A DNA stretch of 61,923 nt from a virus. The position numbers and the translations under genes are program-made. The notes beneath the pieces were generated by a model. It had not been told where the DNA came from. It saw nothing but the letters and a program-made list of their open reading frames with translations, and did not search any database. Position 1 is the first letter of the stretch. The number at the start of each line of letters is the position of its first letter. The stretch is from the IMG/VR virus record IMGVR_UViG_3300048591_001211, positions 1 to 61,923 of that record. One strand, given 5' to 3'. Shown here one piece after another: positions 1-61,923 of this stretch.

Positions 1-3000
1 AGCCGGATTGAAAACAACGCGGCTGGTCTCGCCGCCACTTTCCGGTCGGGCCGTGGCACGAACGACTCCGCGACGATCTTCGTGCGGGGGGCGCAACCGA
101 TCATCGTGGGCAACGACTTCCGGGCCAACGCCGGCGCGGTCGTGAGCGTCAATGCCAACTCCCTGTCGAACGTGCTCCGGCCGGATGTCGGTCGGTCGAC
201 CGGTGTCGTGTCGCGGTTCACGCAGTACGAAACGAACCGTGGACCACTCGTCGCTGGAAATCGACTGGCCTACACACCTGGCGATACCCCGGCGATCGCA
301 GGCATGGTGGTGCGGGGTGAGGAGATCACCACGGAGAGTGTGTGGGACGACACCGACATCGTCCACGTGCTCCAAAACGAGATTATCGTCAACAACTTCC
401 AGACGGCGACGGGCCTGCGACTGCAAAGCCGTACCGACGCGAGCCTCATCGTGAAGTTGCTCGGGGCGACCGCGGGCTTTACTGCTTCGGGCGATCCGCT
501 CGACATCACCGACCGCATCGGTGGTACGGTGCAGGTCATCGGTCAGCCTGGGTATCCGGTGGTGCTGACGTCATTGAAGGACGACAGCGTCGGGGCGAGC
601 CTCGACCCGCTCGGCGTGACGGTGAAAGACACGAATGTCGACGGCACGACAACGAGCCCGGCTCCTGGCGACTGGAGGAGCGTGAAGTTCCTGCCATACG
701 CCAACGATCGCAACGTGGCCGTGGTCATCGAATCCGAGAAGGCAATGACCGGCGGTGAGGGCACCAACGACACGACCGTGACGGCGCAACAGCTCGGCGT
801 TCTCGCTCCCAACTATGCAACCGCCGGCAACACGACCGAGTCGGCTCAAGAGAAGTCGGGTGACGAGATCCGGCGACTCGGCTTCGAGATCCACGGCGCC
901 GTTTCACCCGACGCCCCTTCGGATGTCGACGTCTACCGGTTCACGGGCTATGCCGGCTCGGAAGTCTGGATCGACCTCGACAAGACCGCACCGTCACTCG
1001 ATTCGATGATCGAGGTGCTCGACGCTGCGGGCAACGTGATCGCTCGTTCGGCAGACTCGACGGCCGAAGGCGTCGTCGTCCACCTCGAGGATCAAGTCGA
1101 TTTGGTCGGCGGCACATCGGTGACGTACCAGTTGGACAGCGGCAACGTCACCGCAGGCACGCTCACCGGTGTCATCACCGACATGAGTGGATTCTTTCCG
1201 GTCGTGATCCAGACCTTCACGGTCAATGCCGCAGGCGTGTTCTCCTTCCAAAACGTGCTTGGCGAGGGTCGCTTTAGCGAAGCGATCGCGCCGACATTTT
1301 CGGCCGTGGGCGGTGCCCTTGACCTTGCCAGCGGGGCGTTGACGCTCGACTACTCCGGCCTCATGGGGGCCACGCAGTTGACGCTCCGGTATGCCTCCAC
1401 GAATGCCGCGCTCGGCCCGACCCGAGGCTCTGCCCTCGCCCTTGGGAAGGATAGCTATCGAGGCAACGACTTCTATTCCCAGAATTCCAAGGATGGCGGG
1501 CTTCGGATCGTTCTCCCCGGCACCATCGGAAGCCAGCAGCAGTATTTCGTTCGCGTGCGGAGCCAGCCCAAGTATGAGCCGGTTTCGACGGCGGGCGGCA
1601 ATGGCGGTGTGACCGCAACATCATTGGCGACATACCGCGCCGATCTGGCCGACCCGGCGAAAGTCGCCGCAGGCGCCACTTCTGGCACCTACGAGCTTCG
1701 CATTCGTCTGCGGCAACATGACGAAAAGCCGGGCTCCACCGTCCGCTATGCCGATATTCGCTTCCCGACGATCGGCATCGACGCCCAAGGGCTGCCGGGT
1801 CGCTCCAACCTGGTCGGTGAGATTGGGGAGAATCCCACCGACGACAATGGCACGTTCGACACGGCCCAGTTCATCGGGAACCTCCTCCAGACGGACCAGG
1901 CGACGATCAGTGTCGCGGGCTCGGCATTGGATGAGGGCGACATCGACTGGTACACGTTTGCGGTGGATTTCGCGAAGGTGCAGTCGGGCGGCGGGAGCTG
2001 GGCCACGATCTTCGACATCGACTATGGCGACGGCTTCCGTGGCGACCTCACGATCTCGGTGTTCGATGCCCAGGGTCGGCTTGTGTACATCGGCCGCGAC
2101 TCGAACGTTGAGAATGATCAGCCAGGTGTCGGGCAGGGGAACGACTTCGACGATCTTGCCCGTGGTTCGATCGGCCAGCTCGATCCCTACATCGGAACGA
2201 GCCGCCTCTTCGCGGGAACTGCCGAAGACACGATCGATCCCACCACCGGCCTGCCGACTCCCGCGGCAACATCGCGTTACTACGTCGCGGTCTCGTCGAA
2301 TGAGCGGCTGCCCGAGGCACTCAATGCCTATTACCGGGCGGACGCGGCCAACAGCCTGGTGCGTCTCGAGCCGATCAGTTCGCTCGCTCGCTTGATCGAC
2401 GACACCATCGGCCCGCCCCTCGTGCCTCCGACCCAGAATGCGGCGTTCAATACGACCAATCAGTTCACGCTTTCCACGAACGTGACGCCGTTTACGCTCG
2501 CCGACGTAACGCTGTTCATGACCAGCGCGACGAGCTTGGTCACGGTTGACCCGATGCGTGGAGTCGGTTTTGGTGGTGGTCTCGAGACCGTCATCGAAGC
2601 CAACTATGGCAACGGCCGCAACATCGGTGACATCATCATGCGCTCGGACGGTCGTATGTATGCCTATGCCGGGATCGGCGGCCTTGCCAACTCGGCAGGC
2701 CGTTTGGAGCTCGTCGACACCGGCAACGGTGTGCGCACGGTGATCGGCACGGACAACATTCAGAATCGCCCAGCGGCGACCACGATCACCAACGAGACGC
2801 CGGCCTTGCAAGGCCAGCCGAATCCGACGACCACGGTGTATGAAGTGGCCAATCCCTTGGCGCAGCCGTCCACGTTGACCGGTACGGTGACGATCGCCGG
2901 CGAGGTTGGTGGCAATCCAGTGTCGGGCATCTGGACATTCGTCACGGACGTGAACGGGGTCCTCACGTTCACGCCGGGTGCACCCGGTACCCCGGGTATC

Positions 3001-6000
3001 CCCGTGCCAGATCCGTCGCTCCCCTCGCCGGCAACCGGCAATTTCAATTCAGGGAACCGCCGCATCACCATCGTCTGGACCGCAGCCGTGGACACCGATG
3101 ACATTTCGCTGACGAATGTCGGCTACACGTTTGACGCGCTGCCGGAAACGGTGACGACCGACACCGTCGACGCGCTCGCGTGGCGTCGTGCGAATCCCGG
3201 GTCCTACCAGAACCTCATGTATTCCGTACGGGATGGCGGCAGTTCACGGCTCTACGCCGCGAATTCCGGCACGGGTTCGGCCGCTGGTGCGGCGGCGTTC
3301 CAGGGCTACATCCAGGATGCCGGCAACAGCCTCGGCATCGTCACGGGCATGGCCTGGGGGAACGATGGCCTCCTCTACGGCGTCGACACCAATGGATGGT
3401 TCTTCACGATCAATGCGGGGAACGCTGTCGCCACCTTGATCAGCCAGGTCCCTGGCGCCTCGTTTCAGGGTCTGGCACTCGGGCCGCAGAACCTCGGAGC
3501 GGGTGCGTACGCCAATCTGTTCTTTGCGATCGACTCGATCGGGAACCTGCGGGCGCTGGATACCAACGGCGCGCTTTTGCCGGTGTTCGATCAGAATGGT
3601 GACGGCGTTGCCGGCGACCAGTTCGTGTCCACGGGCTTCTTTGGGGCGACGGGCCTTGCCTTCTCCCCGCTCGACGTCAATCTCTGGCACCCCACGACGT
3701 TCCGCGGCAAGGAGATTGGTCACGGCGTCAACAATTCGCTGGCCGCCGACGGCATTCGCCCACTCGACATCGAGGGTGGGTCGAGCATGTATTTCGGCTT
3801 TGAACAGTTTCAGGCAGAACTTCCAACGTACGACGGCTACGCGCTGGTCAACGGCCAGCACGGTGCGGTTTCGCCCACCTGGCATCAAGACCTCAGCACC
3901 AACGGGGTGCACAACAATTCGTACAACCTGCCGGGTGGCGCGTACGGAAGCATGCAGACGAACCCCTTCAGCCTGGAGGGATACGTCTATGGCGACAAGC
4001 CGACGCTCTACTTCAATTACTGGCTCGAGACGCAAGAGGCCGAAAGCCGGACCAACGGCATGCGGGACAGCGCCCGCGTGCTCGCATCGGTGGACGGTGG
4101 CCGGACGTGGGAACTCGTCGCCACGAACAACTCCCTGCGTTCAGACCCGGGCACCGAGAACGCCGAGCTTCCGGTGACGGCGACGGCATCGTCGGGGATC
4201 ACGAACTACACCAACCAGAAGGTCCAGGAACTGTTCGACTCCGGCGCGTGGAGGCAAGCGCGCATCGATCTTGGCGAATTCGCCGGCTTCGCCGATGTCC
4301 GGCTGCGGTTCGACTTCTCGACGGCCGGCGAGATGGATACGTCGCAAGTGTGGCGCACGAGCAAGCCGGTTCTCGTCGACGCCATCGCTTCAAATACCGT
4401 CACCTTTGGTGACGTGTCGGATCTCCTCACCGGACTGGTCATGGTCGACGGTGCGGGGCTTCCGCTGGGAGCCGTCACGGGCATCGATGCCGCGACGGGC
4501 ATCGTGACGCTCGACACGCCCGTCACGCTCACGCTGGATACGGTCGTCACGTTTGTCGATGCCAGCGGGCTCAATCTGCTGAACAACGTGCCGATCCCGG
4601 GCTTTTCCCCGATCCAGGCGCTCGGCAATTCGACCGGCAACTTCAACAGTCCGCAGCGAGGGCAGAACAACGCCTTCGGTGGATTCATGGTCGACGACGT
4701 CATCGTCGGCTTTGCCGAGCGCGGCGAGATGGTCACCCTTGCCGAACCAGACCAGACCGACTTTTTCGATACGGAGACCGAAGGCGCCGCGGCCCAGGTG
4801 CTGCTCGGCTCCTATCAGTTGGAGATCCGGCGCGGAACCGACTACGTCACGCCGACCGAACCGCCACTGATCTATCAGCTCTTCAATACGAACGATCCGC
4901 TCATCGCCGCCGCCGGCACGGGCACCGAGTATGGAGCGAGATTCGGTGACATGAACACGCCTCGTCAGCAGGGGCAGTTCATCGTCGAGAGCAACATCCT
5001 CTCGGATGCGGCCCAGTACGGGATCAGCATCACCGCGGGCGAGCGAGATGTGGACACCAATGCGCCTCATCCTGGAGTCGCGAGGAACCTTCCGGTCCTC
5101 AACAACGCCGGGCTGGCAGCGGGTGCCGTGGTGACCAACAACGTGGTGGCCTCGAGCGGAATCGCCGGAATTCGCGTGGCGGGCGACCCGAACACAGGGA
5201 ATGTGCCGCGCGGTGTGGTGCCGTTCGCGAGACTCGTCAACAACACGATCTACGGTGGTTCGACGTCGACCGGCACGGGTGTGGACGTGTCCCAGAACGC
5301 CGGGCCGACGATCATCAACAACCTCTTTGCCAACCTGGCGACCGGTGTGGCAGTCGACGGGTCGTCGCGGTTTGACAGCCAAGGCCGTCAGCGGACCGTG
5401 GTGGCGACATCGGCCTACTGGAATACCACGACCCAGGTCTCGGGAGCGTCGCAGAGCATCCCGATTCCGCTTTCGGCAAACCCGTTCGTGAACGCGGGAG
5501 CGAGGAACTTCTACCTCGTACCAGGATCGCAAGCGATCGACAGCTCACTCAACTCGCTCCAGGATCGCGAGGAGTTCCGCGTGGTCAACGCAAGCGTGGG
5601 CATCAATGGCAACACGTTGACAAGCCCCGACGGGGCATCGCCAATTCTGGCTCCGGACCGAGATCTGTATGGTCAGCTCCGGTCGGACGATCCCGCCCAG
5701 GCAAGTTTCCCTGGCCTCGGCCTCAATGTATTCAAGGACATCGGTGCTATCGATCGAGTCGATACGACCCAGCCGTTTGCCATGCTCGTTGTCCCGCTCG
5801 ACGGTGGTCCGTCCGATACCAACCCAACCCCGAACGTCGTTTTCCTGAATAGGCAGGATGCGAGAGGTCTGACCCGTTTTGAAATTCAGCTATCGGACAA
5901 CGGGGTTGGCATCGACAAGTCGACAGTCGTACCCGAAGCATTTGTCCTTACGCACAATGGTGTACCGCTCGTCGAGGGCGTTGACTACGTCTTCCGGTAT

Positions 6001-7626
6001 CTCGAGTCGAGCAACCGTGTGGTTTTGGAATCAGCATCGGTGTATGCACTCGGTGGCTACTTGATCAGGGCCATTCCGCGGCAGAGTGCACCAGGAGTAC
6101 CTGGGCACTTGACGGATCTGGCCAACAATGTGCTCCTCGGGAGCCCTTCCATCAGCTCGGAGAAGCGGTTCTTCATCCGTCTCGAAGACGTTCCGGGCGT
6201 TCCGACCGGTGTCACGGGAAGTCCGCTCGAGAACGCGGTCGCGCTCCAGTGGCTTGCTCCAGCCTCGAGCGGATCGTCCCCGATCACCGACTACGTGATC
6301 CAGTACACGTCGAATGGCGGTGCGACCTGGACGACGTTTCCACATGCGGCCTCGACGGCGACATCGATCACCGTGACCGGCCTCGTGAACGGCACGGGCT
6401 ATCGGTTCCGCGTCGCTGCAGTCAACGCCGTCGGCCAGGGCGCGTACTCCGACCTGTCGCCGGTGATCACACCGGCCGCCTTGCCTCCAGGGCCCCCGAC
6501 GAATGTTGTTGGCGTGCGTGGTGACGCCCTCGTAAACGTGACGTGGGACCCACCTGCGAACCCCGGAACCGCACCTGTCTGGGATTACTGGATTCAGTAT
6601 TCGTCAAATGGCGGCACGACCTGGACGACCTTCTTTGACGGAATCCGAGGAGCCACAGCGGCGACGGTCACGGGTCTGACAAATGGGACGGCCTATCTGT
6701 TCCGTGTTGCGGCGGTGAACAAGAACGGCCCGAGTCCTTGGGTTGCGACGTCCGTTCCTGTCACACCGTTGGCCCGTGCCTCGGCCCCGACGATCACCTC
6801 GCTGACGGCTGGCACGAATCTGCTCAACGTGTCGTGGACGACGCCGAACGGGAACGGGTCGACCATTACCGGGTACATCGTGGAATACAACAACGGTACG
6901 ACGACCGTTCAGGTGCCGGTCGGTGTCGTGAACACGCGGCAGATCACGGGGCTGGTCAACGGGGCGTCGTATACCGTGCGGGTCGCTGCCGTTACGGCGG
7001 CGGGCACGGGAATCTTCTCGGCCTGGGCCGGGCCCGTTTCGCCGGCTGGTCCCGCCTCGGCCCCAACCGGAGTCACGCTCATGGCCCGTGACAAGGCCGT
7101 CGATGTCTCGTGGGTCGCGCCGACGGACAACGGCGGGCGTGCGATCACCGACTATGTCGTTCGCTACCGGCTCGCATCGTCGGCCGTGTGGAGCACCGTC
7201 AACGTCGGGTCGGCTACGACATCACGGACCATCTCCGGCCTCACCAATGGCCAGCAGTACGTGTTCCAGGTGGCCGCCATCACGAGCTTCGGCACCGGCA
7301 CGTTCTCTGCGATCGCCGGTCCGGTGACCCCGCAGCCCTTGGCCTCGCCGCCGACCCGCCTCGGCGGCAATGCCGTGGGACCGGGGCTCGTGTCGCTCGT
7401 GTGGACGGCGCCGTCGAACACGGGCGGCCTGACGATCACGGACTACATCGTGCAGTACTCGTCGAACAACGGCGTGAGCTGGACGACGACGCCGGATGGT
7501 GTGTCGACGCTGGCTCGTTCCACGGTCTCCGTACCCACCGGAGGGACGTACGTCTTCCGGGTGGCGGCGATCACGGGTGGTGTCGTCGGGCAGTGGTCGC
7601 TGAACTCGCTCCCGGTGTCGGCGTAG
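1..7626 (+). CDS. Giant beta-helix / fibronectin-III surface protein (5' partial)
   Basis: The reading frame is open to the left edge, so the N-terminus is missing; at least 2,541 residues are present. Parallel beta-helix-like stretches rich in NN and GI/GV turns lie near nt 1-450 and 4975-5400. Two PPC-like segments with the pattern D-[VI]-D-[VW]-Y-x-F lie near nt 925 and 1938. Five consecutive fibronectin type III domains (each about 90 residues, with TDY and NG-x-x-Y-x-F-R-V-A-A signatures) fill nt 6190-7620. Such proteins are typical large secreted or cell-surface proteins of Planctomycetota, with adhesive or structural roles. No catalytic motif or membrane anchor was recognised. The protein ends right after the last FN3 domain. 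Function beyond surface structure is not claimed. Confidence 0.85.
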   Translation, partial: SRIENNAAGLAATFRSGRGTNDSATIFVRGAQPIIVGNDFRANAGAVVSVNANSLSNVLRPDVGRSTGVVSRFTQYETNRGPLVAGNRLAYTPGDTPAIAGMVVRGEEITTESVWDDTDIVHVLQNEIIVNNFQTATGLRLQSRTDASLIVKLLGATAGFTASGDPLDITDRIGGTVQVIGQPGYPVVLTSLKDDSVGASLDPLGVTVKDTNVDGTTTSPAPGDWRSVKFLPYANDRNVAVVIESEKAMTGGEGTNDTTVTAQQLGVLAPNYATAGNTTESAQEKSGDEIRRLGFEIHGAVSPDAPSDVDVYRFTGYAGSEVWIDLDKTAPSLDSMIEVLDAAGNVIARSADSTAEGVVVHLEDQVDLVGGTSVTYQLDSGNVTAGTLTGVITDMSGFFPVVIQTFTVNAAGVFSFQNVLGEGRFSEAIAPTFSAVGGALDLASGALTLDYSGLMGATQLTLRYASTNAALGPTRGSALALGKDSYRGNDFYSQNSKDGGLRIVLPGTIGSQQQYFVRVRSQPKYEPVSTAGGNGGVTATSLATYRADLADPAKVAAGATSGTYELRIRLRQHDEKPGSTVRYADIRFPTIGIDAQGLPGRSNLVGEIGENPTDDNGTFDTAQFIGNLLQTDQATISVAGSALDEGDIDWYTFAVDFAKVQSGGGSWATIFDIDYGDGFRGDLTISVFDAQGRLVYIGRDSNVENDQPGVGQGNDFDDLARGSIGQLDPYIGTSRLFAGTAEDTIDPTTGLPTPAATSRYYVAVSSNERLPEALNAYYRADAANSLVRLEPISSLARLIDDTIGPPLVPPTQNAAFNTTNQFTLSTNVTPFTLADVTLFMTSATSLVTVDPMRGVGFGGGLETVIEANYGNGRNIGDIIMRSDGRMYAYAGIGGLANSAGRLELVDTGNGVRTVIGTDNIQNRPAATTITNETPALQGQPNPTTTVYEVANPLAQPSTLTGTVTIAGEVGGNPVSGIWTFVTDVNGVLTFTPGAPGTPGIPVPDPSLPSPATGNFNSGNRRITIVWTAAVDTDDISLTNVGYTFDALPETVTTDTVDALAWRRANPGSYQNLMYSVRDGGSSRLYAANSGTGSAAGAAAFQGYIQDAGNSLGIVTGMAWGNDGLLYGVDTNGWFFTINAGNAVATLISQVPGASFQGLALGPQNLGAGAYANLFFAIDSIGNLRALDTNGALLPVFDQNGDGVAGDQFVSTGFFGATGLAFSPLDVNLWHPTTFRGKEIGHGVNNSLAADGIRPLDIEGGSSMYFGFEQFQAELPTYDGYALVNGQHGAVSPTWHQDLSTNGVHNNSYNLPGGAYGSMQTNPFSLEGYVYGDKPTLYFNYWLETQEAESRTNGMRDSARVLASVDGGRTWELVATNNSLRSDPGTENAELPVTATASSGITNYTNQKVQELFDSGAWRQARIDLGEFAGFADVRLRFDFSTAGEMDTSQVWRTSKPVLVDAIASNTVTFGDVSDLLTGLVMVDGAGLPLGAVTGIDAATGIVTLDTPVTLTLDTVVTFVDASGLNLLNNVPIPGFSPIQALGNSTGNFNSPQRGQNNAFGGFMVDDVIVGFAERGEMVTLAEPDQTDFFDTETEGAAAQVLLGSYQLEIRRGTDYVTPTEPPLIYQLFNTNDPLIAAAGTGTEYGARFGDMNTPRQQGQFIVESNILSDAAQYGISITAGERDVDTNAPHPGVARNLPVLNNAGLAAGAVVTNNVVASSGIAGIRVAGDPNTGNVPRGVVPFARLVNNTIYGGSTSTGTGVDVSQNAGPTIINNLFANLATGVAVDGSSRFDSQGRQRTVVATSAYWNTTTQVSGASQSIPIPLSANPFVNAGARNFYLVPGSQAIDSSLNSLQDREEFRVVNASVGINGNTLTSPDGASPILAPDRDLYGQLRSDDPAQASFPGLGLNVFKDIGAIDRVDTTQPFAMLVVPLDGGPSDTNPTPNVVFLNRQDARGLTRFEIQLSDNGVGIDKSTVVPEAFVLTHNGVPLVEGVDYVFRYLESSNRVVLESASVYALGGYLIRAIPRQSAPGVPGHLTDLANNVLLGSPSISSEKRFFIRLEDVPGVPTGVTGSPLENAVALQWLAPASSGSSPITDYVIQYTSNGGATWTTFPHAASTATSITVTGLVNGTGYRFRVAAVNAVGQGAYSDLSPVITPAALPPGPPTNVVGVRGDALVNVTWDPPANPGTAPVWDYWIQYSSNGGTTWTTFFDGIRGATAATVTGLTNGTAYLFRVAAVNKNGPSPWVATSVPVTPLARASAPTITSLTAGTNLLNVSWTTPNGNGSTITGYIVEYNNGTTTVQVPVGVVNTRQITGLVNGASYTVRVAAVTAAGTGIFSAWAGPVSPAGPASAPTGVTLMARDKAVDVSWVAPTDNGGRAITDYVVRYRLASSAVWSTVNVGSATTSRTISGLTNGQQYVFQVAAITSFGTGTFSAIAGPVTPQPLASPPTRLGGNAVGPGLVSLVWTAPSNTGGLTITDYIVQYSSNNGVSWTTTPDGVSTLARSTVSVPTGGTYVFRVAAITGGVVGQWSLNSLPVSA

Positions 7627-7655
7627 CGAGCCTTGCGGGAGCGACCGATCGGGCG

Positions 7656-7684
7656 GGCCGCTGGCGGGTGTACTACCAGCGGCC
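7656..7684. terminator. Bidirectional hairpin between convergent genes
   Basis: A perfect 9-bp inverted repeat, GGCCGCTGG and CCAGCGGCC with an 11-nt loop, lies between the stop of the giant surface protein and the convergent stop of the BBP7-like gene, overlapping the last codons of the latter. There is no T-tract, so it is called as a possible terminator from its position and symmetry only. Confidence 0.45.
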
Positions 7685-8890
7685 TTCGAGGCCGATGGTA
7701 ACCGCCTGCACGAAGACCCCGCCGTCGGCGTTGATCGTGCCCGACGTCGGCTCGACGCCGCCGGCGGGTTGCGTGAGCACCTGGCCGCTGAGCTGCTGCG
7801 TTGGCTGCACGATGCCGGAGAGCCACCACCCGGAGTAGCCGACCCGAACATCCAGCCAGTTCGTGACCGGAATGACTCCGGTCAGCCCCACTTCACCCAG
7901 GAAGCTCGCGCTTACTGGTGATTGGTCAATGGCAACCGACTGGGTGAGAAACGGTCCTGTCGCATTCGACGTATACGAGGAACGCTGGACGCCGTTGTTG
8001 TAGTACGCCCCCGCCTTCACGATCGAGTCGACCCGCATCCATGGAAGCGAAAAGAGGACTCCGTCGATGCCGATCTGCCCACCGTAGAGGCTGTTGAAAC
8101 ACTCGGTGCTGTAGAAGTCTTGGATCGTCTGGGTTCCAACGAACTCGTCTGACAGCGAGAAATTCTCCTGCCACTCGACCCAGCGAAATCCGGCGAGAAA
8201 TCGGGCGTGCTCTCCGATCCACCAATGACGGTTCACTTCGAGGCTCTTCATCCACGCCCCGAGATTCACGGTGCCGGTGTCGAAGTTTTGCGTGTTGCCG
8301 TTCCCGTAGAACCCAGGTGGAGCGAGGGCGTAGAGATCAGACTGTGCTGAGAGCGGCCTTTCGCTCCGCCAGTTGGCGATCTGGAAGTAGGTCGTTTCGA
8401 TCGCAGTGCCGTTGGCATCGTTGAAACGAAAGATCGAGAACCTCGGGCCGGCTGCCGCCGGGCTGTCCATGCCGTTGGCGTTGAGAACCGGCGTGCCGCT
8501 CAGGCCTGTCTCGACGAGTGGGCGGTCGGGCGGTGCATCGCGCCAGGCGATGAGCGCGTCGACACGGCCCACCCAGAGCACATCCTGATTGGCGATGACG
8601 GGGCCGAGCAGTCCACTATGCCCCGAGCCATCCTGGTCGGAGATCCAACTGGTGCCCTCGTCCTCCGATCCGACGATGATCCCGTCGTCCGGCGTGGCTC
8701 GTGGCGGCTGTGCAGGAACCATGCTCGGCGCCGGGCCTTCCGAGACGAGAACTGACTCGTTCGGCAGATCGACCCAGCCGTCCTGGGCGCTCGATCCCCC
8801 GGGGATGAGGCCGGCGATCACCGCGAAGGCCATGGCAGCCGAGCGGAGGAGCCTGTCGATTCTGCGGATCAATCCGGCACGCGCCGCCAT
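7673..8890 (-). CDS. BBP7 family outer-membrane beta-barrel protein
   Basis: This 405-residue protein starts with a positively charged, hydrophobic signal peptide (RRIDRLLRSAAMAFAVIAGL, cleavage probably after GGSSA). A region with PVL-x-x-NGMDSPAAAGPR follows, then alternating aromatic strands (WWIGEHARFLAGFRWVEW, LGEVGLTGVIP) and a C-terminal strand ending in W, as in BBP7-like barrels that are abundant in Planctomycetota. The start at 8890 is preferred over one 35 residues upstream because the signal peptide begins there and GGAG lies about 10 nt before it. It is expected in the outer membrane; its substrate or role is unknown. It is convergent with the giant surface gene. Confidence 0.8.
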   Translation of the reverse strand: MAARAGLIRRIDRLLRSAAMAFAVIAGLIPGGSSAQDGWVDLPNESVLVSEGPAPSMVPAQPPRATPDDGIIVGSEDEGTSWISDQDGSGHSGLLGPVIANQDVLWVGRVDALIAWRDAPPDRPLVETGLSGTPVLNANGMDSPAAAGPRFSIFRFNDANGTAIETTYFQIANWRSERPLSAQSDLYALAPPGFYGNGNTQNFDTGTVNLGAWMKSLEVNRHWWIGEHARFLAGFRWVEWQENFSLSDEFVGTQTIQDFYSTECFNSLYGGQIGIDGVLFSLPWMRVDSIVKAGAYYNNGVQRSSYTSNATGPFLTQSVAIDQSPVSASFLGEVGLTGVIPVTNWLDVRVGYSGWWLSGIVQPTQQLSGQVLTQPAGGVEPTSGTINADGGVFVQAVTIGLEGRW

Positions 8891-9102
8891 GGTTTCCGTC
8901 TCCGTGGACACTTCCTGACTGTCCGGTGGAATCGGTCGTGACGGTTGTCCGCCCCCATCGGCCGAGACGGTGTTCCTGTTACGTGGACCTGGCAAACTTT
9001 GACGCTCGATCGCGCAGGCCGCGAAGGCCCTCTTTCACCCAGGCTGCCAGGACTGCAAACTTCGCCGTTGCCGCAGACTCTCCTGCTTCGCTGAACGGTG
9101 GC

Positions 9103-12100
9103 CTATGGAGCCGGCGCGACCTCGAGCGCACCGAAGGCCTTCAGGGCTTCGCCGGTGTGGCTTCGGAGCAAATGCTTGTCGCCGGCGCCGCGTTCCCAGA
9201 GCTCCGCATGGATGACCAGGTCTTCTGGGGGACCTTCGGCCACGATCCGGCCGCCGCCCGCACCCGCTTCGGGGCCCATGTCGATGACCCAATCGGCCGC
9301 GGCGACGACCTCGAGGTTATGCTCCACGACGAGGACGGTATTGCCTCCAGCCACGAGGCGTTCCAGCACACGGAGCAGCTTCTCGATGTCGGTGAAATGA
9401 AGGCCGGTCGTCGGCTCGTCGAGCACGTAGAGTGTTTTGCCCGTGGCCTGTTTGGCGAGCTCGCGGGAGAGTTTCACGCGCTGGGCCTCGCCCCCCGAAA
9501 GCTGCGGGGCAGGCTGGCCAAGCGTGATGTAGCCGAGGCCGACATCCACGAGGGTCTCGAGAATCCGCGCCACCTGCGGCACCGTGCTGAAAAAAGCCGC
9601 CGCCTCGCCAATGCTCATCTCCAGGACATCGGCGATGTTCTTGCCATGCCACTTCGCATGGAGCGTTTCCGAAGAATAGCGACGCCCCTTGCAGTGTTCG
9701 CACTCGACCCAGACGTCCGGGAGAAAGTGCATCTCGACACGTCGCTGGCCGAGTCCCTCGCAGGCCTCGCAGCGGCCTCCGGCGACGTTGAACGAAAAGG
9801 TCCGAGGCGTAAACCCGCGCGTCCGCGCCTCGGGGACCTTTGAAAAGAGCTGGCGGATGTGGTCGAAGACACCCGTGTACGTCGCGGGAGTCGAGCCCGG
9901 CGTGACCCCGATCGGCTCCTGATCGACAAGGATCACCCGATCGATTCGATCGAGCCCGGTGAGCTTGGCAAAACGCCCTGGCTGTTCGCGGGCTGCGTGG
10001 AGTCGTCGCGCCAGTGCCTTCCACAGCACCTCGAGCACGAGCGACGTCTTGCCCGAGCCGCTCGGGCCGGTGACGGCCGTCAAGACTCCCAGCGGAAACT
10101 TCACGTCGAGACCGCGGAGCGTGCGATGCTCGATGCCTTGAATCGTGAGCCATCCAGTCGGCTCGCGCCGGCCTTCTTCGAGCTTCCGCGCAAGCACCGC
10201 GTCAGAAGCACGGCGGCTTGTGAGGTATGGCCCCGTCACACTCGTCACGAGCTTTTCGAGCTTCCGCGGCGTGCCATGGGCCACGATCTGTCCCCCTTCG
10301 CGGCCACTGCCAGGCCCGAAGTCGAGCGCGTGATCGGCCGCGGCGACGACATCGCGGTCGTGCTCCACGACGACGACCGTGTTCCCGAGGTCACGGAGTT
10401 TGCCAAGCGCGGTGATGAGACGATGGGTGTCACGTGGATGCAACCCGATCGTCGGCTCGTCGAGGACGTAGAGCACACCGGTCAGGCCGCTGCCCACCTG
10501 GGCTGCGAGCCGAATGCGCTGCATCTCGCCGCCGGACAGACTTCCGGCAGGTCGGGCCATGTCGAGGTAATCGAGGCCCACATCGACGAGGAACGACACC
10601 CGCGCAAGCAGTTCACGAAGGAGGTCCCCTGCGATGCGCTTGCCGGAGTCGTCGAGTGTGATCGCGGCGAGCTCGTCGTGAAGTCGGCCGAGCGGCATCC
10701 GGCACCAGACATCGAGTGGGCGGCCCCACAGCGTGACGGCGGCGGCAACGTCGGCAAGGCGGCTCCCGCCGCACTCGCTGCAGGGCACCTCGTCCATGAC
10801 CGTATCGACCTTGCCGCGGTAGGCCACGACGAGCCGGGCTGCTTCCTCGCAGGCCGCTTCCAGGCCTTTGAACTGGAACGAGAATCCTGGGCCCTCGATC
10901 CATTTTTCTCCTGTGCCTTCGAAGAGCACGCGCTGTTGGAGTCCGGAGAGGTCGCCCAGTGGCACTTCCATCGGCAGGCCTGTCGCCTTGCAGACAGCGT
11001 TGAGCATCGCCCGGCTCACCGGCGACGCGAGGGCCGGCCACAGATCGAGGGCCCCATCAGCCAGTGACACTGAAAAATCCCGAACGAGTGCCTTGCGGTC
11101 GACACCCACCCGCGTGCCGAGGCCGTCGCAACTCGGGCACCAGCCGAGTGGGCTGTTGAACGAAAACTGCCTGGGTTCCAGCGGCTTGAAGCCTCGGCCG
11201 CAATCGGGGCAGGCGAGCTTTCTACTCTGGATGTCGACTGGCCAGTCAGGTTCCTCGACACCATCGATTGCTCGGGCTACGACCATCGTGCCGCCTCCGG
11301 CATCAAAGGCGGCCTCGATGCTCTGGGCCAGCCGGCTGCGCTCGCCAGGCGCCGCTGTCACCCGATCGATGACGATCTCGAGTCTGCTTTTGCGTTTACG
11401 ATCGAGCGCCGGCTTTTCATCGAGCCGCATCGTGCGGCCGTCGATCCGGATGCGCACATGCCCCGCGGCCAAAAGCTGCGTGAAGAGCGCTTCGGGCGTT
11501 TGACCGGTGCGCAGCTCGATCGGGGCGAGGAGCAGCATGCGCGTGCCTGGCGGGTTCGCGAGCAGCCGATCGACGACCTGATCCACGCTTTGGCTCGTGA
11601 CCTGCGTGCCGCACCCAGGACAGTGCATCACCCCGATCCGCGCGGCGAGCACGCGAAAATGGTCGTACATTTCGGTGATGGTTCCAACCGTCGATCGCGG
11701 CGTGCCATGGCTGCTCCGCTGTTCGATCGCGACGGCCGGAGCCAGCCCTTCGATCCGCTCGAAGATCGGCTTCGGCACCTGGCCGACGAACTGCCGGGCA
11801 TAGGGGGAGAGGCTTTCGACATACCGCCGCTGCCCCTCGGCATAGAGCGTGTCGAACGCGAGCGACGTCTTCCCCGAACCACTCGGACCACAGCAGACCG
11901 TCATCGCCCCACGTGGAATGTCTGCATCGACATGTTTGAGATTATGGAGCGCGGCGCCGCGAACCGTGATGGCTGGTGGCCCGGGATCGATCGACGCCTT
12001 GGAGACGGCGGCAAGCATCGCCGCGACGGCCTTCGACGGATCGGCTACTTTCTTGCGCCGCACGGCGGGCGTGCGCCGCGTCGCCCGATCAGCAGCATCC

Positions 12101-14988
12101 TTGAGCATCGGTGCGAGGGCCTTCCCTGTATGCGAGGCCTTCACGCGGGCCACCTGCTCGGGCGTGCCCACGGCGACGAGCTCGCCACCGCCGGCGCCCC
12201 CTTCGGGCCCGAGATCGATCACCCAGTCGGCCCGCTTCACGACATCGAGATTGTGCTCGACGACGAGCACGGTGTTCCCCGCTTCGACGAGTCGCTCGAG
12301 CACGGTCAACAACTGCCGCACGTCGGCCATGTGCAGGCCGGTCGTTGGCTCGTCGAGGATGTAGAGCGTGCGCCCCGTCGATCGCTTGGCCAGCTCCCGT
12401 GAGAGTTTCACACGCTGGGCTTCGCCGCCGGACAGCGTCGGTGACGGTTGGCCGAGGTGAAGATAGTCGAGGCCGACATCGTGGAGCGTCTGGAGCTTCT
12501 TCGCGATGTCGGGGGCGTCGGCAAAGAGCTCGAGGGCCTCGGCCACCTCCATGTTCAAAAGCTCGGCGACGTTCTTTCCTTTCCAGCGGACTTCGAGGGT
12601 GTCCTTGGCAAACCGCGCCCCCCCACAGCCATCGCAAGTCACCCACACGTCCGCCAGGAAATCCATGTCGAGGCGAATGGAGCCATTTCCCTCGCACGCC
12701 TCGCATCGGCCGCCCGCCACGTTGAAGCTGAAACGTCCCGCCTTCCAGCCCCGCTTCTTGGCGTCGGGAAGCATCGTGAAGAGATCGCGAATGTCGTCCC
12801 AGAGCTTCACATAGGTGGCCGGGTTGCTTCGCGGTGTCCGCCCGATCGGCGACTGATCGATGACGATCACCTTGTCGAGTGCATCGGCGCCCTTGATGGA
12901 CGCAAACGCCCCCGGACTTGCCACCTCGCTCCCGAGGAGTTTTCGCAGGGCCGGCTCCAGGACATCGCCCACCAGCGAGCTCTTCCCGCTGCCCGAAACG
13001 CCGGTCACGCACACGAGGAGGCCGAGCGGAATCTCCACATCGACGTTCTTGAGATTGTTGTGACGCACCCCCTTCAGGATGAGTTTTGATGCTTGGGGTG
13101 TTCTTCGCTCACGCGGCACCTCGATCGCATCCCGGCCACTCAAGAAGGCCCCGGTTACGCTCGCCGGCGTTTTTGCCACGTCGTCGGGCGTCCCTGCGGC
13201 GACGACCTCACCACCGCGCTTGCCCGGCCCTGGGCCAAAATCGATGACCCAGTCGGCAGCGCGGATCGTCTCCTCGTCATGCTCGACCACGACGACGGTG
13301 TTCCCCTTGTCGCGAAGCTGCTCGAGCGCGCCCAAAAGCTTCGTGTTGTCCCGTGGGTGAAGGCCGATTGACGGCTCGTCGAGCACATAGAGCACACCCG
13401 AGAGCCCCGCGCCGATCTGGGCAGCGAGCCTGATCCGCTGGCTCTCGCCCCCCGAGAGCGTCGGCGCCTTGCGGTCGAGGGCGAGGTAGCCGAGCCCCAC
13501 CTCGTCGAGAAACGCGAGCCTGCCGCGGATTTCCTTAAGGAGCTCCGCGGCGATCACTTCCTGCGTGGGGTCGAGTTTGACCGCCGAGAGAAACGTCCGC
13601 GCGTCGGCAATGGGGAGCGCACAGAGGGCGTCGAGCGACCGTTCGTTCGCCTCGCCTCGCCTCGGCTGCATCGCCGTGGTCGTGATCCGCACCCCCCGCG
13701 CCTGCGGCGAGAGCCTCGCCCCCTTGCAATCATGGCAGGGCGTGACGCGCATCAGTTTCTCGAGCATGCGTCGGATGATCCCGCTTTTGGCGTTGCGCCA
13801 GCGGGCCGCGAGCAGGGCACGGATTCCCTCGAACTTCGTGTTGGCTCCCCGCTCCGCCCGCCCTCGCTTCCACGAAACCTTGATCGTGTCGACACCCGTG
13901 CCGTCGAGCCAAATCTTCCGTTGCGATGGAGAAAGTTCCTGCCACGGCGTATCGAGTAGTGTGCCCGGATCGAGTCCCTTCTTCGCCTCTGCATGCGCTG
14001 CCACGCCGTTCAAAAGCCGACGCATCCACCGCGGCATGTCCCGGAAGCTGCCGAGTACTCCCATCGCCCCTTTGCGAAGTGATTTTTCGGGGTTCGTGAC
14101 GAGCTTGTCGGGGTCGATGCCGTAGATGTCGCCGAGGCCGTCGCAGGTGGGGCACGCGCCTTGCGGGCTATTGAAACTGAAAAGCTGCGGCTCTGGTGTG
14201 TCGTAGCTCACCCCACATGCGGCACAGGCATACCGGCTCGACAGCACAAGGTCGCTGCCGGATTGTCCGCCTTCTTCGGCGACGATGACCTGACCACCGC
14301 CTACTTTGAGGGCGAGCTCCACGGCCTCCGCAAGTCGGCTTCTGGTTTCATCACTTGGCACAAGGCGATCGACCACGACCTCGATCGTGTGTTTGAGAAG
14401 TTTCTCGAGCTTGGGAGGCTCCTCGACGCGGGCGATGGAGCCGTCCACGCGGGCGCGGGTAAAACCCTGCCGCACGAGGTCCGTGAAAAGATCGCGATGT
14501 TCTCCCTTCGCCTCACGGACCAGCGGCGCGAGGATCATGATCCGTTTGCCGCTGCGGGCCTTGAAGATGCGCTCGACGATCTGGTCGCGGGGCTGGGCTT
14601 CGAGGATGGCGTCGCACGTGGGGCAGTGGGCCGTGCCGACCCGTGCGTAGAGCACCCGCAAGAAGTCATGGATCTCCGTCATCGTCGCGACGGTGGAACG
14701 CGGGTTCGTGCCCGCTGACTTCTGCGCGATCGAGATCGACGGCGAAAGCCCCGTCACGGAATCGACATCGGGCCGAGGCAACTGCCCCAAGAACTGCCGG
14801 GCAAACGTCGAGAGGCTCTCGACATACCGCCGCTGCCCTTCGGCGTAGAGGGTGTCGAAGGCGAGGCTCGATTTCCCGGACCCACTCACGCCCGAGAGAC
14901 AGACGAGTCGACCGCGCGGCATCGCCACCGTCACGTCGCGGAGGTTGTGCTCACGGGCACCGCGGACCACGATCGGAGGGACGTGCAT
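9103..14988 (-). CDS. uvrA: Excinuclease ABC subunit A, tandem-fused double UvrA
   Basis: At 1,961 residues this is about twice the usual UvrA length (about 940). Four ABC ATPase modules are visible: Walker A GVSGSGKSS at the start and again near residue 660, GPSGSGKTS near 1030 and 1670; signature motifs LSGGESQRIRLA, LSGGEAQRVKLS, LSGGEMQRIRLA and LSGGEAQRVKLS. UvrA zinc fingers (CPTCDGLG; GGRCEACEG) occur in both halves. A charged linker near residues 950-990 joins the halves. UvrA binds damaged DNA as a dimer and loads UvrB; the fusion is probably a covalent pseudo-dimer, an arrangement seen in Planctomycetota. Both halves keep their Walker A lysines. The gene appears monocistronic. Confidence 0.95.
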   Translation of the reverse strand: MHVPPIVVRGAREHNLRDVTVAMPRGRLVCLSGVSGSGKSSLAFDTLYAEGQRRYVESLSTFARQFLGQLPRPDVDSVTGLSPSISIAQKSAGTNPRSTVATMTEIHDFLRVLYARVGTAHCPTCDAILEAQPRDQIVERIFKARSGKRIMILAPLVREAKGEHRDLFTDLVRQGFTRARVDGSIARVEEPPKLEKLLKHTIEVVVDRLVPSDETRSRLAEAVELALKVGGGQVIVAEEGGQSGSDLVLSSRYACAACGVSYDTPEPQLFSFNSPQGACPTCDGLGDIYGIDPDKLVTNPEKSLRKGAMGVLGSFRDMPRWMRRLLNGVAAHAEAKKGLDPGTLLDTPWQELSPSQRKIWLDGTGVDTIKVSWKRGRAERGANTKFEGIRALLAARWRNAKSGIIRRMLEKLMRVTPCHDCKGARLSPQARGVRITTTAMQPRRGEANERSLDALCALPIADARTFLSAVKLDPTQEVIAAELLKEIRGRLAFLDEVGLGYLALDRKAPTLSGGESQRIRLAAQIGAGLSGVLYVLDEPSIGLHPRDNTKLLGALEQLRDKGNTVVVVEHDEETIRAADWVIDFGPGPGKRGGEVVAAGTPDDVAKTPASVTGAFLSGRDAIEVPRERRTPQASKLILKGVRHNNLKNVDVEIPLGLLVCVTGVSGSGKSSLVGDVLEPALRKLLGSEVASPGAFASIKGADALDKVIVIDQSPIGRTPRSNPATYVKLWDDIRDLFTMLPDAKKRGWKAGRFSFNVAGGRCEACEGNGSIRLDMDFLADVWVTCDGCGGARFAKDTLEVRWKGKNVAELLNMEVAEALELFADAPDIAKKLQTLHDVGLDYLHLGQPSPTLSGGEAQRVKLSRELAKRSTGRTLYILDEPTTGLHMADVRQLLTVLERLVEAGNTVLVVEHNLDVVKRADWVIDLGPEGGAGGGELVAVGTPEQVARVKASHTGKALAPMLKDAADRATRRTPAVRRKKVADPSKAVAAMLAAVSKASIDPGPPAITVRGAALHNLKHVDADIPRGAMTVCCGPSGSGKTSLAFDTLYAEGQRRYVESLSPYARQFVGQVPKPIFERIEGLAPAVAIEQRSSHGTPRSTVGTITEMYDHFRVLAARIGVMHCPGCGTQVTSQSVDQVVDRLLANPPGTRMLLLAPIELRTGQTPEALFTQLLAAGHVRIRIDGRTMRLDEKPALDRKRKSRLEIVIDRVTAAPGERSRLAQSIEAAFDAGGGTMVVARAIDGVEEPDWPVDIQSRKLACPDCGRGFKPLEPRQFSFNSPLGWCPSCDGLGTRVGVDRKALVRDFSVSLADGALDLWPALASPVSRAMLNAVCKATGLPMEVPLGDLSGLQQRVLFEGTGEKWIEGPGFSFQFKGLEAACEEAARLVVAYRGKVDTVMDEVPCSECGGSRLADVAAAVTLWGRPLDVWCRMPLGRLHDELAAITLDDSGKRIAGDLLRELLARVSFLVDVGLDYLDMARPAGSLSGGEMQRIRLAAQVGSGLTGVLYVLDEPTIGLHPRDTHRLITALGKLRDLGNTVVVVEHDRDVVAAADHALDFGPGSGREGGQIVAHGTPRKLEKLVTSVTGPYLTSRRASDAVLARKLEEGRREPTGWLTIQGIEHRTLRGLDVKFPLGVLTAVTGPSGSGKTSLVLEVLWKALARRLHAAREQPGRFAKLTGLDRIDRVILVDQEPIGVTPGSTPATYTGVFDHIRQLFSKVPEARTRGFTPRTFSFNVAGGRCEACEGLGQRRVEMHFLPDVWVECEHCKGRRYSSETLHAKWHGKNIADVLEMSIGEAAAFFSTVPQVARILETLVDVGLGYITLGQPAPQLSGGEAQRVKLSRELAKQATGKTLYVLDEPTTGLHFTDIEKLLRVLERLVAGGNTVLVVEHNLEVVAAADWVIDMGPEAGAGGGRIVAEGPPEDLVIHAELWERGAGDKHLLRSHTGEALKAFGALEVAPAP

Positions 14989-15108
14989 GAGGGGCGGATA
15001 GTGCGGGTTGGAAAGACGCTTCAGAATAGACCATGCCGTGCCCGTGGCACGGGGCTTGGGGCCGCTGGACGCAGCCCCAGGGCTCCCGTACCATCAACTT
15101 CCCCATCC

Positions 15109-15181
15109 GGGGCGGTAGCTCAACTGGGAGAGCGCGGCGTTCGCAATGCCGAGGTTGGGAGTTCGATCCTCCTCCGCTCCA
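15109..15181 (+). tRNA. tRNA-Ala (anticodon CGC)
   Basis: The sequence folds as a full cloverleaf: a 7-bp acceptor stem with the G3-U70 pair that identifies alanine tRNAs, D-arm GCTC/GAGC, anticodon stem CGGCG/TGCCG with loop TTCGCAA (anticodon CGC at 15142-15144), a 5-nt variable loop, and a TTCGATC T-loop. The discriminator base is A and CCA is not encoded. It lies divergent to uvrA and just before the accessory/phage DNA, a classic integration target. It reads GCG codons. Confidence 0.95.
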
Positions 15182-15194
15182 TTTGTCGAGGCGG

Positions 15195-15216
15195 GCGTCT
15201 GGTTCTGGCCGGACGC
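15195..15216 (+). terminator. Hairpin after tRNA-Ala
   Basis: GCGTCTGG and CCGGACGC pair over 8 bp (one G-T wobble) around a 6-nt loop, 13 nt after the tRNA end. There is no strong T-run; it may terminate the tRNA transcript. Confidence 0.4.
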
Positions 15217-15269
15217 TCCACTCGATGCCCGAGGTGACGGTATCAGCGCGAAACACGGAGGTCAAAGAG

Positions 15270-15563
15270 ATGGCTACAGCCACGCGTCGCAAGACTGAAC
15301 ACGAGCCAACCGAGAGGAGCCCAGTCTTCCATCTCATCGACGGCCTCCGTGCCCGTCGCCGAATGTCGATCACGGCCGTCGCAAAGGCTGCCGGCCTATC
15401 CAGGGACACGCTTTACGCGATCTCGAACCCAAGAATTTCCACCGTCCGCAAGCTCGCCGATGCTCTCGGCATGCCCGTCAGTAGGCTCGCCTCAAAGGTA
15501 TCGGAGGTTGAGTCCGTGGCGGAATCAGCGAAACCCGCCAGTCCGAAGCCACGATGCCGCTGA
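15270..15563 (+). CDS. Xre-type helix-turn-helix regulator
   Basis: This 97-residue protein has a Cro/C1-type helix-turn-helix across residues 26-75 (SITAVAKAAGLSRDTLYAI, then STVRKLADALGMPVSRLA). The start at 15270 is chosen for GGAGG about 9 nt upstream; an ATG at 15225 in the same frame lacks a good ribosome site. The tail is rich in Ser, Ala and Pro. It sits between tRNA-Ala and the beta-family gene and may regulate that pair or the phage operators at 17.5 kb. Its target is unknown; the HTH call is secure. Confidence 0.8.
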   Translation: MATATRRKTEHEPTERSPVFHLIDGLRARRRMSITAVAKAAGLSRDTLYAISNPRISTVRKLADALGMPVSRLASKVSEVESVAESAKPASPKPRCR

Positions 15564-15638
15564 CTCGCGCGAGCGAGGCCGGTTGGCAGGTCGCCGTTCA
15601 CCAACGAAAAGTGAAGCGCCGCAGGAGAGTACCGCACG

Positions 15639-16730
15639 ATGTTTGACCATAAGCACTACGTTCCAATTCTCGGCGGCAAGCTCGGGGAGTATGCCGCGCT
15701 GAAAGAGCTTCCGGCGGCAACGAAGGATCGCATCACCCCCCTCATCGAAGTTCCCCCTGTGCCGTGGGACTTTCAGAATGAGCGGCTCGCCCGCACGATC
15801 GACGCTCACCTTTCTGGGACGGCCGCTGCGATCGAGGATGCCTGGGGCGGCGGGGCGCCGATCTTTGTCGACCTGTTCACAGTAGAGGACGATGGCCCAA
15901 TGGCCTCTGGTGACCATCCGCTCGTCCACGTCTTTACAGATGGCCGCGGCCGCGGCCTGGAGCTCGTTCCGGTGACCGGCCTGGATCGAGATGGGGGCTA
16001 TCAGAACGCGGTTAGAGACACTATCGCTATCGATGGCCGAGGTGTATGCGTCAGACTCATGATGCCGGAAATCGCGGAGGACCCAGACTTCATCGCCGAC
16101 CTAGACCAACTGATCGCAGACTTGCGAACCTCTCCGTCTTCTGTGGACTTGATTATCGATGCAGGCCCCATCCCTAAGGACATGCAGTCCGCCTATGCCG
16201 TGATGGCGAGGGGGGCGATTGCAATGGTTCCGCACATTGCTCAGTGGCGAACTCTGACCATCGCCGGTTCAGCGTTTCCGAGGGACCTGAGTGGCTTCGC
16301 GAGAGATGCCGTCAGCCTGTCACCGAGGACCGAATGGGCGATCTGGCGATCGCTTGCCGCGAGACGTGAGCGGCTGGCCCGCATGCCAACGTTTGGAGAC
16401 TACGCCGTCGATGCTCCCGGCCATGACCAGATCGACTTCCGTGTCATCAAAATGAGCGCAAGCATTCGGTACTGCCACGATTCGGACTGGGTGATTGTGA
16501 AGGGCCATGCAATCCACAAAGGCACGTCCAGTCAGCATCCAGCGTTGGCGTCGATCATGCGGGCGAGGCCTGAGTTCTGCGGCGTCGGCTTTAGCTGGGG
16601 GGACGCATTCATTGACGGATGCGCTGGAGGATCCGCGGGGCCTGGGAATGCAACGACTTGGCGACAGGTCGGCGTGAACCATCACATCCAATTTGTCGTG
16701 AACCAGATCGCCAGTTACCCCGGGCTTTGA
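15639..16730 (+). CDS. Beta family protein (sce7725-like)
   Basis: This 363-residue protein opens with YVPILGGKLGEYAALKEL, the hallmark of the beta protein family (named after a T4 protein; the bacterial branch includes sce7725). Further acidic and aromatic motifs follow (PLIEVPP, LIIDAGPI, DQIDFRVIKMSASIRYCHD), and a C-terminal HHIQFVVNQI. Members are often found beside sce7726-like genes, as here, where the two overlap tail to tail by about 120 bp. The biochemical role is unknown; context in accessory islands suggests defence or toxin-like activity, which is inference. The gene follows the HTH gene on the same strand. Confidence 0.8.
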   Translation: MFDHKHYVPILGGKLGEYAALKELPAATKDRITPLIEVPPVPWDFQNERLARTIDAHLSGTAAAIEDAWGGGAPIFVDLFTVEDDGPMASGDHPLVHVFTDGRGRGLELVPVTGLDRDGGYQNAVRDTIAIDGRGVCVRLMMPEIAEDPDFIADLDQLIADLRTSPSSVDLIIDAGPIPKDMQSAYAVMARGAIAMVPHIAQWRTLTIAGSAFPRDLSGFARDAVSLSPRTEWAIWRSLAARRERLARMPTFGDYAVDAPGHDQIDFRVIKMSASIRYCHDSDWVIVKGHAIHKGTSSQHPALASIMRARPEFCGVGFSWGDAFIDGCAGGSAGPGNATTWRQVGVNHHIQFVVNQIASYPGL

Positions 16731-17262
16731 TCGTTTCGCGGATCAGGAATGCCAGTCGATCGCGATCGATCCCCGAGACGGCTGCAACCCAAAGATCGTA
16801 GGTGCTCCATCGGCTCGCAAACCTGACGCCCTCCGCAGCGAGAATGGCCTGGGCTTCGTTCTTCCAAACCAGCTGGATCATTGCGCCCATGTCGAGCCGT
16901 CTGTTTAGCTTCGCGGAGCGCAAGTCGTGCAGGACGACCTCATCCGCTTCTTTTCTCGCGACTACGATGCCCCACCACCGAGGCACGACATCGCGGACTC
17001 GTAGAAGGTGAGACTGCCCGCAAACAATCGTTACCCGGTCGCACACGCGTCCGTAGACCTCGATCTGACGGGGCAGCCTTCCGAGCGTGTCTCGGTCGCT
17101 CTTGATCTCAAAGCCGCTTAGCTCGCCGTTCACGACGGCAATGTCGATGCGTGCGTCGTTCTGGCACAAGCCAAGTTCTTCGACGATGAGCGTGTTGGCG
17201 TCTCCCGCGTGCTCGCTGGCAAGTTGCTTTCGCAGAGATGTTCGGACGTCCGCGTCACGCAT
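16609..17262 (-). CDS. sce7726 family protein, predicted PD-(D/E)XK nuclease
   Basis: This 217-residue protein has the sce7726-type N-terminus: MRDADVRTSL, then EELGLC-x-NDARIDIAVVNG, then GFEIKSDRDTL. The D (in RID) with ExK (in FEIKSD) fits a PD-(D/E)XK nuclease core near residues 35-60. RLPRQIEVYGRVCDRVTIV follows, as expected for a nuclease beta-strand/helix frame. It is convergent with the beta-family gene and overlaps its 3' end. The nuclease role is inferred from the motif; its substrate is unknown. The start has AGGG just upstream. Confidence 0.75.
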   Translation of the reverse strand: MRDADVRTSLRKQLASEHAGDANTLIVEELGLCQNDARIDIAVVNGELSGFEIKSDRDTLGRLPRQIEVYGRVCDRVTIVCGQSHLLRVRDVVPRWWGIVVARKEADEVVLHDLRSAKLNRRLDMGAMIQLVWKNEAQAILAAEGVRFASRWSTYDLWVAAVSGIDRDRLAFLIRETIKARGNWRSGSRQIGCDGSRRPVAKSLHSQAPRILQRIRQ

Positions 17263-17531
17263 GATCCCTGCATGGTAGGGAAATCGCGCAACCGGCGAAA
17301 GGCATTTGCGCGGCCCGTTTAAGCGGTCTCAACAAATACGCGGGTCCGCTGCGGTGCGTCAGTGCTCTCCCGCCGGCGCATCGACGTTCTCCGCGTTCTG
17401 CCACCCATGTCGCTGGTGACGCTGCCGTCAGAAGGACGCGTGCCGCGAAGTCCGATCGGCTTGCTCTCGTGACGCGTTGCCGCCCCCGCCGCGGCGCTCG
17501 TGTGTCGTGGTTTCGCGGGGATTCTGCGTGC

Positions 17532-17547
17532 GTAGGATTTTTCCTAC
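17532..17547. promoter_or_regulatory. Operator-like dyad O1
   Basis: The 16-bp site has the form GTAGG-attttt-CCTAC. An identical half-site format recurs 34 bp downstream. It lies just upstream of the -35 element of the early promoter. Confidence 0.6.
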
Positions 17548-17555
17548 ACACGCTA

Positions 17556-17584
17556 TTGACGGGCTGTAGGTTCTTTCCTACAGT
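17556..17584 (+). promoter_or_regulatory. Sigma70-like promoter of the phage early operon
   Basis: TTGACG at 17556-17561 and TACAGT at 17579-17584 are separated by 17 bp, a good fit to the sigma70 consensus. The second operator dyad covers the spacer and the start of the -10 element, which would allow repression. The predicted transcript begins near 17591 and leads into the overlapping early genes. The 457-bp stretch 17263-17719 otherwise contains only the upstream region of the sce7726 gene and no convincing coding sequence. Confidence 0.55.
17566..17581. promoter_or_regulatory. Operator-like dyad O2
   Basis: The site is GTAGG-ttcttt-CCTAC, within a 7-bp perfect inverted repeat (CTGTAGG/CCTACAG). 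It overlaps the early promoter spacer and -10 element. Confidence 0.6.
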
Positions 17585-17719
17585 CCCCCCCGTGACGTTC
17601 ACGTGAGCATCACCGCGTCAGTGACGCGTCAAGGAAGCAACCGGCGAGGGACCGCCAAATGCCGAACGGCAAAGCCAATTCGCGATCGGCGGGCACCTCC
17701 CACCCACGGAAGGGCACCA

Positions 17720-17929
17720 ATGCGAAATCGCATCTTCGGGGTCAGCACGGACACGCTGGCCGATCGGTTCGACGCGGAGTCAGTCGAGGAACGGATTGCC
17801 TTGGAGCACGCGAGGTGGTCCCCGGCAACGCGTCGGGTTCGCAGGCGACGTGCTCGCAACTTCCGCCGGTTCGTGAAGGCCATGTTGCGGCACTCTGCGA
17901 TCTCCAGCGACAGGCTTTCGAGGCACTGA
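17720..17929 (+). CDS. Small basic hypothetical protein
   Basis: This 69-residue protein starts MRNRIFGVST and contains an acidic first half (DTLADRFDAESVEERIALEH) followed by an Arg-rich segment (RRVRRRRARNFRRF). GGAAGGG lies about 6 nt before the ATG, supporting this start over an upstream GTG at 17603. It is the first gene of the early operon and overlaps the next gene in another frame. No family is recognised; the basic half may bind nucleic acid. Confidence 0.5.
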   Translation: MRNRIFGVSTDTLADRFDAESVEERIALEHARWSPATRRVRRRRARNFRRFVKAMLRHSAISSDRLSRH

Positions 17930-18150
17930 ATCGCGGCCTCGCTCGCGTCTCGGGATTCGAGATCGACGAGGAGCACGGCTTGGGCTCGGTCGACCGGCTC
18001 GGCATGACCATCGAGGAGCAGATTGCCAAGGGCGATCCGCAAGGCGTCGTGGCTGCCGTCCGGTCGGCCGCGGTGTCGCTCACGTACATCGCCTCGCGTA
18101 TGGCGATCGTGGAACGGTTCGTCGAGCGAGACCGGAGGGGCGTGGCATGA
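17815..18150 (+). CDS. Hypothetical early phage protein
   Basis: The frame encodes about 112 residues from a GTG at 17815, with GGAG 8 nt upstream; an ATG at 17659 in the same frame would give 163 residues but would overlap the preceding gene fully. The last 85 residues look like a genuine helical protein (QRQAFEALNRGLARVSGFEI, SVDRLGMTIEEQIAKGDPQG). Its stop overlaps the next ATG (ATGA). No family is recognised and the start is uncertain. Confidence 0.5.
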   Translation: MVPGNASGSQATCSQLPPVREGHVAALCDLQRQAFEALNRGLARVSGFEIDEEHGLGSVDRLGMTIEEQIAKGDPQGVVAAVRSAAVSLTYIASRMAIVERFVERDRRGVA

Positions 18151-18395
18151 TCCCCATCGGCACCTACTTCACGTCCGCCGGGCTCGTCTGCGGCAGCGGC
18201 AACTCTCTCGGCTCGGGTTTGGGAAGCCCCGAGCCTGTTGGCGACATGTCGTCGTCAACGCAGCAGCCACAGCGGCCGGCCTCCGATGGGGCTGGTCGTG
18301 CCGCTGGGCTGTCTCGCTGCACGGGAATCGTAGCCGACGGATCGGCTCACGAAGACGGATCGCCCCGGGGTCAACCAGGAGGACCAGCCCGTTAG
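18147..18395 (+). CDS. Short Gly/Ser/Pro-rich hypothetical protein
   Basis: This 82-residue frame begins MIPIGTYFTSAGLVCGSGNS and starts at an ATGA overlap with the preceding gene, which supports expression. The rest is low complexity (Gly, Ser, Pro) with no recognisable domain. It may be a real small protein or chance open frame; the coupling to the upstream stop is the main support. Confidence 0.35.
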   Translation: MIPIGTYFTSAGLVCGSGNSLGSGLGSPEPVGDMSSSTQQPQRPASDGAGRAAGLSRCTGIVADGSAHEDGSPRGQPGGPAR

Positions 18396-18403
18396 CCAGG
18401 AGG
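18375..18403 (+). promoter_or_regulatory. Paired CsrA-like binding motifs
   Basis: CCAGGAGG occurs twice, at 18375-18382 and 18396-18403, 21 nt apart, in the leader just before the csrA-like start at 18423. GGA-centred motifs are the core of CsrA sites, so they could mediate autoregulation of translation. Note that no ribosome site lies at normal distance from the ATG. Inference from sequence and position. Confidence 0.4.
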
Positions 18404-18422
18404 GCGAGCGGGCGCCGCACAC

Positions 18423-18614
18423 ATGCTGACGCTGAGAGTCAATCGAGGTGAGCCGGTCGTCATCCGGACGCAGGGGCCGGCGGAGATCACGGTCGTGTCC
18501 CTTCGCGAGGGGACTACTCGCTTGGGCGTCGAGGCCGAGCGAGAGGTGACGGTGAACCGGGCCTCGGTACAGGAAGCGATCGACCGCGAGATGCGACGAG
18601 GGGGCCAGGCGTGA
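18423..18614 (+). CDS. csrA: CsrA family carbon storage regulator homologue (phage)
   Basis: This 63-residue protein matches the CsrA pattern: MLTLRVNRGEPVVI at the N-terminus, a central ITVVSLREGTTRLGVEAERE corresponding to the TVLGVKGNQVRIGV-APKE region, and V-x-V-N-R-x-x-V-Q-E-A-I at the C-terminus. CsrA dimers bind GGA motifs in mRNA leaders and block or activate translation. Some residues differ from host CsrA (RVNRGEP in place of R-x-x-G-E-x-I-x-I), so specificity may have changed. It is embedded in the phage early operon, which suggests control of phage or host translation. Confidence 0.8.
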   Translation: MLTLRVNRGEPVVIRTQGPAEITVVSLREGTTRLGVEAEREVTVNRASVQEAIDREMRRGGQA

Positions 18615-18617
18615 GCC

Positions 18618-18905
18618 ATGCGAACGTACGAAGAGACACAGGCGATCGTGCTGCGGTGGAGGCAGCAGGGGTGGAGCTATGCGGAGATCGGACGGGCGCT
18701 CGGCATGAGCGCGGCCGAGACGCTGACATGCATCAACGGCGAGTCGCAGGAGCCAGACCCGAACGAGTACCTGATCGAGTTGCAGAAGTCGGCGATTCGG
18801 ATTCGGAAGGGCGAGCCTCCAACCGGGCCGGTGCCGCCACGGGTTGAGATTCAACAGGTGTCAACGGGGCACGGAACGAGACGCAAGGGACTGAGGAGTT
18901 ACTGA
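18618..18905 (+). CDS. Small helix-turn-helix protein
   Basis: This 95-residue protein has a likely helix-turn-helix in residues 4-40 (ETQAIVLRWRQQGWSYAEIG, then RALGMSAAETLTCING), in the style of sigma-region-4/homeodomain-like folds. The rest is Pro-rich and basic. It begins 3 nt after csrA. It may regulate the operon or act in recombination; function is not known. Confidence 0.6.
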   Translation: MRTYEETQAIVLRWRQQGWSYAEIGRALGMSAAETLTCINGESQEPDPNEYLIELQKSAIRIRKGEPPTGPVPPRVEIQQVSTGHGTRRKGLRSY

Positions 18906-18907
18906 GC

Positions 18908-19819
18908 ATGGAAGCGGTAGCGGAACAGATGGATCGTGACACGTGGCTGGCCGAGCGACGCAAGGGCATCGGCGGTTCGGACGTCGCGGCGATCCTTGGG
19001 CTGTCGAAGTGGACGTCACCAGTGGAGGTATGGCTCGACAAGCTCGGCCGTCTTCCACCGAAGGAAGAGACGCCTGCCATGCGGTGGGGAAGTCTCAAGG
19101 AGCCGCTTATCCTCGACGAGTTCAGCCGCGCGACGGGCATGGAGGTTCGCCGCGGCCTGCCGATGCAGGCGAGCGAGGATCACCCGTTCATGCTCGCCAC
19201 GATCGACGGCCTGGTGGAGGACCGCCAAGCGATCGTCGAGGCCAAGACAGCCATGTTCGCGGAGGGTTGGGGCGAGCCAGGTACCGCGGAAATCCCCGCG
19301 TATTACCTCACCCAGGTGACGCACTACATGGCCGTGACGGGGGCCGTGGTCGCCTTCGTTCCGGTGCTGATTGGGTCAAGCGACTTCCGCATCTATGAGG
19401 TCGAGCGTGACGAGTCGCTCATCGCGGACCTGGTCGAGGCCGAGCGTTCGTTCTGGTTCGATCACGTTCTCGCCGGTGTCGAGCCGGAGCCGGTGAGCAA
19501 GGAAGACGCGTTGCTCCTGTGGGCTCGCGACAACGGCACGACGGTGGACGTCGACGAGGACGTGGCCGCGGATGTGGAACGGCTCAAGGCCCTCAAGGCC
19601 GAGATCACGCTCCTCGAAGAGCGAGCTGCGTTGATCGATGACCGCGTTCGGATTGCGTTCCGTGAGGCGGCGCAGCTTCGTTTCAACGGCGAGGTGATCG
19701 CCACATACAAGGGCCAGGCGCGGAAGAGCCTGGACCAAAGGGCGATCGAAGCGGAGCACCCGTCGATCGTCGCGCAATACAAGCGGGAGTCGCTGTCGCG
19801 AGTCTTGCGGTTGAAGTGA
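18908..19819 (+). CDS. YqaJ-type phage recombinase exonuclease
   Basis: This 303-residue protein has the YqaJ/lambda-exonuclease motifs: W-L-A-E-R-R-K-G-I-G-G-S-D near residues 13-25, AILGLSKW, MRWGSLKEPLILDEF, then IDGLV-x-x-RQAIVEAKTA (the D...E-x-K nuclease core) and YYLTQVTHYMAVTG. Such enzymes resect double-stranded ends to give single strands for annealing. A coiled segment (KALKAEITLLEERAALIDDR) follows. GAGGAG lies 11 nt before the ATG. The next two genes probably complete a phage recombination module. Confidence 0.9.
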   Translation: MEAVAEQMDRDTWLAERRKGIGGSDVAAILGLSKWTSPVEVWLDKLGRLPPKEETPAMRWGSLKEPLILDEFSRATGMEVRRGLPMQASEDHPFMLATIDGLVEDRQAIVEAKTAMFAEGWGEPGTAEIPAYYLTQVTHYMAVTGAVVAFVPVLIGSSDFRIYEVERDESLIADLVEAERSFWFDHVLAGVEPEPVSKEDALLLWARDNGTTVDVDEDVAADVERLKALKAEITLLEERAALIDDRVRIAFREAAQLRFNGEVIATYKGQARKSLDQRAIEAEHPSIVAQYKRESLSRVLRLK

Positions 19820-19856
19820 CTGTTTCAGGGCACATATCCAGGGAGGGCAGGACGAG

Positions 19857-20975
19857 ATGAGCAGCGGCACAGAAGCATTGAAAGGCGAGTTGGTCAGCTT
19901 AGACGCGGTCGTGAATGACGCGCTGACGCAGATCACCAAAGCGGAGATCGACCAGCAGATTGCGACGGCCCACGCGTACCCGCGAAGCCTGTCGAAGTTC
20001 AAGAACCGAGCGCTCGAAATGGCGACGCTCGATGAAGAGACGGCCGAGTCATGCATCTATTCGCGGCCGGTCGGGAAAGGCCCAGACGGGAAGCAGAAGT
20101 TCGCGGAGGGCATGTCCATCCGCATGGCCGAGATCGTCGGCGCTTGCTTCGGGAACCTTCGGGTTGGGGCAACGCTGATCGAAATGACGCCTCGGTTCGT
20201 GAAGGCCCGCGGTTTCGCTCACGACCTGGAGACCAACTTCGCGAGCACGTCTGAGGTGGTCGAGTCGACTGTGAAGGCCAACGGGATGCCGTACGACGAG
20301 CGAATGCGGGTGGTCGTCGCAAAGGCGGCCCTCGCAAAGGCCCGCCGAGACGCGACGTTCCAGGTGGTCCCGAAAGCCCTGTGCAAGGCGATCGAAGCCG
20401 CTGCCAGGCAGGCCGCCATCGGGGGCGCGACGACGATCGGGAAGCGGCGAGACGCAGTCGCCGGCTGGGTGGCGAAGCTCGGCATCGAGCCGGCCCGCGT
20501 GTGGGCATCGCTCGGGGTTGCGGGTGCCGATGACCTGACGGTTGAGCACCTCACGACCCTGACCGGGGTGAAGACCGCGGTGAAGGATGGCGAGGTCACG
20601 CTTGACGAGGCATTCCCGCCGATCGCTGGCGAGGCTAGCCCGGCGGCTTCTGCCGTGAAGTCGGCCGCGAAGAAGGCCGTCGAGAAGTCGAAGGGCAAGC
20701 CGACGGTTGTGGACGCCCCGTCCGAGCCTGCAAAACCGGCCGAGACTCCACCGGAGAAAGCCGCTGATGCTTCGCCGGCACCAGGCGATGCGGCCGAGCC
20801 GACGGTCTACGAGGGAATCGAGCAGGCCATCATGCTCACGAAGGGGGAGCGATCGCTCGGCAAGATTCGCGACAACCTCGCGAACCACCTCGAGGCCGGA
20901 GCCATCACGGCCGAACAAGCCGATCACCACCGCGACCTCATTGCCGCAAGGCTGGAAAGTGAGGTGTCGGCATGA
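19857..20975 (+). CDS. Conserved phage protein, candidate single-strand annealing partner of YqaJ
   Basis: This 372-residue protein contains a conserved core (SIRMAEIVGACFGNLRVGA, near residues 83-101, and RRDATFQVVPKALCKAIEAA near 162-181) that I recognise from uncharacterised phage proteins. An Ala/Pro/Lys-rich linker (about 260-320) leads to a helical C-terminus. No classical RecT/Erf motif was identified. Its location directly after the YqaJ exonuclease is where a RecT/Red-beta annealing protein normally lies, so that role is proposed by context only. Its stop overlaps the next start (ATGA). Confidence 0.6.
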   Translation: MSSGTEALKGELVSLDAVVNDALTQITKAEIDQQIATAHAYPRSLSKFKNRALEMATLDEETAESCIYSRPVGKGPDGKQKFAEGMSIRMAEIVGACFGNLRVGATLIEMTPRFVKARGFAHDLETNFASTSEVVESTVKANGMPYDERMRVVVAKAALAKARRDATFQVVPKALCKAIEAAARQAAIGGATTIGKRRDAVAGWVAKLGIEPARVWASLGVAGADDLTVEHLTTLTGVKTAVKDGEVTLDEAFPPIAGEASPAASAVKSAAKKAVEKSKGKPTVVDAPSEPAKPAETPPEKAADASPAPGDAAEPTVYEGIEQAIMLTKGERSLGKIRDNLANHLEAGAITAEQADHHRDLIAARLESEVSA

Positions 20976-22318
20976 GCGGCAAACTCCACGTCAGCCACGT
21001 CCGAATCTCGAACATCCTCGGTATCGAGGAGCTCGAGTTTGCTCCTGGCGGGTTCACCGAGATCGTCGGCGCCAACGGGTCCGGCAAGACGAGCACGATC
21101 GAGGCCATTCGCTCAGCACTGCGCGGAGGGCATGACGCCACGCTGCTGCGAAAGGGTTCCGAAAAGGGCGAGATCGTTCTCGTTCTCGACGACGGATCGC
21201 AGATCACCAAGACCGTCACTCAGGACGCGACGAAGGTCAAGGTGCTCCGTGACGAGCGGCTGCTCTCGCGGACGGCGGAGGCGATCAAGGCCCTGCACGA
21301 CGTTCTCAGCGTCAACCCGGTCGAGTTCCTGCGGTCTCCGGAGAAGGCCCGCGTCGATGCCCTTCTCCAAGTCATGCCGATCGCCGTCGACGAGGAGCGT
21401 CTCTCGCGGATCGCCGGCGAGCTCGTGCAGCCGGGCGTCGGTCTCGACCAGATCGAGGCGACGAAAAAAGCCGTGTTCGACGAGCGGACCGGCTTGAGCC
21501 GGACGGCCCGCGATAAGGACGGGGCGATCAAGCAACTCCGGGCGACGCTGCCAGCGAACGTCCCGGACGCACCGGACACCGACGCGTCGCTCCTGGAGCA
21601 GATCAACGCTATCGACGCCGATCGGGACGCGAAGGTGGAGTCGATCGTTCAGGAGTCGTCGGCTTATCTCAAGGTCGTCGACGACACGATCACCGGGCTT
21701 CACGAGCGAATCCGTGAGATCGAGGAGGAGGCCCGGCGGAAGGTCTCGGAGGTCAACGAAGAGGTTGTCGATGCCAAGCGGCGGAAGGCGGAAGCCGTCT
21801 CGCGGTGTGATGCCGCGAAGGCCGAAGTGAGGGCCAAGCATTCCGAGGCCCGGGCCGTCATTCAAACGAAGCTCGACGGGATCAAGGCGGCCCACGAACA
21901 GCAGGCCAGGTACAAGCTGACCACCGAGAACATCAACCGGATGGCGGCCGAGCTTGAATCGATCAAGGACGATACCGAGAAGCTCACGGAGTCGCTCGAC
22001 GCGCTCGACGCCTACAAGGCCGAGCTACTGGCGAGCCTCCCGATACCTGGCCTGGAGGTCGTCGAAGGCCGGCTCCAGCGGTACGGCATCCCGTTCGACC
22101 GGCTGAACACGGCCCAACAGGTTGAGATCGCCGTGGAGATCGCGAAGCTCCGGGCCGGCGAGCTCGGGCTTATCTGCGTCGACGGGCTCGAGCTCCTCGA
22201 CCAGGAGCACTACGAGGCATTCCGCGAGCACGCGGCGGCATCGGGCCTGCAGCTGATCGTGTCGCGGGTCGGGGCCGGCGGGCTTGAGGTGAAGACCGAG
22301 GAGGCCGCCTATGCCTGA
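20972..22318 (+). CDS. SMC/RecF-like AAA ATPase
   Basis: This 448-residue protein has Walker A GANGSGKT at residues 33-40, after the RecF/SMC-like opening HVSHVRISNILGIEELEF. A long coiled coil fills about residues 210-360. A C-terminal Walker B-like segment (LGLICVDGLELLD) precedes EAFREHAAASGLQLIVSRVG. The ABC signature is degenerate (LNTAQQVE). Such phage SMC-like ATPases occur with exonucleases and annealing proteins and probably act in DNA repair or replication. Overlaps by ATGA upstream and by 8 bp downstream. Confidence 0.8.
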   Translation: MSGKLHVSHVRISNILGIEELEFAPGGFTEIVGANGSGKTSTIEAIRSALRGGHDATLLRKGSEKGEIVLVLDDGSQITKTVTQDATKVKVLRDERLLSRTAEAIKALHDVLSVNPVEFLRSPEKARVDALLQVMPIAVDEERLSRIAGELVQPGVGLDQIEATKKAVFDERTGLSRTARDKDGAIKQLRATLPANVPDAPDTDASLLEQINAIDADRDAKVESIVQESSAYLKVVDDTITGLHERIREIEEEARRKVSEVNEEVVDAKRRKAEAVSRCDAAKAEVRAKHSEARAVIQTKLDGIKAAHEQQARYKLTTENINRMAAELESIKDDTEKLTESLDALDAYKAELLASLPIPGLEVVEGRLQRYGIPFDRLNTAQQVEIAVEIAKLRAGELGLICVDGLELLDQEHYEAFREHAAASGLQLIVSRVGAGGLEVKTEEAAYA

Positions 22319-22499
22319 CATCGATCGCATCGTCGCGCGGGACAGACGCATAGCGGAACTGGCGAGGCAGTGGGAGGAAGGCGAGATCGACTCCGCGACG
22401 TTCGCGGTGCTCGCCTCGGGTGAACACGAAAACCGGATCGTTCGGATTCCGGGACGGGCAGAGGGACAGGGCAACACCATCACAGGAGTAGGGGCATGA
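22311..22499 (+). CDS. Small hypothetical protein
   Basis: This 62-residue acidic/charged protein (IDRIVARDRRIAELARQWEE) overlaps the SMC-like gene by 8 bp and the next gene by ATGA. Helical N-terminus, no recognisable domain. Support comes from the coupled position in the operon. Confidence 0.55.
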   Translation: MPDIDRIVARDRRIAELARQWEEGEIDSATFAVLASGEHENRIVRIPGRAEGQGNTITGVGA

Positions 22500-23008
22500 C
22501 TACCGAGACGTTGGATCAGATCGAGAAGGCGGCATTGTCGGAGCGCGAGCACGACCACTACGAGGAAATCAAACGCCTCGAACGGGATTGCGATCGCCTT
22601 GAGGGTGTCTACGAAACGGCCAAGGCCGAGGCCGGGGCCGCGAAGAAGGAATGGGAGGGGGCCGTCGCTTCGCTGCGAGCGACCATCCGCCGCGGGCCTG
22701 ACGCCCAAGCGAAGCTCCCGTTCCGCGAGGACTGGCGAGACGTACCGATCGGAGATGCCATCACGCTCACCGAGAAGCAGGCCGAGAAGCTCGAGGAGTT
22801 CGGCATCCGCACGGTCGGCGACTTCGAGAAGCAGCGAGGCGGCGAAGGCCTGACCGCGATCCCGGGCGTCGGCGAGGCCACGGCCGAGAAGTGGGCCGAC
22901 CAGGTCATGGACTTCGTCGCCCAGGCCGCGAGGGACGCTGAGGCCGAAGAGCCCGATGACCAGGAAGACGAGGACTTCGACGACGAAGACGAAGAGGGCG
23001 ACGAATGA
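22496..23008 (+). CDS. Helix-hairpin-helix protein with acidic tail
   Basis: This 170-residue protein has a coiled first half (residues 5-65), then a helix-hairpin-helix segment (LTEKQAEKLEEFGIRTVGDF, then LTAIPGVGEATAEKWADQV) and a strongly acidic C-terminus (DDQEDEDFDDEDEEGDE). HhH domains bind DNA without sequence specificity. The acidic tail resembles those on single-strand-binding proteins. It probably helps the replication/recombination module; its precise role is not known. Confidence 0.65.
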   Translation: MTTETLDQIEKAALSEREHDHYEEIKRLERDCDRLEGVYETAKAEAGAAKKEWEGAVASLRATIRRGPDAQAKLPFREDWRDVPIGDAITLTEKQAEKLEEFGIRTVGDFEKQRGGEGLTAIPGVGEATAEKWADQVMDFVAQAARDAEAEEPDDQEDEDFDDEDEEGDE

Positions 23009-23211
23009 CCATCGCCCTCAAGGCTGATACGTCCTCGCTCACCGAAGGAATCGAGAAGGCGAACGACGCGATCCGAAAGATGGTCCCTCGCAATCGCAGG
23101 CCTTCTGGCGCTCCGTTTGTGAAGCCGCTCAGCCGGGCCAAGCGAAATGGTCTGTGTCCGTGCGGCAGCGGCCGGAAGTTCAAGCGATGCCACGGAGGGC
23201 CGAAGCAATGA
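23005..23211 (+). CDS. Small SEC-C motif protein
   Basis: The 68-residue protein ends with NGLCPCGSGRKFKRCHG, an exact SEC-C zinc-binding motif (C-x-C-x8-C-H). The first half is an amphipathic helix. SEC-C modules are found at the ends of SecA and of many nucleic-acid-linked proteins. It overlaps both neighbours by ATGA. Its partner is unknown. Confidence 0.7.
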   Translation: MTIALKADTSSLTEGIEKANDAIRKMVPRNRRPSGAPFVKPLSRAKRNGLCPCGSGRKFKRCHGGPKQ

Positions 23212-23417
23212 TCCGACGACTACTCGCCCGATGGCGACAACGTCGTGAGTCGGCAGCCATCGCGGTCGCGCTCCAGGCGGAGAACGACGAGCTGCGTGCC
23301 GAGAACAAGCGGCTCACGGACGCGTTGCAAGCGATCGCATCCGCAGCCGTGCGGATCGCCCACGGTGAGCGAGTGTTTCTCGATACGTGGGCGGGCTACA
23401 CGAGGAAGACGCCATGA
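23208..23417 (+). CDS. Short coiled-coil hypothetical protein
   Basis: From the ATG at 23208 (overlapping the SEC-C stop) this frame gives 69 residues: a basic start (MIRRLLARWRQRRES) and a leucine-zipper-like helix (LQAENDELRAENKRLTDALQ). No family recognised. Confidence 0.55.
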   Translation: MIRRLLARWRQRRESAAIAVALQAENDELRAENKRLTDALQAIASAAVRIAHGERVFLDTWAGYTRKTP

Positions 23418-24025
23418 GCACAGCGACCGCCACCCGCGAGCGTCCAATCCTGTTCTCCGGGCCGATGGTCCGAGCGATCCTCGCCGGCCGGAAGACGCAG
23501 ACGCGGCGGATCGTGAGGCCGCGGCAGGTGCATGAAGGTATCAACATCTATTACGTGCCCAAGACGTGCCCGTATGGACGTGCGGGAGACCTTCTGTGGG
23601 TTCGTGAAACGTGGGCTCCGGTATCCACGTTCGATCCTTCTCCCGAGACGGGTGCTCTCTATCGAGCCGACCCGATGTATGACGGGATAGATCAATTCGA
23701 TTGGCCGTGGAAGCCATCGATCCACATGCCGCGCTGGGCTTCGCGCATCACGCTCGAAGTCACCGGCGTGCGAGTCGAGCGGCTGAACGACATCAGCGAG
23801 GAGGACGCGATCGCTGAGGGGTGCCAGGAGACGTACTGCTCTCCAGAGCTGACGGCTGAGTGCGAGCCAGGGACTCCGCAGAGGGAGTTGGCCGAGCTGC
23901 TTGAGGGCGGCTGGATCACTGCGAAAGGCAACTTCTCGTTCCTGTGGAATGAGATCAACGGCCCCGGCTCGTGGGCGGCGAACCCTTGGGTGTGGGTGGT
24001 CGAGTTCAGGAGGGTCAAGCAATGA
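23414..24025 (+). CDS. ASCH/PUA-like phage protein
   Basis: This 203-residue protein begins RPILFSGPMVRAILAGRKTQ-TRRIVRP, the signature start of a widespread phage family with an ASCH-like (PUA-related) fold, and continues YGRAGDLLWVRETWAP and ITLEVTGVRVERLNDISEED. ASCH domains are predicted to bind RNA or act on nucleic-acid bases; biochemical function in phages is not established. The start at 23414 overlaps the preceding stop. It precedes a DNA methyltransferase gene, with which it overlaps by ATGA. Confidence 0.7.
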   Translation: MSTATATRERPILFSGPMVRAILAGRKTQTRRIVRPRQVHEGINIYYVPKTCPYGRAGDLLWVRETWAPVSTFDPSPETGALYRADPMYDGIDQFDWPWKPSIHMPRWASRITLEVTGVRVERLNDISEEDAIAEGCQETYCSPELTAECEPGTPQRELAELLEGGWITAKGNFSFLWNEINGPGSWAANPWVWVVEFRRVKQ

Positions 24026-24819
24026 GCTACACCCTCTGCCAAGGCGACTGCCTGACGTGGCTCCGGTCGATGGACACGTACAGCGTGGACCTGATTCTCG
24101 GATCGCCTCCCTACGAAGCGGCACGCACGTACGGGATCGGATTCGATCTCAAGGGGCAAGCGTGGGTCGATTGGATGGTGGAGCGGTGGGAGGAGTTTCA
24201 GCGTGTTTCGCGCGGGCTCGTCGTGATGGTCGTCGCGGGCCAAACACGGAAGTTCGAGTGGTCGGCAACGCCCGCGTTGCTCATGGCCGACCTTCACCGC
24301 GCGGGCTTCCCTCTGAGGACGCCGCCGATCTTCCGTCGCGTCGGCATACCGGGCAGCGGCGGGCCTGAATGGCTCAGAAACGATTACGAATTCTGCGTCG
24401 TCACCGGGAAGGCCGGCCGACTCGAATGGAGCGACAACACCGCGATGGGTGGCGAATGGAAGTATCCGTCGGGCGGCGGTTACTCGCACCGCAAGGCGGA
24501 CGGCACTCGTGTCAAGCGTGAGCGGAAGCCAGGGAGAGCGAACCCAGGCAACGTGATCGATTGCGGCGCTGCTGGCGGTGGCAACATCGGAAGCAAGCTC
24601 GCCCACGAAAACGAAGCCCCTTACCCCGAGCGACTGGCGGAGTTCTTCATCCGCTCGTTTTGTAAGCCAGGGGGCACGGTGCTCGACCCATTCTGCGGCA
24701 GCGGCACCACTCTCGCGGTCGCCCAAAGGCTCGGCCGCAACCCCATCGGGATCGACGTTCGCGAGTCGCAAATCGAGTTGACGCGACGCCGCATGGACGA
24801 AGTCGAGGCGGCAGCATGA
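24022..24819 (+). CDS. Phage DNA methyltransferase (beta class, SPPY motif)
   Basis: This 265-residue protein has motif IV (ILGSPPY) near residue 30 and the AdoMet-binding motif I (VLDPFCGSGTT) near residue 228, with YPERLAEFFIRSF (motif X-like) just before it, the beta-class order. SPPY is more usual in N4-cytosine methyltransferases, DPPY in N6-adenine enzymes, so N4-cytosine is favoured but not proved. No restriction enzyme gene is adjacent; it probably protects phage DNA or marks it. It overlaps both neighbours by ATGA. Confidence 0.85.
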   Translation: MSYTLCQGDCLTWLRSMDTYSVDLILGSPPYEAARTYGIGFDLKGQAWVDWMVERWEEFQRVSRGLVVMVVAGQTRKFEWSATPALLMADLHRAGFPLRTPPIFRRVGIPGSGGPEWLRNDYEFCVVTGKAGRLEWSDNTAMGGEWKYPSGGGYSHRKADGTRVKRERKPGRANPGNVIDCGAAGGGNIGSKLAHENEAPYPERLAEFFIRSFCKPGGTVLDPFCGSGTTLAVAQRLGRNPIGIDVRESQIELTRRRMDEVEAAA

Positions 24820-25274
24820 GCCACACCTACCAGGACGCTCAGTGCGATCTCCCGCTTCTCGGAGTCATTCGGAATGAGCAGCGACGAAACAGCGAGCCCT
24901 CCGCCGGTGATGGAGCGCAACAGGTGCAACGCGTTGAAGCCGGACACGCATCCTTGCGGCCGATGCGGATGCCCGGAGTTCCGCATTTTGCAGACGGCGG
25001 GCGGTCACGAGCTCGAGACCCGGGCACGTCTAAGTCCGCCGGCCGCACCGCAAAACTCGGCGGGCAGAAGCTCTCGGTCTGGCAGGCCCTCGGGCAAGGA
25101 CCAGCGGGGCAGACGGAGCTCGGGCGACGAACCGGTCTCCTGCCCCACCAGGTGAACAAGCGGCTTTCGGACCTCGAGCACGAGGGATGGGCCGCGCCTA
25201 CGGGGCGCGAGGTGCTCAACGAAGGCGGCCACATGGAACGTGAGTGGAGAAGGATCGAGGTGACGGATGGCTAG
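24816..25274 (+). CDS. Winged-helix-like hypothetical protein, possible frame change
   Basis: The 152-residue frame starts at an ATGA overlap (MSHTYQDAQCDLPLLGV) and its last 75 residues look like a winged helix (LSVWQALGQGPAGQTELGRR, then LPHQVNKRLSDLEHEGW). The middle (about residues 20-70) reads poorly, while another frame over the same bases encodes a zinc-ribbon-like protein starting at 24874. Either two genes overlap or a frameshift links a zinc ribbon to the winged helix. Confidence 0.5.
   Translation: MSHTYQDAQCDLPLLGVIRNEQRRNSEPSAGDGAQQVQRVEAGHASLRPMRMPGVPHFADGGRSRARDPGTSKSAGRTAKLGGQKLSVWQALGQGPAGQTELGRRTGLLPHQVNKRLSDLEHEGWAAPTGREVLNEGGHMEREWRRIEVTDG
24874..25155 (+). CDS. Zinc-ribbon-like small protein overlapping the winged-helix frame
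   Basis: This 93-residue frame starts MSSDETASPPPVMERN, with CGGAG about 8-13 nt upstream, and contains HPCGRCGCPEFRILQT, a plausible zinc knuckle. The last 40 residues are low-complexity and likely noise. It is nested in the 24816-25274 frame; see that entry for the frameshift alternative. Confidence 0.35.
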   Translation: MSSDETASPPPVMERNRCNALKPDTHPCGRCGCPEFRILQTAGGHELETRARLSPPAAPQNSAGRSSRSGRPSGKDQRGRRSSGDEPVSCPTR

Positions 25275-26091
25275 GCGGAAAGACTCGATGCACATTCTCC
25301 CGCTCTTCTGCGATGACCTCATCGCGTCGACCGTGGACATGAGCGCTGCTTGCTTCGGGGCGTACATGCGGCTCCTGTGCTTCGCGTGGACGCGTGGCGG
25401 CCTGCCCGATAACGAGGCCGCATGCGCTCGGATCGCCGGTGGGATGAAGACGGAAGACTGGCGGCAGATCCGGGCGAGGCTCACCGTGCTCGAAGACGGT
25501 CGGCTGAGCCACGATCGCCTTGAGCGTGAGCGGGCAGCGGTTGCCGCACATTCTGCGAAGAAATCGGAGGCCGGGAAGAAAGGCAATGCGACCCGGTGGG
25601 GATCGCAAGAGCCATCGCAAACGGATCGCACAGCGATCGCAGAGCGATCGCAAACGGTATCGCAAGTCGATCCCAAAACGATCGCCCCATTCCCATTCCC
25701 TTTCCCAGAAGAAGAAAAACACTCCGCGCGCGCCTCGGCACCGCCGCCGAAAGCCTCGGAACCGGAGGACGAATTCCGCCGGCCGGGGTGGGTGCACGAC
25801 GAATGGGCGGCGATCGTTCCGGTCTGGAACGCGATCGAGCGGGCGGTCCCGTGGACCCACCTGAACCCGCCAAACGATTTCGCGGAGTTGGCGGCGTCCC
25901 CGGGCCGGATGGCCGACGTTCGCAAGGGGCTCGAGCTGCTGCCCGGGTGCGTCCGGTTTACGGAACCGGTGCCCTGGACCCAGTTCGTCCGCGAGCTCGA
26001 TCGGATCATCGCCCTGGAGTTCAGGACACCGCCGCGTGGCGATTCGGTCAGGGGGGCGCGGAAGCAACCAGTCGGAGGGAACATGCGATGA
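25267..26091 (+). CDS. DUF1376-like phage replication protein
   Basis: This 274-residue protein starts with the DUF1376 (YdaU-like) pattern: MHILPLFCDDLIASTVDMSA, GAYMRLLCFAW, and a later DWRQIRARLTVLEDGRLSH-DR. DUF1376 proteins occur at the position of phage replication initiators. A variable middle (residues 95-165) contains repeat-encoded Ser/Gln-rich residues and a Pro-rich link, followed by a conserved C-terminal helical part. The middle DNA holds six evenly spaced ATCGCA repeats, as in lambda O, where the origin lies within the initiator gene. Confidence 0.7.
   Translation: MARRKDSMHILPLFCDDLIASTVDMSAACFGAYMRLLCFAWTRGGLPDNEAACARIAGGMKTEDWRQIRARLTVLEDGRLSHDRLERERAAVAAHSAKKSEAGKKGNATRWGSQEPSQTDRTAIAERSQTVSQVDPKTIAPFPFPFPEEEKHSARASAPPPKASEPEDEFRRPGWVHDEWAAIVPVWNAIERAVPWTHLNPPNDFAELAASPGRMADVRKGLELLPGCVRFTEPVPWTQFVRELDRIIALEFRTPPRGDSVRGARKQPVGGNMR
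25602..25664. repeat. Iteron-like repeat cluster, candidate phage replication origin
   Basis: ATCGCA occurs six times, starting at 25602, 25614, 25625, 25636, 25647 and 25659, so every 11-12 bp, about one helical turn. Two copies lie in AGCGATCGCA. Just downstream (25672-25722) is a less GC-rich pyrimidine/purine stretch (cccattcccattcccttt, gaagaagaaaaa). The layout resembles the iterons plus AT-rich segment of lambdoid origins inside the initiator gene. Confidence 0.5.
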
Positions 26092-26678
26092 GCAGGACGT
26101 GGCAAGAAAACTCGGCGACGATCAACGGGCTCTGGCCGCAATGCCAGTGGACTGACGCGGAGATCGAGCTCTGGCGATCGGACCTTTCGGGTCTCGACCA
26201 GGACTTGCTCTTCGACGCCCTTCGGAATGTGAAGCGGTCGCGCGACTCGCTCTACCCGCAACTGCCGTGGGTGCTCGCCGCCTACCGCGAGTTGGACGCG
26301 GCCCGAAAGGCGATTGCGAAGCGGTCGAAGCTCGAGCCGGTCGAGAAGGTGAAGCTCGACATCGACGATCGGGAAGATGCCAAGCTGGCGAGCGAGTTCA
26401 CCTTCGCGATCGAACACGCGGAGCCGTGCGAGTTCGAGAACCTCAGGCACATGATCCTGGACAAGCTGCCGCGGTTGAAGTCTGTGACCGCGTTCCGGTT
26501 GATCCAGTACGCCCGCCGTCGGTTGCTGGGGCAGGAGCCTCGAGCCGGACGCGTTGACTCGGCCGGGTCTGTGACGCCACTCCTGGGCGGTGGTGCGAGT
26601 CCGGTCGAAAAACAGGCGGCCATGGAATCCATGCGCCAGCACGCGGCGTCGAGACGGGGAACGGAGGCCGCGGCATGA
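26088..26678 (+). CDS. Hypothetical phage protein, replication region
   Basis: This 196-residue helical protein starts at an ATGA overlap with GGAGGG upstream. It contains QCQWTDAEIELWRSDLSGLD near the N-terminus, then YPQLPWVLAAYRELDAARKA. Its place after a DUF1376 initiator-like gene is where phages carry helicase loaders or zinc-finger accessory proteins, but no such motif (for example a Walker A) is present. Role unknown. Confidence 0.6.
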   Translation: MSRTWQENSATINGLWPQCQWTDAEIELWRSDLSGLDQDLLFDALRNVKRSRDSLYPQLPWVLAAYRELDAARKAIAKRSKLEPVEKVKLDIDDREDAKLASEFTFAIEHAEPCEFENLRHMILDKLPRLKSVTAFRLIQYARRRLLGQEPRAGRVDSAGSVTPLLGGGASPVEKQAAMESMRQHAASRRGTEAAA

Positions 26679-26965
26679 ACCAACCATCCTGCGAGACGTG
26701 CCTCTGGTACGCGCGATCGAAGCTCGGCAATTCGTGCCGTAGGCACCCTCCGGTGGTGGCGATCGGTGACAACCCGCGATGGCCGGAGGTGTTCGATGGC
26801 GAGGTGTGCGGAGAGTGGCGCGACAAGGACACGCACGAGACTTTCGACACGCTCCAGCCTTTGCAGCTCATCGCGGCCTTGAAGCATCGTGTGGCGGACT
26901 TGGAAAGCGGGTCTCGGCAACGCGCGCTTGTCGATCCGTTGGCTCAGTTTGGAAAGGGGACATGA
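26675..26965 (+). CDS. Small Cys-containing hypothetical protein
   Basis: This 96-residue protein contains CETCLWY, then C-x3-HPP and CGEW, so four to five Cys/His in a plausible zinc-binding arrangement in residues 6-50, followed by a helix (QLIAALKHRVADLES). It overlaps both neighbours by ATGA. No family name is certain. Confidence 0.6.
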   Translation: MNQPSCETCLWYARSKLGNSCRRHPPVVAIGDNPRWPEVFDGEVCGEWRDKDTHETFDTLQPLQLIAALKHRVADLESGSRQRALVDPLAQFGKGT

Positions 26966-27789
26966 TGGCTGTGGTACCTACATACGGTCGAGAGTCGAAG
27001 GCGTTCCTGGAAGCACTCGGTGTAACCGGGAAGCTGCGGACCCTCGACCTGCGGCTTCGCGTTGGCGAGTTCGTGACCATTCACACCACTCAGTTTGCGG
27101 ACGGAGATTCGCTCGATCGCGCGGCAAGGCTCATCGAGGAGCGTGAGTACCAGCTCTTCCGGTGGGTGCCGATCGAGCAGGAACTGCCACCGGTTGGTGC
27201 GGACGTCTGGTTTGTTGCTCAAGGGAGTCTGTACCGAGGGCGACGACTCGAATGCGAAGGCGTTTCAAAGTTCCAACCTTGGGGCTTCTTCATTTCTCCT
27301 GTAGAAGCGACGCACTGGGCGTACCCGCCAGCGGCCCCAAAGCCGGTCGAGCGTGCGACGAAGAAAGGTCACGAGGTTTCCCCGTGCCAGCCGCTGCCCG
27401 GTTTCATGCGGAAGGGCGTCGATGAAGTCACTCGCAAGATGGTGAGGGAGATCATCGACAATGCACGCCAGGATTTTTCCGTCGACTCCGCGGCATTCAA
27501 GGAACGCGACGCCGCGCCGGCGGCGAAAGCGGAGCCCGGGCAAGTGTTCACGGACGAGTTCCTCGACGCGTGCGAACACGAGTTGTGCTGGTCGTACGAA
27601 GAGAAGTGGGGCCGATGGGTTGCAAATAGCAAAACCGGATCGGCGTTTGTGGTCTCACTGATTGACGGCGTTTACAAGGCCGGCCGCGTTCGCGACGACG
27701 ATTGGTTCGAAGAATGCGTATCGCTCCAGGACGCGAAGGCCAGGTGCTGGGAAGTGGAACACGGCGAACGGAAATGGGGTGACGCGTGA
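26962..27789 (+). CDS. Hypothetical protein with DUF551-like domain
   Basis: This 275-residue protein has a DUF551-type segment near residues 65-115: WVPIEQELPPVGADVWFV, then THWAYPP. DUF551 is a short domain common in phage proteins and of unknown function. The C-terminal half has acidic, aromatic repeats of unknown fold (ELCWSYEEKWGRWVAN). Two adjacent ATGs (26962, 26965) are possible starts with AAAGGGG upstream. Confidence 0.6.
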   Translation: MMAVVPTYGRESKAFLEALGVTGKLRTLDLRLRVGEFVTIHTTQFADGDSLDRAARLIEEREYQLFRWVPIEQELPPVGADVWFVAQGSLYRGRRLECEGVSKFQPWGFFISPVEATHWAYPPAAPKPVERATKKGHEVSPCQPLPGFMRKGVDEVTRKMVREIIDNARQDFSVDSAAFKERDAAPAAKAEPGQVFTDEFLDACEHELCWSYEEKWGRWVANSKTGSAFVVSLIDGVYKAGRVRDDDWFEECVSLQDAKARCWEVEHGERKWGDA

Positions 27790-28223
27790 TGCTCACGTTC
27801 TTTGTTCCGGGCAAGCCGATCCCGCAGCCGCGGCCAAAAGTCACAATCAAAGGTGGATTCGGGTGCGCCTATGTTGAGCGGAAGCACCCAATCCATGCCT
27901 ACAGGCGACGCGTTGCCGACGCTGCAAAGGCCGCTGGGCTACGGCCCGACGTCACGCCGCTCGAGGTACGCATCATCATCATGTTCGTGCGTCCAAAGTC
28001 GCACCTAGGCGCGCGGGGACAGGTGCGCAAGGGAAAGCCGGTCGTGCCTCCGGACGACGTTGACAACTTCGCGAAGGCGATCCTCGACGCGATGCAGAAG
28101 GACGAACACGACAACCCGATCATGGGGAACGACAGCCGCGTTGCGGCCCTTCGGATTCGCAAGCGGTATAGCGACCGGGCCGGGACGATCATCGAGGTTT
28201 CCGAGATGAAAGAGGTGGCGTGA
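27789..28223 (+). CDS. rusA: RusA-type Holliday junction resolvase
   Basis: This 144-residue protein shows the RusA pattern: FFVPGKPIPQPRPKVT near the start, a middle hydrophobic strand IIIMFVRPKSH, then PPDDVDNFAKAILDAM with the catalytic Asp residues, and a final NDSRVAALRIRKRY. RusA homodimers cut four-way junctions in phage replication and recombination. A GTG one codon upstream (27786) could also start. It overlaps its neighbours by 1-4 bp, in keeping with the operon. Confidence 0.85.
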   Translation: MLTFFVPGKPIPQPRPKVTIKGGFGCAYVERKHPIHAYRRRVADAAKAAGLRPDVTPLEVRIIIMFVRPKSHLGARGQVRKGKPVVPPDDVDNFAKAILDAMQKDEHDNPIMGNDSRVAALRIRKRYSDRAGTIIEVSEMKEVA

Positions 28224-28399
28224 TGTGGTCCGCCGTGTGGATAGCGTTGCTGCTCTTTGTGTTCTGGTGGGCGGGCGCGATCGTCGGCTACTGGGCTGGC
28301 GTGCGGCGAACGTGGCAGGAGGTAAATCGCATCTGCGCCGAGAGCGGGTACGCGGCGGTGGTACGCAAGGTGGACGCGAGGAAGGGAGCCGGCTCATGA
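28223..28399 (+). CDS. Small single-pass membrane protein
   Basis: The frame ATG at 28223 to TGA at 28397-28399 encodes 58 residues: MWSAVWIALLLFVFWWAGA forms a clear N-terminal membrane helix, followed by a basic/amphipathic tail (RRTWQEVNRICAESGY). It is coupled at both ends by TGATG/ATGA overlaps. Size and topology would suit a holin or spanin-like protein, but identity is not established. Confidence 0.6.
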   Translation: MWSAVWIALLLFVFWWAGAIVGYWAGVRRTWQEVNRICAESGYAAVVRKVDARKGAGS

Positions 28400-28674
28400 A
28401 CCGTCGCGAGGTGCTCGCAAAGGCAAGCGGCGTACTTGCGTCGTGTGGCGTGACGGGGAGTGTGTCGATCGCGGAGGAAGAGCCGGCGCCGCTCCTCGCG
28501 GTGATCCGCACCGACAAGTTCCTTGACGGATGGCAACAAGAGGCGATTCATCACGGCTGGAACCGCCTGCGAGAAATGCAGCCGGGATTGCCGCCAGCCG
28601 TGCTGCTACCGCCCGGCCACGACTTGTCGTTCGTGCGCATCGACCCAGCAACCGGGAAGGTGATCGAGCAATGA
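28396..28674 (+). CDS. Exported small hypothetical protein (Tat-like signal)
   Basis: This 92-residue protein starts MNRREVLAKASGVLASCGVT, a twin-arginine-like (NRREVL) signal with a hydrophobic stretch and a Cys that could be a lipobox (LASCG). The mature part is 65 residues with no known domain (GWQQEAIHHGWNRLREM). Overlaps both neighbours by ATGA. Confidence 0.55.
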   Translation: MNRREVLAKASGVLASCGVTGSVSIAEEEPAPLLAVIRTDKFLDGWQQEAIHHGWNRLREMQPGLPPAVLLPPGHDLSFVRIDPATGKVIEQ

Positions 28675-29009
28675 GCAAGTTCGACAAGCTCGCGATGGCA
28701 CTGGCCCGCGCGGCCGGCGACCAAAAGCTGGCCGACCTGCGTGAGCGGAGCACGGGCAATGTGGCACTGCCGCTGGTCACCCTCCTGCACCTGGTCCAGT
28801 TCGCGAGGATCGGAATCCTCCACGCATCGGAAAAGGCGTGGCCCGAGACGAAGGCCCAGTGTCGCGCGGGCCGGCGGAAGCTGACACAAGAGCTGGCGGA
28901 CAGGCTTGGGAAGGAGCTCCCGGAGGTCATCCAGGCGGTCGCGACGTTCACAGCGAACCTGGCGGATGACGTCGACGACTTCCGGCAACGGATGAAGGGG
29001 GATCTATGA
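28671..29009 (+). CDS. Hypothetical phage protein
   Basis: This 112-residue, mostly helical protein (FDKLAMALARAAGDQKLADL; EVIQAVATFTANLADDVDDF) lies in the coupled operon between the Tat-like protein and the next small gene. No domain is recognised. Confidence 0.55.
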   Translation: MSKFDKLAMALARAAGDQKLADLRERSTGNVALPLVTLLHLVQFARIGILHASEKAWPETKAQCRAGRRKLTQELADRLGKELPEVIQAVATFTANLADDVDDFRQRMKGDL

Positions 29010-29299
29010 GCGATCCGGCCGCCGTCACCGCTTGGCTTTCGCCAGAGCAGGAGGAACAGCTGAGGCGAGCGTGGGAGCGAATCCACGTTGGGCCTGCTCC
29101 GGAAGGACGAATAGAAATCCTCCCTCCGTTCTCCATCACAAGACTCTCAGAAGTGAGTGACGTTTCACCGCATTTCTCCGGCAGGGACGCCGACTTGGGG
29201 AGCGATCCCCGGCGGCAACGTCCATCGACTGCGGCATCACCGGAGGATGCGAGTGCGACGGATCACCATCTCGATCGAGGAAGAGCGGCGGTTCATTGA
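29006..29299 (+). CDS. Short hypothetical protein
   Basis: The frame gives 97 residues, starting at an ATGA overlap. The first 45 residues look genuine (WLSPEQEEQLRRAWERIHVG), the rest is low complexity and overlaps the next gene. The real end may be as given, but the frame quality falls in the second half. Confidence 0.45.
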   Translation: MSDPAAVTAWLSPEQEEQLRRAWERIHVGPAPEGRIEILPPFSITRLSEVSDVSPHFSGRDADLGSDPRRQRPSTAASPEDASATDHHLDRGRAAVH

Positions 29300-29588
29300 G
29301 TTGTGGACTGGCGGGGTTGCCGTGATGGCAATCTGCGTCGAGTTAGGGCTGACGGAATGGGCCGCGCAGCAGATACGCAAGCGTCTCCGCCTCACGCCGC
29401 GGAAGCCGTCGGATCGCGCGGCCCAGGAACCGCTCGGACGTGATCCGACGCCGACCGAGATACGGGCCGCCACCCGCGCGCTTCGGGAAAGGCACCTTGC
29501 CAGACGGCGTGCCGAACAGGTTCAGAACTATCGGCGGGACGAGGAAGTTGGGGGCCGTCACTACCCCGATTCAGTGTTCGGCGAGTGA
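29253..29588 (+). CDS. Helix-turn-helix protein
   Basis: From a GTG at 29253 (GGAGG 6 nt upstream) this frame gives 111 residues with a helix-turn-helix-like segment: EEERRFIELWTGGVAVMAIC, then VELGLTEWAAQQIRKRL. The remainder is basic (RRKAEQ-like helix: RERHLARRRAEQVQNYRRDE). It may be a late-gene regulator or a DNA-binding accessory. An ATG at 29157 is an alternative start. Confidence 0.5.
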   Translation: MRRITISIEEERRFIELWTGGVAVMAICVELGLTEWAAQQIRKRLRLTPRKPSDRAAQEPLGRDPTPTEIRAATRALRERHLARRRAEQVQNYRRDEEVGGRHYPDSVFGE

Positions 29589-29650
29589 GCGACGGAGTGC
29601 TGGGCGCGTCGATAGGCTCCGAAGAATGCCCGGCACGCGAGGGATTTCAC

Positions 29651-30049
29651 ATGAGCGACGTCTCCACAACCATCGTCACGATCCCCGAGGCCGGGTTTCT
29701 CACGCCGGGCGACATCTACGACAAGGGCTGGGCTTTCGTCCAGAACGCCAGGCAGGTGTCCGCTAAAGGTCTCACGTGGTCAGAGTTCGGTGAGCTTTCG
29801 TCCTCGCTGATGAAGCTTGCGACGAAGTTTCTTGACACCGTCGCTCGCATGGACGGCGCCGAGAAGAAGCGGGCCGTCCTCGAGCTCGTCGGCCGGCTCT
29901 TCGACACGATCGCCGACAAGTGCATCCCGCTCGTCGTCTACCCGTTCTGGCTGTTTGTCCGGCCGGCCGTGCGTGCGCTCGTGATCGCGTCGGCCGCGGG
30001 AACCATGGAGCAGATCCTCGAGCTCGTCAGAAAGGAGCCCGCCGCATGA
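29651..30049 (+). CDS. Membrane-spanning hypothetical protein
   Basis: This 132-residue protein has a helical N-terminal two-thirds (GLTWSEFGELSSSLMKLATK) and one hydrophobic segment near residues 90-118 (CIPLVVYPFWLFVRPAV). GAGGG lies 8 nt upstream of the ATG. It directly precedes an exported papain-like-fold protein. A holin function is possible from position, not from sequence. Confidence 0.55.
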   Translation: MSDVSTTIVTIPEAGFLTPGDIYDKGWAFVQNARQVSAKGLTWSEFGELSSSLMKLATKFLDTVARMDGAEKKRAVLELVGRLFDTIADKCIPLVVYPFWLFVRPAVRALVIASAAGTMEQILELVRKEPAA

Positions 30050-30621
30050 TCCGCGTCTGCATCATCGCCCTGGTTGCCCTCTGCTGCATCGGCGCTGGCT
30101 ACGCCCAGCAGACCGAGCCGCGCGACCCGCGGCTGGCGATGGACCTTCCCAAGGACTTGCGGGCATGGTTCCGCAACCCGGACGGCTCGTGCGTTCAGTG
30201 CTCGATCGGCATGTGCGGCGTCGATCAGAACATCCCATCCGCGGCGACTCTCCTCTGGGATACCGAGTACGGACCCGCGGAGCGTGGTGGGTCGTGGCCT
30301 TCACGCGTCGCCGAGTACTCCCGCCGGCGAGGCATTCGCATCTACAACGTGACGGGCACGCCCACGTGGGACTGGATGAAGTGGTCCGCCGCCACCGGTC
30401 GGCCGTGTGCGATCGGTGCCGGGACCGCTCACTTCCAGACCCTTGCAGGATACGACCCGGCCGCCGGCCGCTGGTACGTCTGCAACAACAACTCGACCAG
30501 CCGCATCGACGAGTACGACGAAGCGGCATTTCGGCGGCTCCATCTCGCGAGCGGCCAGTGGTGCGTGATTCTCGACTACCCACCCCACCCCGAGCGGCCG
30601 TCGTATCGCCAGTGGTGGTAA
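30046..30621 (+). CDS. Exported C39/papain-like fold protein
   Basis: This 191-residue protein has a Sec signal peptide (MIRVCIIALVALCCIGAGYA, cut before QQTEP). The mature part contains a Cys-rich segment C-V-Q-C-S-I-G-M-C-G near residue 48, a later GTAHFQTLAGYD and WYVCNNNS. A Cys, His and Asn in this order and spacing fit the papain-like/C39 catalytic triad. It could be a peptidase or, in this phage context, a cell-wall amidase. The catalytic assignment is inference. Confidence 0.6.
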   Translation: MIRVCIIALVALCCIGAGYAQQTEPRDPRLAMDLPKDLRAWFRNPDGSCVQCSIGMCGVDQNIPSAATLLWDTEYGPAERGGSWPSRVAEYSRRRGIRIYNVTGTPTWDWMKWSAATGRPCAIGAGTAHFQTLAGYDPAAGRWYVCNNNSTSRIDEYDEAAFRRLHLASGQWCVILDYPPHPERPSYRQWW

Positions 30622-30637
30622 CTCAAGGAGTGCAACG

Positions 30638-31567
30638 ATGATCTGGCCCAGGGTTGTGATTGTGGGGATGATCGCCGCGATGTTGGCGGCTACCGGGCGC
30701 TGCGAAGAGCCCGCCGATGTTGATGTTGCGGAGGTGCTCCGCCTTGGCGACACCGTGCAGCACGTCGATGGAATCCGACAAAACTCGGACGATCTCTTCG
30801 TCGAGGCCATGTCGACTCCCGATGACGACTCCGGGAAGTGGTTCGTTTCAGTCCTCACGATGCAGGCCTGCGCTCCATGTGAGCGGCTCAAGGCCGACTG
30901 GAAGACGAGCCAGCACCTTCTCGCTCTCGCGGACCCCGACAACCCCAAGCGGTCGTGGGCTCACTACCAGGTCTACCCGCGCGAAGATAAGAGCCAGGCC
31001 TTCCGGTTCGAGGGGATCAAGGTCACGAGCTATCCGACCGTGATCGTCCAGCCGCCCAGGAACGGGAAGTACGGCGACCCGAAGACCGTGGTTTACCAGG
31101 GTGGATACGGTGGCGATCCCGAGAAGCTGGCTCGGCAGATCACGGACGCTGTGCGCCGATACGTCTCGCGCGTGGAGTCGGCACCGGACCCGGCTTCGAC
31201 CGCCTTTAAGGGCTACGACCCACCGTGGTCTCCGCCTCCGAAGGTCGATGACGCTGTTCCCGTGGGACCGGTGGTTTTTCCCGACGGCCTGCCGCTGATT
31301 CCACCCCCGTCGCCAATGGCGGGAGTAGCGGGCCTCTCGACGGTGGTGCTGGTCTTGCTCTCGGTGATCGCGACGCTCGCGGTGGTGTTTGTGCTACCGG
31401 CAGGGTTGAGGGCTCTGCAAGCCGGGCGGGAACGTCGGGACCAAGCGAGGCAAGCAGCTCGAGCACGGGACCAAGCATTGGCGCAGCTCCTGAGCCGGCT
31501 GGAGAACGGAAACGTTTCGACGGCCACAGGCTCAGAAACCTCGGCCAAGGTATCGCCAGCGGCCTGA
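30638..31567 (+). CDS. Exported thioredoxin-like protein with membrane anchor
   Basis: This 309-residue protein has a signal peptide (VVIVGMIAAMLAATGRC), then a thioredoxin-like domain with active site QACAPCERLK (CxxC, near residue 77-80) and a cis-Pro-like SYPTVIV near residue 130. A Pro-rich linker leads to a membrane helix (STVVLVLLSVIATLAVVFVL) and a charged cytoplasmic tail. It would face the periplasm. An exported thioredoxin in a phage is unusual; it may reduce or oxidise disulfides of Cys-rich tail or host proteins. Confidence 0.7.
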   Translation: MIWPRVVIVGMIAAMLAATGRCEEPADVDVAEVLRLGDTVQHVDGIRQNSDDLFVEAMSTPDDDSGKWFVSVLTMQACAPCERLKADWKTSQHLLALADPDNPKRSWAHYQVYPREDKSQAFRFEGIKVTSYPTVIVQPPRNGKYGDPKTVVYQGGYGGDPEKLARQITDAVRRYVSRVESAPDPASTAFKGYDPPWSPPPKVDDAVPVGPVVFPDGLPLIPPPSPMAGVAGLSTVVLVLLSVIATLAVVFVLPAGLRALQAGRERRDQARQAARARDQALAQLLSRLENGNVSTATGSETSAKVSPAA

Positions 31568-31680
31568 GCGCCATTTGGTGGCTTTTCATCGGAGGCCCTC
31601 TCTTGATCGTCACGCTGATCATCATCGGGCTCGTCGTGTGGATCGTCCGCAACATCGTGATGATGTGCAGGGGAGGTTGA
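31564..31680 (+). CDS. Tiny membrane protein, possible CTG start
   Basis: A 38-residue frame (SAIWWLFIGGPLLIVTLII, then GLVVWIVRNIVMMCRGG) forms one strong membrane helix. No ATG, GTG or TTG lies upstream in frame before the preceding gene body; a CTG at 31564 overlaps the previous stop (CTGA), mimicking the ATGA coupling used throughout. Start use is not proved. Confidence 0.35.
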   Translation: MSAIWWLFIGGPLLIVTLIIIGLVVWIVRNIVMMCRGG

Positions 31681-31681
31681 C

Positions 31682-31861
31682 GTGCCCTCGATGGTCGCCT
31701 ACCTGAGCGATGTGGCTAGGGCCGCTGCGGTCACGTGCTGCGTCGTATGCCTTGCGACATCGTGCGACCGCAGGGAGCCGACTCCAGCCGTTGATGCTCT
31801 GCCGCTCGAGGCGCCTGCCGACGATCCAACCCATTCCGTGCTCGTTCGCGAGGGGGACTGA
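31682..31861 (+). CDS. Small lipoprotein
   Basis: From a GTG at 31682 (GGGAGG 7 nt upstream; ATG at 31691 is an alternative) the frame gives 59 residues with VTCCVVCLATSC, a short hydrophobic stretch ending in a lipobox (LATSC), and a Pro/Asp/Glu-rich mature tail. Together with nearby small membrane proteins it could be an outer-membrane spanin. Stop overlaps the next ATG. Confidence 0.5.
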   Translation: MPSMVAYLSDVARAAAVTCCVVCLATSCDRREPTPAVDALPLEAPADDPTHSVLVREGD

Positions 31862-32157
31862 TGCCAGCCGCCGACTTCTCCCCGGGCCGGCAGGACGTGG
31901 TCTACCGAACCGGCGACACTCGCACGGTCGAGGTCGATTGGCCGCTTGACCTCACCGGCAGGACGCCGGTGTGCGTGCTCCTGAGCACCGTCACAGGCGA
32001 GTTGATCGACACGCTGACGTCTCAGGTGACAGACGCGTCGGCCGGCAAGATCAACGTGACGTTCCCCGCGACGCTCGTGGTCGGCACGTACGTCTGGGCT
32101 ATGCGGCTCGATGACGATACGACCGGCATCCGCGGCTACGTGGAGGTGACGCCGTGA
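31861..32157 (+). CDS. Tail/baseplate-associated beta protein
   Basis: The 98-residue protein (YRTGDTRTVEVDWPLDLTGR, then GKINVTFPATLVVGTYVWAM) matches the small immunoglobulin-like pattern seen at the start of phage baseplate upper proteins and tail-fibre-linked proteins. It lies directly before collagen-like and tail-fibre genes, overlapping the next by ATGA. Confidence 0.6.
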   Translation: MPAADFSPGRQDVVYRTGDTRTVEVDWPLDLTGRTPVCVLLSTVTGELIDTLTSQVTDASAGKINVTFPATLVVGTYVWAMRLDDDTTGIRGYVEVTP

Positions 32158-32384
32158 GCACGTCCATCACCGATCTCCACATCGCGACGGTGGTTCCGAA
32201 GGTCACGGCGCCGAAGGTGACGCCCTCGCTGTCGGCCCCAAAGATCACGCCCACCACGGCGGGTATCGGCATCGAAGGCCCGAAGGGCGACCAGGGCGAG
32301 CCAGCCATCTCATCGCTCACGGTTTCCGGTGGCCTCGTGTCGCCGCTGGTGCTCGAGCTCGTCAGCCAAGTCGGGGAGTCCTGA
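32154..32384 (+). CDS. Small protein with collagen-like segment
   Basis: The 76-residue protein has VPKVTAPKVTPSLSAPKITP repeats followed by GIEGPKGDQGEP, a short collagen-like Gly-x-y run typical of phage tail fibres. It probably belongs to the fibre or its assembly. Overlaps the preceding gene by ATGA. Confidence 0.6.
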   Translation: MSTSITDLHIATVVPKVTAPKVTPSLSAPKITPTTAGIGIEGPKGDQGEPAISSLTVSGGLVSPLVLELVSQVGES

Positions 32385-32387
32385 TCC

Positions 32388-33452
32388 ATGCCAACGCCGA
32401 CCACATTCACGACGCGCGTCACGTTCGACCACGTGCGAAACACCGCGGCAGGGTTCACTGCTGACAACCCGGTGCTCGGGTACGGTGTGATCGCGATCGA
32501 GGGCGACGAGGAATCGACGGTCTTCCGTGTCAAGATCGGCGACGGCGTGACGGCGTGGAATGACATGCCATACGCCGGCGGCGACGGCCCTATCGCGATT
32601 GAGGACATCGAAGGGCTCGCGGATGAACTCGCGGCGCTGGCCCCGATCGCCAACCCGACGTTCACGGGGACGGTTTCGGGCGTCACGAAGTCTATGGTGG
32701 GCCTCGGCAACGTCGACAACACGTCGGACGTGAACAAGCCCGTCTCAACCGCCCAGGCCACCGCAGACACGGCCGTCGCGACCGCGGCCGCTGCCGACGC
32801 AACCACGAAAGCAAACGCCGCCCTCGCGGCAGCGATTGATTACACCGACACTGGGCTCGCAACTCACACCCACGGCAACATCAACGCTGACGGCAAGTGG
32901 CAGCCGTTCCTTGATGAGATTCAGCCCGAGGCGGATTTCGTGATGGTGGTCGAGGGCGGTTCGGCCGATCTCAAGGCTCGGTCGTCGATTTCCGCGTCGC
33001 TTGTCGGCGGGCTTTCGACGGTCGCCACGACTGGCGACTACAACGATCTCGACAATCTTCCGTCGCTTTTCTCGGGTGACTACGGCGACCTCGCGAACGT
33101 GCCTTCTACGTTCTCGCCCGCGCCGAAAGTCGTTACCGCCCTCGGCACCATCTCTGGCACCGTGACACCAGACGCCAACGCCCGTGTGGATTACGACCTC
33201 ACGGCCTCCGGCAATATCACGCTCGCGAACCCGTCCGGCACGCCGGTGAACGGGCAGGTCATCTTGTTCCGCGTGACCCAAGGGAGCGGCGGCAGCAAGA
33301 CCGTCACGCTCGGCGGCAGCATCACGATCCCCTCGTCTGCGTCGAGCCCGCTGCCGTGGTCAACCGCCGAAGGCGCGTGCGATTACCTCGCGATCAAGTA
33401 TCACGCCGGTCGCAGCGAGTGGGATGTCGTTTCATTCGTGCCGGGGTACTGA
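32388..33452 (+). CDS. Phage tail fibre protein
   Basis: This 354-residue protein starts with a tail-fibre N-domain (NPVLGYGVIAIEGDEESTVF, then KIGDGVTAWNDMPY), the pattern found in many fibre and tropism-determinant proteins. GLGNVDNTSDVNKPVSTAQ, near residue 100, is a classic phage-fibre motif before a helical Ala-rich coil. The C-terminal beta-rich head (DLTASGNITLANPSGTPVNG) may contact the host. Likely role: host recognition. Confidence 0.8.
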   Translation: MPTPTTFTTRVTFDHVRNTAAGFTADNPVLGYGVIAIEGDEESTVFRVKIGDGVTAWNDMPYAGGDGPIAIEDIEGLADELAALAPIANPTFTGTVSGVTKSMVGLGNVDNTSDVNKPVSTAQATADTAVATAAAADATTKANAALAAAIDYTDTGLATHTHGNINADGKWQPFLDEIQPEADFVMVVEGGSADLKARSSISASLVGGLSTVATTGDYNDLDNLPSLFSGDYGDLANVPSTFSPAPKVVTALGTISGTVTPDANARVDYDLTASGNITLANPSGTPVNGQVILFRVTQGSGGSKTVTLGGSITIPSSASSPLPWSTAEGACDYLAIKYHAGRSEWDVVSFVPGY

Positions 33453-33455
33453 CAA

Positions 33456-34088
33456 ATGGCCACTCTCTACTTCAACGACGCGGAAGAGGACAGCGACGTA
33501 GCCACCCTAGAAAACTGGTGGGAGGACGCTGAATGCACAGTTCAGGCCGACGCGCTTCCGGGTGTCAATGATGACTGCATTTTCCTGGCGAGCGTCTATG
33601 TAAACAGCGGCGATCCGTTCGTGGTCGCGTCAGTTGACATGCAGGTCGAGTGGGGCGAGTTCGCCATCGACGCGACAGCTGGGCTTTTTTCGTTCAGCGG
33701 GGATGGCTGCGGTCCCGCGTTCGGCTTCACTATCAACGGCGACTGTGTGTTCAACGGCGAGGGTGGTGGTGCGTACGGAGCCATCATCAACGGCGACTGT
33801 GAGTTCAGTGGCGAGGGCGGCGTAAACTTCCACACCACCGTCAACGGCGACTGCGTGTTCAGCGGCGAGTTCACCAACAACGTAGGCACGATCAACGGCG
33901 ATTGCTATCTGCTGCATCCGACATCCGCGAATGGCAGCGTCGATCTAATCAACCCTACGTATAACACTGAGGGCTTCGTCAACGGTCGCGTCTTCCTTAT
34001 TCGTGGCTCGAACCTTTACGGCAAACCAACAGAGGGCTTCGTCGTCCCTCGCGGCATCAACGGCTCGTCGATCCTTGGAGTTATGTAG
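33456..34088 (+). CDS. Repeat-containing tail-associated protein
   Basis: This 210-residue protein contains four to five consecutive repeats of the form x-INGDCxFxGEGG (residues 90-155), suggesting a short beta-helix, flanked by unique N- and C-terminal parts. Regular Cys in each repeat could form a ladder of stacked cysteines. It lies between the tail fibre and a small conserved gene. Function likely structural in the fibre/tail tip; family unknown. Confidence 0.55.
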   Translation: MATLYFNDAEEDSDVATLENWWEDAECTVQADALPGVNDDCIFLASVYVNSGDPFVVASVDMQVEWGEFAIDATAGLFSFSGDGCGPAFGFTINGDCVFNGEGGGAYGAIINGDCEFSGEGGVNFHTTVNGDCVFSGEFTNNVGTINGDCYLLHPTSANGSVDLINPTYNTEGFVNGRVFLIRGSNLYGKPTEGFVVPRGINGSSILGVM

Positions 34089-34089
34089 C

Positions 34090-34422
34090 ATGAATCTTGC
34101 TAATCCTGTCTCGATCACGCCACCGTCACGCACCAAAAGGGACGGCACCACCAAGACATTCACGACGGTTGAAATCGACTCACTCGGCATCACGATCATC
34201 GACGACGTTGTTCGTCGGATTGCTCGGGTCAGTCTCATGGGTCGCAAGGATGGCCGGCCCGTTCGTTCGTTTCCGAAGCCGCTGACGCTCTGGGAAGGCG
34301 AGGCGTATGACGAGGCCGGAGACTACACCCAGGCCCAGGTCGAGGCCCGCGTCGCGGAGCTGCTCGGCAGCGATGCGTCGGCGAGCTTGACGGGGATGAT
34401 GCAACTGCCCGTGAGTGTGTGA
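34090..34422 (+). CDS. Conserved hypothetical, end of fibre block
   Basis: The 110-residue protein (NPVSITPPSRTKRDGTTKTF, FPKPLTLWEGEAYDEAGD, TQAQVEARVAELLG) starts at the first ATG after the preceding TAG. It looks like a small fibre or tail-completion protein of unknown fold. A hairpin follows 130 bp downstream. The stretch 34423-34594 holds two tiny frames (20 and 14 codons) that I do not regard as supported genes. Confidence 0.55.
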   Translation: MNLANPVSITPPSRTKRDGTTKTFTTVEIDSLGITIIDDVVRRIARVSLMGRKDGRPVRSFPKPLTLWEGEAYDEAGDYTQAQVEARVAELLGSDASASLTGMMQLPVSV

Positions 34423-34555
34423 CCCATGCCTGACGCCATGGAAGACCAGATCGCTGACGCCGTGGCGACCGGAAACCAACAACCATGAGCCACCCGCACC
34501 TCCAACGCCAGCTCGGCAAGTCGAGATGAGCGACGGGATGGCCGCGGCCGCCTTA

Positions 34556-34579
34556 GGGTGAAGGGGAGCACCTTCACCC
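34556..34579 (+). terminator. Hairpin ending the fibre block
   Basis: A perfect 9-bp inverted repeat (GGGTGAAGG / CCTTCACCC, 6-nt loop) lies between the fibre block and the anti-defence gene at 34595. No T-run; may terminate transcription or insulate the next block. Confidence 0.5.
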
Positions 34580-34594
34580 ACGAGGCTCGATCGA

Positions 34595-34915
34595 ATGCGT
34601 TCGCCGGCCGTCTCGAATCACTTCACCGATGCCAACGGCAACCCATCCGGTGGCACCACGTTCGGTCAAGGTTTTGCCATCGGGTGGCAGAACGGTCCGC
34701 TCGGTCGTGGCGAGGAGCGGAAGCAGCCAAACGGGGCGTTCATCGAGGACATCATCGCTGCGGCCAAGGATCGGCTGGAGTTCTACCAGGCGTCCAAGTT
34801 CGCCTGCGAAGCGAACGAGACAGCCATCGATCTCCTGGCTGCGGCCCTCGGTGTGCTGAACGCCCGCACGGCCGATCGCGAGAAGCGTGCCGTCGAGGGC
34901 ACACACGCCCCCTGA
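34595..34915 (+). CDS. Tad1/Acb2-like anti-defence cyclic-nucleotide sponge
   Basis: This 106-residue protein has a beta-strand part (FGQGFAIGWQNGPLGR) followed by NGAFIEDIIAAAKDRLEFYQ and SKFACEANETAIDLLAAALG, ending LNARTADREKRAVEGTHAP. The R-x-R-x-V-E-G-T-H ending and helical hairpin match the Tad1 family (Acb2/Tad1 hairpin), which sequesters gcADPR or cyclic oligonucleotides and blocks Thoeris or CBASS defence. It lies just after a hairpin and before a lipid desaturase gene. Ligand specificity cannot be told from sequence. Confidence 0.7.
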   Translation: MRSPAVSNHFTDANGNPSGGTTFGQGFAIGWQNGPLGRGEERKQPNGAFIEDIIAAAKDRLEFYQASKFACEANETAIDLLAAALGVLNARTADREKRAVEGTHAP

Positions 34916-34927
34916 TCGCCCAACCAC

Positions 34928-35473
34928 ATGGCCATCGATATCAACATCGACCTCGGTTACGCACTTGCTGCCTGGGTGGTCGCCGACTTCCTCTCGGGTG
35001 TCGTGCATTGGATTGAGGACCGCTACGGTGACCCAGCATGGCCCGTCATCGGCCGTCACGTCATCGAGCCGAACATCCTCCACCATCGGGACCAGATGGC
35101 GTTCACCGCGGGTGGCTACTGGCAACGCAACTGGACCACGCTCGTGCCGGCGGCGGCTGCCGCCGGGATGGCGTGGCTGGCCGGCTCGGCATTCCTGGCG
35201 GTCACGTTCCTCATGCTCTCCCAGGCGAACGAGATCCATGCCTGGGCTCACCAGCGATGCGTGCGCCCGATCCGCGGTCTGCAGCTCATCGGCATTTTCC
35301 AATCACCGGAGCAGCACGCCGATCACCACCGGCGGCCGTTCGACCGGAACTACTGCACCATGAGCGACTGGCTCAACCCGTTGCTATCGCGCGCCGGCTT
35401 CTGGCCCGCCCTCGAGCTGCTGGTGGCGAGGGTCACCGGGCTATCGCCACGACCCGAAAGGCAGGTGGCTTGA
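34928..35473 (+). CDS. CarF/TMEM189-like lipid (plasmanylethanolamine) desaturase
   Basis: This 181-residue protein has the histidine pattern of the CarF/TMEM189 desaturase domain: GVVHW (H27), EPNILHHRDQ (H52, H53), NEIHAWAHQ (H104, H108) and SPEQHADHHRRPFD (H130, H133, H134), followed by CTMSDWLNP. Hydrophobic stretches near residues 8-25 and 72-98 fit membrane embedding. In animals and myxobacteria this enzyme desaturates plasmanyl lipids to plasmalogens. A phage copy could remodel host membranes. It overlaps the HNH gene by 1 bp. Confidence 0.8.
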   Translation: MAIDINIDLGYALAAWVVADFLSGVVHWIEDRYGDPAWPVIGRHVIEPNILHHRDQMAFTAGGYWQRNWTTLVPAAAAAGMAWLAGSAFLAVTFLMLSQANEIHAWAHQRCVRPIRGLQLIGIFQSPEQHADHHRRPFDRNYCTMSDWLNPLLSRAGFWPALELLVARVTGLSPRPERQVA

Positions 35474-36033
35474 TGCCGCGCAAGCTCCCTTACGTCAGCG
35501 TGCCGAAGCCCCGCCGCCGCCCCAGTGCCGCGGCCCGCGGGTACTGCAGTCGCAAGCATCGGGAGTGGCGGCTCGCTGTCCTGCGACGGGATGAGTGGAC
35601 ATGCCAGGATTGCGGCCGGGTCTGCACTGACAAGGCAGAGGCGCACGCTGACCACGTCAGCCCGATCGTGCAGGGGACTGACTACTGCGAGGACGGGTCC
35701 AGTAGGTACGACGTGCGGAACGGTAAGTGCCGCTGCATCCGATGCCACAGCCGCAAGACGCAAGCCGAGAACGCCGGAGGGAAACGAATTCCGGCCGACC
35801 CCAGGGGGGGCTTCCAAAGTTCCAAAGCCCCCACGAATCCAAACCACCTGCTTGCCGCACGCACGCGACCGGGAGTTTTCGAGGGGGGGGGGTCGAATTC
35901 GCAATCCCCGGGTGAAACGGCGTCTGGGGCCGTGCGGTGGCCCGTCGTTGTGGACCCTGCCATGCCACCCGATCGGCTCCTCGTCGGTGGTGTTTGGATT
36001 GCCCTTGGGGTGCCTGCCGGGGGTGTGGAGTGA
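35473..36033 (+). CDS. HNH endonuclease
   Basis: This 186-residue protein has an HNH core at residues 28-95: EWTCQDCGRVC, EAHADHVSPI (catalytic His pair), and VRNGKCRCIRCHSRKT with zinc cysteines. HNH proteins near terminases assist DNA packaging in cos phages. The last 80 residues are low-complexity and GC-rich, containing a hairpin and a run of ten G; the tail may be poorly conserved. Its stop overlaps the GTG of the next gene. Confidence 0.8.
   Translation: MPRKLPYVSVPKPRRRPSAAARGYCSRKHREWRLAVLRRDEWTCQDCGRVCTDKAEAHADHVSPIVQGTDYCEDGSSRYDVRNGKCRCIRCHSRKTQAENAGGKRIPADPRGGFQSSKAPTNPNHLLAARTRPGVFEGGGSNSQSPGETASGAVRWPVVVDPAMPPDRLLVGGVWIALGVPAGGVE
35806..35832. repeat. Inverted repeat with nested direct repeat in HNH gene tail
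   Basis: GGGGGCTT (35806-35813) pairs with AAGCCCCC (35825-35832); between them TTCCAAAG is directly repeated (TTCCAAAGTTCCAAAG). A run of ten G follows at 35883-35892. The location after the HNH core and before the terminase makes a cos-like or packaging-related role conceivable. It may also be low-complexity sequence. Confidence 0.35.
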
Positions 36034-36602
36034 GTACCGGGACGATCCGAAACCGCGTGGTGAGGCTGGCGAGCGTTCGTGCCGGCGACCTGGTGCCGAA
36101 CCCCAGGAACTGGCGGACGCACCCGGCCGGACAGGCCGCCGCGCTCCGTGGGATCCTCGCCGAGATCGGGTACGCGGACGCCCTGCTCGCGCGGGAGTTG
36201 CCGGATGGTCGGCTGATGCTGATCGACGGTCACCTGCGGGCCGAGACGACACCCGACCTTGAGGTGCCGGTCCTGGTCCTCGACCTGAACGAAGAGGAGG
36301 CTGACAAGCTGCTCCTGTCCCTTGACCCGCTCGCCGCGATGGCGGAGGCGAACGCAGAGGCGATCGGCGAGCTGCTCCGCGAGGTGGAAACAGGCAGCGA
36401 AGGGCTGCAGAAGATGTACGCCGGGATGGCAAAAGACGCTGGCCTTCTCGCCGATGCCGACGCGTCGAGCCCGCAAGAGTCGGACTTTCAATACGAGCAG
36501 CAGTACGGCGTCACCGTGGTGTGTCGCGACGAGAGGCACCAGCAGGAGATCTACGATCGCCTGACGTCCGAGGGGCTGGAGTGCAAGGTGGTGGTCGTAT
36601 GA
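36030..36602 (+). CDS. ParB-like nuclease-domain protein
   Basis: This 190-residue protein begins with a GTG that overlaps the HNH stop. Its ParB N-terminal-like domain includes VRAGDLVPNPRNWRTHP, ALRGILAEIGYADALLAREL and LMLIDGHLRAETTP (the ParB/Srx GHxR box), then PVLVLDLNEEEADKLLLSLD. Such phage ParB-like proteins often precede methyltransferases or base-modifying enzymes. It overlaps the ABC-GNAT gene by ATGA. Role in DNA modification is inferred. Confidence 0.8.
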   Translation: MSTGTIRNRVVRLASVRAGDLVPNPRNWRTHPAGQAAALRGILAEIGYADALLARELPDGRLMLIDGHLRAETTPDLEVPVLVLDLNEEEADKLLLSLDPLAAMAEANAEAIGELLREVETGSEGLQKMYAGMAKDAGLLADADASSPQESDFQYEQQYGVTVVCRDERHQQEIYDRLTSEGLECKVVVV

Positions 36603-37711
36603 AAATCGCCGTCCGCAATCGGTGCTCCGACTTCAACTCGTACCGGGCCGCCCGCGTGAAAAGCCTCTTCAACGCGGAGAGCGGCTGCGACTTCACGCTC
36701 GACGCCGATCTCCCCATAGATGACAGCGATTGGAAACTCGGGCTTGTGGTAGGCCCGTCCGGCTCCGGCAAGACCTCGATCGGAAAGCAGATATTCGGCG
36801 ACGCCGGCGCGGTGTACGACCCGTCGGACTGGCCCGCGGACAAGCCGATCGTTGATGCGATTGCCCCTGGTGGCGACTTCGACGCGGTGACGGGCGCTCT
36901 TGCGTCTGTCGGGCTTGGAAGCGTTCCGGCGTGGTTGCGCCCGTTCCACGTTCTGTCGAACGGCGAGCGCTTTCGGGCGAACCTCGCTCGGCTCGTGTGC
37001 GAGGCACCGCCGAAGGTTGTGGTCGACGAGTTCACCTCGGTCGTGGACAGGCAAATAGCCAGGTTCGGTGCGCTGGCCTTCCAGAAGTCGTGGCGTCGAA
37101 CCGGCGGGAAGTGCGTGCTGCTCTCTTGTCACTACGACGTGATCGATTGGCTGGAGCCGGACTGGGTCTACGACACCTCAAGCGGCCAATACGCCGGGAG
37201 GCGTCTTTGGCGACGGCCAAAGTTCGACCTCGAGATATGGCAGACGGACAAGCGCTACTGGCACCTGTTTGAGCCGCATTACTATCTGAGGCTGCCATCG
37301 ATGATCGCGGCAACGTACTACGTCGGGTTCGTCGACGGGGAGCCCGTGTGCCACCTCGGGGTTTCCCCGAAGCTCGAGGTGGGAGGTATGCGCGCGAGTC
37401 GCATGGTCGTGATGCCCGAGTGGCAAGGGGCCGGCGTCGGTGTTCGCTTCTTGAACGAGGTGTGCCAAATGCAGATCGATGGCCGCGGCCCATACGGCCG
37501 TCGCCCGCGCTGCGTTTTCTTCCATACGTCGCACCCAGGCCTGTGCCACGCACTGCGCAAGTCGCCCGGCTGGAGGCAGGTGAGCGCGGTGCTCGCCGGC
37601 GGGAATAAGGCCAGGAGCCGGAGAAGCATGCAGAAGTCGGGAGCGGTCACTGCCGGTTACGGCGGCCACTTCCGCGCGGTCCAGGGTTTCAAGTATGTCG
37701 GCTGTGCCTAG
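36599..37711 (+). CDS. ABC-ATPase-GNAT acetyltransferase fusion
   Basis: This 370-residue protein has a complete ABC-type ATPase: Walker A GPSGSGKT at residues 52-59, signature HVLSNGERFRANLARL, Walker B KVVVDEFTSV, H-loop VLLSCHYDV. A GNAT domain follows, with MRASRMVVMPEWQGAGVGVRF as the acetyl-CoA-binding motif A, and a conserved end (YGGHFRAVQGFKYVG). I recognise the family as widespread but uncharacterised in phages and prophages. GNAT folds also include Mom-type DNA modification enzymes, so a base-modifying role is plausible. Confidence 0.8.
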   Translation: MKIAVRNRCSDFNSYRAARVKSLFNAESGCDFTLDADLPIDDSDWKLGLVVGPSGSGKTSIGKQIFGDAGAVYDPSDWPADKPIVDAIAPGGDFDAVTGALASVGLGSVPAWLRPFHVLSNGERFRANLARLVCEAPPKVVVDEFTSVVDRQIARFGALAFQKSWRRTGGKCVLLSCHYDVIDWLEPDWVYDTSSGQYAGRRLWRRPKFDLEIWQTDKRYWHLFEPHYYLRLPSMIAATYYVGFVDGEPVCHLGVSPKLEVGGMRASRMVVMPEWQGAGVGVRFLNEVCQMQIDGRGPYGRRPRCVFFHTSHPGLCHALRKSPGWRQVSAVLAGGNKARSRRSMQKSGAVTAGYGGHFRAVQGFKYVGCA

Positions 37712-38360
37712 GATGCGCCTCTACATATGCGGCCAGCGTGAGTTTGGCGCACGTGTCCTTCGGCTCGCCGTCGGCATGGGGCACGATGTCGTCGGCTGCT
37801 GCTGCCCGGTCGGAAACTCTAAGGGCGACGGGCCTGACCGCACGCGTGAGGCGGCAGGAGTTTTCGGGGTCCCTTGCATCCCGTCCGGAACGCTGACGCA
37901 CGACAAGGTTCCCGAAGGCGTTGACGCGATCGTCGCCGCGCACTCGCACGACTTCATCGGGCAGCGAACCCGCTACAGGGCGAGGTACGGAGCGTTCGGC
38001 TACCACCCGTCCCTACTCCCCAGGCACAGGGGCCGCGATGCAGTTCGCTGGACCGTGCGCATGCGAGACCCTATCGCCGGAGGATCCATTTACTGGCTGA
38101 ACGAGGTTATGGACGGAGGCCCGATCGCCGCTCAGGAATGGTGCTGGGTGTACGGCGATGACACGCCCGAGCGGCTTTGGAGGGAACGGCTGTTTCCGAT
38201 CGGGCTGTCGCTCATGGAGCGAGTCCTTTCCGACATCCCGCGGCACTTTGAAAACAAGGTCGCGCAGGACGAGAGGGCGGCCACCTTTGAGCCTTCGATG
38301 AGCCCACCGAGGGCATTCCGGCCGGACCTGCTTGGCATCCCGTTTCGTCACGCGTGCTAA
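37695..38360 (+). CDS. Formyltransferase family protein
   Basis: This 221-residue protein belongs to the methionyl-tRNA/GAR formyltransferase superfamily: GYHPSLLPRHRG near residues 102-113 and EVMDGGPIAAQ near 137-147. His104 and Asp140 of the catalytic set are present, but the usual Asn two residues before the His is Gly102, so the chemistry may differ. ATG 37695 has AGGG upstream; ATG 37713 (MRLYICGQ) is a good alternative start. It follows the ABC-GNAT gene and precedes the terminase. Confidence 0.75.
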   Translation: MSAVPRMRLYICGQREFGARVLRLAVGMGHDVVGCCCPVGNSKGDGPDRTREAAGVFGVPCIPSGTLTHDKVPEGVDAIVAAHSHDFIGQRTRYRARYGAFGYHPSLLPRHRGRDAVRWTVRMRDPIAGGSIYWLNEVMDGGPIAAQEWCWVYGDDTPERLWRERLFPIGLSLMERVLSDIPRHFENKVAQDERAATFEPSMSPPRAFRPDLLGIPFRHAC

Positions 38361-38371
38361 GGGAGGAACCT

Positions 38372-38875
38372 ATGGGAAAGCGGGGTCCACCGCCAAAGCC
38401 CACGACGCTCAAAATCGCCAGCGGAAACGCGTCGAAGGAGAACCTCGACGACCGTGTGCGGCGCGAGCCTCGCCCGCACGATGGCGACATCGAGCCGCCG
38501 GTGTGGCTGACGGGAGCGGCCCTGGAGAAGTGGGGCGAGATGCTGCCCATCATCCAGGGCATGAAGGTGATGACGTCGGCGGACGTTGACGCCCTGGGTC
38601 GGTACTGCGTGCTTCACGAGATGTACGTGAAGTACCTCGACCAATGCCGTCGCGGCCTCGATGTGCTCGTGCTCCGCGATGCGAACGGGAAGGTCAAGTA
38701 CATGCAGAGCACGCCGGCCGCGGTGATGTTCCAGAAGCTCGGCCAGCAACTTGACCGCCTTGGTCAGCAGTTCGGCCTGACACCTTCTTCTCGCACGGCG
38801 ATCAACGTGGACCACGGGGAGACAGCTGACAGTGTCCGAGCTTGGCTGGACGAGACGACTCTGGACGCCGGATGA
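38372..38875 (+). CDS. terS: Terminase small subunit (P27 family)
   Basis: This 167-residue protein has the P27-like start (RGPPPKPTTLKIASGNAS) and DIEPPVWLTGAALEKWGEML followed by a helical region (DVDALGRYCVLHEMYVKY) and a C-terminal FGLTPSSRTAIN, the typical small-terminase end. It recognises phage DNA and recruits the large subunit, whose gene overlaps it by 44 bp. GGGAGG lies upstream of the ATG. Confidence 0.85.
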   Translation: MGKRGPPPKPTTLKIASGNASKENLDDRVRREPRPHDGDIEPPVWLTGAALEKWGEMLPIIQGMKVMTSADVDALGRYCVLHEMYVKYLDQCRRGLDVLVLRDANGKVKYMQSTPAAVMFQKLGQQLDRLGQQFGLTPSSRTAINVDHGETADSVRAWLDETTLDAG

Positions 38876-40448
38876 GCAACGACTGCGGCCCGAGTTCCTC
38901 GACGGCTACGTCTGGAACGGCAAGGCGGCTGAGCGGGCGTGCCAATTCATCGAGCGGTTTTGCCGGCTTCCCGGCAAGACTCGGTGGGGCTCGCCTGTTC
39001 GGCTTATGCGGTGGCACGCCGACGAGGTGTTCTACCCTTTGATCGGGTGGGAACGCCCGGACGGCAGGCGACGGTTCCGACGAGGCGGGCTTTTCGTCCC
39101 GAAGAAGAACACGAAGAGCAGTCTCACGAGCTGGCTGACCACGTTCTTCATGACCGCCGACTTCCCGCTCACAGACGTGTTCGGAGCGGCTACGGACCGC
39201 AACCAGGCGAAGATCATTTTCAACATGGTGGCCCGCTCGATCCAGAAGAGCCCCGCGCTTTCTCAGATCCTCACTGTCGTCAAAAGCTCCTCGACGATCG
39301 TCAATAAGGAGCACGGCAACGAGTACCGATGCCTTTCCTCCGACTCGTGGAGGCAGGAAGGCTTGAACGGAAAGGTCGTGATCGACGAGATTCACGCCCA
39401 CCGATCACACGACCTGATCGACGCGCTGGTCTACGCAAATCGAGCCACGCCAAACGGCCTCGTGCTCGGGATATCCACGGCCGGTTCCGAGCGGTCCGGA
39501 GTCGGCTGGCAGTGGTGGCAAGACTGTGAGATCGTGTCGCGTGAGCCTGAGGCAATTCCGAACTTCTACGGGAAAATCTACGCGGCCAAGGATACCGACG
39601 ACTTTAGCGACCCCGCGTTGTGGAGACGCGTCAACCCGTGCATGGGCGTCACGTTCCCGGAGGACGAGTTCGCCGACGACTACAAGGACGCTCTAACCGA
39701 CCCGCGGAAGATGGCCCGCTTCTTGCGGTACAGCCTGAACGTGTGGTGCGCCGCCGACAGCCGCTGGATACCGCCCGAAGAGTGGGCCGCCTGCTACATC
39801 GCCGAGATGCTGCTCGCGGACAAGGCCGAGTGCTGGATCGGCGTGGACCTCGCGTGGTCGGAGGACACGACCGCCGTCGTGGCGATTTTCCCGGACAAGA
39901 AAGGCGGTTTCGACGTGTGGTGCCGCATCTACCTACCAGAGGAATTGGTCGACGATCGCGAGCGACGGGATCGTTGTGAGTACCGACAATGGGCCGAAGA
40001 CGGCTTTGTCATTCTGACGCCTGGCGCCGTCACGGACTACGACTTCATCCGACGCGACATCGAAGCGCTTAACCGCAAATACACCATCAAGATGATCGCG
40101 GTCGACCCACACAACGCGACGCACATCACCAACCAACTTGATGGTGCAGGCCTGCCTGTGAAGAAGTACCCGCAAAGCTACGCGGGGATGAACGCTCCGT
40201 GCCGGTTGATCGAGACGCTGATCTCCAAACGAGCGATCCGACACACGTCTCCAGCGCTAAGCCGGCAAATGGGTAACGTCGCCGTCAAGATGAACGCGGA
40301 AGGTCTCATCCGTCCGCTCAAGCCGAAGCTTAACTCCCCGCTTCGAGTCGACGGACCGCTCGCGATGTGCATGGCCTTCGGTGCTTGGAGCGAAACGGGG
40401 CAGGAGCCGGAGAAGCCCAAGGTTCGCCCGAGGATTCACGCGCTATGA
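38832..40448 (+). CDS. terL: Terminase large subunit
   Basis: This 538-residue packaging motor has an ATPase with PKKNTKSS at residues 90-97 (Walker A-like), VVIDEIHAH (Walker B), and LVLGISTAG (motif III). The C-terminal nuclease carries IGVDLAWSEDTT, MIAVDPHNATH and RVDGPLAMCMAF with the metal-binding Asp residues. It starts at a GTG inside the small-subunit gene. It translocates DNA into proheads and cuts it; the HK97-type neighbourhood supports the call. Confidence 0.95.
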   Translation: MSELGWTRRLWTPDEQRLRPEFLDGYVWNGKAAERACQFIERFCRLPGKTRWGSPVRLMRWHADEVFYPLIGWERPDGRRRFRRGGLFVPKKNTKSSLTSWLTTFFMTADFPLTDVFGAATDRNQAKIIFNMVARSIQKSPALSQILTVVKSSSTIVNKEHGNEYRCLSSDSWRQEGLNGKVVIDEIHAHRSHDLIDALVYANRATPNGLVLGISTAGSERSGVGWQWWQDCEIVSREPEAIPNFYGKIYAAKDTDDFSDPALWRRVNPCMGVTFPEDEFADDYKDALTDPRKMARFLRYSLNVWCAADSRWIPPEEWAACYIAEMLLADKAECWIGVDLAWSEDTTAVVAIFPDKKGGFDVWCRIYLPEELVDDRERRDRCEYRQWAEDGFVILTPGAVTDYDFIRRDIEALNRKYTIKMIAVDPHNATHITNQLDGAGLPVKKYPQSYAGMNAPCRLIETLISKRAIRHTSPALSRQMGNVAVKMNAEGLIRPLKPKLNSPLRVDGPLAMCMAFGAWSETGQEPEKPKVRPRIHAL

Positions 40449-42343
40449 TCTCCCGCAACGCTATCTCGGTGCCGCGCATCCGTTCGTTTGGTCAAGCCTC
40501 CCGGCGATCGGCGGACAACCAAGACGTCAAGCGGTGGATTGACGAGGACGACGACTTCGGGATCTCGTCTGCCGGTGTGCGAGTGACCGAGAAAACGGCG
40601 ATGCGGACGGCCGCGTTCTTCTCGTGCACCCGCGTTGTTGGCGAAACGATGGGGGTTCTCGACCTCCATCACTACCGCCGGATCGAAGGCGGCGGATCGC
40701 TGCGAGAGCCGGGCTGGATCGACGATCTGCTTTCGACCTCGATACACCCGTCGCTCACGCGAAGCGAATGGTTCGAGCGGATGGTGACGAACTTCGAATT
40801 GTGGGGGGCGTGCTACGCGCGTCTCATTCAAGGACCGGACGGGACCATCATGGCCCTTGATCCGCTGCATCCGACGCAAGTCCGATGCGTTCCTATGCGG
40901 AACGGCGAGCTGGCGTTCGATGTGGTTCACGATGACGGTTCGACCGGAATCTACGGCCAGGAGGACATGTTCTGGATGCACTTCATGCCGGTCACCAATC
41001 GGTTTGGAGAGCGAAAGGGGCAACCACTTCTGGAGCTCGGCCGCGACACGATAGCGCTGTGCCGGGCGATGGAGAGGCACGCCAGCAAGTTCTTCTCGAA
41101 CGGCGCCAGGCCCGGCGTCATCATCGAGACGGACCTCGAGCTCTTGGACGAGGACATCGTGTCGCTGCGCGATGCGTGGGAGCGAATTCATCGTGGCCCG
41201 GAGAATTCCAACCGCACGGCGGTCATGGATCGCGGGATCAAGGCCCGGGAGTTTGGTGCCGCCAGCAACCAGGACTCACAGTTCACCGAGGCGCTGGAGT
41301 TCGAAACAGGCCGCGTCTGCGCGATTATGCGCGTTCCTCCGCACATGGTTCAGCTGTTCTCTAATCTCAAGTACGCGACCGTCGAACAGGGGGCAATCGA
41401 TTTTCGGAACTACACCATCGGCCCGCGGGCGAATCGCTTCGAGCAGGCGTTTGTCCGCAGCCTGGTCCTCGACCCGTCGACCCACTTCGTTCGGTTCAAC
41501 CTCGACGAGCTCGAGCGTGGCGATGCAACGTCCCGCATGGGTGTCTCGAAGGATGGGGTGTCCACCGGCATCACGTGCGTCAACGAGGAGCGAGCCAAAG
41601 ACGGCAGGAACCCGGTAGCCGGCGGCGACGTGCACCTTGTGCCGGCGAACTACACCACGCTGGAGGCGCTGGCCAGGCGACAGGCCGCGAACCCAGAGAA
41701 CATCGAGCCGGTGCTCGATCGCCTTGCCGCTGGTGGCATTTCACCGGATGCGGCCCGCGTGCTGCTCTCGGTCCAGAATCCGATGCTGTCCGCGGAAGAG
41801 GTTACCGCCATCGTTGCCGGAACCGTTCCTGGGGCGCAGCCTGACAAGCCGCAGGTGACGACGCTTCTCCAAGTCATCGACGATATCGCGACCGGGAAGC
41901 TCACGAGCCACGGGGCGCGGGCCGTTCTCGCCGTTGCGTTCCCGCAGCTCGACAAGCAACTCGTGGACGAGATGGTCGGTGGGGTGAAGGTCATCACCGT
42001 GGATGCGGTGCACGAGCCCGAGCCGCTGGCCGCACCGTCTGCACCAGAGTCGGCCGAGCCGGCGGCGGAAGACCAGGCCACGCCGGAGACCATCGGTGGG
42101 GTGGACGTGGCCTCGCTAGCGCTCAATGGGGCGCAGGTCACAGCGTTGCTGGAGGTCGTGCGGCAGATTTCCGAAGGCACGATCACGAAGGAAGCCGCAA
42201 CGCTGGTCATCACTTCGGCGTTCCCGACGATCCCCGAAGAGGTCGCCTCGCGTATGGCCGACGGTGCAATTGCCAAGCCGATCGAAGAACCGGCGCCAAT
42301 CGAAACCGCTCCGCCCACCGATAACCAGGAGGCCCAGCCATGA
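40445..42343 (+). CDS. Portal protein (HK97-like) with extended C-terminus
   Basis: This 632-residue protein includes the portal core (AFFSCTRVVGETMGVLDLHH, RHASKFFSNGARPGVII, RVPPHMVQLF, QGAIDFRNYTIGPRANRFEQ). Residues about 400-632 form an extension with repeated helix-rich PDAARVLL / SAEEVTAIV units, longer than a standard portal of about 400. It forms the dodecameric DNA entry ring. Overlaps the terminase and protease genes by ATGA. Confidence 0.9.
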   Translation: MISRNAISVPRIRSFGQASRRSADNQDVKRWIDEDDDFGISSAGVRVTEKTAMRTAAFFSCTRVVGETMGVLDLHHYRRIEGGGSLREPGWIDDLLSTSIHPSLTRSEWFERMVTNFELWGACYARLIQGPDGTIMALDPLHPTQVRCVPMRNGELAFDVVHDDGSTGIYGQEDMFWMHFMPVTNRFGERKGQPLLELGRDTIALCRAMERHASKFFSNGARPGVIIETDLELLDEDIVSLRDAWERIHRGPENSNRTAVMDRGIKAREFGAASNQDSQFTEALEFETGRVCAIMRVPPHMVQLFSNLKYATVEQGAIDFRNYTIGPRANRFEQAFVRSLVLDPSTHFVRFNLDELERGDATSRMGVSKDGVSTGITCVNEERAKDGRNPVAGGDVHLVPANYTTLEALARRQAANPENIEPVLDRLAAGGISPDAARVLLSVQNPMLSAEEVTAIVAGTVPGAQPDKPQVTTLLQVIDDIATGKLTSHGARAVLAVAFPQLDKQLVDEMVGGVKVITVDAVHEPEPLAAPSAPESAEPAAEDQATPETIGGVDVASLALNGAQVTALLEVVRQISEGTITKEAATLVITSAFPTIPEEVASRMADGAIAKPIEEPAPIETAPPTDNQEAQP

Positions 42344-43014
42344 ACGGATTTCAGCGGCGATTCTTCAACTTCGAAAACGCGAACGAGGATCCTGAGAAGC
42401 TCCTTCGGCTTGAGCGTCGTTCGGTCAACGGCGTCGAGCAGGTGATTCTTCGTGCCTACGCCGTGCCGTGGAACACAGACACGCTCGACGGCGCTGTTGG
42501 GCCGTACGTCGAGCGAATCGCTCCCGGCGCTTTCTGGATGGTCGACGAGGCAAACCAGGGGAAGCGTTCGTTGATGACCAAGTCGGTGCTGAATCACAAC
42601 GACGACATGCCGCTGGCGGCTTACCCGAAGACTCTCACGCTGCTGCAGGACGATTACGGCCTGTACTACGAGCATCCGCTGCAGGACACGACATACGCTC
42701 GTGATCTCATCACGAATATCGAAGCAGGAATCGTTCGCGGATCGTCGTTCCTCTACAAGCCTGGGAAGAGGAACGGCGACTTCGGGTGGTCGAAGGACGC
42801 CGAGGGCCGCAGCGTAAAGACGATCTTCCGCGCTCAGCTGCTCCTCGACGTTGGCCCATGCACTTTTCCGGCTTACGGCGAGGGCGACCTCAGCCTCCTG
42901 AAGCGGTCCTTTGACCGCGAGATTCACGAATTCCAGGAGGTGCGAAAGCGCCCGGACCTGTCGAGGTTCAAGCACAGGCAGGCCGAGCTGTCGAGGCTCA
43001 TTCGTGGCAAGTGA
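42340..43014 (+). CDS. Prohead maturation protease (HK97 family)
   Basis: This 224-residue serine protease of the HK97 prohead family has LRAYAVPWNTDT, ERIAPGAFW, a catalytic His in LNHNDDMPL and the Ser in VRGSSFLYK. It cleaves capsid precursors in the procapsid. It follows the portal gene by ATGA overlap and precedes the capsid gene. Confidence 0.85.
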   Translation: MNGFQRRFFNFENANEDPEKLLRLERRSVNGVEQVILRAYAVPWNTDTLDGAVGPYVERIAPGAFWMVDEANQGKRSLMTKSVLNHNDDMPLAAYPKTLTLLQDDYGLYYEHPLQDTTYARDLITNIEAGIVRGSSFLYKPGKRNGDFGWSKDAEGRSVKTIFRAQLLLDVGPCTFPAYGEGDLSLLKRSFDREIHEFQEVRKRPDLSRFKHRQAELSRLIRGK

Positions 43015-43183
43015 CAACCAAAAGTCTGGCGAAGTGTGCCGCGGCTGCGGTGCCAAGCTCCGGACGGCCACAAGCCGTCCGATGGGGGGCGGTTATCGCC
43101 TTCGATACCTCGAGTGCCGGAAGTGCAAGGGTGGACTGTGCCGCTGCGTGATCCGTGAGGCGGAAGCGCGGCACCGGTCATAG
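43004..43183 (+). CDS. Small zinc-ribbon protein
   Basis: From a GTG at 43004 (GAGG 7 nt upstream, overlapping the protease end) this 59-residue protein has CRGCGAKL and YLECRKCKGGLCRC, two paired-Cys knuckles typical of Com/Ogr-like zinc fingers in phages. Com of phage Mu binds mom mRNA, so a regulatory RNA-binding role is conceivable here. Position between protease and capsid is unusual. Confidence 0.55.
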   Translation: MASDNQKSGEVCRGCGAKLRTATSRPMGGGYRLRYLECRKCKGGLCRCVIREAEARHRS

Positions 43184-43276
43184 AACACTCGCTGAGCGAC
43201 GGAGTGCGGTGAGCGGTCTTACGGTGCAAGGCAGAGGCAAACGGCCTCGCTGAAACACCTTTGAGGAGCCAAAACC

Positions 43277-44788
43277 GTGGCCGCAACTGCCGACGCCGGA
43301 CTCGACACTTCCACCCAGCCGACGGACTCGAAGAAGACTCTCGCGATTCTCGCTCAGATCGCGGAGCTCGTTGCCGAGGCAAAGGTCATGATCGACGAGG
43401 GCGAAGCGGCCCCCGATGACGAGTCGCCCGAGGACGCGGAGGCTCGCTCCTCGATGATCGAGGAGGCACAGGCCAAGGCCCAGAAGCTGTGGAAGCAGGT
43501 GCTCCGCAACCGCAAGATCGCTGCCGAGCAGCTCGAGATGCGAAAGAACGCGATCACGTCCGTGCGGAAGCTCAAGGGCGAAGGCCGCTCCAACGGCCGT
43601 GGTGATGATGACGCCAACGATCGTGAGGACCTGGAGGACGGCGGGGCATCCGACGGATTCCAGGCTCGCGGCCGCCAGGACGCTGGCGCCGAGGATCGGA
43701 AGTTTGCCCGCCCGACGCGCGGCGAGATCAAGGCTTTCGGCGCCGGGGTGGATGCCGAAAAGCGTGCGTTCGAGTGCGGTCAGATCGCCCTCGCGACGTT
43801 CGGTGGGAACGCGCGGGCTCGGCAGTACTGCAAGGAGCACGGGCTCCTCAAGCGAGCTCAGAACACCGAGGACGACGCCGACGTGATCCCGACGATTCTG
43901 TCGGACGAGATCATCAAGTTTATCGACGAACACGGCGTGTTCCGCCGAAACGCTCGGCTCAAGCCGATGAAGAGCGGCGAGCAAGACGAGCCGCGTCGCA
44001 TCAAGGGCCTCAAGATGAAGCCCATGGCTCAGTTGGCCGCGACCACGCAGTCCAACCGAGAGTGGGACAAGGTTCGGCTGTCGGCGAAGAAGTTCGGTGT
44101 CGACAACCGGTACTCGACCGAGTTCAGCGAGGACTCGATCATCGAGATCGGCTCCGACACGGTCTACGAGCATGGCCTCGCGTTTGCCGAGGGCATCGAC
44201 GACTGTGGCTTCAACGGTGACGGCGACACGGAAGGCGACTACCAAGGCATCCTCGGGCTTATCCCGGCGATGCTGACGCTCCACTCCGGCAACGTCCGCA
44301 AGGGCGTGTACTTCGCCGCTGCCGACGCTGTCGAGGACTTCGACGAGGACGACTTCATCTTCGCGATGGCTCGCCTTCCGAAGTATGCCTGGACTCCGAA
44401 TCTCCGCTGGTACTGCTCGCCGGCCGTGTATGCCGCGAGCATGCAGCGGATCAAGTTCAAGAAGCAGGGGAACACCGGAAACGATGTTTCGAACGGGTTC
44501 GCTCAGCCGTTCGGCGGCATCCCGGTCGAGCTCGTCAACGTGATGGACAACACCCTCGGGGCCGACCCTGGGAAGGTGAAGTTCATCCTCGGCGACCTCC
44601 GGCTCGGGTCGATTCTCGGCATGCGTCGGGATCTGACCTACAAGACCAGCGATCAGCTCCTCATGGCGAGCGACGAGGTGCTTTCTATCACCACGGCGCG
44701 GTTCGACATCAAGAACCACGGCCTCGGGGACGACACGAAGGCCGGCCCGATTGTCGTCATCTCGACGGCTGAAGACGAAGGATCGTGA
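43277..44788 (+). CDS. Major capsid protein (HK97 fold) with N-terminal scaffold
   Basis: This 503-residue protein has a helical, acidic N-terminal region (residues 20-150, Glu/Asp/Ala-rich) like the HK97 delta/scaffold domain, and an HK97-fold core: KFARPTRGEIKAFGAG, then DVIPTILSDEIIKF, WYCSPAVYAASMQRIKFK, FGGIPVELVNVMD and KFILGDLRLGSILGMRRDLT. The GTG start at 43277 follows GAGGAG by about 10 nt. It forms the icosahedral shell; protease-cleaved N-terminal region is expected. Confidence 0.9.
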   Translation: MAATADAGLDTSTQPTDSKKTLAILAQIAELVAEAKVMIDEGEAAPDDESPEDAEARSSMIEEAQAKAQKLWKQVLRNRKIAAEQLEMRKNAITSVRKLKGEGRSNGRGDDDANDREDLEDGGASDGFQARGRQDAGAEDRKFARPTRGEIKAFGAGVDAEKRAFECGQIALATFGGNARARQYCKEHGLLKRAQNTEDDADVIPTILSDEIIKFIDEHGVFRRNARLKPMKSGEQDEPRRIKGLKMKPMAQLAATTQSNREWDKVRLSAKKFGVDNRYSTEFSEDSIIEIGSDTVYEHGLAFAEGIDDCGFNGDGDTEGDYQGILGLIPAMLTLHSGNVRKGVYFAAADAVEDFDEDDFIFAMARLPKYAWTPNLRWYCSPAVYAASMQRIKFKKQGNTGNDVSNGFAQPFGGIPVELVNVMDNTLGADPGKVKFILGDLRLGSILGMRRDLTYKTSDQLLMASDEVLSITTARFDIKNHGLGDDTKAGPIVVISTAEDEGS

Positions 44789-44816
44789 TCCTGATTTTCT
44801 AAGGCACGCCATGCCC

Positions 44817-44856
44817 CAGGCGGGGCGGTTGAGGTAATGCTCGGCCGCCCCGCCTG
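44817..44856 (+). terminator. Perfect GC-rich hairpin after capsid gene
   Basis: A 12-bp perfect inverted repeat (CAGGCGGGGCGG / CCGCCCCGCCTG, 16-nt loop) lies 28 nt after the capsid stop, with no T-tract. It may stabilise or partially terminate the capsid mRNA and so adjust expression of downstream genes. Confidence 0.5.
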
Positions 44857-44879
44857 CCCTGGCGCGAAAGGGTGGCGTG

Positions 44880-45509
44880 ATGCTTCGCTCCTACATCGGG
44901 CGGCCGTCGAAGCGATACCGTTCCATCGACGTGCTCGAACAGCCGGCGGTCGAACCGGTTTCCCTGCGCGAGGGCAAGGCCCAGTGCCGCGTCAGCCACG
45001 ATGCGGAGGACGACCTGCTCCAGGGCCACATCCAGGCCGCACGCGAGTATGTGGAGGCCCGAAAGGGGCTCTGCCTCATCGACACGAAGATCTGTGTCGT
45101 GCTCGACGACTGGCAAGCCGCTGGGGAAATCCGGCTGCCTCGGTCGCCAATGTCCCCGACGGACGGCAGGCAGACGGTGCTCGTCGAGTACGCCACCTCG
45201 GCTACCGAGTGGGCCACCGTCGACGCCGGCCTTTACGCAGTCGATCGGCGTTCCATGCCGGGGATCGTTCGCCACGTTGGTTTTGACTGGCCGCTTCCAT
45301 CGTCCCGCGAGGCTGCGTACCGAATCACGTACTGGGCCGGATACGGTGCGACCGGGCAGTCGGTCCCGCGCAGGTATCGCAACGCGATCCTGGCTCTCGC
45401 TGCCCACATGTACCTCAATCGCGAGGCGGTCGGCAGTTCATCGCTCGCGAAGATCCCGTTCATGGTTGACGAGCTCATCGGCCACCGTTCCGTGGAGGGC
45501 TACGCATGA
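44880..45509 (+). CDS. Head-tail connector protein (gp6-like)
   Basis: This 209-residue protein resembles HK97 gp6 / phiE125 gp8 connectors: LREGKAQCRV, DDLLQGHIQAAREYVE, YAVDRRSMPGIVRHV, ITYWAGYGA and RYRNAILALAAHMYLNREAV. Twelve to thirteen copies form a ring beneath the portal. The start ATG at 44880 follows a GTG by one codon. Overlaps the next gene. Confidence 0.85.
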   Translation: MLRSYIGRPSKRYRSIDVLEQPAVEPVSLREGKAQCRVSHDAEDDLLQGHIQAAREYVEARKGLCLIDTKICVVLDDWQAAGEIRLPRSPMSPTDGRQTVLVEYATSATEWATVDAGLYAVDRRSMPGIVRHVGFDWPLPSSREAAYRITYWAGYGATGQSVPRRYRNAILALAAHMYLNREAVGSSSLAKIPFMVDELIGHRSVEGYA

Positions 45510-45910
45510 CGGTTGCCGCACATATCTCCCTGCACGCGGCCGTCCAGGAGAAGACGGACGGTGTGTTCCCGGCGATTACGGTCTACCCGGCCGACTACGA
45601 CGAGCGCATCGGGTCGGAAGGCACGAAGGTCTTCGCGGCCACGGGAGCGGTCGAAGCGGGCGAGGAAGGCACAACGTTGGACGTGACGGGCAAGCTGACG
45701 GAGATCACCCGCATCGTCGTCCAGAACCTTGCATCGTTCGACGAGGAAGGAGACGCGGATGTCGTGCTGACTGGTGGCCCGCTTCCAGGGACTGTTACGC
45801 GTGGCGACATTGGCATCAAGACAAACGCGATCGCGGGGTGGCCGGCGGAGAACATTGTCGTCACCGGAACGGCGGGAACGCCGTACAAAGTCATCTGCCT
45901 CGGGAGGTGA
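45506..45910 (+). CDS. Structural hypothetical protein in connector region
   Basis: This 134-residue beta-rich protein (AVEAGEEGTTLDVTGKLTEI; ITRIVVQNLASFDEEGDADV) lies between connector and head-tail adaptor genes, overlapping the former by ATGA. A stabilising head/tail role is plausible; no family recognised. Confidence 0.55.
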   Translation: MTVAAHISLHAAVQEKTDGVFPAITVYPADYDERIGSEGTKVFAATGAVEAGEEGTTLDVTGKLTEITRIVVQNLASFDEEGDADVVLTGGPLPGTVTRGDIGIKTNAIAGWPAENIVVTGTAGTPYKVICLGR

Positions 45911-45913
45911 TCC

Positions 45914-46252
45914 ATGCCGACGCCTGCCGGGCTCAAGAATCAGTTGGTGACCGTTGAGCGACTCCGCGAAAAGCCGACGCGTCTCGGCGAGAACAAGTCG
46001 ACGTCGGACGCGTGGGCCGCGATCGGTCAGCCAATCTGGGCCAACGTGAAGTCGGTCGTCTCGAGCGAGTCGAACCAGGACGGCCGGGTTCAGGCCACCG
46101 TCATCTACACGGTGACGATGGACGCATTCCACGACGTGCGAGCCGCCGATCGCCTGCGGTTCGGTACTCGCATTCTGGGGATCCAGGGCATCAAGCCTCG
46201 CGGTCTCCGAAATGAGGAACACGAGATCACGTGCATCGAGGAGGTGCAGTGA
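45914..46252 (+). CDS. Head-tail adaptor / stopper protein
   Basis: This 112-residue protein has the SPP1 gp16-type pattern: LKNQLVTVERLREKPTR, AAIGQPIWANVKS, FHDVRAADRLRF and GTRILGIQGIKPRGLRNEEH. It closes the head-tail connector. The next gene starts at its stop (TGATG). Confidence 0.8.
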   Translation: MPTPAGLKNQLVTVERLREKPTRLGENKSTSDAWAAIGQPIWANVKSVVSSESNQDGRVQATVIYTVTMDAFHDVRAADRLRFGTRILGIQGIKPRGLRNEEHEITCIEEVQ

Positions 46253-46839
46253 TGGACGGCCTGACGTTTTCCGGTAGTGGCGGGTTCCGCGGCGATCGAT
46301 CGAACACTGTCCGCATCGAGGGCGATGAGGAGATCATCGCGAGGCTGTTTGCGCTGCCCGGAACCATCGGACGTCGTTACCTCGGGAAAGCGGTGAAGGA
46401 ATCCATGCGGCCCATGAAGGCGGCACTGCTGGCCAATACCCCACACGGCCCGACCGGCAATGCCCGCGAGGCCGTGGCCGACAAGGTGAAGATTTATGCG
46501 ACCGGCACGGTGTTCGGCATAGTCGGATATCGGCGCGCGGTGTCCAAGAAAGACCAGCGCGGAAACAAGGGCTTCCATTCGCACCTGCTCGAATTTGGCA
46601 CAGACGAGCGACGGCCGAAGAACGGCCGGCTGCTGTCCACGCGATCGCTCGGCGGATGGCGACCTCCGGGATGGATCGGGCCGTCGGAGGCGATGTTTCG
46701 GCGAGCCAGGCCGATGCGAGCTCAGCGCCCGATGCTCAGGGCCTACCAATCGTCTGGCGCCCAGTGCGCCGGAATCATGGAATCCGAGATGGCATCCGCC
46801 CTCGATCGGGCGATCAACGAGCTCGGGGGTGCCGCGTGA
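46252..46839 (+). CDS. HK97 gp10-like tail component
   Basis: This 195-residue protein fits the HK97 gp10 family: DEEIIARLFALPGTIGRRYL, AVKESMRPMKAALLANTPH and HSHLLEFGTDERRPKNG, the latter typical of the central motif. It acts in tail completion or neck assembly. It overlaps the next gene by GTGA. Confidence 0.75.
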   Translation: MDGLTFSGSGGFRGDRSNTVRIEGDEEIIARLFALPGTIGRRYLGKAVKESMRPMKAALLANTPHGPTGNAREAVADKVKIYATGTVFGIVGYRRAVSKKDQRGNKGFHSHLLEFGTDERRPKNGRLLSTRSLGGWRPPGWIGPSEAMFRRARPMRAQRPMLRAYQSSGAQCAGIMESEMASALDRAINELGGAA

Positions 46840-47258
46840 TCGAAGCGTGGGTGTACTGGCGTCTCGTGTCTGACCCGGGGACCGCGGCCTGGTTCGGGTT
46901 CCGTGTCACGCCGGTTATCGGCGAGCAGGTGCTGGCCAGGGACGAGAACGGCGACGTTCTGCCCTACGCCACGTACCGCGTCACAGACGCCCAATACCTG
47001 ACCGACCTCGAGCACAACAAGCTCGACGGCGAAAAGTCGGTGGCAATCGAAGTTTGGGTCATGACCTACGAGGGGGCCAAGGCTGCCGCGGCCGCCGTTC
47101 AGGACGCGTTGCACCGAGCGACGGAGTCGGGGTTCGGCTGTAACGTGCATGTGTCGCTTGAAGAGGGTGAGCAGGACGACGCTGGCATTCCGGTCAACGG
47201 CAAAGACAAGCCCCTGTACTCGGTCATGAAAACGTTCCGAATCCTCGCAGAGATTTGA
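46836..47258 (+). CDS. DUF3168-like tail terminator
   Basis: From a GTG at 46836, 140 residues match the DUF3168 (HK97/lambda gpU-like) pattern: WVYWRLVSDPGTAAWFGFRV, QVLARDENGDVLPYATYRVT and GEKSVAIEVWVMTYEGAKAA. It ends tail-tube polymerisation. Overlaps the preceding gene by GTGA. Confidence 0.75.
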   Translation: MIEAWVYWRLVSDPGTAAWFGFRVTPVIGEQVLARDENGDVLPYATYRVTDAQYLTDLEHNKLDGEKSVAIEVWVMTYEGAKAAAAAVQDALHRATESGFGCNVHVSLEEGEQDDAGIPVNGKDKPLYSVMKTFRILAEI

Positions 47259-47261
47259 TCC

Positions 47262-47612
47262 ATGCCACTCTCCACGCTGCCAACGATCTCCGGCCTCACG
47301 CTACCTGCTGGCGTGCAGAAGGTGAAGCATCGCGAGGTCGAGACGACCTACGTGACCAAGAAGGAGAAGGTCACTGTCCTGGAGGACACCGAAGAGCAGT
47401 ACGCCGATCCGCCCCTCGTTGAGGCCGCGAAGGTAACGGCGACCGACGTTGTCACGGCGTCCGGCCTCATTCGAAGCGACACGGTTCTTGCGGTGACCGA
47501 TCCGTCCGAAACGGAAGGCTGGATCTGTGAGAGCTATCAAGAGGTCCGCGAGGCAGGCAAGTACGCCACGTGGGACGCGAACTATTCCTACTACCCACCT
47601 GAGGGCTCGTGA
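47262..47612 (+). CDS. Tail structural protein, copy 1
   Basis: This 116-residue protein (VKHREVETTYVTKKEKVTVL) ends ATWDANYSYYPPEGS, similar to the end of the next gene product (RTWSANYTSDYPA), suggesting a duplication or shared fold. Its position before the tail-tube-like gene supports a structural tail role. No family recognised. Confidence 0.55.
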   Translation: MPLSTLPTISGLTLPAGVQKVKHREVETTYVTKKEKVTVLEDTEEQYADPPLVEAAKVTATDVVTASGLIRSDTVLAVTDPSETEGWICESYQEVREAGKYATWDANYSYYPPEGS

Positions 47613-47615
47613 TCC

Positions 47616-47972
47616 ATGCCAACGCTTGAATCGTCCCAGGGCTTCACGGCCTACGGTGTCTCAAACGTCAAGAAGTGCACCACGAAGGTGGCGCGTCGAT
47701 CAAACGTCACCCCTCAGCTCGACGAGTCAACGCTCGCGATCGAACACGGCGGCGAGCGGGTCTACGTCGACGGAATGCCCGACTACGGCGAGAACGGCGG
47801 CGACGGAATCATCGTCACGGTCGCGATGGAAGGCTTCAACACGAAGCCCGTCGTGGGCTCGACGATCACGGCCAAGTCGAAGACGTGCAAGTGCATGGAT
47901 TCGGAGTACGACAACAACACGGGGGCGTCTCGCACGTGGTCGGCCAACTACACCAGCGACTACCCCGCCTGA
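47616..47972 (+). CDS. Tail structural protein, copy 2
   Basis: The 118-residue protein (QGFTAYGVSNVKKCTTKVAR, IVTVAMEGFNTKPVVG, TWSANYTSDYP) appears related at its C-terminus to the preceding gene product. Probably part of the tail tube or its cap. Confidence 0.55.
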   Translation: MPTLESSQGFTAYGVSNVKKCTTKVARRSNVTPQLDESTLAIEHGGERVYVDGMPDYGENGGDGIIVTVAMEGFNTKPVVGSTITAKSKTCKCMDSEYDNNTGASRTWSANYTSDYPA

Positions 47973-47993
47973 CGACTGAGAGCGGAGGCATGA

Positions 47994-48383
47994 ATGTCGG
48001 CTCCGTCAGGCCAAGGCTCATCGGTATCGTTCGCCAGTGTGCCGCTCGGATTGCTGCGCTCGTGGAGGCGGCGGCCAGGGTCTGCGGTGATTCGCGAGAA
48101 GATGGGCGTAAATTCTCCGGTCGTCGGGACCGGCGCCGCTGCACGCGTTGTCATCCGCCAAGAGTGCGTCGCCATCAAGCCTGGCCAGGTGAATGTCTCG
48201 TTCTATGGAACGCCGCCATGGGCCGACACGGACATTGGCACGACGGGCATGCTTGCAGTCGTCCGGGTGACCGGGACGTATTCGCGCGAGGCCATGCTCG
48301 AAGACTTCGACGAGTTCACCGAGGTCGGCGGTCGCATTGTCGGAACGGCGGTATTCACTCTCACAGGGGAAGACTGGAGCTAA
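47994..48383 (+). CDS. Probable tail tube or tail component protein
   Basis: This 129-residue protein has the beta-rich look of tail-tube-like proteins (NVSFYGTPPWADTDIGTTGM, VTGTYSREAMLEDFDEFTEV, GTAVFTLTGEDWS). GGAGG lies upstream. It directly precedes the tail-assembly chaperone pair, the usual place of the tail tube gene, though it is shorter than usual. Confidence 0.5.
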   Translation: MSAPSGQGSSVSFASVPLGLLRSWRRRPGSAVIREKMGVNSPVVGTGAAARVVIRQECVAIKPGQVNVSFYGTPPWADTDIGTTGMLAVVRVTGTYSREAMLEDFDEFTEVGGRIVGTAVFTLTGEDWS

Positions 48384-48387
48384 GTGC

Positions 48388-48744
48388 ATGAGCATTTTCG
48401 GGGAAATTGAAAGCCGGAACATCGAGGTCACTCCACCGGGCGCGTCGAAGTCGGTGTACCTCGCGCCTCCGCCAACGTCGGAGTGGATCTCGCTCGTGCG
48501 GGAGGTCCAGGCCTTGGAGGGCAAGACCCCCGACGCGTCGCTCGTGGCGCGCGTCGTTGCGACGTGCATGGTCGATGAGAACGGTAAACGTCTCAAGTCC
48601 GACGCGCTCCGCAAAGAGCTTGTCGAGACGACCCCGCACGTCGTGATGTGGCTTTACAAGCACTGTTGGAAGACCGTGCTCAAGGTCGGCGACGAAACCA
48701 TCAAAGACGCGGAGGGAAATTCCGAGGCCAGTCAGGGCTCGTAA
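48388..48744 (+). CDS. Tail assembly chaperone (gpG-like)
   Basis: This 118-residue protein (SKSVYLAPPPTSEWISLVRE, HVVMWLYKHCWKTVLKVGD) occupies the gpG position just before the tape measure gene. A GGGAAAT heptamer near its 3' end, in the correct frame, allows -1 shifting into the following frame. It assists tail-tube assembly on the tape measure. Start ATG 48388. Confidence 0.75.
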   Translation: MSIFGEIESRNIEVTPPGASKSVYLAPPPTSEWISLVREVQALEGKTPDASLVARVVATCMVDENGKRLKSDALRKELVETTPHVVMWLYKHCWKTVLKVGDETIKDAEGNSEASQGS

Positions 48745-49055
48745 AGCGGTTGTGCTTTCGGCTGGCCATCAACCTTGGAGTCAAGCGACCGCGGAAGTGG
48801 CTACGGAAAGTGCCGATCGACGAGATCGTCGAGCTGCTCGGGTACTGGAATGTCGAGCCGTTTGGAAACGATTGGAACAGAACGGCGATGCAAACGCTCT
48901 TCCTGCTTAAGGCACATGGCGCGACTGTTGACGAGACATTCCTCGAGGCGTTCCTCCCGAACTACGACCCGAACCGACCAATGACCCAGGAAGAGATCGA
49001 CGCCGAGTTGGACAAGATTCACCGTCGACAACAAGCAAGGCTCACGGGTGAGTGA
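48388..49055 (+). CDS. Tail assembly chaperone fusion (gpGT-like, -1 frameshift)
   Basis: Slipping -1 at 48714-48720 joins 111 residues of the gpG-like frame to 111 residues (from 48720) of the next frame, whose product (LCFRLAINLGVKRPRKWLRK, DEIVELLGYWNVEPFG) has no good independent start. The total is about 222 residues. This G/GT arrangement is conserved in long-tailed phages and the ratio of the products controls tail assembly. The fused protein ends at the tape measure start (GTG/ATG overlap). Confidence 0.75.
48714..48720 (+). promoter_or_regulatory. Slippery heptamer GGGAAAT for -1 frameshift
   Basis: The zero-frame codons are GGA (48715-48717) and AAT (48718-48720), preceded by G, so the heptamer follows the X-XXY-YYZ rule exactly. 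The -1 frame continues open to 49055, while the zero frame stops at 48744. Confidence 0.75.
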
Positions 49056-51412
49056 TGGCTCAGATCGGCAGCGTCAACGTGTCGTTCATCGCGAACGCCA
49101 GCGGTCTCACCGCGGGGGCACAGGCGGCTGGTCGTGCGTTCAAGGTTCTCGGGGGTGACGCAAACTCTCTGCGGGCTGACCTTGCGGCGATCGAGAAGGC
49201 CGCTCGGCAGTCGTTCGAGGGCGTGGGGCCTCAAGCTGACGCAGCTCGAGCTGCGTTCACCGGTCTCACTACCGAAGCGGGCAGCCTCCGAGATCAGTTC
49301 GCCGCCGGCTCGATCACTTCGAACCAGTTTGCCGCTGGCATGCAGGGCGTCACGGATCAGGCGAACGCGATGGCGCGAGCCCTGGCGAACGCCGCTGCGA
49401 TCACGAAAGCGAACACGACGGCCGCGGAGGACTACTTCGCGCGTCTGGATCGCCTGAAGGAAGCCATCAAGCTCGGAGGCCTCTCTGAGGAGGCGGCGGC
49501 CCGGGAGCGCGAGGCGGCCCTTCAGGCCTTCCTTGCGGCGGAGAGGGCCGCGGATCAACTCTCAGGCTCGCTCGGGTCGCTCCGCGATGTGTCCGACGAG
49601 GTCGCATCGATCGAGTTCGAGAATCCCGTGGCCGGGATGGCCGACGAGATCGTTGCCCAAATGCAGGACATCGGCGCGGCGACAGACTTCACGATCGTGT
49701 CACTGGAGGACATGTCGTCATCTCTCTCCTCGCTTACGGCTGCGGGGGAAGCCGTTGCGGACTCTTCTGCATCTCTGGCCGAGGCCCACCAACGAGGAGC
49801 AGCCGTCGCGCGGGCGAACATGACGGCGGAGGAGCGGTACGCCGCCGAGCTCGAAGACCTCGATAACCTGCTGCGCGTCGGAGCGATCGACATGCAGACC
49901 TACCAGCGGGCGACCGCTGCAGCTGCGGCCCGGATGAAAGATGGCGCCGACGCGGCGGAAGAGATGACGAGCGAGCTAGGGGGGGTGAATAGCCGCCTGA
50001 ACGCCCTCATTGGCCTGAACCTGGCTGGCATTTTCACATCGATCACGTCGCAAGTCACGAACACCGTTCGGTCTCTGGTGTCGTTTGGCGCTGAGGAGGC
50101 GAAGGCCATCAACACGACGGCCGACCTTGCGACACGTCTTGACCTCACATACGCGGAACTGGCCGGCCTCGAGCTCGCCGCGCAGCGTGCCGGCGTTGGC
50201 ACCGACCAACTTTCCGGGGCGCTGACGAAGGCCGACGTCACGCTCGTCAAGGCTCTCCAGGGGTCGAAGGAAGCCAATGAGGTATTCAAGCTTCTGGGGC
50301 TCTCGGCGGCCGAGCTCAACAACCAGAGCCCGGGCGAGCGGTTCGCGGAGATCTCCGACGCGATCTCTAGCCTCCCGACGGCGGCGGAGCGGTCGGCGGC
50401 CGCGATCGCACTATTCGGCAAGGGCGGGGCGGAGCTCGTCCCTCTGTTCAACGCTGGCGCCGGTGCGATCCGGGCAGCCACTTCGGATGCCGACGCGTTT
50501 GGCCTGGCCCTGACGGGGGCGCAGGCGGCCGACGTGAAGGCGATGAACGATTCCTTTGCCCGCGGGTTCGACGCGGTGAAGGGCATCACGGACCAGGTCG
50601 TCGCGTACCTCGCCCCGACCGTGGCGACGTTTGTAGATCAGTTCTCGACGTTCATCGCGGACGTCGGCGGAGCGAACATCGGGCAACGGATAGGCGACGG
50701 CCTCGTAGCGGGTGCTGAATACGTGGCGGGCGTGGCCGACGGAATGATCGCCGGTCTCTCGACCGTGTGGACGTACGTGTCTTCCGTGGGTGATCAGTGG
50801 AACGCGGTAACCGCTTTCCTGAATCGCGTCGGCGGATTCTTCGACGGCATATGGCAGAACGCGAAGATCATTTTCTATGACATCGTGCTGCTGTTCTCGC
50901 AGACGTTTGAAGACCTCGCGGTCTTGGCTCAGGGCATTGGTGGATACCTCGGCTTTGATACGTCCGACATCGACTCGATTGTTGCCGGCGCCCAGGCCTT
51001 CAACGATGAGATCGAGAAGGGAATCACCGACGCCAACAAAAAGGCGGCTGATGCGTGGAAGCGTGCGTTTGGGCCAGAGCAGGTTGATCCTGCCGGAAAG
51101 GCGCTCGCCGGCCCGCTCCAGCAAGCGGTGCGCGACGCACGGGCCGCTGCCCAAGCCGCCGCAATCGCTGCCGACCCGAGGCGAACCGGCGTCCAGATCA
51201 CGTCCAAGGCGGAGGACAATCCCGTTGCCGCTGTGAACCAGGCGTTGCAGGGTGTGGAGTCGCGATCAAAGGAAGGCGTCGCGGAAATGTTCCGCATCAT
51301 GCGCGGCGGGTCTGGCGACGTGCAGGTGAAGCAGCTCTCAGTCCTCGAGCAGATCAAGCAGAACACCGACAACATCTTTGGCGAGGGCGTCTACGCCTTC
51401 GGTGATGCGTAA
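49055..51412 (+). CDS. Tail tape measure protein
   Basis: This 785-residue protein is the longest tail protein and lies after the G/GT pair. Ala-rich coiled coils (residues 10-320) precede a TMP core (ELAAQRAGVGTDQLSGALTK, ELNNQSPGERFAEISDAISS, GKGGAELVPLFNAG) and membrane-active-looking segments. At roughly 0.15 nm per residue it predicts a tail of about 120 nm. The start may be ATG 49055 or GTG 49052. Confidence 0.9.
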   Translation: MAQIGSVNVSFIANASGLTAGAQAAGRAFKVLGGDANSLRADLAAIEKAARQSFEGVGPQADAARAAFTGLTTEAGSLRDQFAAGSITSNQFAAGMQGVTDQANAMARALANAAAITKANTTAAEDYFARLDRLKEAIKLGGLSEEAAAREREAALQAFLAAERAADQLSGSLGSLRDVSDEVASIEFENPVAGMADEIVAQMQDIGAATDFTIVSLEDMSSSLSSLTAAGEAVADSSASLAEAHQRGAAVARANMTAEERYAAELEDLDNLLRVGAIDMQTYQRATAAAAARMKDGADAAEEMTSELGGVNSRLNALIGLNLAGIFTSITSQVTNTVRSLVSFGAEEAKAINTTADLATRLDLTYAELAGLELAAQRAGVGTDQLSGALTKADVTLVKALQGSKEANEVFKLLGLSAAELNNQSPGERFAEISDAISSLPTAAERSAAAIALFGKGGAELVPLFNAGAGAIRAATSDADAFGLALTGAQAADVKAMNDSFARGFDAVKGITDQVVAYLAPTVATFVDQFSTFIADVGGANIGQRIGDGLVAGAEYVAGVADGMIAGLSTVWTYVSSVGDQWNAVTAFLNRVGGFFDGIWQNAKIIFYDIVLLFSQTFEDLAVLAQGIGGYLGFDTSDIDSIVAGAQAFNDEIEKGITDANKKAADAWKRAFGPEQVDPAGKALAGPLQQAVRDARAAAQAAAIAADPRRTGVQITSKAEDNPVAAVNQALQGVESRSKEGVAEMFRIMRGGSGDVQVKQLSVLEQIKQNTDNIFGEGVYAFGDA

Positions 51413-52302
51413 TGGCGTGGGTTTCATACGAACGCACGAACGACGGCACATCGCTTTCCGGCGAGATCGGACAGCCGATGGTCGACACGCTGGCGTGGGA
51501 GATCACGACCGACGGCGAGGGCGACAGCAAGGCGACGATTCTGGCCGGCGTCACAGGGACGATGGGCATCACGTGGGGCAGCTCTCACCCCGACCTACCT
51601 GCCCTCAAGGCCGTCGCGTTCAAGCTTGCGAAGATCGACAAGAAGAAATGGCGGCTCGACGTCACGTTCACGGTTCCGAAGAGGCCGCTCAAGGAGAACG
51701 GCATTCCGGAGGACGTCCTCGAAGAAGCCGGCATGACGGTCATCGAGCCAGCTATCCGGGACGTTTCGGGCGACGACATCCTCAATGCGGCGGGCGACCC
51801 CGTTGAAGGTCTTGAACGAGAGCGCGACGAGGAAACGCTGATCCTCACCAAATACTTCGAGGACGAGGCATCGCTGCAAGCCGCCAAGGTTGCCTACGCC
51901 GGCCGCACTAACGGCGACACCTGGAAAGGCTACGGCCCTCACAAGTGGAAGTGCTACTACAAGGGCGCGAAGAAGGTCGGCATATCAAAGCTCGACGGCA
52001 GCGAAGACGCAGGCACGCTCTACTTCATCGAATCGCGATGGGAGTTCAGGCTGAACCGAGACGGCTGGATCGCAAAGCCGTGGGATCTCGGGTTCATGGA
52101 GTTGAGCGGCAGCGGCTATCGCAAGACGATCATGGGCGACGACAAGAAGCCCGTGAAGCAGCCGGTGGCCCTGAATACCGACGGCACGGCGAAGACACCA
52201 GGAGAACCGCCGGGTGTTATTCGTGACGGAGACGGCGCGCAGCTCTACCTCACGGCGACGATGGCCGACGGCTTTGGGACACCGGTGCTGCTGGAGTCCT
52301 GA
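51412..52302 (+). CDS. Minor tail / distal tail protein
   Basis: This 296-residue beta-rich protein (WVSYERTNDGTSLSGEIGQP; LAWEITTDGEGDSKATIL; WEFRLNRDGWIAKPWDLGF) lies directly after the tape measure with a 1-bp overlap, where distal tail proteins are encoded. No exact family was identified; structural role in the tail tip inferred. Confidence 0.55.
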   Translation: MAWVSYERTNDGTSLSGEIGQPMVDTLAWEITTDGEGDSKATILAGVTGTMGITWGSSHPDLPALKAVAFKLAKIDKKKWRLDVTFTVPKRPLKENGIPEDVLEEAGMTVIEPAIRDVSGDDILNAAGDPVEGLERERDEETLILTKYFEDEASLQAAKVAYAGRTNGDTWKGYGPHKWKCYYKGAKKVGISKLDGSEDAGTLYFIESRWEFRLNRDGWIAKPWDLGFMELSGSGYRKTIMGDDKKPVKQPVALNTDGTAKTPGEPPGVIRDGDGAQLYLTATMADGFGTPVLLES

Positions 52303-52304
52303 CC

Positions 52305-52667
52305 ATGGCTCGCGGCAAGCTTCTGGATGAGCGGTCAGCGGCTCGCACCGAGCGCGCGGTCATCGCCTACGAGCAAGGCAACCGCAACATGCGCCCCGTC
52401 AAGTTCCGGACGGTATCGGATGAAGGCGACCCGTGGATACTCGCGCGTTACGCCGGCGCGTGGCCGAAGGGCGAGTTGCGAACGGTGGAGGTTGTCGACG
52501 AGGACGGCGAACCGTTCGACCCGCCGGAGTACATCGAGGACGTCAAGAACCGATTCGCGGACGTGGACACCGGCGACGAAGAAACGTACGGCGAGTGCGG
52601 CATCGCCTTCTACCGCGGCGTTCCGTTCATGACCGAGTTCGAGTGCGGGGCCACCGGGGGTTCGTGA
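52305..52667 (+). CDS. Hypothetical tail-tip protein
   Basis: This 120-residue acidic protein (VKFRTVSDEGDPWILARYAG; EYIEDVKNRFADVDTGDEET) lies between two tail-tip genes with 2-bp spacing. No motif recognised. Confidence 0.5.
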   Translation: MARGKLLDERSAARTERAVIAYEQGNRNMRPVKFRTVSDEGDPWILARYAGAWPKGELRTVEVVDEDGEPFDPPEYIEDVKNRFADVDTGDEETYGECGIAFYRGVPFMTEFECGATGGS

Positions 52668-52668
52668 C

Positions 52669-54765
52669 ATGCCTTCGAAGGGCTATCTGTTTGGGCATGA
52701 AACGCCGTGCACGTGCGGCTGTTCTCTTTGCACGACGGGCTCTCTCCCCGAGACGATCACGGTCACGTTCTCGGGCATCCCTGATCTCCAGCAAAGCGAT
52801 CCCCTCGTCACGCTTTCGACGACTTCGTGTTTCGGCACCGGGGCGACCGGCCGCCTTACATCGCCAGGAGGTTATCGCGGCACCGACGAAGGCCCGGCCT
52901 CCGGCACGGCGGTCACAAACCCCGGCTGGGGGTACGCGATCGTCGCGAGAGTGACGCCGGCCGGCAGCGTGGAGGTTGAAGACGACGAGGTCTTCACTCC
53001 CACATGGACCGAAGACGAAACCGAGTGCGGCATCCCGTGGTGGAGCATCACATCGGTCGCGGTGACTCCCGGCGCCTCCGGGTTCGTCGACGGTGAGCAG
53101 CTCGACCTGATAGTCGACGGCGATGTTACGGAAGACTGGCATGCTGTGCTGATCGTTCGCACGGTGCGTGAGGAGCCGGACATCGACGTCGAAGCGTACG
53201 GCGGCACCGGGGCGACGTTCACGGGCAACCTCGCGTTGAATCCCGGCCCGCCTCAGTCGTGGTACTTCGACACGATCGACGTCGACACGCCAGGCACGGG
53301 CTACACGGACAACGAAACCGTCGGGTTCACGCCGGGGCCAGGGGTCACGGCCGTGTCGTTCGCGTCGGCTCGCATCCGCACGGTCCGTGCCGCGCCGACG
53401 ATTGTTGCCGACCTGTCGGCCGCGAGCGGCACCGGCGGTGCATTGTCGGTCACGCTTGCCTCCGGAACGGACTACGAGGGGCGTGACATATGGGGTGCGG
53501 ACACGCTCGGAATCGACACAGCAGGAACGGGCTACGCGGTCGACGACCCAATCAATTTCACTGTGACCGACGGGCAGGAAGTCTATGCGGCATACGGTCG
53601 CGTCTCATCGGTTGGTGGAAGTGGGGAGATCACCGGCCATGTGATCGACTCGCCGGGGGAGTATTTCAAGGACACGGGCGTTGTCGACATCGTTGTCATC
53701 GACGACCCGGGTGAATACTTCCTCGACACCGGCGAGCCCGAGAGCGTCGAGGTCGTCGACGGTGGGAAGTATTGGATCGATGACATGGACGCGCCGCCCT
53801 ATGTCGCGGACGTCACCGTCGACATCACGCAAGACGTAGACGGGATCGGATCGGGTGCGGTCATCACGGCCACGATTGACGACGATCCCTACAGCCCGAC
53901 GTTCGGGCGGATCACGGCCTTCCCGATTGATACGCCTGGCGTGGATTACCTCGCGTGGGCGTGGAGGCCGCTGCATTGTTGCGGCTCGCAGTTGAACGAT
54001 ATCTCGATTGTGCTCAAGCGATCCGCGGACGACCCTTGCTACTACGACCACATCATGTGCGGCGGGTGGCGACAGCTTCCGAGTTCAAATTCGCTGATAA
54101 GGTCGGCAAGGCTTGTCCCTTGGGCGCGATATCGCGGCCCGTCCTCGCCACCGCTTGTGGGCATTATTCCTTACCGAACGTACATCGGTTCATCGGAGAC
54201 ATCGGTAGAAGCATGTGGATTGGCTGAGATTGAAGCGGACAGCCCCGTCGCTGACTGTGGCGACATGAATTTCGTCGCGACTGGCCCGGAAGGTATCGAG
54301 GCTGTCGTAGAGCCCGGCGGTGAGTACGACCAAGAGGAACGAGATCGCACGCTGTGCCACGCACTTTGTCACGACGGTGGTGAGATACCGGACGAAATAA
54401 CAGTTCGCATTACGGCGATCGCCCCAGGAGCGGTGGCATACGAAGGCGACCACGTCCTCGGAGACTTTGGGAGTGTCCACGTTAGCGGCGACAGGATATG
54501 GCAAAAGTTGCACGGCGGCAACGCGCTAATAGTTGCGCACCTATTCCCCGGGTACGGGAATACCATCGATTTCGAGGAAGGGACTTGCCCAAGGAAACCT
54601 CACCTTACGCTGGCTCCAGGTTCTGCTCTCCCGTTTGTGTACCTACCTACATTTTGTCCAGGGTTCATCGATGAGATATCGCCATGCCGTCCCCCCGTAG
54701 GTTACACGTGCACGTGGTACACAAGCGGTGAAGTTCCATGGGCGACGGCCGAGGTCGTGGCATGA
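52669..54765 (+). CDS. Large repeat-rich tail-tip protein with AT-richer C-terminus
   Basis: This 698-residue protein has a Cys-rich start (CTCGCSLCTTGS) and eight or so short repeats of the form [IV]-D-x-P-G-x-[GY]-Y-x-D, for example IDSPGEYFKDTG, IDDPGEYFLDTG, VDTPGTGYTDNE and VEPGGEYDQEE, suggesting a beta-structured rod. The codon use of the last 230 residues (from about 54060) is visibly less GC-rich than the rest, which suggests recombination of the receptor-binding end. Probable role: tail tip or receptor-binding. Confidence 0.6.
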   Translation: MPSKGYLFGHETPCTCGCSLCTTGSLPETITVTFSGIPDLQQSDPLVTLSTTSCFGTGATGRLTSPGGYRGTDEGPASGTAVTNPGWGYAIVARVTPAGSVEVEDDEVFTPTWTEDETECGIPWWSITSVAVTPGASGFVDGEQLDLIVDGDVTEDWHAVLIVRTVREEPDIDVEAYGGTGATFTGNLALNPGPPQSWYFDTIDVDTPGTGYTDNETVGFTPGPGVTAVSFASARIRTVRAAPTIVADLSAASGTGGALSVTLASGTDYEGRDIWGADTLGIDTAGTGYAVDDPINFTVTDGQEVYAAYGRVSSVGGSGEITGHVIDSPGEYFKDTGVVDIVVIDDPGEYFLDTGEPESVEVVDGGKYWIDDMDAPPYVADVTVDITQDVDGIGSGAVITATIDDDPYSPTFGRITAFPIDTPGVDYLAWAWRPLHCCGSQLNDISIVLKRSADDPCYYDHIMCGGWRQLPSSNSLIRSARLVPWARYRGPSSPPLVGIIPYRTYIGSSETSVEACGLAEIEADSPVADCGDMNFVATGPEGIEAVVEPGGEYDQEERDRTLCHALCHDGGEIPDEITVRITAIAPGAVAYEGDHVLGDFGSVHVSGDRIWQKLHGGNALIVAHLFPGYGNTIDFEEGTCPRKPHLTLAPGSALPFVYLPTFCPGFIDEISPCRPPVGYTCTWYTSGEVPWATAEVVA

Positions 54766-55160
54766 ACCAGTGCGTCTACGACCCTGATACTCTGACCTGC
54801 CAGGCGTGCGGTCACGTCGCCCTGCGGCTACCGACGTTTCGCGATTGTCTGCCACCGCCGAAGCCGCGCGAGGAAAAGCCGAAGGGACCGCCCGGCCCTG
54901 GCCACTACCTCACTCGCACGCTCGGATACTTCGGAATCCACTACACGCCCGACTGCCTGTGCAAGCCGATGGCCGAGAAGATGGATCGCCGCGGCCCCGA
55001 TTGGTGCGAGTCGCCCGCCGGCATGAAGGAAATCCTGTCGACCATGAAACGAGAGCACAAGCGGCGATCGAAGCGGCGAGTCATGCCACCGTGGTCAGAC
55101 GCCGTCGCAGCGGGACTCGTGCATGCAGCGTGCGCGCTGGCTCGGAGGGCCGCCGCGTGA
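54762..55160 (+). CDS. Cys-rich hypothetical protein before glycosyltransferases
   Basis: From ATG 54762 (ATGA overlap) this 132-residue protein has LTCQACGHVALRLP and HYTPDCLCKPMAEKMDRRGP, six conserved-looking Cys in zinc-knuckle spacing, and a basic tail (KREHKRRSKRRV). A similar arrangement of Cys-rich small proteins next to phage glycosyltransferases suggests a shared function, but it is not characterised. Confidence 0.6.
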   Translation: MNQCVYDPDTLTCQACGHVALRLPTFRDCLPPPKPREEKPKGPPGPGHYLTRTLGYFGIHYTPDCLCKPMAEKMDRRGPDWCESPAGMKEILSTMKREHKRRSKRRVMPPWSDAVAAGLVHAACALARRAAA

Positions 55161-55813
55161 CGACCTTCGACCGCATCATCGTCATCTCTCTGGTGCGTCG
55201 GCCTGACCGGCTGACCGCGTTCAGGACTCGCCTCGGCGCCGCGTGGCCCGACGGGCTGAGCCGCCTCGAGTTCTTTCCGGCGGTCGACGGAACGGTCTGC
55301 CCGCCGCCGGATTGGTGGAGAGAAACGCCAGGGGCCTACGGATGCTGGAGATCGCACCAGCGCGTACTCGAAGAGTGCCTATCACTCGGATCGGGCAACG
55401 TGCTGATCTTCGAAGACGATGCGAGCTTCTGCGACTGTTTCGAGTTGCGGCTGGCTTCGCTCATGGGAATGGTGCCGTCGGACTGGGGCCAGGTGTACCT
55501 CGGCGGCCAGCACCTGCGGCAATACCCACCGGAGCCGGTGAACAACCTCGTGGTACGTGGTCGCAACGTAAACCGGACCCACGCATACGCCGTGCGGGGC
55601 GGTGAGCGGATGCGAGAGCTCTACCAGTGGCTTCATGCCGGCGAGCACTGGAAGGGCAAGCACCACATCGACCACCACTACGGACGGCTCCACAAGGAAG
55701 GATGGCCTGCCTACGCCCCGCGCGATTGGCTCTGCGGCCAATCGGCCGGGACATCGGACGTGGCCGCGAGGAGGCGAGACCCAGAGCGCTGGTGGCCAGC
55801 ACGGAGCCGATAG
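55157..55813 (+). CDS. GT25-like glycosyltransferase
   Basis: From GTG 55157, 218 residues resemble family 25 (LPS biosynthesis) glycosyltransferases: IIVISLVRRPDRLTAF, FFPAVDGTVCPP, AYGCWRSHQRVLEECL and VLIFEDDASFCDCF (the EDD metal/donor motif), then HIDHHYGRLHKEGW. It transfers a sugar, probably to a glycan, DNA or virion protein. Its 3' end overlaps the antisense methyltransferase by 103 bp. Confidence 0.8.
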   Translation: MTTFDRIIVISLVRRPDRLTAFRTRLGAAWPDGLSRLEFFPAVDGTVCPPPDWWRETPGAYGCWRSHQRVLEECLSLGSGNVLIFEDDASFCDCFELRLASLMGMVPSDWGQVYLGGQHLRQYPPEPVNNLVVRGRNVNRTHAYAVRGGERMRELYQWLHAGEHWKGKHHIDHHYGRLHKEGWPAYAPRDWLCGQSAGTSDVAARRRDPERWWPARSR

Positions 55814-56382
55814 ACATGCTTGCCGTTCCAAGCGAAGAGCAGCTCGGGGCTGTAGCGGCGGAGGGGCTCGCGCTCGCCGTGGAGTGGAGCGAAGCGCCAG
55901 CGTGCATCGAGTCTCCTGGGTTCGCTTTCCTGCCCGGCGCAGTTGCAAACGACCAGGTGAGCCCACGGCTTGGCCGCGAAGAAGCGGTCGAGCCAGGCAA
56001 CGATCACATCGTCGGGCCAGTGTTGGAGGACGTCTTTCATCCAGTAGAGGTCTGCCATCGGGATGCGGCGAACGTCGGAGAGGTCATCGACGGCGAATCG
56101 CATGTGCGAGAACCGCTGGCGGTTTCGTTCGATCACGGTGGCGACGGCATCCAGGCCGAGGTAGGCGGTTCGTCCTCCGTGGATCACCGAGGGCATCCAC
56201 CGGCAATCGCCGCACCCGAGGTCTACCATCGAAAGAGCGGCATTCCGCCTGAGGTATGTATTGAGCCACTTCACGAGCGACCGGCAGAAGTCAACCGCGC
56301 TACCTGGTCCGCTCCCGCCGGTCCATGCGTCGTTGGCATAGATCTCGCCGAAGACAGTCGCAGCGTCCATGCTCCGCTCCAT
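55711..56382 (-). CDS. Class I SAM-dependent methyltransferase, antisense
   Basis: On the minus strand, 223 residues from ATG 56382 (or 56370) include ATVFGEIYANDAWTGGSGPG, the AdoMet motif SMVDLGCGDCRWM, YLGLDAVATVIERNRQRF and WMKDVLQHWPDDVIVAWL, a complete class I fold. It overlaps the GT25 gene tail to tail and meets the next + glycosyltransferase head to head, the only minus-strand gene inside the late block. It may methylate a sugar added by its neighbours. Confidence 0.75.
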   Translation of the reverse strand: MERSMDAATVFGEIYANDAWTGGSGPGSAVDFCRSLVKWLNTYLRRNAALSMVDLGCGDCRWMPSVIHGGRTAYLGLDAVATVIERNRQRFSHMRFAVDDLSDVRRIPMADLYWMKDVLQHWPDDVIVAWLDRFFAAKPWAHLVVCNCAGQESEPRRLDARWRFAPLHGEREPLRRYSPELLFAWNGKHVYRLRAGHQRSGSRLLAATSDVPADWPQSQSRGA

Positions 56383-56385
56383 TAC

Positions 56386-57120
56386 GTGTTCGGAATGGCC
56401 AGCGACTTCGGAAACAAGCCCTGGAGTTGGGTGCATTATACGAGCGTCCGTACTGCTCACGCGTTGAATCCAGGCTCCGAAATCATCATCTGGCTGGAGC
56501 ATGAGCCCGAGGGCACATGGTGGAAAGCTACGAAGCCGATGGTGACCATCCGCAAGGTAAAGGCGCCGACGAACATCTTCCGCAATCCGATCTGCCATCC
56601 GGCCCACGCAGCGGACGTCGTGCGATTGATCGCCCTTCTTGAGTACGGCGGAACGTACCTCGACTCGGACGTGTGGTGCCTGAGACCGTTCTCGACGATC
56701 GAGCACCCAGGATGGTGGATGGGAAGGCAGGGGCGAAGCTATGGGCTCTGCAACGCGACCATGGGTGGCAGCATCGCGTCGGATTTCGGAATCCGATGGC
56801 TCGAAAGCTATCGCGGATTCCGCTCGCAGGGCCGCGACCATTGGTGGGACGAGCACTCCGTCCGCGTCCCGCTGACGATGGCCCAGGAGCATCCGACCGA
56901 GATCGCGATCCTCGACGAGCGGTCCTGCTTCTTCCCGCTTTGGGGACGGATTCGCGACGTTTTCGACAGGCGGCACCGGTCTCGCGGGCACCTCGCAAAC
57001 TCGATCTCAGTTCACCTTTGGGAGAGCAAAACGTGGGACTGGCTCGGGCAACTGACGCCCGACACGATCGACCGCAAGAGCGAGATCGGCATTCGGCTTC
57101 AGGAGATGAACTGCCTGTGA
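56386..57120 (+). CDS. GT32-like glycosyltransferase (DXD)
   Basis: About 244 residues from GTG 56386 (ATG 56395 alternative) have the sugar-binding DXD family hallmark: SWVHYTSVRTAHALNPG, then HAADVVRLIALLEYGGTYLD, SDVWCLRPF, and HLWESKTWDWLG near the end. The natural N-terminus for this family (x-x-IHYVFGM) lies partly in another frame (ATG at 56369, MLRSI), so a frameshift at the start is possible. It probably adds sugars in the same pathway as its neighbours. Confidence 0.75.
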   Translation: MFGMASDFGNKPWSWVHYTSVRTAHALNPGSEIIIWLEHEPEGTWWKATKPMVTIRKVKAPTNIFRNPICHPAHAADVVRLIALLEYGGTYLDSDVWCLRPFSTIEHPGWWMGRQGRSYGLCNATMGGSIASDFGIRWLESYRGFRSQGRDHWWDEHSVRVPLTMAQEHPTEIAILDERSCFFPLWGRIRDVFDRRHRSRGHLANSISVHLWESKTWDWLGQLTPDTIDRKSEIGIRLQEMNCL

Positions 57121-57806
57121 CTCCCACCGTCTCTATCGTCCAGTTGACCTGCAACAACCGGCAACAGGTCCGCCGGTGCCTGCCGACGGTCGCGGCGCTC
57201 GCGGCTCGGCTCGAGGTCCGCGAGTGGATCGTCCTCGACAACGGCTCGACGGACGGCACGCTCGACGACCTGGCGGCGATCGCTGCCAACGCCCCAAAGC
57301 TGCGAGTCATCCGCGAGTCGTCCAACCTCGGTTGCGGCGGGGGCCGGGCCGTGTTGTGGCGGCAGGCCCGCGGCGAGCTCGTGTTGTCGCTCGATTCCGA
57401 CGTGACCGTCACTGACCCCGACTGCATGCCCAGGATGATCACCGACCTGGATCGGCCGGGCGTGGGCATCGTTGGGGAGCACGGAGGTTGGGTGCGCCCG
57501 GATTGGTCGTGGACCGAGGAGGCCCCACGGGACCACGTCGGGCCGGTCGCGATCGTCTGCGGGTTTGCCCAGCTTTTCCCCAGCCAGCACCTCGAGGCTT
57601 GGGAGCCTCGGCTTGAGTATGGGCCGTACTGGCTGGACGACAGCGAATGGTGCATGCAGCTTGCCGCCGCGCGCGGGCTCGGCGGCTGGATCGACCGCTA
57701 TGGGTTCAAGCACGAATGGAGCCACACAAACGGGCGAGACGAGCGGGTGCGCCGCGAAGCCTGGGCCTCATTCCGAAAGCGATGGCGACCTACGGTGCTC
57801 CTGTAG
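57117..57806 (+). CDS. GT2-family glycosyltransferase
   Basis: From GTG 57117 (GTGA overlap) 229 residues form a GT-A type 2 fold: VSIVQLTCNNRQQVRRCLPT, EWIVLDNGSTDGTLDDL, SNLGCGGGRAVLWRQARGEL, VLSLDSDVTVTDPDCMPRMI (DXD), then GPYWLDDSEWCMQLAAARG (the acceptor-side acidic residues). Ends with a hairpin 5 nt downstream. Belongs with the GT25, GT32 and methyltransferase genes. Confidence 0.85.
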   Translation: MTPTVSIVQLTCNNRQQVRRCLPTVAALAARLEVREWIVLDNGSTDGTLDDLAAIAANAPKLRVIRESSNLGCGGGRAVLWRQARGELVLSLDSDVTVTDPDCMPRMITDLDRPGVGIVGEHGGWVRPDWSWTEEAPRDHVGPVAIVCGFAQLFPSQHLEAWEPRLEYGPYWLDDSEWCMQLAAARGLGGWIDRYGFKHEWSHTNGRDERVRREAWASFRKRWRPTVLL

Positions 57807-57811
57807 GAATG

Positions 57812-57829
57812 GGTGGCCTTGAGGCCGCC
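57812..57829 (+). terminator. Hairpin ending the glycosyltransferase block
   Basis: GGTGGCCT / AGGCCGCC form an 8-bp stem (one T-G wobble) with a 2-nt apparent loop, 5 nt after the last glycosyltransferase stop. No T-run. Confidence 0.4.
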
Positions 57830-57959
57830 TCGCGGCACCTCGAGCAGACAAGCCATATCACCCCCAGCTAACTCCGTGCGGCTACAATCTGAGCCCGTCA
57901 GATGCCGAGGGCGGGCAGGATCTATCGTTTACCGCCATAGCCACAAAGCCAGAACGGAG

Positions 57960-58622
57960 ATGGAATTTGCAATGAGCGACACACAAGTACCCCTATCGGT
58001 AGTCCTGGCCGAACTCCTTCGGATCCAGCGTTGGGCAGGAGGTGACAGCGTTTCATCGGCTCGCATTTTTGGCCTTATGCACGGCGTGGAGTCCGTGATT
58101 CGGAAGGAGCATGAGTCGTTTGGCATCAGCGAGGAAACGCAAGATAAGGTAGAGGACCTTCTTGAAGACATCGAGTCCGGAAAGCAGTCAATCAACGACA
58201 TGGCGATCAAGGACCGGTTGGACAGGGACGGTGTGCGCGAAACGCAAGCGGCGACGGTCATCGAACTGTGTCGCCTACAAGGCAGATTTACCGATGCTGT
58301 TGAACAACTCATCGGAAACCCGAGTGCAACTTTTGGCTATCTGCAACGATCAGTGCCGCCCGAGCATAGCTGGTTTGGGTCCCTGCACTACATGGAGCTT
58401 GTGGACTGTACGGAGGGTGCAAAAAAGAAGATGCACGCCGTTGTTGCTGCCAGTGTTCCACGAGTGGGCGAGACGATTACGCCGCAAAGTGGCTCAACGA
58501 TGCATGTTGTTGGAGTAGACTATGTGATTGTTAATCAATCGAGGCAGGAGGGGTTATCGCAACACGCTCTCGTGCCCCATGTGCTTCTTGAAGGGCTTGA
58601 GTCAGGCGAGGCTAGAACCTGA
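57960..58622 (+). CDS. Hypothetical protein after late block
   Basis: Around 220 residues from ATG 57960 (ATG 57972 is also possible) encode a helical, acidic protein (LAELLRIQRWAGGDSVSSAR; IRKEHESFGISEETQDKVED) with a beta-rich C-terminal part (HALVPHVLLEGLE). Codon use is less GC-biased than in the surrounding phage genes, which suggests a separate acquisition. No family is recognised. It is convergent with the leftward set. Confidence 0.6.
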   Translation: MEFAMSDTQVPLSVVLAELLRIQRWAGGDSVSSARIFGLMHGVESVIRKEHESFGISEETQDKVEDLLEDIESGKQSINDMAIKDRLDRDGVRETQAATVIELCRLQGRFTDAVEQLIGNPSATFGYLQRSVPPEHSWFGSLHYMELVDCTEGAKKKMHAVVAASVPRVGETITPQSGSTMHVVGVDYVIVNQSRQEGLSQHALVPHVLLEGLESGEART

Positions 58623-58731
58623 CCGGCAATCAGGCTGCTGCTTCACAACTCGCGTCGGGCTCACCAGCGGGGCAAAGCAATCACGGAAGGCTGCGGACTT
58701 CGTCGCCTGGGTGACCTGGTGTGCGAGCCCA

Positions 58732-58878
58732 CTACCGATTCCAAAAAACTGCCGCTATGACGCCCAGAAATCCTGCCGCCACGATCGCGACGAGGCCGAC
58801 CTGCACCGCCACGGTCGCCCATGCCGCGGCGCTGATAATTCGCAGCCAGAGAGGGTTACGCGTCCTGCCGTTGCTCAT
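58732..58878 (-). CDS. Tiny membrane protein
   Basis: On the minus strand ATG 58878 to TAG 58732-58734 encodes 48 residues, a basic start (SNGRTRNPLWLR) and one membrane helix (AWATVAVQVGLVAIVAAGFL). It begins 2 nt after the stop of the preceding gene, which supports translation. Confidence 0.55.
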   Translation of the reverse strand: MSNGRTRNPLWLRIISAAAWATVAVQVGLVAIVAAGFLGVIAAVFWNR

Positions 58879-58880
58879 GC

Positions 58881-59189
58881 TCACCACCATCCGGTTTCCT
58901 TGACCACCGCGGCCTCCTCGTCGGAGATCTCTCGAGCCGAGAATCGGTCCACCAGCGATGCCAGGCTTTCGAGCCCGGGCACGCCCTTTCGCTTCAATTC
59001 GCGAAGCTCCAGCAGAACGGCCGTCAGATTACCACCTAGGGCAACGCACTCGCAGAGGAAAACGTCCTCGTCTTGCGAGAAGCTACGCGCTAGGCAGTCG
59101 CGCGCCATGAGCACCGACTCAGGCTCCGGCGTCTCGGCGAGGAGCCAGATCCGACGCAGCGGCTTCGGCGGCTCGTGTTCGTCGTTCAT
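58881..59189 (-). CDS. Hypothetical protein
   Basis: From ATG 59189 this 102-residue protein (PPKPLRRIWLLAETPEPES; GGNLTAVLLELRELKRKGVP) is helical and acidic at its end. The Prim-Pol gene ends within its first codon, so the two are coupled. No domain recognised. Confidence 0.6.
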   Translation of the reverse strand: MNDEHEPPKPLRRIWLLAETPEPESVLMARDCLARSFSQDEDVFLCECVALGGNLTAVLLELRELKRKGVPGLESLASLVDRFSAREISDEEAAVVKETGWW

Positions 59190-59740
59190 CACGTTACCCC
59201 CGCAACGACTCGGATAGGTGGCCAGAAGCTTTCCGAACGCGGAGTCGTCTTGTCGACCGATCGCCGCTGCCGTGAAGCGGTTTCGAAGCTCGCTACGGAC
59301 GGCGCGTGGCCAGCGGCATTGACGTCTTCCCGAGTCCACGCGATGGAGTCCGGATAGGCACGCACGTATCCACCCTCGCCTCTGCGATCGACTCCCGGCA
59401 TGCCATTCAGGCCGGTCGTGTTCCGCTCTCCAGCGTGCCGGAAGACCAGGTGTACGCCTCGCTTGGTTCGTTGCCGAAGGTCCGATTGCACACCGCGAGC
59501 CTCGCACATCGCTGCGGCTTCCGGGCTGTCGCAGTCGATCACCGTGATGCCGCTGATCGCTCCGGTGACAATCGCCGGCTCGAAGTCGTTCACGCCGAAC
59601 CACTCGACGAGCTCCGCGTCCGTCGGCCGCTCGGCCTGGAGCCGCTTCCACTTCCTGGCCGGACGCTTGCCACCTGGAAGCAACGGCAGGACGCAGAAGC
59701 CCTCGGACGAAAGATGGCGAGCCAGATCGAGAGCGCTCAT
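59189..59740 (-). CDS. Stand-alone Prim-Pol domain protein (bifunctional primase/polymerase N-terminal)
   Basis: This 183-residue protein matches the bifunctional primase-polymerase N-domain: LARHLSSEGFCVLPLLPGGK-RPARKW, then ITVIDCDSPEAAAM (metal-binding D-x-D), RTKRGVHLVFRH and VDRRGEGGYVRAYPDSIAW (the D-x-RG-x-GGYV box). Full-length homologues continue into helicase domains; here the domain stands alone, with a basic tail. It could prime or extend DNA, or take part in a defence- or plasmid-type module. ATGA overlap upstream. Confidence 0.8.
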   Translation of the reverse strand: MSALDLARHLSSEGFCVLPLLPGGKRPARKWKRLQAERPTDAELVEWFGVNDFEPAIVTGAISGITVIDCDSPEAAAMCEARGVQSDLRQRTKRGVHLVFRHAGERNTTGLNGMPGVDRRGEGGYVRAYPDSIAWTREDVNAAGHAPSVASFETASRQRRSVDKTTPRSESFWPPIRVVAGVT

Positions 59741-59919
59741 ATGGCGACCTGCGCTGCTGACCTGATCTGCCGCAGAGCTTCGATCGCCTCTGGCTTCGTG
59801 TCGTACGAGCCGGCGCTCCAGCGAGTGCCGTCCGGGCTGGTGCCGAAAATCTCGAACCAGTAGCAGACGCCTCGGCTTCGCGGGTCGGAAATCTTCTTGA
59901 TCGTGGATCGGGCCTTCAT
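59737..59919 (-). CDS. Small hypothetical protein coupled to Prim-Pol
   Basis: From ATG 59919 (GGAGG 8 nt upstream; ATG 59955 is an alternative) this 60-residue protein (STIKKISDPRSRGVCYWFEI, SYDTKPEAIEALRQIRSA) resembles small phage or plasmid integrase-type AP2-like N-terminal domains, but the match is weak. It overlaps the Prim-Pol gene by ATGA. Confidence 0.5.
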   Translation of the reverse strand: MKARSTIKKISDPRSRGVCYWFEIFGTSPDGTRWSAGSYDTKPEAIEALRQIRSAAQVAI

Positions 59920-59961
59920 CGCGGCGGCCTCCGTGCAGGTGGTCGTTCGTGTCATGCCAGC

Positions 59962-59992
59962 AGTCTACCTATTGTCGCCGAATCGGCAATAG
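59962..59992 (-). promoter_or_regulatory. Dyad and promoter-like site upstream of the Prim-Pol operon
   Basis: CTATTG and CAATAG flank an inner CCGA-at-CGG, an imperfect dyad at 59969-59992. A promoter-like TTGCCG and TAGACT pair (16-bp spacing, 59984-59989 and 59962-59967 on the + coordinates) overlaps it, so a repressor could control the operon. Confidence 0.35.
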
Positions 59993-60027
59993 GAATGCGA
60001 CGATTTCGCGACGCGAGCGTAGAGACC

Positions 60028-60261
60028 CTACTTCTTTCGGCGTTTCTTGCCGAAGGTCGGGTTGCCGGGGCCAGGCCGGATGGCCTCCTGGAGTTTCGCA
60101 AGCCCTTCGGCGCGGACAGCCACAACGCGTCCGCCCTCAACCAGGACCGCAAATCGAGCCAGCGACGGGTCCTTGAGCGCCCGTTGAATCGAGCGTGCCG
60201 ACCGTTCAATGCGGCGAGCCGCTTCGGCGATCGACACGTTTGCTTCGGTAGCCTTTGCCAT
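60028..60261 (-). CDS. Small helix-turn-helix protein, possibly leaderless
   Basis: From ATG 60261, 77 residues contain VSIAEAARRIERSARSIQRA, a likely helix-turn-helix, and a basic end (FGKKRRKK). A good sigma70-like promoter lies immediately upstream, 7 nt from the ATG, implying a leaderless transcript; an upstream ATG at 60360 would put the promoter inside the gene. It may regulate the leftward operon. Confidence 0.55.
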   Translation of the reverse strand: MAKATEANVSIAEAARRIERSARSIQRALKDPSLARFAVLVEGGRVVAVRAEGLAKLQEAIRPGPGNPTFGKKRRKK

Positions 60262-60268
60262 GCGAGTG

Positions 60269-60297
60269 ACGATAGCGGCGCCGGTTTTGACGGTCAA
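60269..60297 (-). promoter_or_regulatory. Sigma70-like promoter for the HTH gene
   Basis: Read on the minus strand, TTGACC (60297-60292) and TATCGT (60274-60269) are 17 bp apart. The predicted start of transcription coincides with or lies a few bases before the ATG at 60261. Confidence 0.5.
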
Positions 60298-60319
60298 CGC
60301 GAGCCCGCTGCGGGCGACG

Positions 60320-61543
60320 CTACCACCGCCGCCTTCGCGGGCGTGAACGAGTGTGGCCATTCACCCAACGTCCTCGCTTGTTGACGTAACCTCGCACATA
60401 CACCGGGCCAGTGCTGTACGAACCAGCGCCGGACCAGTTGATCCATGGCTGGGCGGGCACGTAAGCGGCAGCTGGAACCTCTGGTTTCCAGTCCAGGGTG
60501 GCGAGCTGAAATAGCCCGCAGTACGGGCATATCACTCCGCCTGAATACACATGCAGATCAAACCAGTAACGCCTTCCGCACCCCGAGCACCGACATGCCG
60601 ACCTGCCTCCCCCGCGTCGAGTCGAGCCACGCAGAAGATTTAGAAGCGACCTTGCGACGCGCGCCCGATGAAGGCTCCCGCGGGGTTGGTGATCCACAAG
60701 CCGCATGGCGGTGCAGAGAGCCATAGCGTCCTGCTCAGGGCTCGGGTCTCCAACCGCAACGTCATCGGGGTCGTCCGAGAAGCTGCCAACGGCGCCAGCG
60801 GGAGGCGGTGTCAAAGACGAAGCCAAAGACGCCGCCTCCCTGTGAGCCAATTCTAAGGCTGCGCGGTCGCGAGCACGGCCCTCGGTGCAGTCGTAGAGAG
60901 TGCTGTCGGCGCCCGCGAGCAGAAGTAGGCTGCCAACCGCCGAACCTATTGCGAACCAGGCGAGAGCACCGATCGCGCTGCCGCTGGCGAAAAGCCCTGA
61001 TACCCCGGCAATAAACCCGAGAATCTGCACTACGAGGAAACGCGAGCCAATGACCGCATCGACAGACAATCGCATCTTGCGGAGCCAAAGAAGGAAGCGC
61101 TCCGTCGCCGTGTACGTCAGCACCGGGCTCCACCCATCGATCTCCTGCCGGGCGGACTCTTCGTCCTTTGCCAAAACATGATCTTCGCATAACGCACCGC
61201 GGAACAGATCTACGACGGTCCTCTCTGAGTCGTTCGTGCTGTAGCACACAAGCTCGTCGCAGGCGTCGACAAGCGCCGTCCCTAGTGATGTTCCCTTCAG
61301 TTCACAAAGTAGCGGGACCAGTTCGCGTGCCACCGAAACCGCGTTTGCAGCGTGGATAGCTTTGCACGCGTCGATGACAGCATCACGGAATCTATCGGGC
61401 GAAGCACTCTGACCGCTGCCAACGAGAACGTCGTAGGCTGCGTCAATCTCGCTGCTCGTCACTCTTCCGTCCGCGGCTATCACGCAGCAGATAGCGCGAA
61501 CCGCAACTCGCCATTTGGGATTGGGGGAAGCGACTTCTTCCAT
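60320..61543 (-). CDS. TerB-like membrane protein with C-terminal zinc ribbon
   Basis: This 407-residue protein has a TerB-type helical N-terminus (ICCVIAADGRVTSSEIDAAY) near residues 18-40, two hydrophobic segments near 165-210 (FLVVQILGFIAGVSGLFA, then LAWFAIGSAVGSLLLLAG), and a zinc ribbon near residues 340-370 (CRCSGCGRRY, VICPYCG). TerB domains are linked to stress, metal and phage-defence systems. Whether it belongs to the phage or the chromosome cannot be told here. Confidence 0.6.
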   Translation of the reverse strand: MEEVASPNPKWRVAVRAICCVIAADGRVTSSEIDAAYDVLVGSGQSASPDRFRDAVIDACKAIHAANAVSVARELVPLLCELKGTSLGTALVDACDELVCYSTNDSERTVVDLFRGALCEDHVLAKDEESARQEIDGWSPVLTYTATERFLLWLRKMRLSVDAVIGSRFLVVQILGFIAGVSGLFASGSAIGALAWFAIGSAVGSLLLLAGADSTLYDCTEGRARDRAALELAHREAASLASSLTPPPAGAVGSFSDDPDDVAVGDPSPEQDAMALCTAMRLVDHQPRGSLHRARVARSLLNLLRGSTRRGGGRSACRCSGCGRRYWFDLHVYSGGVICPYCGLFQLATLDWKPEVPAAAYVPAQPWINWSGAGSYSTGPVYVRGYVNKRGRWVNGHTRSRPRRRRW

Positions 61544-61574
61544 CTGGGATCGTTCTGGAACGATTGTGGAAAGC

Positions 61575-61923
61575 CTACTGTCGGACCTCGAGCACGAACG
61601 GCTTTTCCACTTCGACGGGCGCCCCGTTGGTTGGCAGGTAGCGGACCACCGATACCTTCGCCTTGCCGGCCGTGTCGTTCAGCGGGATTGGGGCGACAAC
61701 CTCTCGGAATGATTTCGGAGGAACGGGAGACTGGTGCAAGAACACCTTCACGTTGCCGTCGCCAAGGATTCCATTCGCCGGATTGTCGAATTTGTCGAAC
61801 AATTCAACGCGAATCTCAGCGGCGTCGATCTCCATTGCGGATGCGTTGCACAGTGAAATCACGATCTCAAGGCGGCCGATTGCGTTTGGGCGGATAGAGC
61901 CCTCGGCTGCAATGATGGCGCCG
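61575..61923 (-). CDS. Partial protein, beta-sandwich-like (3' part only)
   Basis: The minus frame is open to the right edge of the window and ends at 61575. The visible 115 residues (RLEIVISLCNASAMEIDAAE; RVELFDKFDNPANGILGDGN; VEVEKPFVLEVRQ) have the alternating pattern of a beta-sandwich. No family is named. It lies 31 bp before the TerB-like gene and could be co-transcribed. Confidence 0.55.
   Translation of the reverse strand, partial: GAIIAAEGSIRPNAIGRLEIVISLCNASAMEIDAAEIRVELFDKFDNPANGILGDGNVKVFLHQSPVPPKSFREVVAPIPLNDTAGKAKVSVVRYLPTNGAPVEVEKPFVLEVRQ

Follow-up and report, generated by a model that had tools for sequence, protein, structure and literature searches.

Does a tailed phage carry an enzyme that changes the lipids of its host membrane, and if so, which enzyme is it? 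The question is raised by a gene in an IMG/VR virus record, which was analysed in its entirety (one linear stretch of 61,923 bases, or 61.9 kb, here called the window). The original prediction described the gene product as a desaturase of the CarF/TMEM189 type, in other words a plasmanylethanolamine desaturase (PEDS1), and connected it with plasmalogens and with the light response of myxobacteria.

The gene, its protein family and the predicted fold

The gene was found where it had been predicted, as an open reading frame running from an ATG to a stop codon (Table 1). Both flanking genes were also correctly named, one being Tad1-like (Thoeris anti-defence) and the other encoding an HNH endonuclease. 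The Tad1-like protein matches the C-terminal part of the solved Tad1 chains. A second, independent IMG/VR contig (3300048589) repeats the stretch from the Tad1-like gene through the desaturase, HNH, terminase and portal genes at 100%. Longer open reading frames in other frames overlap the desaturase gene. Its own frame is identified as the coding frame because dN/dS is 0.05–0.31 across homologous codons, for those pairs in which it was computable, and the desaturase genes are under purifying selection.

Table 1. Positions of the features discussed, numbered from the first base of the window. Residue numbers are those of the desaturase.
Feature	Position	Strand	Mouse PEDS1 residues	Evidence or remark
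Fused double UvrA, 1961 aa	9103–14988	-		Single ORF; UvrA interaction domain and UvrA DNA-binding domain both present twice
tRNA-Ala (anticodon CGC)	15109–15181	+		Sole tRNA gene of the record
Exported thioredoxin-like protein, possible partner	30638–31567	+		74–75% identity to L082/L109; CAPC motif; Pfam Thioredoxin_2 at E 0.05 only
Tad1-like protein, 106 aa, upstream neighbour	34595–34915	+		PDB Tad1 chains, E ~7e-6 over residues 37–104; PHROG 2428, E 2e-18
Lipid desaturase gene, 181 aa	34928–35473	+		PF10520 core domain at residues 16–175
H27-W-I-E-D31, first metal-ligand His and essential Asp	35006–35020	+	H96, D100	Invariant in 41 homologues
N49-I-L-H52-H53, HH box	35072–35086	+	F118, H121, H122	N49 replaces the Phe conserved in PEDS1 and FAD4; N in 31/31 viral rows, F in 20/20 long planctomycete rows
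G62, site of the PEDS1-specific ninth His	35111–35113	+	H131 (CarF H113)	His in 0/31 viral rows
H104-A-W-A-H108 box	35237–35251	+	H187, H191	Histidines invariant
H130-A-D-H133-H134 box	35315–35329	+	H215, H218, H219	Histidines invariant
HNH endonuclease, downstream neighbour	35476–36033	+		PHROG 589 HNH, E 4.8e-19
ABC-type ATPase domain fused to a GNAT-like domain	36581–37711	+		PHROG 11143, 485 bits
Formyltransferase (PF00551)	37695–38360	+		PHROG 9240, named cyanobacterial phosphoribosylglycinamide formyltransferase

The protein matches Pfam PF10520 (Lipid_desat) with 146.1 bits (E 1.4e-42; the curated cut-off is 26.4 bits), over profile positions 1–173 of 175. The match to FA_hydroxylase (PF04116) is 24.5 bits, under the 31-bit cut-off of that model, and no Pfam model of classical fatty acid desaturases matches at E <= 0.01. 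The gene encodes a small membrane protein of the PF10520 superfamily. A phage-borne lipid desaturase is therefore supported at the level of the superfamily that contains CarF/TMEM189 and FAD4.

The histidine boxes are all present, as had been noted. Eight histidines correspond one by one to those of murine PEDS1, and D31 corresponds to the aspartate D100. Not one of these nine residues varies among 41 aligned homologues from phages and bacteria, and none of the metal ligands, whose loss had been named as one observation that would count against the idea, has been lost. The eight histidines and D100 are essential in murine PEDS1 (PMC8960569), the histidines also according to PMC7149458.

AlphaFold2, given the 41-sequence alignment as input, predicts the fold with confidence (pLDDT 93.5, pTM 0.88), and the model contains all eight histidines and the aspartate. 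Among viral predicted structures, the best fold match is Harvfovirus A0A3G5A308 (E 7e-5, 27% identity), a protein of 220 residues from a eukaryotic giant virus that carries the annotation "Lipid desaturase domain". It is followed by an unnamed viral protein (E 2.5e-4). A Foldseek search against solved structures gave no match below E 0.7. With VIA-align, the top solved match is the fatty acid 2-hydroxylase domain of Scs7p (Z 6.7, rmsd 4.0, 147 aligned residues), a Z below 8 being weak alone; the runner-up has Z 3.0. Scs7p, the closest solved fold, is a membrane di-metal fatty acid 2-hydroxylase. By sequence, the PDB contains no match for the desaturase and no credible match for the family profile. 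The model is consistent with what would be expected of a small membrane di-metal oxidase.

Comparison with CarF/TMEM189 and FAD4

CarF/TMEM189 (PEDS1, NCBIfam model NF045946) has in common with the phage protein the PF10520 fold, the eight essential histidines and the essential aspartate. There are however clear differences. The ninth histidine of PEDS1 is Gly62 here and is absent in all 31 viral representatives, and the conserved Phe is Asn49, again in all 31. The phage protein also lacks some 60–80 N-terminal residues with one transmembrane helix: its alignment begins at TMEM189 residue 81 and CarF profile position 63, and its start coincides with the second transmembrane helix of TMEM189. 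On the NF045946 model it scores 94 bits, compared with 234 for TMEM189 and 80 for FAD4 (both as reference sequences not drawn from a database) and 211–240 for the three planctomycete PEDS1-like proteins tested. This lies below the equivalog cut-off of 500 bits, but the cut-off is narrow, human TMEM189 itself reaching only 234.

The phylogeny suggested with the original prediction does not favour it either. A maximum-likelihood tree was calculated for 74 sequences, which included the 31 viral representatives and the reference sequences for TMEM189 and FAD4, with CarF itself left out. The PEDS1-like proteins stand apart from a clade of 51 sequences that holds all the phage proteins (99/99). The TMEM189 and FAD4 reference sequences used in the scores and the tree were not drawn from database records and serve as leads; the eleven functional positions of this TMEM189 sequence agree with published residue numbers. 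On the basis of G62, N49, the missing N-terminal transmembrane part, the CarF-profile score and the tree, identification of the protein as PEDS1 was rejected, and the more specific CarF/TMEM189 label was abandoned.

A review by the discoverers of CarF (PMC9131029) states that function depends on the ninth histidine, which homologues from animals, myxobacteria and Leptospira possess and those from plants (usually with Arg instead) and Alphaproteobacteria lack. Attempts to replace CarF in M. xanthus with an alphaproteobacterial homologue and with three Arabidopsis homologues failed (PMC9131029). In mouse PEDS1, the mutant H131A retains 7% of activity and F118A 6% (PMC8960569), and loss of PEDS1 activity in the phage protein is thus likely rather than absolute. 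The phage protein has no ninth histidine and belongs to a clade separate from the PEDS1-like proteins, and the alphaproteobacterial homologue failed to replace CarF; therefore the roles in plasmalogen formation and light response are not inherited by homology. For the alphaproteobacterial homologue itself, nothing more follows from this failure than that it is no PEDS1.

Plant FAD4, a delta-3-trans phosphatidylglycerol desaturase, shares with the phage protein PF10520, the eight histidines, the aspartate and similar HAWAH and HAxHH boxes. Both are without the ninth histidine, which is Arg in FAD4. The phage protein differs in having Asn for Phe at position 49, and has no N-terminal extension. 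Its local identity is 36.6% to FAD4 and 32.7% to TMEM189, for the same two reference sequences. FAD4 forms a very long branch in the tree (2.58), so that its placement is unsure.

The phage proteins share their clade with alphaproteobacterial CarF homologues (from Bradyrhizobium diazoefficiens in PMC9131029, and from Hyphomonas, Sphingopyxis and Novosphingobium here). These belong to the same "N/T..HH" clade, are of similar length and likewise have no ninth histidine, and several of them lie inside Mu-like prophages. Most phage members differ from them in forming a subclade of their own (100/98).

Distribution, gene neighbourhoods and host

The subclade consists of 33 sequences, nearly all of them viral, with three bacterial rows. 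Two of these lie on contigs of phage-like character that were assigned to Pirellula or Planctomycetota MAGs. The third (L065), from a Pirellulaceae MAG, lies beside a sulfatase gene and a BlaR1/M56 gene and looks chromosomal. The desaturase sits in a "PN..HH" clade of its own, dominated by phages. In IMG/VR, 62 relatives were confirmed in a first scan and at least 195 contigs in a second, the latter being a lower bound since the scan required exact motifs. Only 2 of 50,697 GenBank phage records match: Erythrobacter phage vB_EliS-L02 (homologue UIS25202.1, 41.7% identity to the desaturase) and an uncultured 595-kb phage. Among bacterial genomes, PF10520 is found above the cut-off in 4/289 Alphaproteobacteria (5 at E <= 0.001), in 2/196 from the order of Sphingorhabdus, and in 30/294 Planctomycetota. 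The phages carrying relatives are unrelated to each other, and include Mu-like phages, the Erythrobacter siphophage and planctomycete-associated phages. A literature search found no published account of a phage PF10520 or CarF protein, and the genome paper of vB_EliS-L02 does not mention the desaturase. The phage branch of PF10520 is large and apparently undescribed, although the kind of enzyme is already known.

Fifteen of the 20 long planctomycete PF10520 proteins (L158, L161–L164, L166–L175) have the full PEDS1 set, that is, the eight histidines, the ninth histidine, the Asp and the Phe. A 2022 review limited true CarF to myxobacteria and Leptospira (PMC9131029). Given these residues, and the TMEM189-like CarF-model scores of the three proteins tested, some planctomycetes may make plasmalogens aerobically.

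Clustering of 109 loci, with genes called by an amino-acid-composition caller, revealed no single desaturase neighbour conserved across lineages. In the window the desaturase stands before the terminase and portal genes. In four sphingomonadal genome loci (L071, L072, L076, L078) it is surrounded by Mu-like genes and occupies two distinct sites within a late region of Mu type: it adjoins a Mu Gp27-type gene in L076, with L072 arranged alike, and lies between Mu Gp36 and Gp37 in L078. In L073 it comes after genes for a predicted membrane protein, for one with a Tlde1/L,D-transpeptidase domain (the only Pfam match among the three) and for one resembling Rz. It lies between phoH and portal in vB_EliS-L02. 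In a Pirellula-associated group it has the gene of an exported trypsin-like protease ahead of it and head-tail genes behind, and in another phage group it is near a tyrosine integrase. In L124 the end of the desaturase gene is overlapped by a gene for a second lipid-active enzyme, a patatin-like phospholipase (8510–9373). No lysis gene was recognised close to the desaturase in the integrase-linked group or in the AT-rich one (L118, L121). From these positions we infer late expression and a role at the envelope; the link to lysis is suggestive.

L082 and L109 are the closest relatives, and in both the desaturase lies two genes downstream of an exported thioredoxin-like protein, separated from it by a 44-aa ORF. 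The upstream genes are shared between the window and L082 (72–94% identity), but in the window the distance from the thioredoxin-like gene to the desaturase is 3.3 kb, occupied by tail-fibre and Tad1-like genes. The thioredoxin-like protein was considered as an electron donor, and this candidate was rejected. CxxC motifs appeared to be enriched just upstream of the desaturase (10/77 versus 8/549 genes, Fisher p 9e-6), but the test is invalid, as the phages are related and most of the matches are a CPRC motif in trypsin-like proteases. Thioredoxin- or glutaredoxin-like neighbours then remain in two phage groups only (L082/L109/window and L131/L132/L135). They have a signal sequence or N-terminal anchor, which would place them at the membrane face opposite the CarF active site.

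The double UvrA of the window gives an indication of its host. Full-length matches occur in 3/64 Planctomycetota genomes, with 54–56% identity and more than 2100 bits, while the matches in 63 Alphaproteobacteria are of single length and reach at most 1041 bits. Since the full-length match is confined to Planctomycetota among the two groups searched, the host is likely to be a planctomycete. A contig with a phage-type desaturase is present as well in G002, which is among these three genomes. The window terminase matches 12/294 planctomycete and 18/289 alphaproteobacterial genomes and does not discriminate between them. The thioredoxin-like protein, with no match in the planctomycete or alphaproteobacterial genomes, is uninformative on the host.

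Proposed function and alternatives

We hypothesise, with a probability of roughly 0.6, that the protein is a minimal PF10520 membrane di-iron oxidase that desaturates glycerolipid chains of the host membrane and so alters the state of the membrane late in infection. It would be an integral-membrane enzyme with histidine-ligated iron, of the family of FAD4 and CarF/TMEM189, using O2, together with electrons supplied by a carrier of the host, to introduce a double bond into a hydrocarbon chain. The resulting change in the physical state of the membrane would probably come during virion production or release, because the gene is surrounded by late genes, with tail, packaging, envelope or lysis functions. 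Family membership, the complete ligands and selection suggest an active desaturase rather than a hydroxylase. Its action is presumably late in infection, and the benefit to the phage may lie in lysis or in membrane fitness. To our knowledge, no member of the "PN..HH" clade has been assayed so far.

As regards the product, plasmalogen formation is less likely than a FAD4-like activity on ester lipids. An enzyme that works as FAD4 does would desaturate phosphatidylglycerol, or an acyl lipid like it, in the sn-2 chain, giving a (trans, delta-3) double bond. The CarF-profile score is at the level of FAD4, the local identities to the FAD4 and TMEM189 reference sequences are similar, and ester phospholipids are present in every host, as ether lipids are not. 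Against this, FAD4 keeps the Phe that is Asn in all the viral proteins, and cannot be placed in the tree, and we regard this assignment as tentative. Formation of vinyl-ether plasmalogens from host ether lipids by a true PEDS1 would agree with the Pfam family and the eight histidines and Asp in common, and with hosts that may be Planctomycetota, some of which have PEDS1-like proteins with all nine histidines. The absence of the ninth histidine and of F118 from every viral row, the missing N-terminal transmembrane region, the profile score far from those of TMEM189 and the planctomycete proteins, and the separate clade make it improbable.

Hydroxylation of the lipid is a further alternative. 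The closest solved fold is that of a fatty acid hydroxylase, there is a sub-threshold match to PF04116, and desaturases and hydroxylases interconvert through few substitutions. However, the PF10520 score is far above that for PF04116, and the two characterised PF10520 activities that we know of, PEDS1 and FAD4, are both desaturations, so that a di-iron lipid hydroxylase is unlikely. The gene could finally be a passenger (a moron), captured recently from a bacterium and with no role in infection. Its variable site would fit, lying as it does two genes from the thioredoxin-like gene in the closest relatives and 3.3 kb away in the window. Purifying selection, the deep phage-dominated clade of 33 sequences and the presence in at least 195 viral contigs all point to long maintenance in phages; we consider a passenger gene very unlikely.

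A di-iron oxidase that desaturates host glycerolipids therefore remains the preferred reading. One may speculate further, though the proposal is doubtful, that a phage-specific branch of di-iron desaturases edits the host lipids of planctomycetes and alphaproteobacteria at the end of infection, giving a product unlike that of PEDS1 or FAD4 and aiding lysis or virion release.

Cyanophages carry classical acyl-lipid desaturases, from a family other than PF10520. Like the present gene these are phage-carried, and have been proposed to tune the host membrane (Roitman et al., 2018, as cited in PMC8228385).

Few phage enzymes chemically alter host membrane lipids. The present one belongs to a deep, selected clade, mostly of phages, within the family of the human plasmalogen enzyme, and we caution that the eight-histidine motif by itself does not justify calling such a gene a plasmalogen synthase. 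A related gene is present in a cultured phage, vB_EliS-L02, growing on a cultured host, Erythrobacter litoralis DSM 8509, which makes the question of whether phages re-tune membrane lipids late in infection directly testable.

Follow-up and report, generated by a model that had tools for sequence, protein, structure and literature searches.

A phage cassette of an ABC-ATPase/GNAT fusion and a formyltransferase homologue as a candidate system for DNA base acylation

In the Mom/Com system of phage Mu (PF25680 and PF10122), a GNAT-fold enzyme, Mom, gives rise to N6-carbamoylmethyladenine in DNA. In the tRNA or RNA cytidine acetyltransferases TmcA/NAT10, an ATPase is joined to an acyl-CoA GNAT that acts on an exocyclic base amine. 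A pair of an ABC ATPase and a GNAT was earlier predicted to acylate DNA bases (Iyer et al. 2013, ref. 136 of PMC7824862); as summarised there, the pair is of the same family as the fusion protein described below, its named examples, Tenacibaculum phage pT24 and QAX98348.1, being matches in our searches, and the general prediction, acyl modification of a nucleobase, is the same. The account of ABC-GNAT in PMC7824862 does not mention the formyltransferase, the tail peptide, the exchange with com/mom or the PanD/CoA-transferase variant. We found no description of these partners, of the mom/com swap or of the donor hypothesis, parts of which Iyer et al. 2013 may already cover.

The viral DNA analyzed here (61,923 nt of IMG/VR record IMGVR_UViG_3300048591_001211, hereafter the window) carries a string of overlapping genes before the small terminase gene terS, in the order HNH endonuclease, ParB-like protein, ABC-ATPase/GNAT fusion (ABC-GNAT) and formyltransferase homologue (FTase) (Table 1). 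The first-pass annotation had described the last three as coupled genes directly before terS, and this description held: all three are open, with no internal stops, and are translationally coupled. The HNH gene is a fourth member of the same string, overlapping the ParB-like gene by 4 nt (GTGA), and the ParB-like gene overlaps the ABC-GNAT gene by 4 nt as well. The FTase start was moved from 37695 to 37713 by comparison with relatives. The HNH endonuclease is a candidate cassette member only, and its role is probably related to packaging.

Table 1. Features of the cassette and its neighbors in the window
Feature	Position	Strand	Basis
HNH endonuclease gene	35473..36033	+	Pfam HNH E 5e-4, marginally below the cutoff; phrog_589 HNH E 5e-19
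ParB/Srx-like protein, 190 aa, GTG start	36030..36602	+	phrog_498 E 8e-12; phrog_620 E 6.5e-11
Tail peptide, residues 159-190 of ParB-like protein (YGVTVVC...KVVVV)	36504..36599	+	phrog_28816 E 3.7e-11
ABC-ATPase/GNAT fusion, 370 aa, ATG start	36599..37711	+	phrog_11143 E 2e-146; AlphaFold pLDDT 84
Walker A GPSGSGKT of ABC-GNAT	36752..36775	+	invariant alignment columns
GNAT motif A QGAGVG, acyl-CoA pyrophosphate loop	37424..37441	+	151/151 relatives
Formyltransferase-fold protein (FTase), 215 aa, FDH-hydrolase/HypX-like	37713..38360	+	Pfam Formyl_trans_N E 6e-15
Terminase small subunit (TerS)	38354..38875	+	Terminase_4 E 1e-15
Terminase large subunit (TerL)	38832..40448	+	TerL_nuclease E 7e-35

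The call of an ABC ATPase fused to a GNAT domain with all motifs in place was borne out by the motif check, by the family profile and by the domain order in the AlphaFold model. The protein matched phrog_11143 over its full length (residues 1-368 to profile positions 1-350 of 357), and its signature (LSNGE), Walker B (VVVDEFTS) and H-loop (CHYD) are intact, as are Walker A and GNAT motif A (Q/RxxGxG/A). Among 151 nonredundant relatives, Walker A was retained in 149, the signature in 150 and GNAT motif A in every one. In the model, the ABC domain, whose fold matches were ABC NBDs, is followed by a GNAT domain that resembles CoA-dependent acetyltransferases (E 7e-6 in a fold search). Searches of the cassette protein against Pfam and of its profile against the PDB gave no Mom (PF25680) hit, and structure 8bv8 was absent from the top 50 fold matches of the GNAT model. 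As judged from its sequence, the GNAT of the fusion is an ordinary acyl-CoA GNAT and not a detectable relative of Mom; homology to Mom was rejected (hhalign P 0.13, not significant), and Mom was kept as a functional analogy only. The profile match to TmcA/NAT10 was very weak (E 0.14), and the cassette differs from these enzymes in its ATPase, which is ABC-type rather than RecA/helicase-type, in its partners and in its target, which is thought to be DNA. A scan of genome contigs for ABC-GNAT returned nine real relatives; three Streptomyces loci (L146-L148) were dropped as weak matches to the ABC part only. Identity with a defence system was likewise rejected, PADLOC yielding only weak ATPase-motif matches to mad3 and mad8.

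The call of a ParB/Srx-like protein upstream of ABC-GNAT stood only in part. The protein gave zero matches in Pfam, and PHROG ParB/methyltransferase families matched it at E 8e-12 to 6e-11; the Pfam ParB_N model was passed by two relatives (L005 and L007). Its best-conserved part is a C-terminal tail of about 40 residues (phrog_28816, E 4e-11). All 11 of its matches among phage records span this tail only, and all 11 adjoin ABC-GNAT. The tail lies upstream of ABC-GNAT in 101 of the 111 loci of the window's clade (clade A), and, as seen in Mu-like and Bacteroidetes phages, it is often an ORF of its own, with a length of 42-69 aa in most cases; it was not found in a ParB protein that adjoins a Mom (Appa). 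The constant partner in the cassette is the tail; the weakly matched ParB domain is optional.

The formyltransferase homologue was confirmed by Pfam (Table 1), though it is without the catalytic Asn of amine formyltransferases. When the family profile was compared with the PDB, the best match was 10-formyl-THF dehydrogenase (FDH; E 7.5e-42), ahead of fMet-tRNA formyltransferase (FMT; 1.3e-25), ArnA (1e-17), PurN (5e-16) and HypX (6.6e-14). The catalytic His and Asp were invariant in 74 of 74 members. Two residues before the His, at the position of the catalytic Asn, we found Gly in 64 members, Ile in 9, Val in 1 and Asn in none, and Gly in 78 of 78 sequences of the FTase-seeded set; this hallmark of amine formyltransferases is absent from every scorable FTase. 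In FDH this site is occupied by Ile104; FMT, ArnA and GART depend critically on the Asn (PMC4388273). FDH hands the formyl group to 4'-phosphopantetheine (4'-PP) (PMC8748788), while production of formyl-CoA by HypX is only proposed, in a paper that gives just one other reported role for formyl-CoA (PMC6802093). Like the N-terminal domains of FDH and HypX, the FTase keeps His, Ser and Asp without the catalytic Asn; FDH is its closest solved relative by profile, and the formyl acceptor is the phosphopantetheine thiol for FDH and, as proposed, CoA for HypX. Unlike them, the cassette FTase is a stand-alone protein with no ACP, C-terminal, ALDH or crotonase domain, and HypX is the more distant relative. 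By its profile and the replacement of the Asn, the FTase looks like a member of the formyl-thiol enzymes of the FDH and HypX type, and this resemblance suggests a role in making the acyl donor, not in the addition of a second group. Of the two roles previously allowed for it, supplying a group is favored and adding one is disfavored.

The disfavored role would be played in a two-step scheme: an acyl-CoA would provide an amine-bearing acyl group (e.g., glycyl or beta-alanyl) that ABC-GNAT attaches to the DNA base, after which the FTase would use 10-formyl-THF to N-formylate its amine. Amines are the substrate of most formyltransferases with this fold; the PanD of a sister cassette, with a CoA-transferase homologue alongside, yields a free-amine amino acid; and the clade-specific linkage of the FTase is explained equally well. 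We nevertheless consider this scheme unlikely, as the amine-formylation Asn of FMT, ArnA and GART is missing from every scorable FTase and clade A contains no obvious enzyme that makes an aminoacyl-CoA.

The FTase adjoins ABC-GNAT in 86 of 94 loci of clade A and in 0 of 38 loci of its sister clade (clade B), and a reciprocal search seeded with the FTase found ABC-GNAT directly upstream in 75 of 76 loci. Distances among the ABC proteins were correlated with those among the FTases (rho 0.56, matched in 0 of 200 permutations). The co-occurrence of ABC-GNAT and FTase is far beyond chance, and the cassette was found repeatedly in unrelated phages. The first-pass annotation had treated the three families as one unit, and with the tail included their co-occurrence across phages proved very strong. 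In the few clade-A loci from which the FTase is missing (L057/L077 and L063), the GNAT may use another or a host-made acyl-CoA. ABC-GNAT could instead be a plain DNA base acetyltransferase using acetyl-CoA, with the FTase as a side activity, a 10-formyl-THF hydrolase shifting folate or nucleotide pools. The acetyltransferase-like GNAT fold, the hydrolysis of 10-formyl-THF by FDH-type domains and the absence of the FTase from some cassettes agree with this; it seems improbable to us, however, as so constant an association with ABC-GNAT would be needless for a free metabolic enzyme and the absence of the FTase is clade-specific, not random.

A profile search placed com (Pfam PF10122) upstream of the cassette in 23 nonredundant Mu-like loci, which are relatives and not the window itself. 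An ORF followed com in 75 loci, and this ORF was a C5-cytosine methyltransferase in 49, a D12 adenine methyltransferase in 16, mom in 1, ABC-GNAT in 6 and unclassified in 3; where ABC-GNAT was not present, a DNA methyltransferase or mom came next in 66 of 69. Porphyromonas phage012a has mom at the site where phage008a and phage007a have tail, ABC-GNAT and FTase, and the flanks of this exchange are 88-92% identical over kilobases, as well as over a right-end stretch. The cassette lies beside the terminase or, in Mu-like phages, at the right end. It occupies the slot where other phages keep DNA-modifying enzymes, and DNA-base modification is a prediction well supported by this genomic context. 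With Mom/Com the cassette shares the slot, the upstream com, the allelic exchange, a GNAT-fold enzyme and presumably the anti-restriction purpose; it differs in retaining GNAT motif A, which is absent from nine Mom proteins, in the lack of detectable profile homology, in the fusion of its GNAT to an ABC ATPase and in needing the FTase and tail as partners. The earlier idea of a late, Mom-like DNA-modifying cassette is supported by linkage, com position, mom swap and proximity to the terminase, and its GNAT would be Mom-like in role rather than by detectable descent.

Were the target not DNA, ABC-GNAT could act late in infection on tRNA, the ribosome or a host protein, as in host takeover. Proteins or small amines are the substrates of most GNATs, tRNA is that of TmcA-type ATPase-GNAT enzymes, and jumbo-phage GNATs are thought, in the account of PMC7824862, to modify RNAP. 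We assign such a target a low probability in view of the com slot common to DNA methyltransferases, mom and the cassette, the one-for-one replacement of mom in the Porphyromonas phages, and the late position. That the protein itself blocks restriction by binding to DNA or to the enzyme, leaving the DNA unmodified, would suit the anti-restriction slot and an ABC domain that may bind DNA, but it is highly improbable, as retained catalytic motifs and a co-conserved donor-type enzyme would both be needless for a non-catalytic blocker.

We propose that the cassette is expressed late and acylates DNA bases, with a Mom-like action and acyl-CoA chemistry. That it acylates DNA bases is likely, with DNA as the target read from gene position; to the combined statement, base acylation by ABC-GNAT with formyl-CoA made by the FTase, we give a probability of roughly 0.4. 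Formyl-CoA as the donor is a tentative element, and to our knowledge its use by a GNAT has no precedent. The FTase would move formyl from 10-formyl-THF onto the thiol of CoA, as modeled on the FDH hydrolase domain with its 4'-phosphopantetheine thiol and on the proposed reaction of HypX with CoA. ABC-GNAT would bind the resulting formyl-CoA through its intact motif A, engage or open DNA by ATP use in the ABC domain, and N-acylate an exocyclic base amine, at either N4 of cytosine or N6 of adenine, much as TmcA acts on tRNA in an ATP-dependent way. The tail peptide may dock ABC-GNAT, and the optional ParB domain may link it to DNA. The outcome would be phage DNA shielded from restriction around packaging. 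If true, the proposal would give a defined role to phrog_11143, a widespread phage family so far without an assigned function, and a further use to formyl-CoA. It is directly testable in isolated carriers, Komp_PAO1_1 of P. aeruginosa PAO1 and a group of Gordonia phages that includes Axumite, and the interchange of mom-dependent protection and cassette within one phage lineage offers a natural comparison.

A Jace-type sister cassette, with PanD (aspartate decarboxylase; 8 loci) and a homologue of class III CoA-transferases (11 loci) in place of the FTase, speaks for acyl-CoA chemistry as well. A bolder version of the proposal, which we regard as doubtful, would have phages formylate bases (N4-formylcytosine or N6-formyladenine) with FTase-made formyl-CoA and would make ABC-GNAT a modular DNA acyl-writer, its acyl group set by exchangeable donor genes: FTase for formyl, PanD with CoA-transferase for beta-alanyl or similar, and ASCH for removal. 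If true, a further class of DNA hypermodification would join the few phage base chemistries known, one in which a CoA thioester supplies the acyl group and the donor modules can be exchanged. Pfam searches of the insert ORFs at L036 and L042 did not find an ASCH domain, and the ASCH reading is based on the motif KxxTxR and one weak NCBIfam match (E 0.0065). The ASCH-like ORFs of three cassettes (3 of 154 loci) retain KxxTxR, the motif of the N4-acylcytosine amidohydrolase YqfB (PMC6972931), a hint that they may act as acyl-base erasers.

The gene cassette ahead of terS in the window, an IMG/VR virus record of 61,923 nt, comprising a ParB-like gene, a gene for an ABC-ATPase/GNAT fusion protein (ABC-GNAT) and one for a formyltransferase-fold protein (FTase), likely acylates DNA bases (probability about 0.8). 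The first-pass annotation had described these three coupled genes beside the terminase as a cassette that may modify DNA bases or block restriction. The gene string itself was confirmed: no internal stop was observed in any frame of the cassette genes, 4-nt overlaps join HNH to the ParB-like gene and the latter to ABC-GNAT, and terS overlaps the 3' end of FTase by 7 nt. The ABC domain carries Walker A (GPSGSGKT), signature (LSNGE), Walker B (VVVDEFTS) and H-loop (CHYD) motifs, and the GNAT domain carries motif A (QGAGVG). In the AlphaFold model built with 37 related sequences, the ABC domain is followed by the GNAT domain (pLDDT 84; 86 for GNAT modeled alone). The ParB identity was weak at the Pfam level, and the FTase start was refined to 37713.

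Gene string preceding the terminase genes in the window
Feature	Position	Context
HNH	35473-36033	downstream of lipid-desaturase gene
ParB-like gene	36030-36602	between HNH and ABC-GNAT
ABC-GNAT	36599-37711	between ParB-like gene and FTase
FTase	37713-38360	followed by terS, terL

Directly upstream of HNH, in the phage late region, a 181-aa lipid desaturase is encoded (34928-35473, plus strand; PF10520, E = 1.4e-42), an odd cargo for a phage; its match to the NCBIfam CarF plasmanylethanolamine desaturase model (E = 9e-27) fell far below the cutoff.

Conservation of the gene order was examined in 154 ABC-GNAT loci, nonredundant at 90% identity, from viral contigs, genomes and phage records, which were divided into the window's own clade A (at least 45% identity to the window ABC-GNAT; n = 112) and a sister clade B (n = 42). 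In counts that are not fully independent, as many contigs are related, FTase adjoined ABC-GNAT in 86 of the 94 clade A loci with enough downstream sequence and in 0 of 38 clade B loci, while the conserved C-terminal part of the window ParB-like protein (the tail) was encoded directly upstream of ABC-GNAT in 101/111 clade A loci and was present in 17/39 of clade B. A reverse search from FTase found ABC-GNAT directly upstream in 75 of 76 loci and about 1.1 kb further upstream in the other, and protein distances of the two families were correlated (Spearman 0.56; 0/200 permutations). Among the carriers were Mu-like phages of Pseudomonas and Porphyromonas as well as Gordonia phages in which the cassette is linked to the terminase. 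The co-occurrence proposed in the first-pass annotation as a check is thus very strong, with the tail rather than the ParB domain as the constant partner. ABC-GNAT genes also occurred as tandem pairs in six loci (L150 4001-7261, where the pair flanks PanD and CoA-transferase genes, and L151-L155), and an intein-like insertion with homing-endonuclease-like sequence splits the ABC Walker A (GSGK/T) in another (L176 2699-4945).

A tblastn search of phage records with the window ParB-like protein matched only residues 148-190, corresponding to the tail (phrog_28816), in 11 records, all of which contained ABC-GNAT. Among 118 tailed loci, the tail was a stand-alone ORF of <80 aa in 44 and the end of a longer, mostly ParB-like protein in 74. 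The constant unit is therefore tail plus ABC-GNAT, with FTase in clade A, rather than ParB plus ABC-GNAT. Stand-alone tails are labeled "acr candidate" in Porphyromonas phage records (L002 5876-6004; L125 7876-8004), which is probably a misannotation. In Microbacterium phage Appa (L124 2469-3621), a ParB-like gene, ending in a CPxC zinc-ribbon-like C-terminus in place of the tail, precedes and overlaps a Mom-like gene, and thus the ParB pairing extends to Mom.

The position of the cassette was compared with that of com, whose product in Mu activates translation of mom (PMC6483171). In Komp_PAO1_1, a tail-fibre assembly gene is followed by com (unannotated in the record; PF10122, E = 9e-21), tail, ABC-GNAT and FTase, and com lay upstream of the cassette in 23 nonredundant loci, several confirmed by Pfam. 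A com-seeded scan gave 75 loci in which an ORF follows com; with families counted by clustering and one representative of each checked by Pfam, these ORFs comprised C5-cytosine methyltransferase (49), D12 adenine methyltransferase (16), ABC-GNAT (6), mom (1) and unclassified ORFs (3). In P. gingivalis phage012a, mom occupies the exact position of tail, ABC-GNAT and FTase in phage008a and phage007a, where the left flanks share 88-92% identity across kilobases and similarity resumes at the right end at ~82%. These gene-position arguments point the same way, to a DNA base-modification slot. Aeromonas phage PX29 (NC_023688) encodes both an ABC-GNAT protein (~53.3-54.2 kb) and a Mom homologue (~36.3-36.9 kb).

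GNAT motif A was present in 151/151 ABC-GNAT members scored, and the GNAT domain resembles ordinary CoA-dependent acetyltransferases such as SpeG and RimI. Mom differs, the motif being absent from nine Mom proteins. A profile comparison of ABC-GNAT with Mom was not significant, although the HHY/HYS motifs align. A 2021 paper from the Aravind group refers to their earlier prediction that a GNAT coupled with an ABC ATPase adds an uncharacterised acyl group to a nucleobase, and the proteins it names belong to the ABC-GNAT family (PMC7824862); acylation by the family is therefore already known, as a prediction. In the readable literature, which excludes the original 2013 paper, no account was found of FTase as a partner, of the tail, of the exchange at the com/mom locus, of the variant with PanD and CoA-transferase or of a donor hypothesis.

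The FTase family profile matched the hydrolase domain of 10-formyl-THF dehydrogenase (FDH; 7.5e-42) more strongly than fMet-tRNA formyltransferase (1.3e-25) or HypX (6.6e-14). The catalytic-type His and Asp were invariant (74/74), and the Asn site of amine formyltransferases, located with an E. coli FMT sequence as position marker, was Gly in 64, Ile in 9 and Val in 1. FDH likewise lacks this Asn, having Ile; the Asn is described as crucial in FMT, ArnA and GART (PMC4388273). FDH passes formyl to the 4'-phosphopantetheine thiol (PMC8748788), and HypX is a proposed maker of formyl-CoA (PMC6802093). The clade B sister cassette (Jace and relatives) carried PanD in 8 loci, with the GS self-processing site retained in Jace by eye; in 11 loci it included a short homologue of class III CoA-transferases. 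With FTase in one variant and PanD/CoA-transferase in the other, both pair an acyl-CoA enzyme with potential acyl-CoA-making genes. We infer that formyl-CoA is a plausible acyl donor, at clearly less than even odds.

Three cassettes contained a small extra ASCH-like ORF with KxxTxR (L036 1085-1465, L042 937-1443, L139 6136-6498), one of which matched the NCBIfam N(4)-acetylcytidine aminohydrolase model (E = 0.0065). In YqfB, an ASCH N4-acylcytosine amidohydrolase, this motif comprises Lys21, Thr24 and Arg26 (PMC6972931). These ORFs hint at a possible eraser of the modification and offer a lead, rather than a test, to cytosine N4 as a candidate target.

The window ABC-GNAT gene is one continuous frame, unlike its split relatives. 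In eight Bacteroidetes-type loci (L081-L086, L139, L140), ABC and GNAT lie in separate frames (-1), and a conserved stretch of 9-10 A, around nt 5595-5606, marks the frame junction within the linker. No start codon was observed between the last stop and the invariant HHYL of the GNAT frame in 7/8, the exception, L139, having one TTG, and thus the GNAT core seems to be reached only via frameshifting or transcriptional slippage. The A run and -1 frame change suggest programmed frameshifting or slippage in these loci. The protein is likewise split over two frames in Streptococcus, Lactococcus and Oenococcus phages, possibly a second recoding lineage in Firmicutes phages. In five Firmicutes phage loci (L005, L126, L127, L128, L129), the overlapping frames are annotated as an ABC transporter and a hypothetical or other protein.
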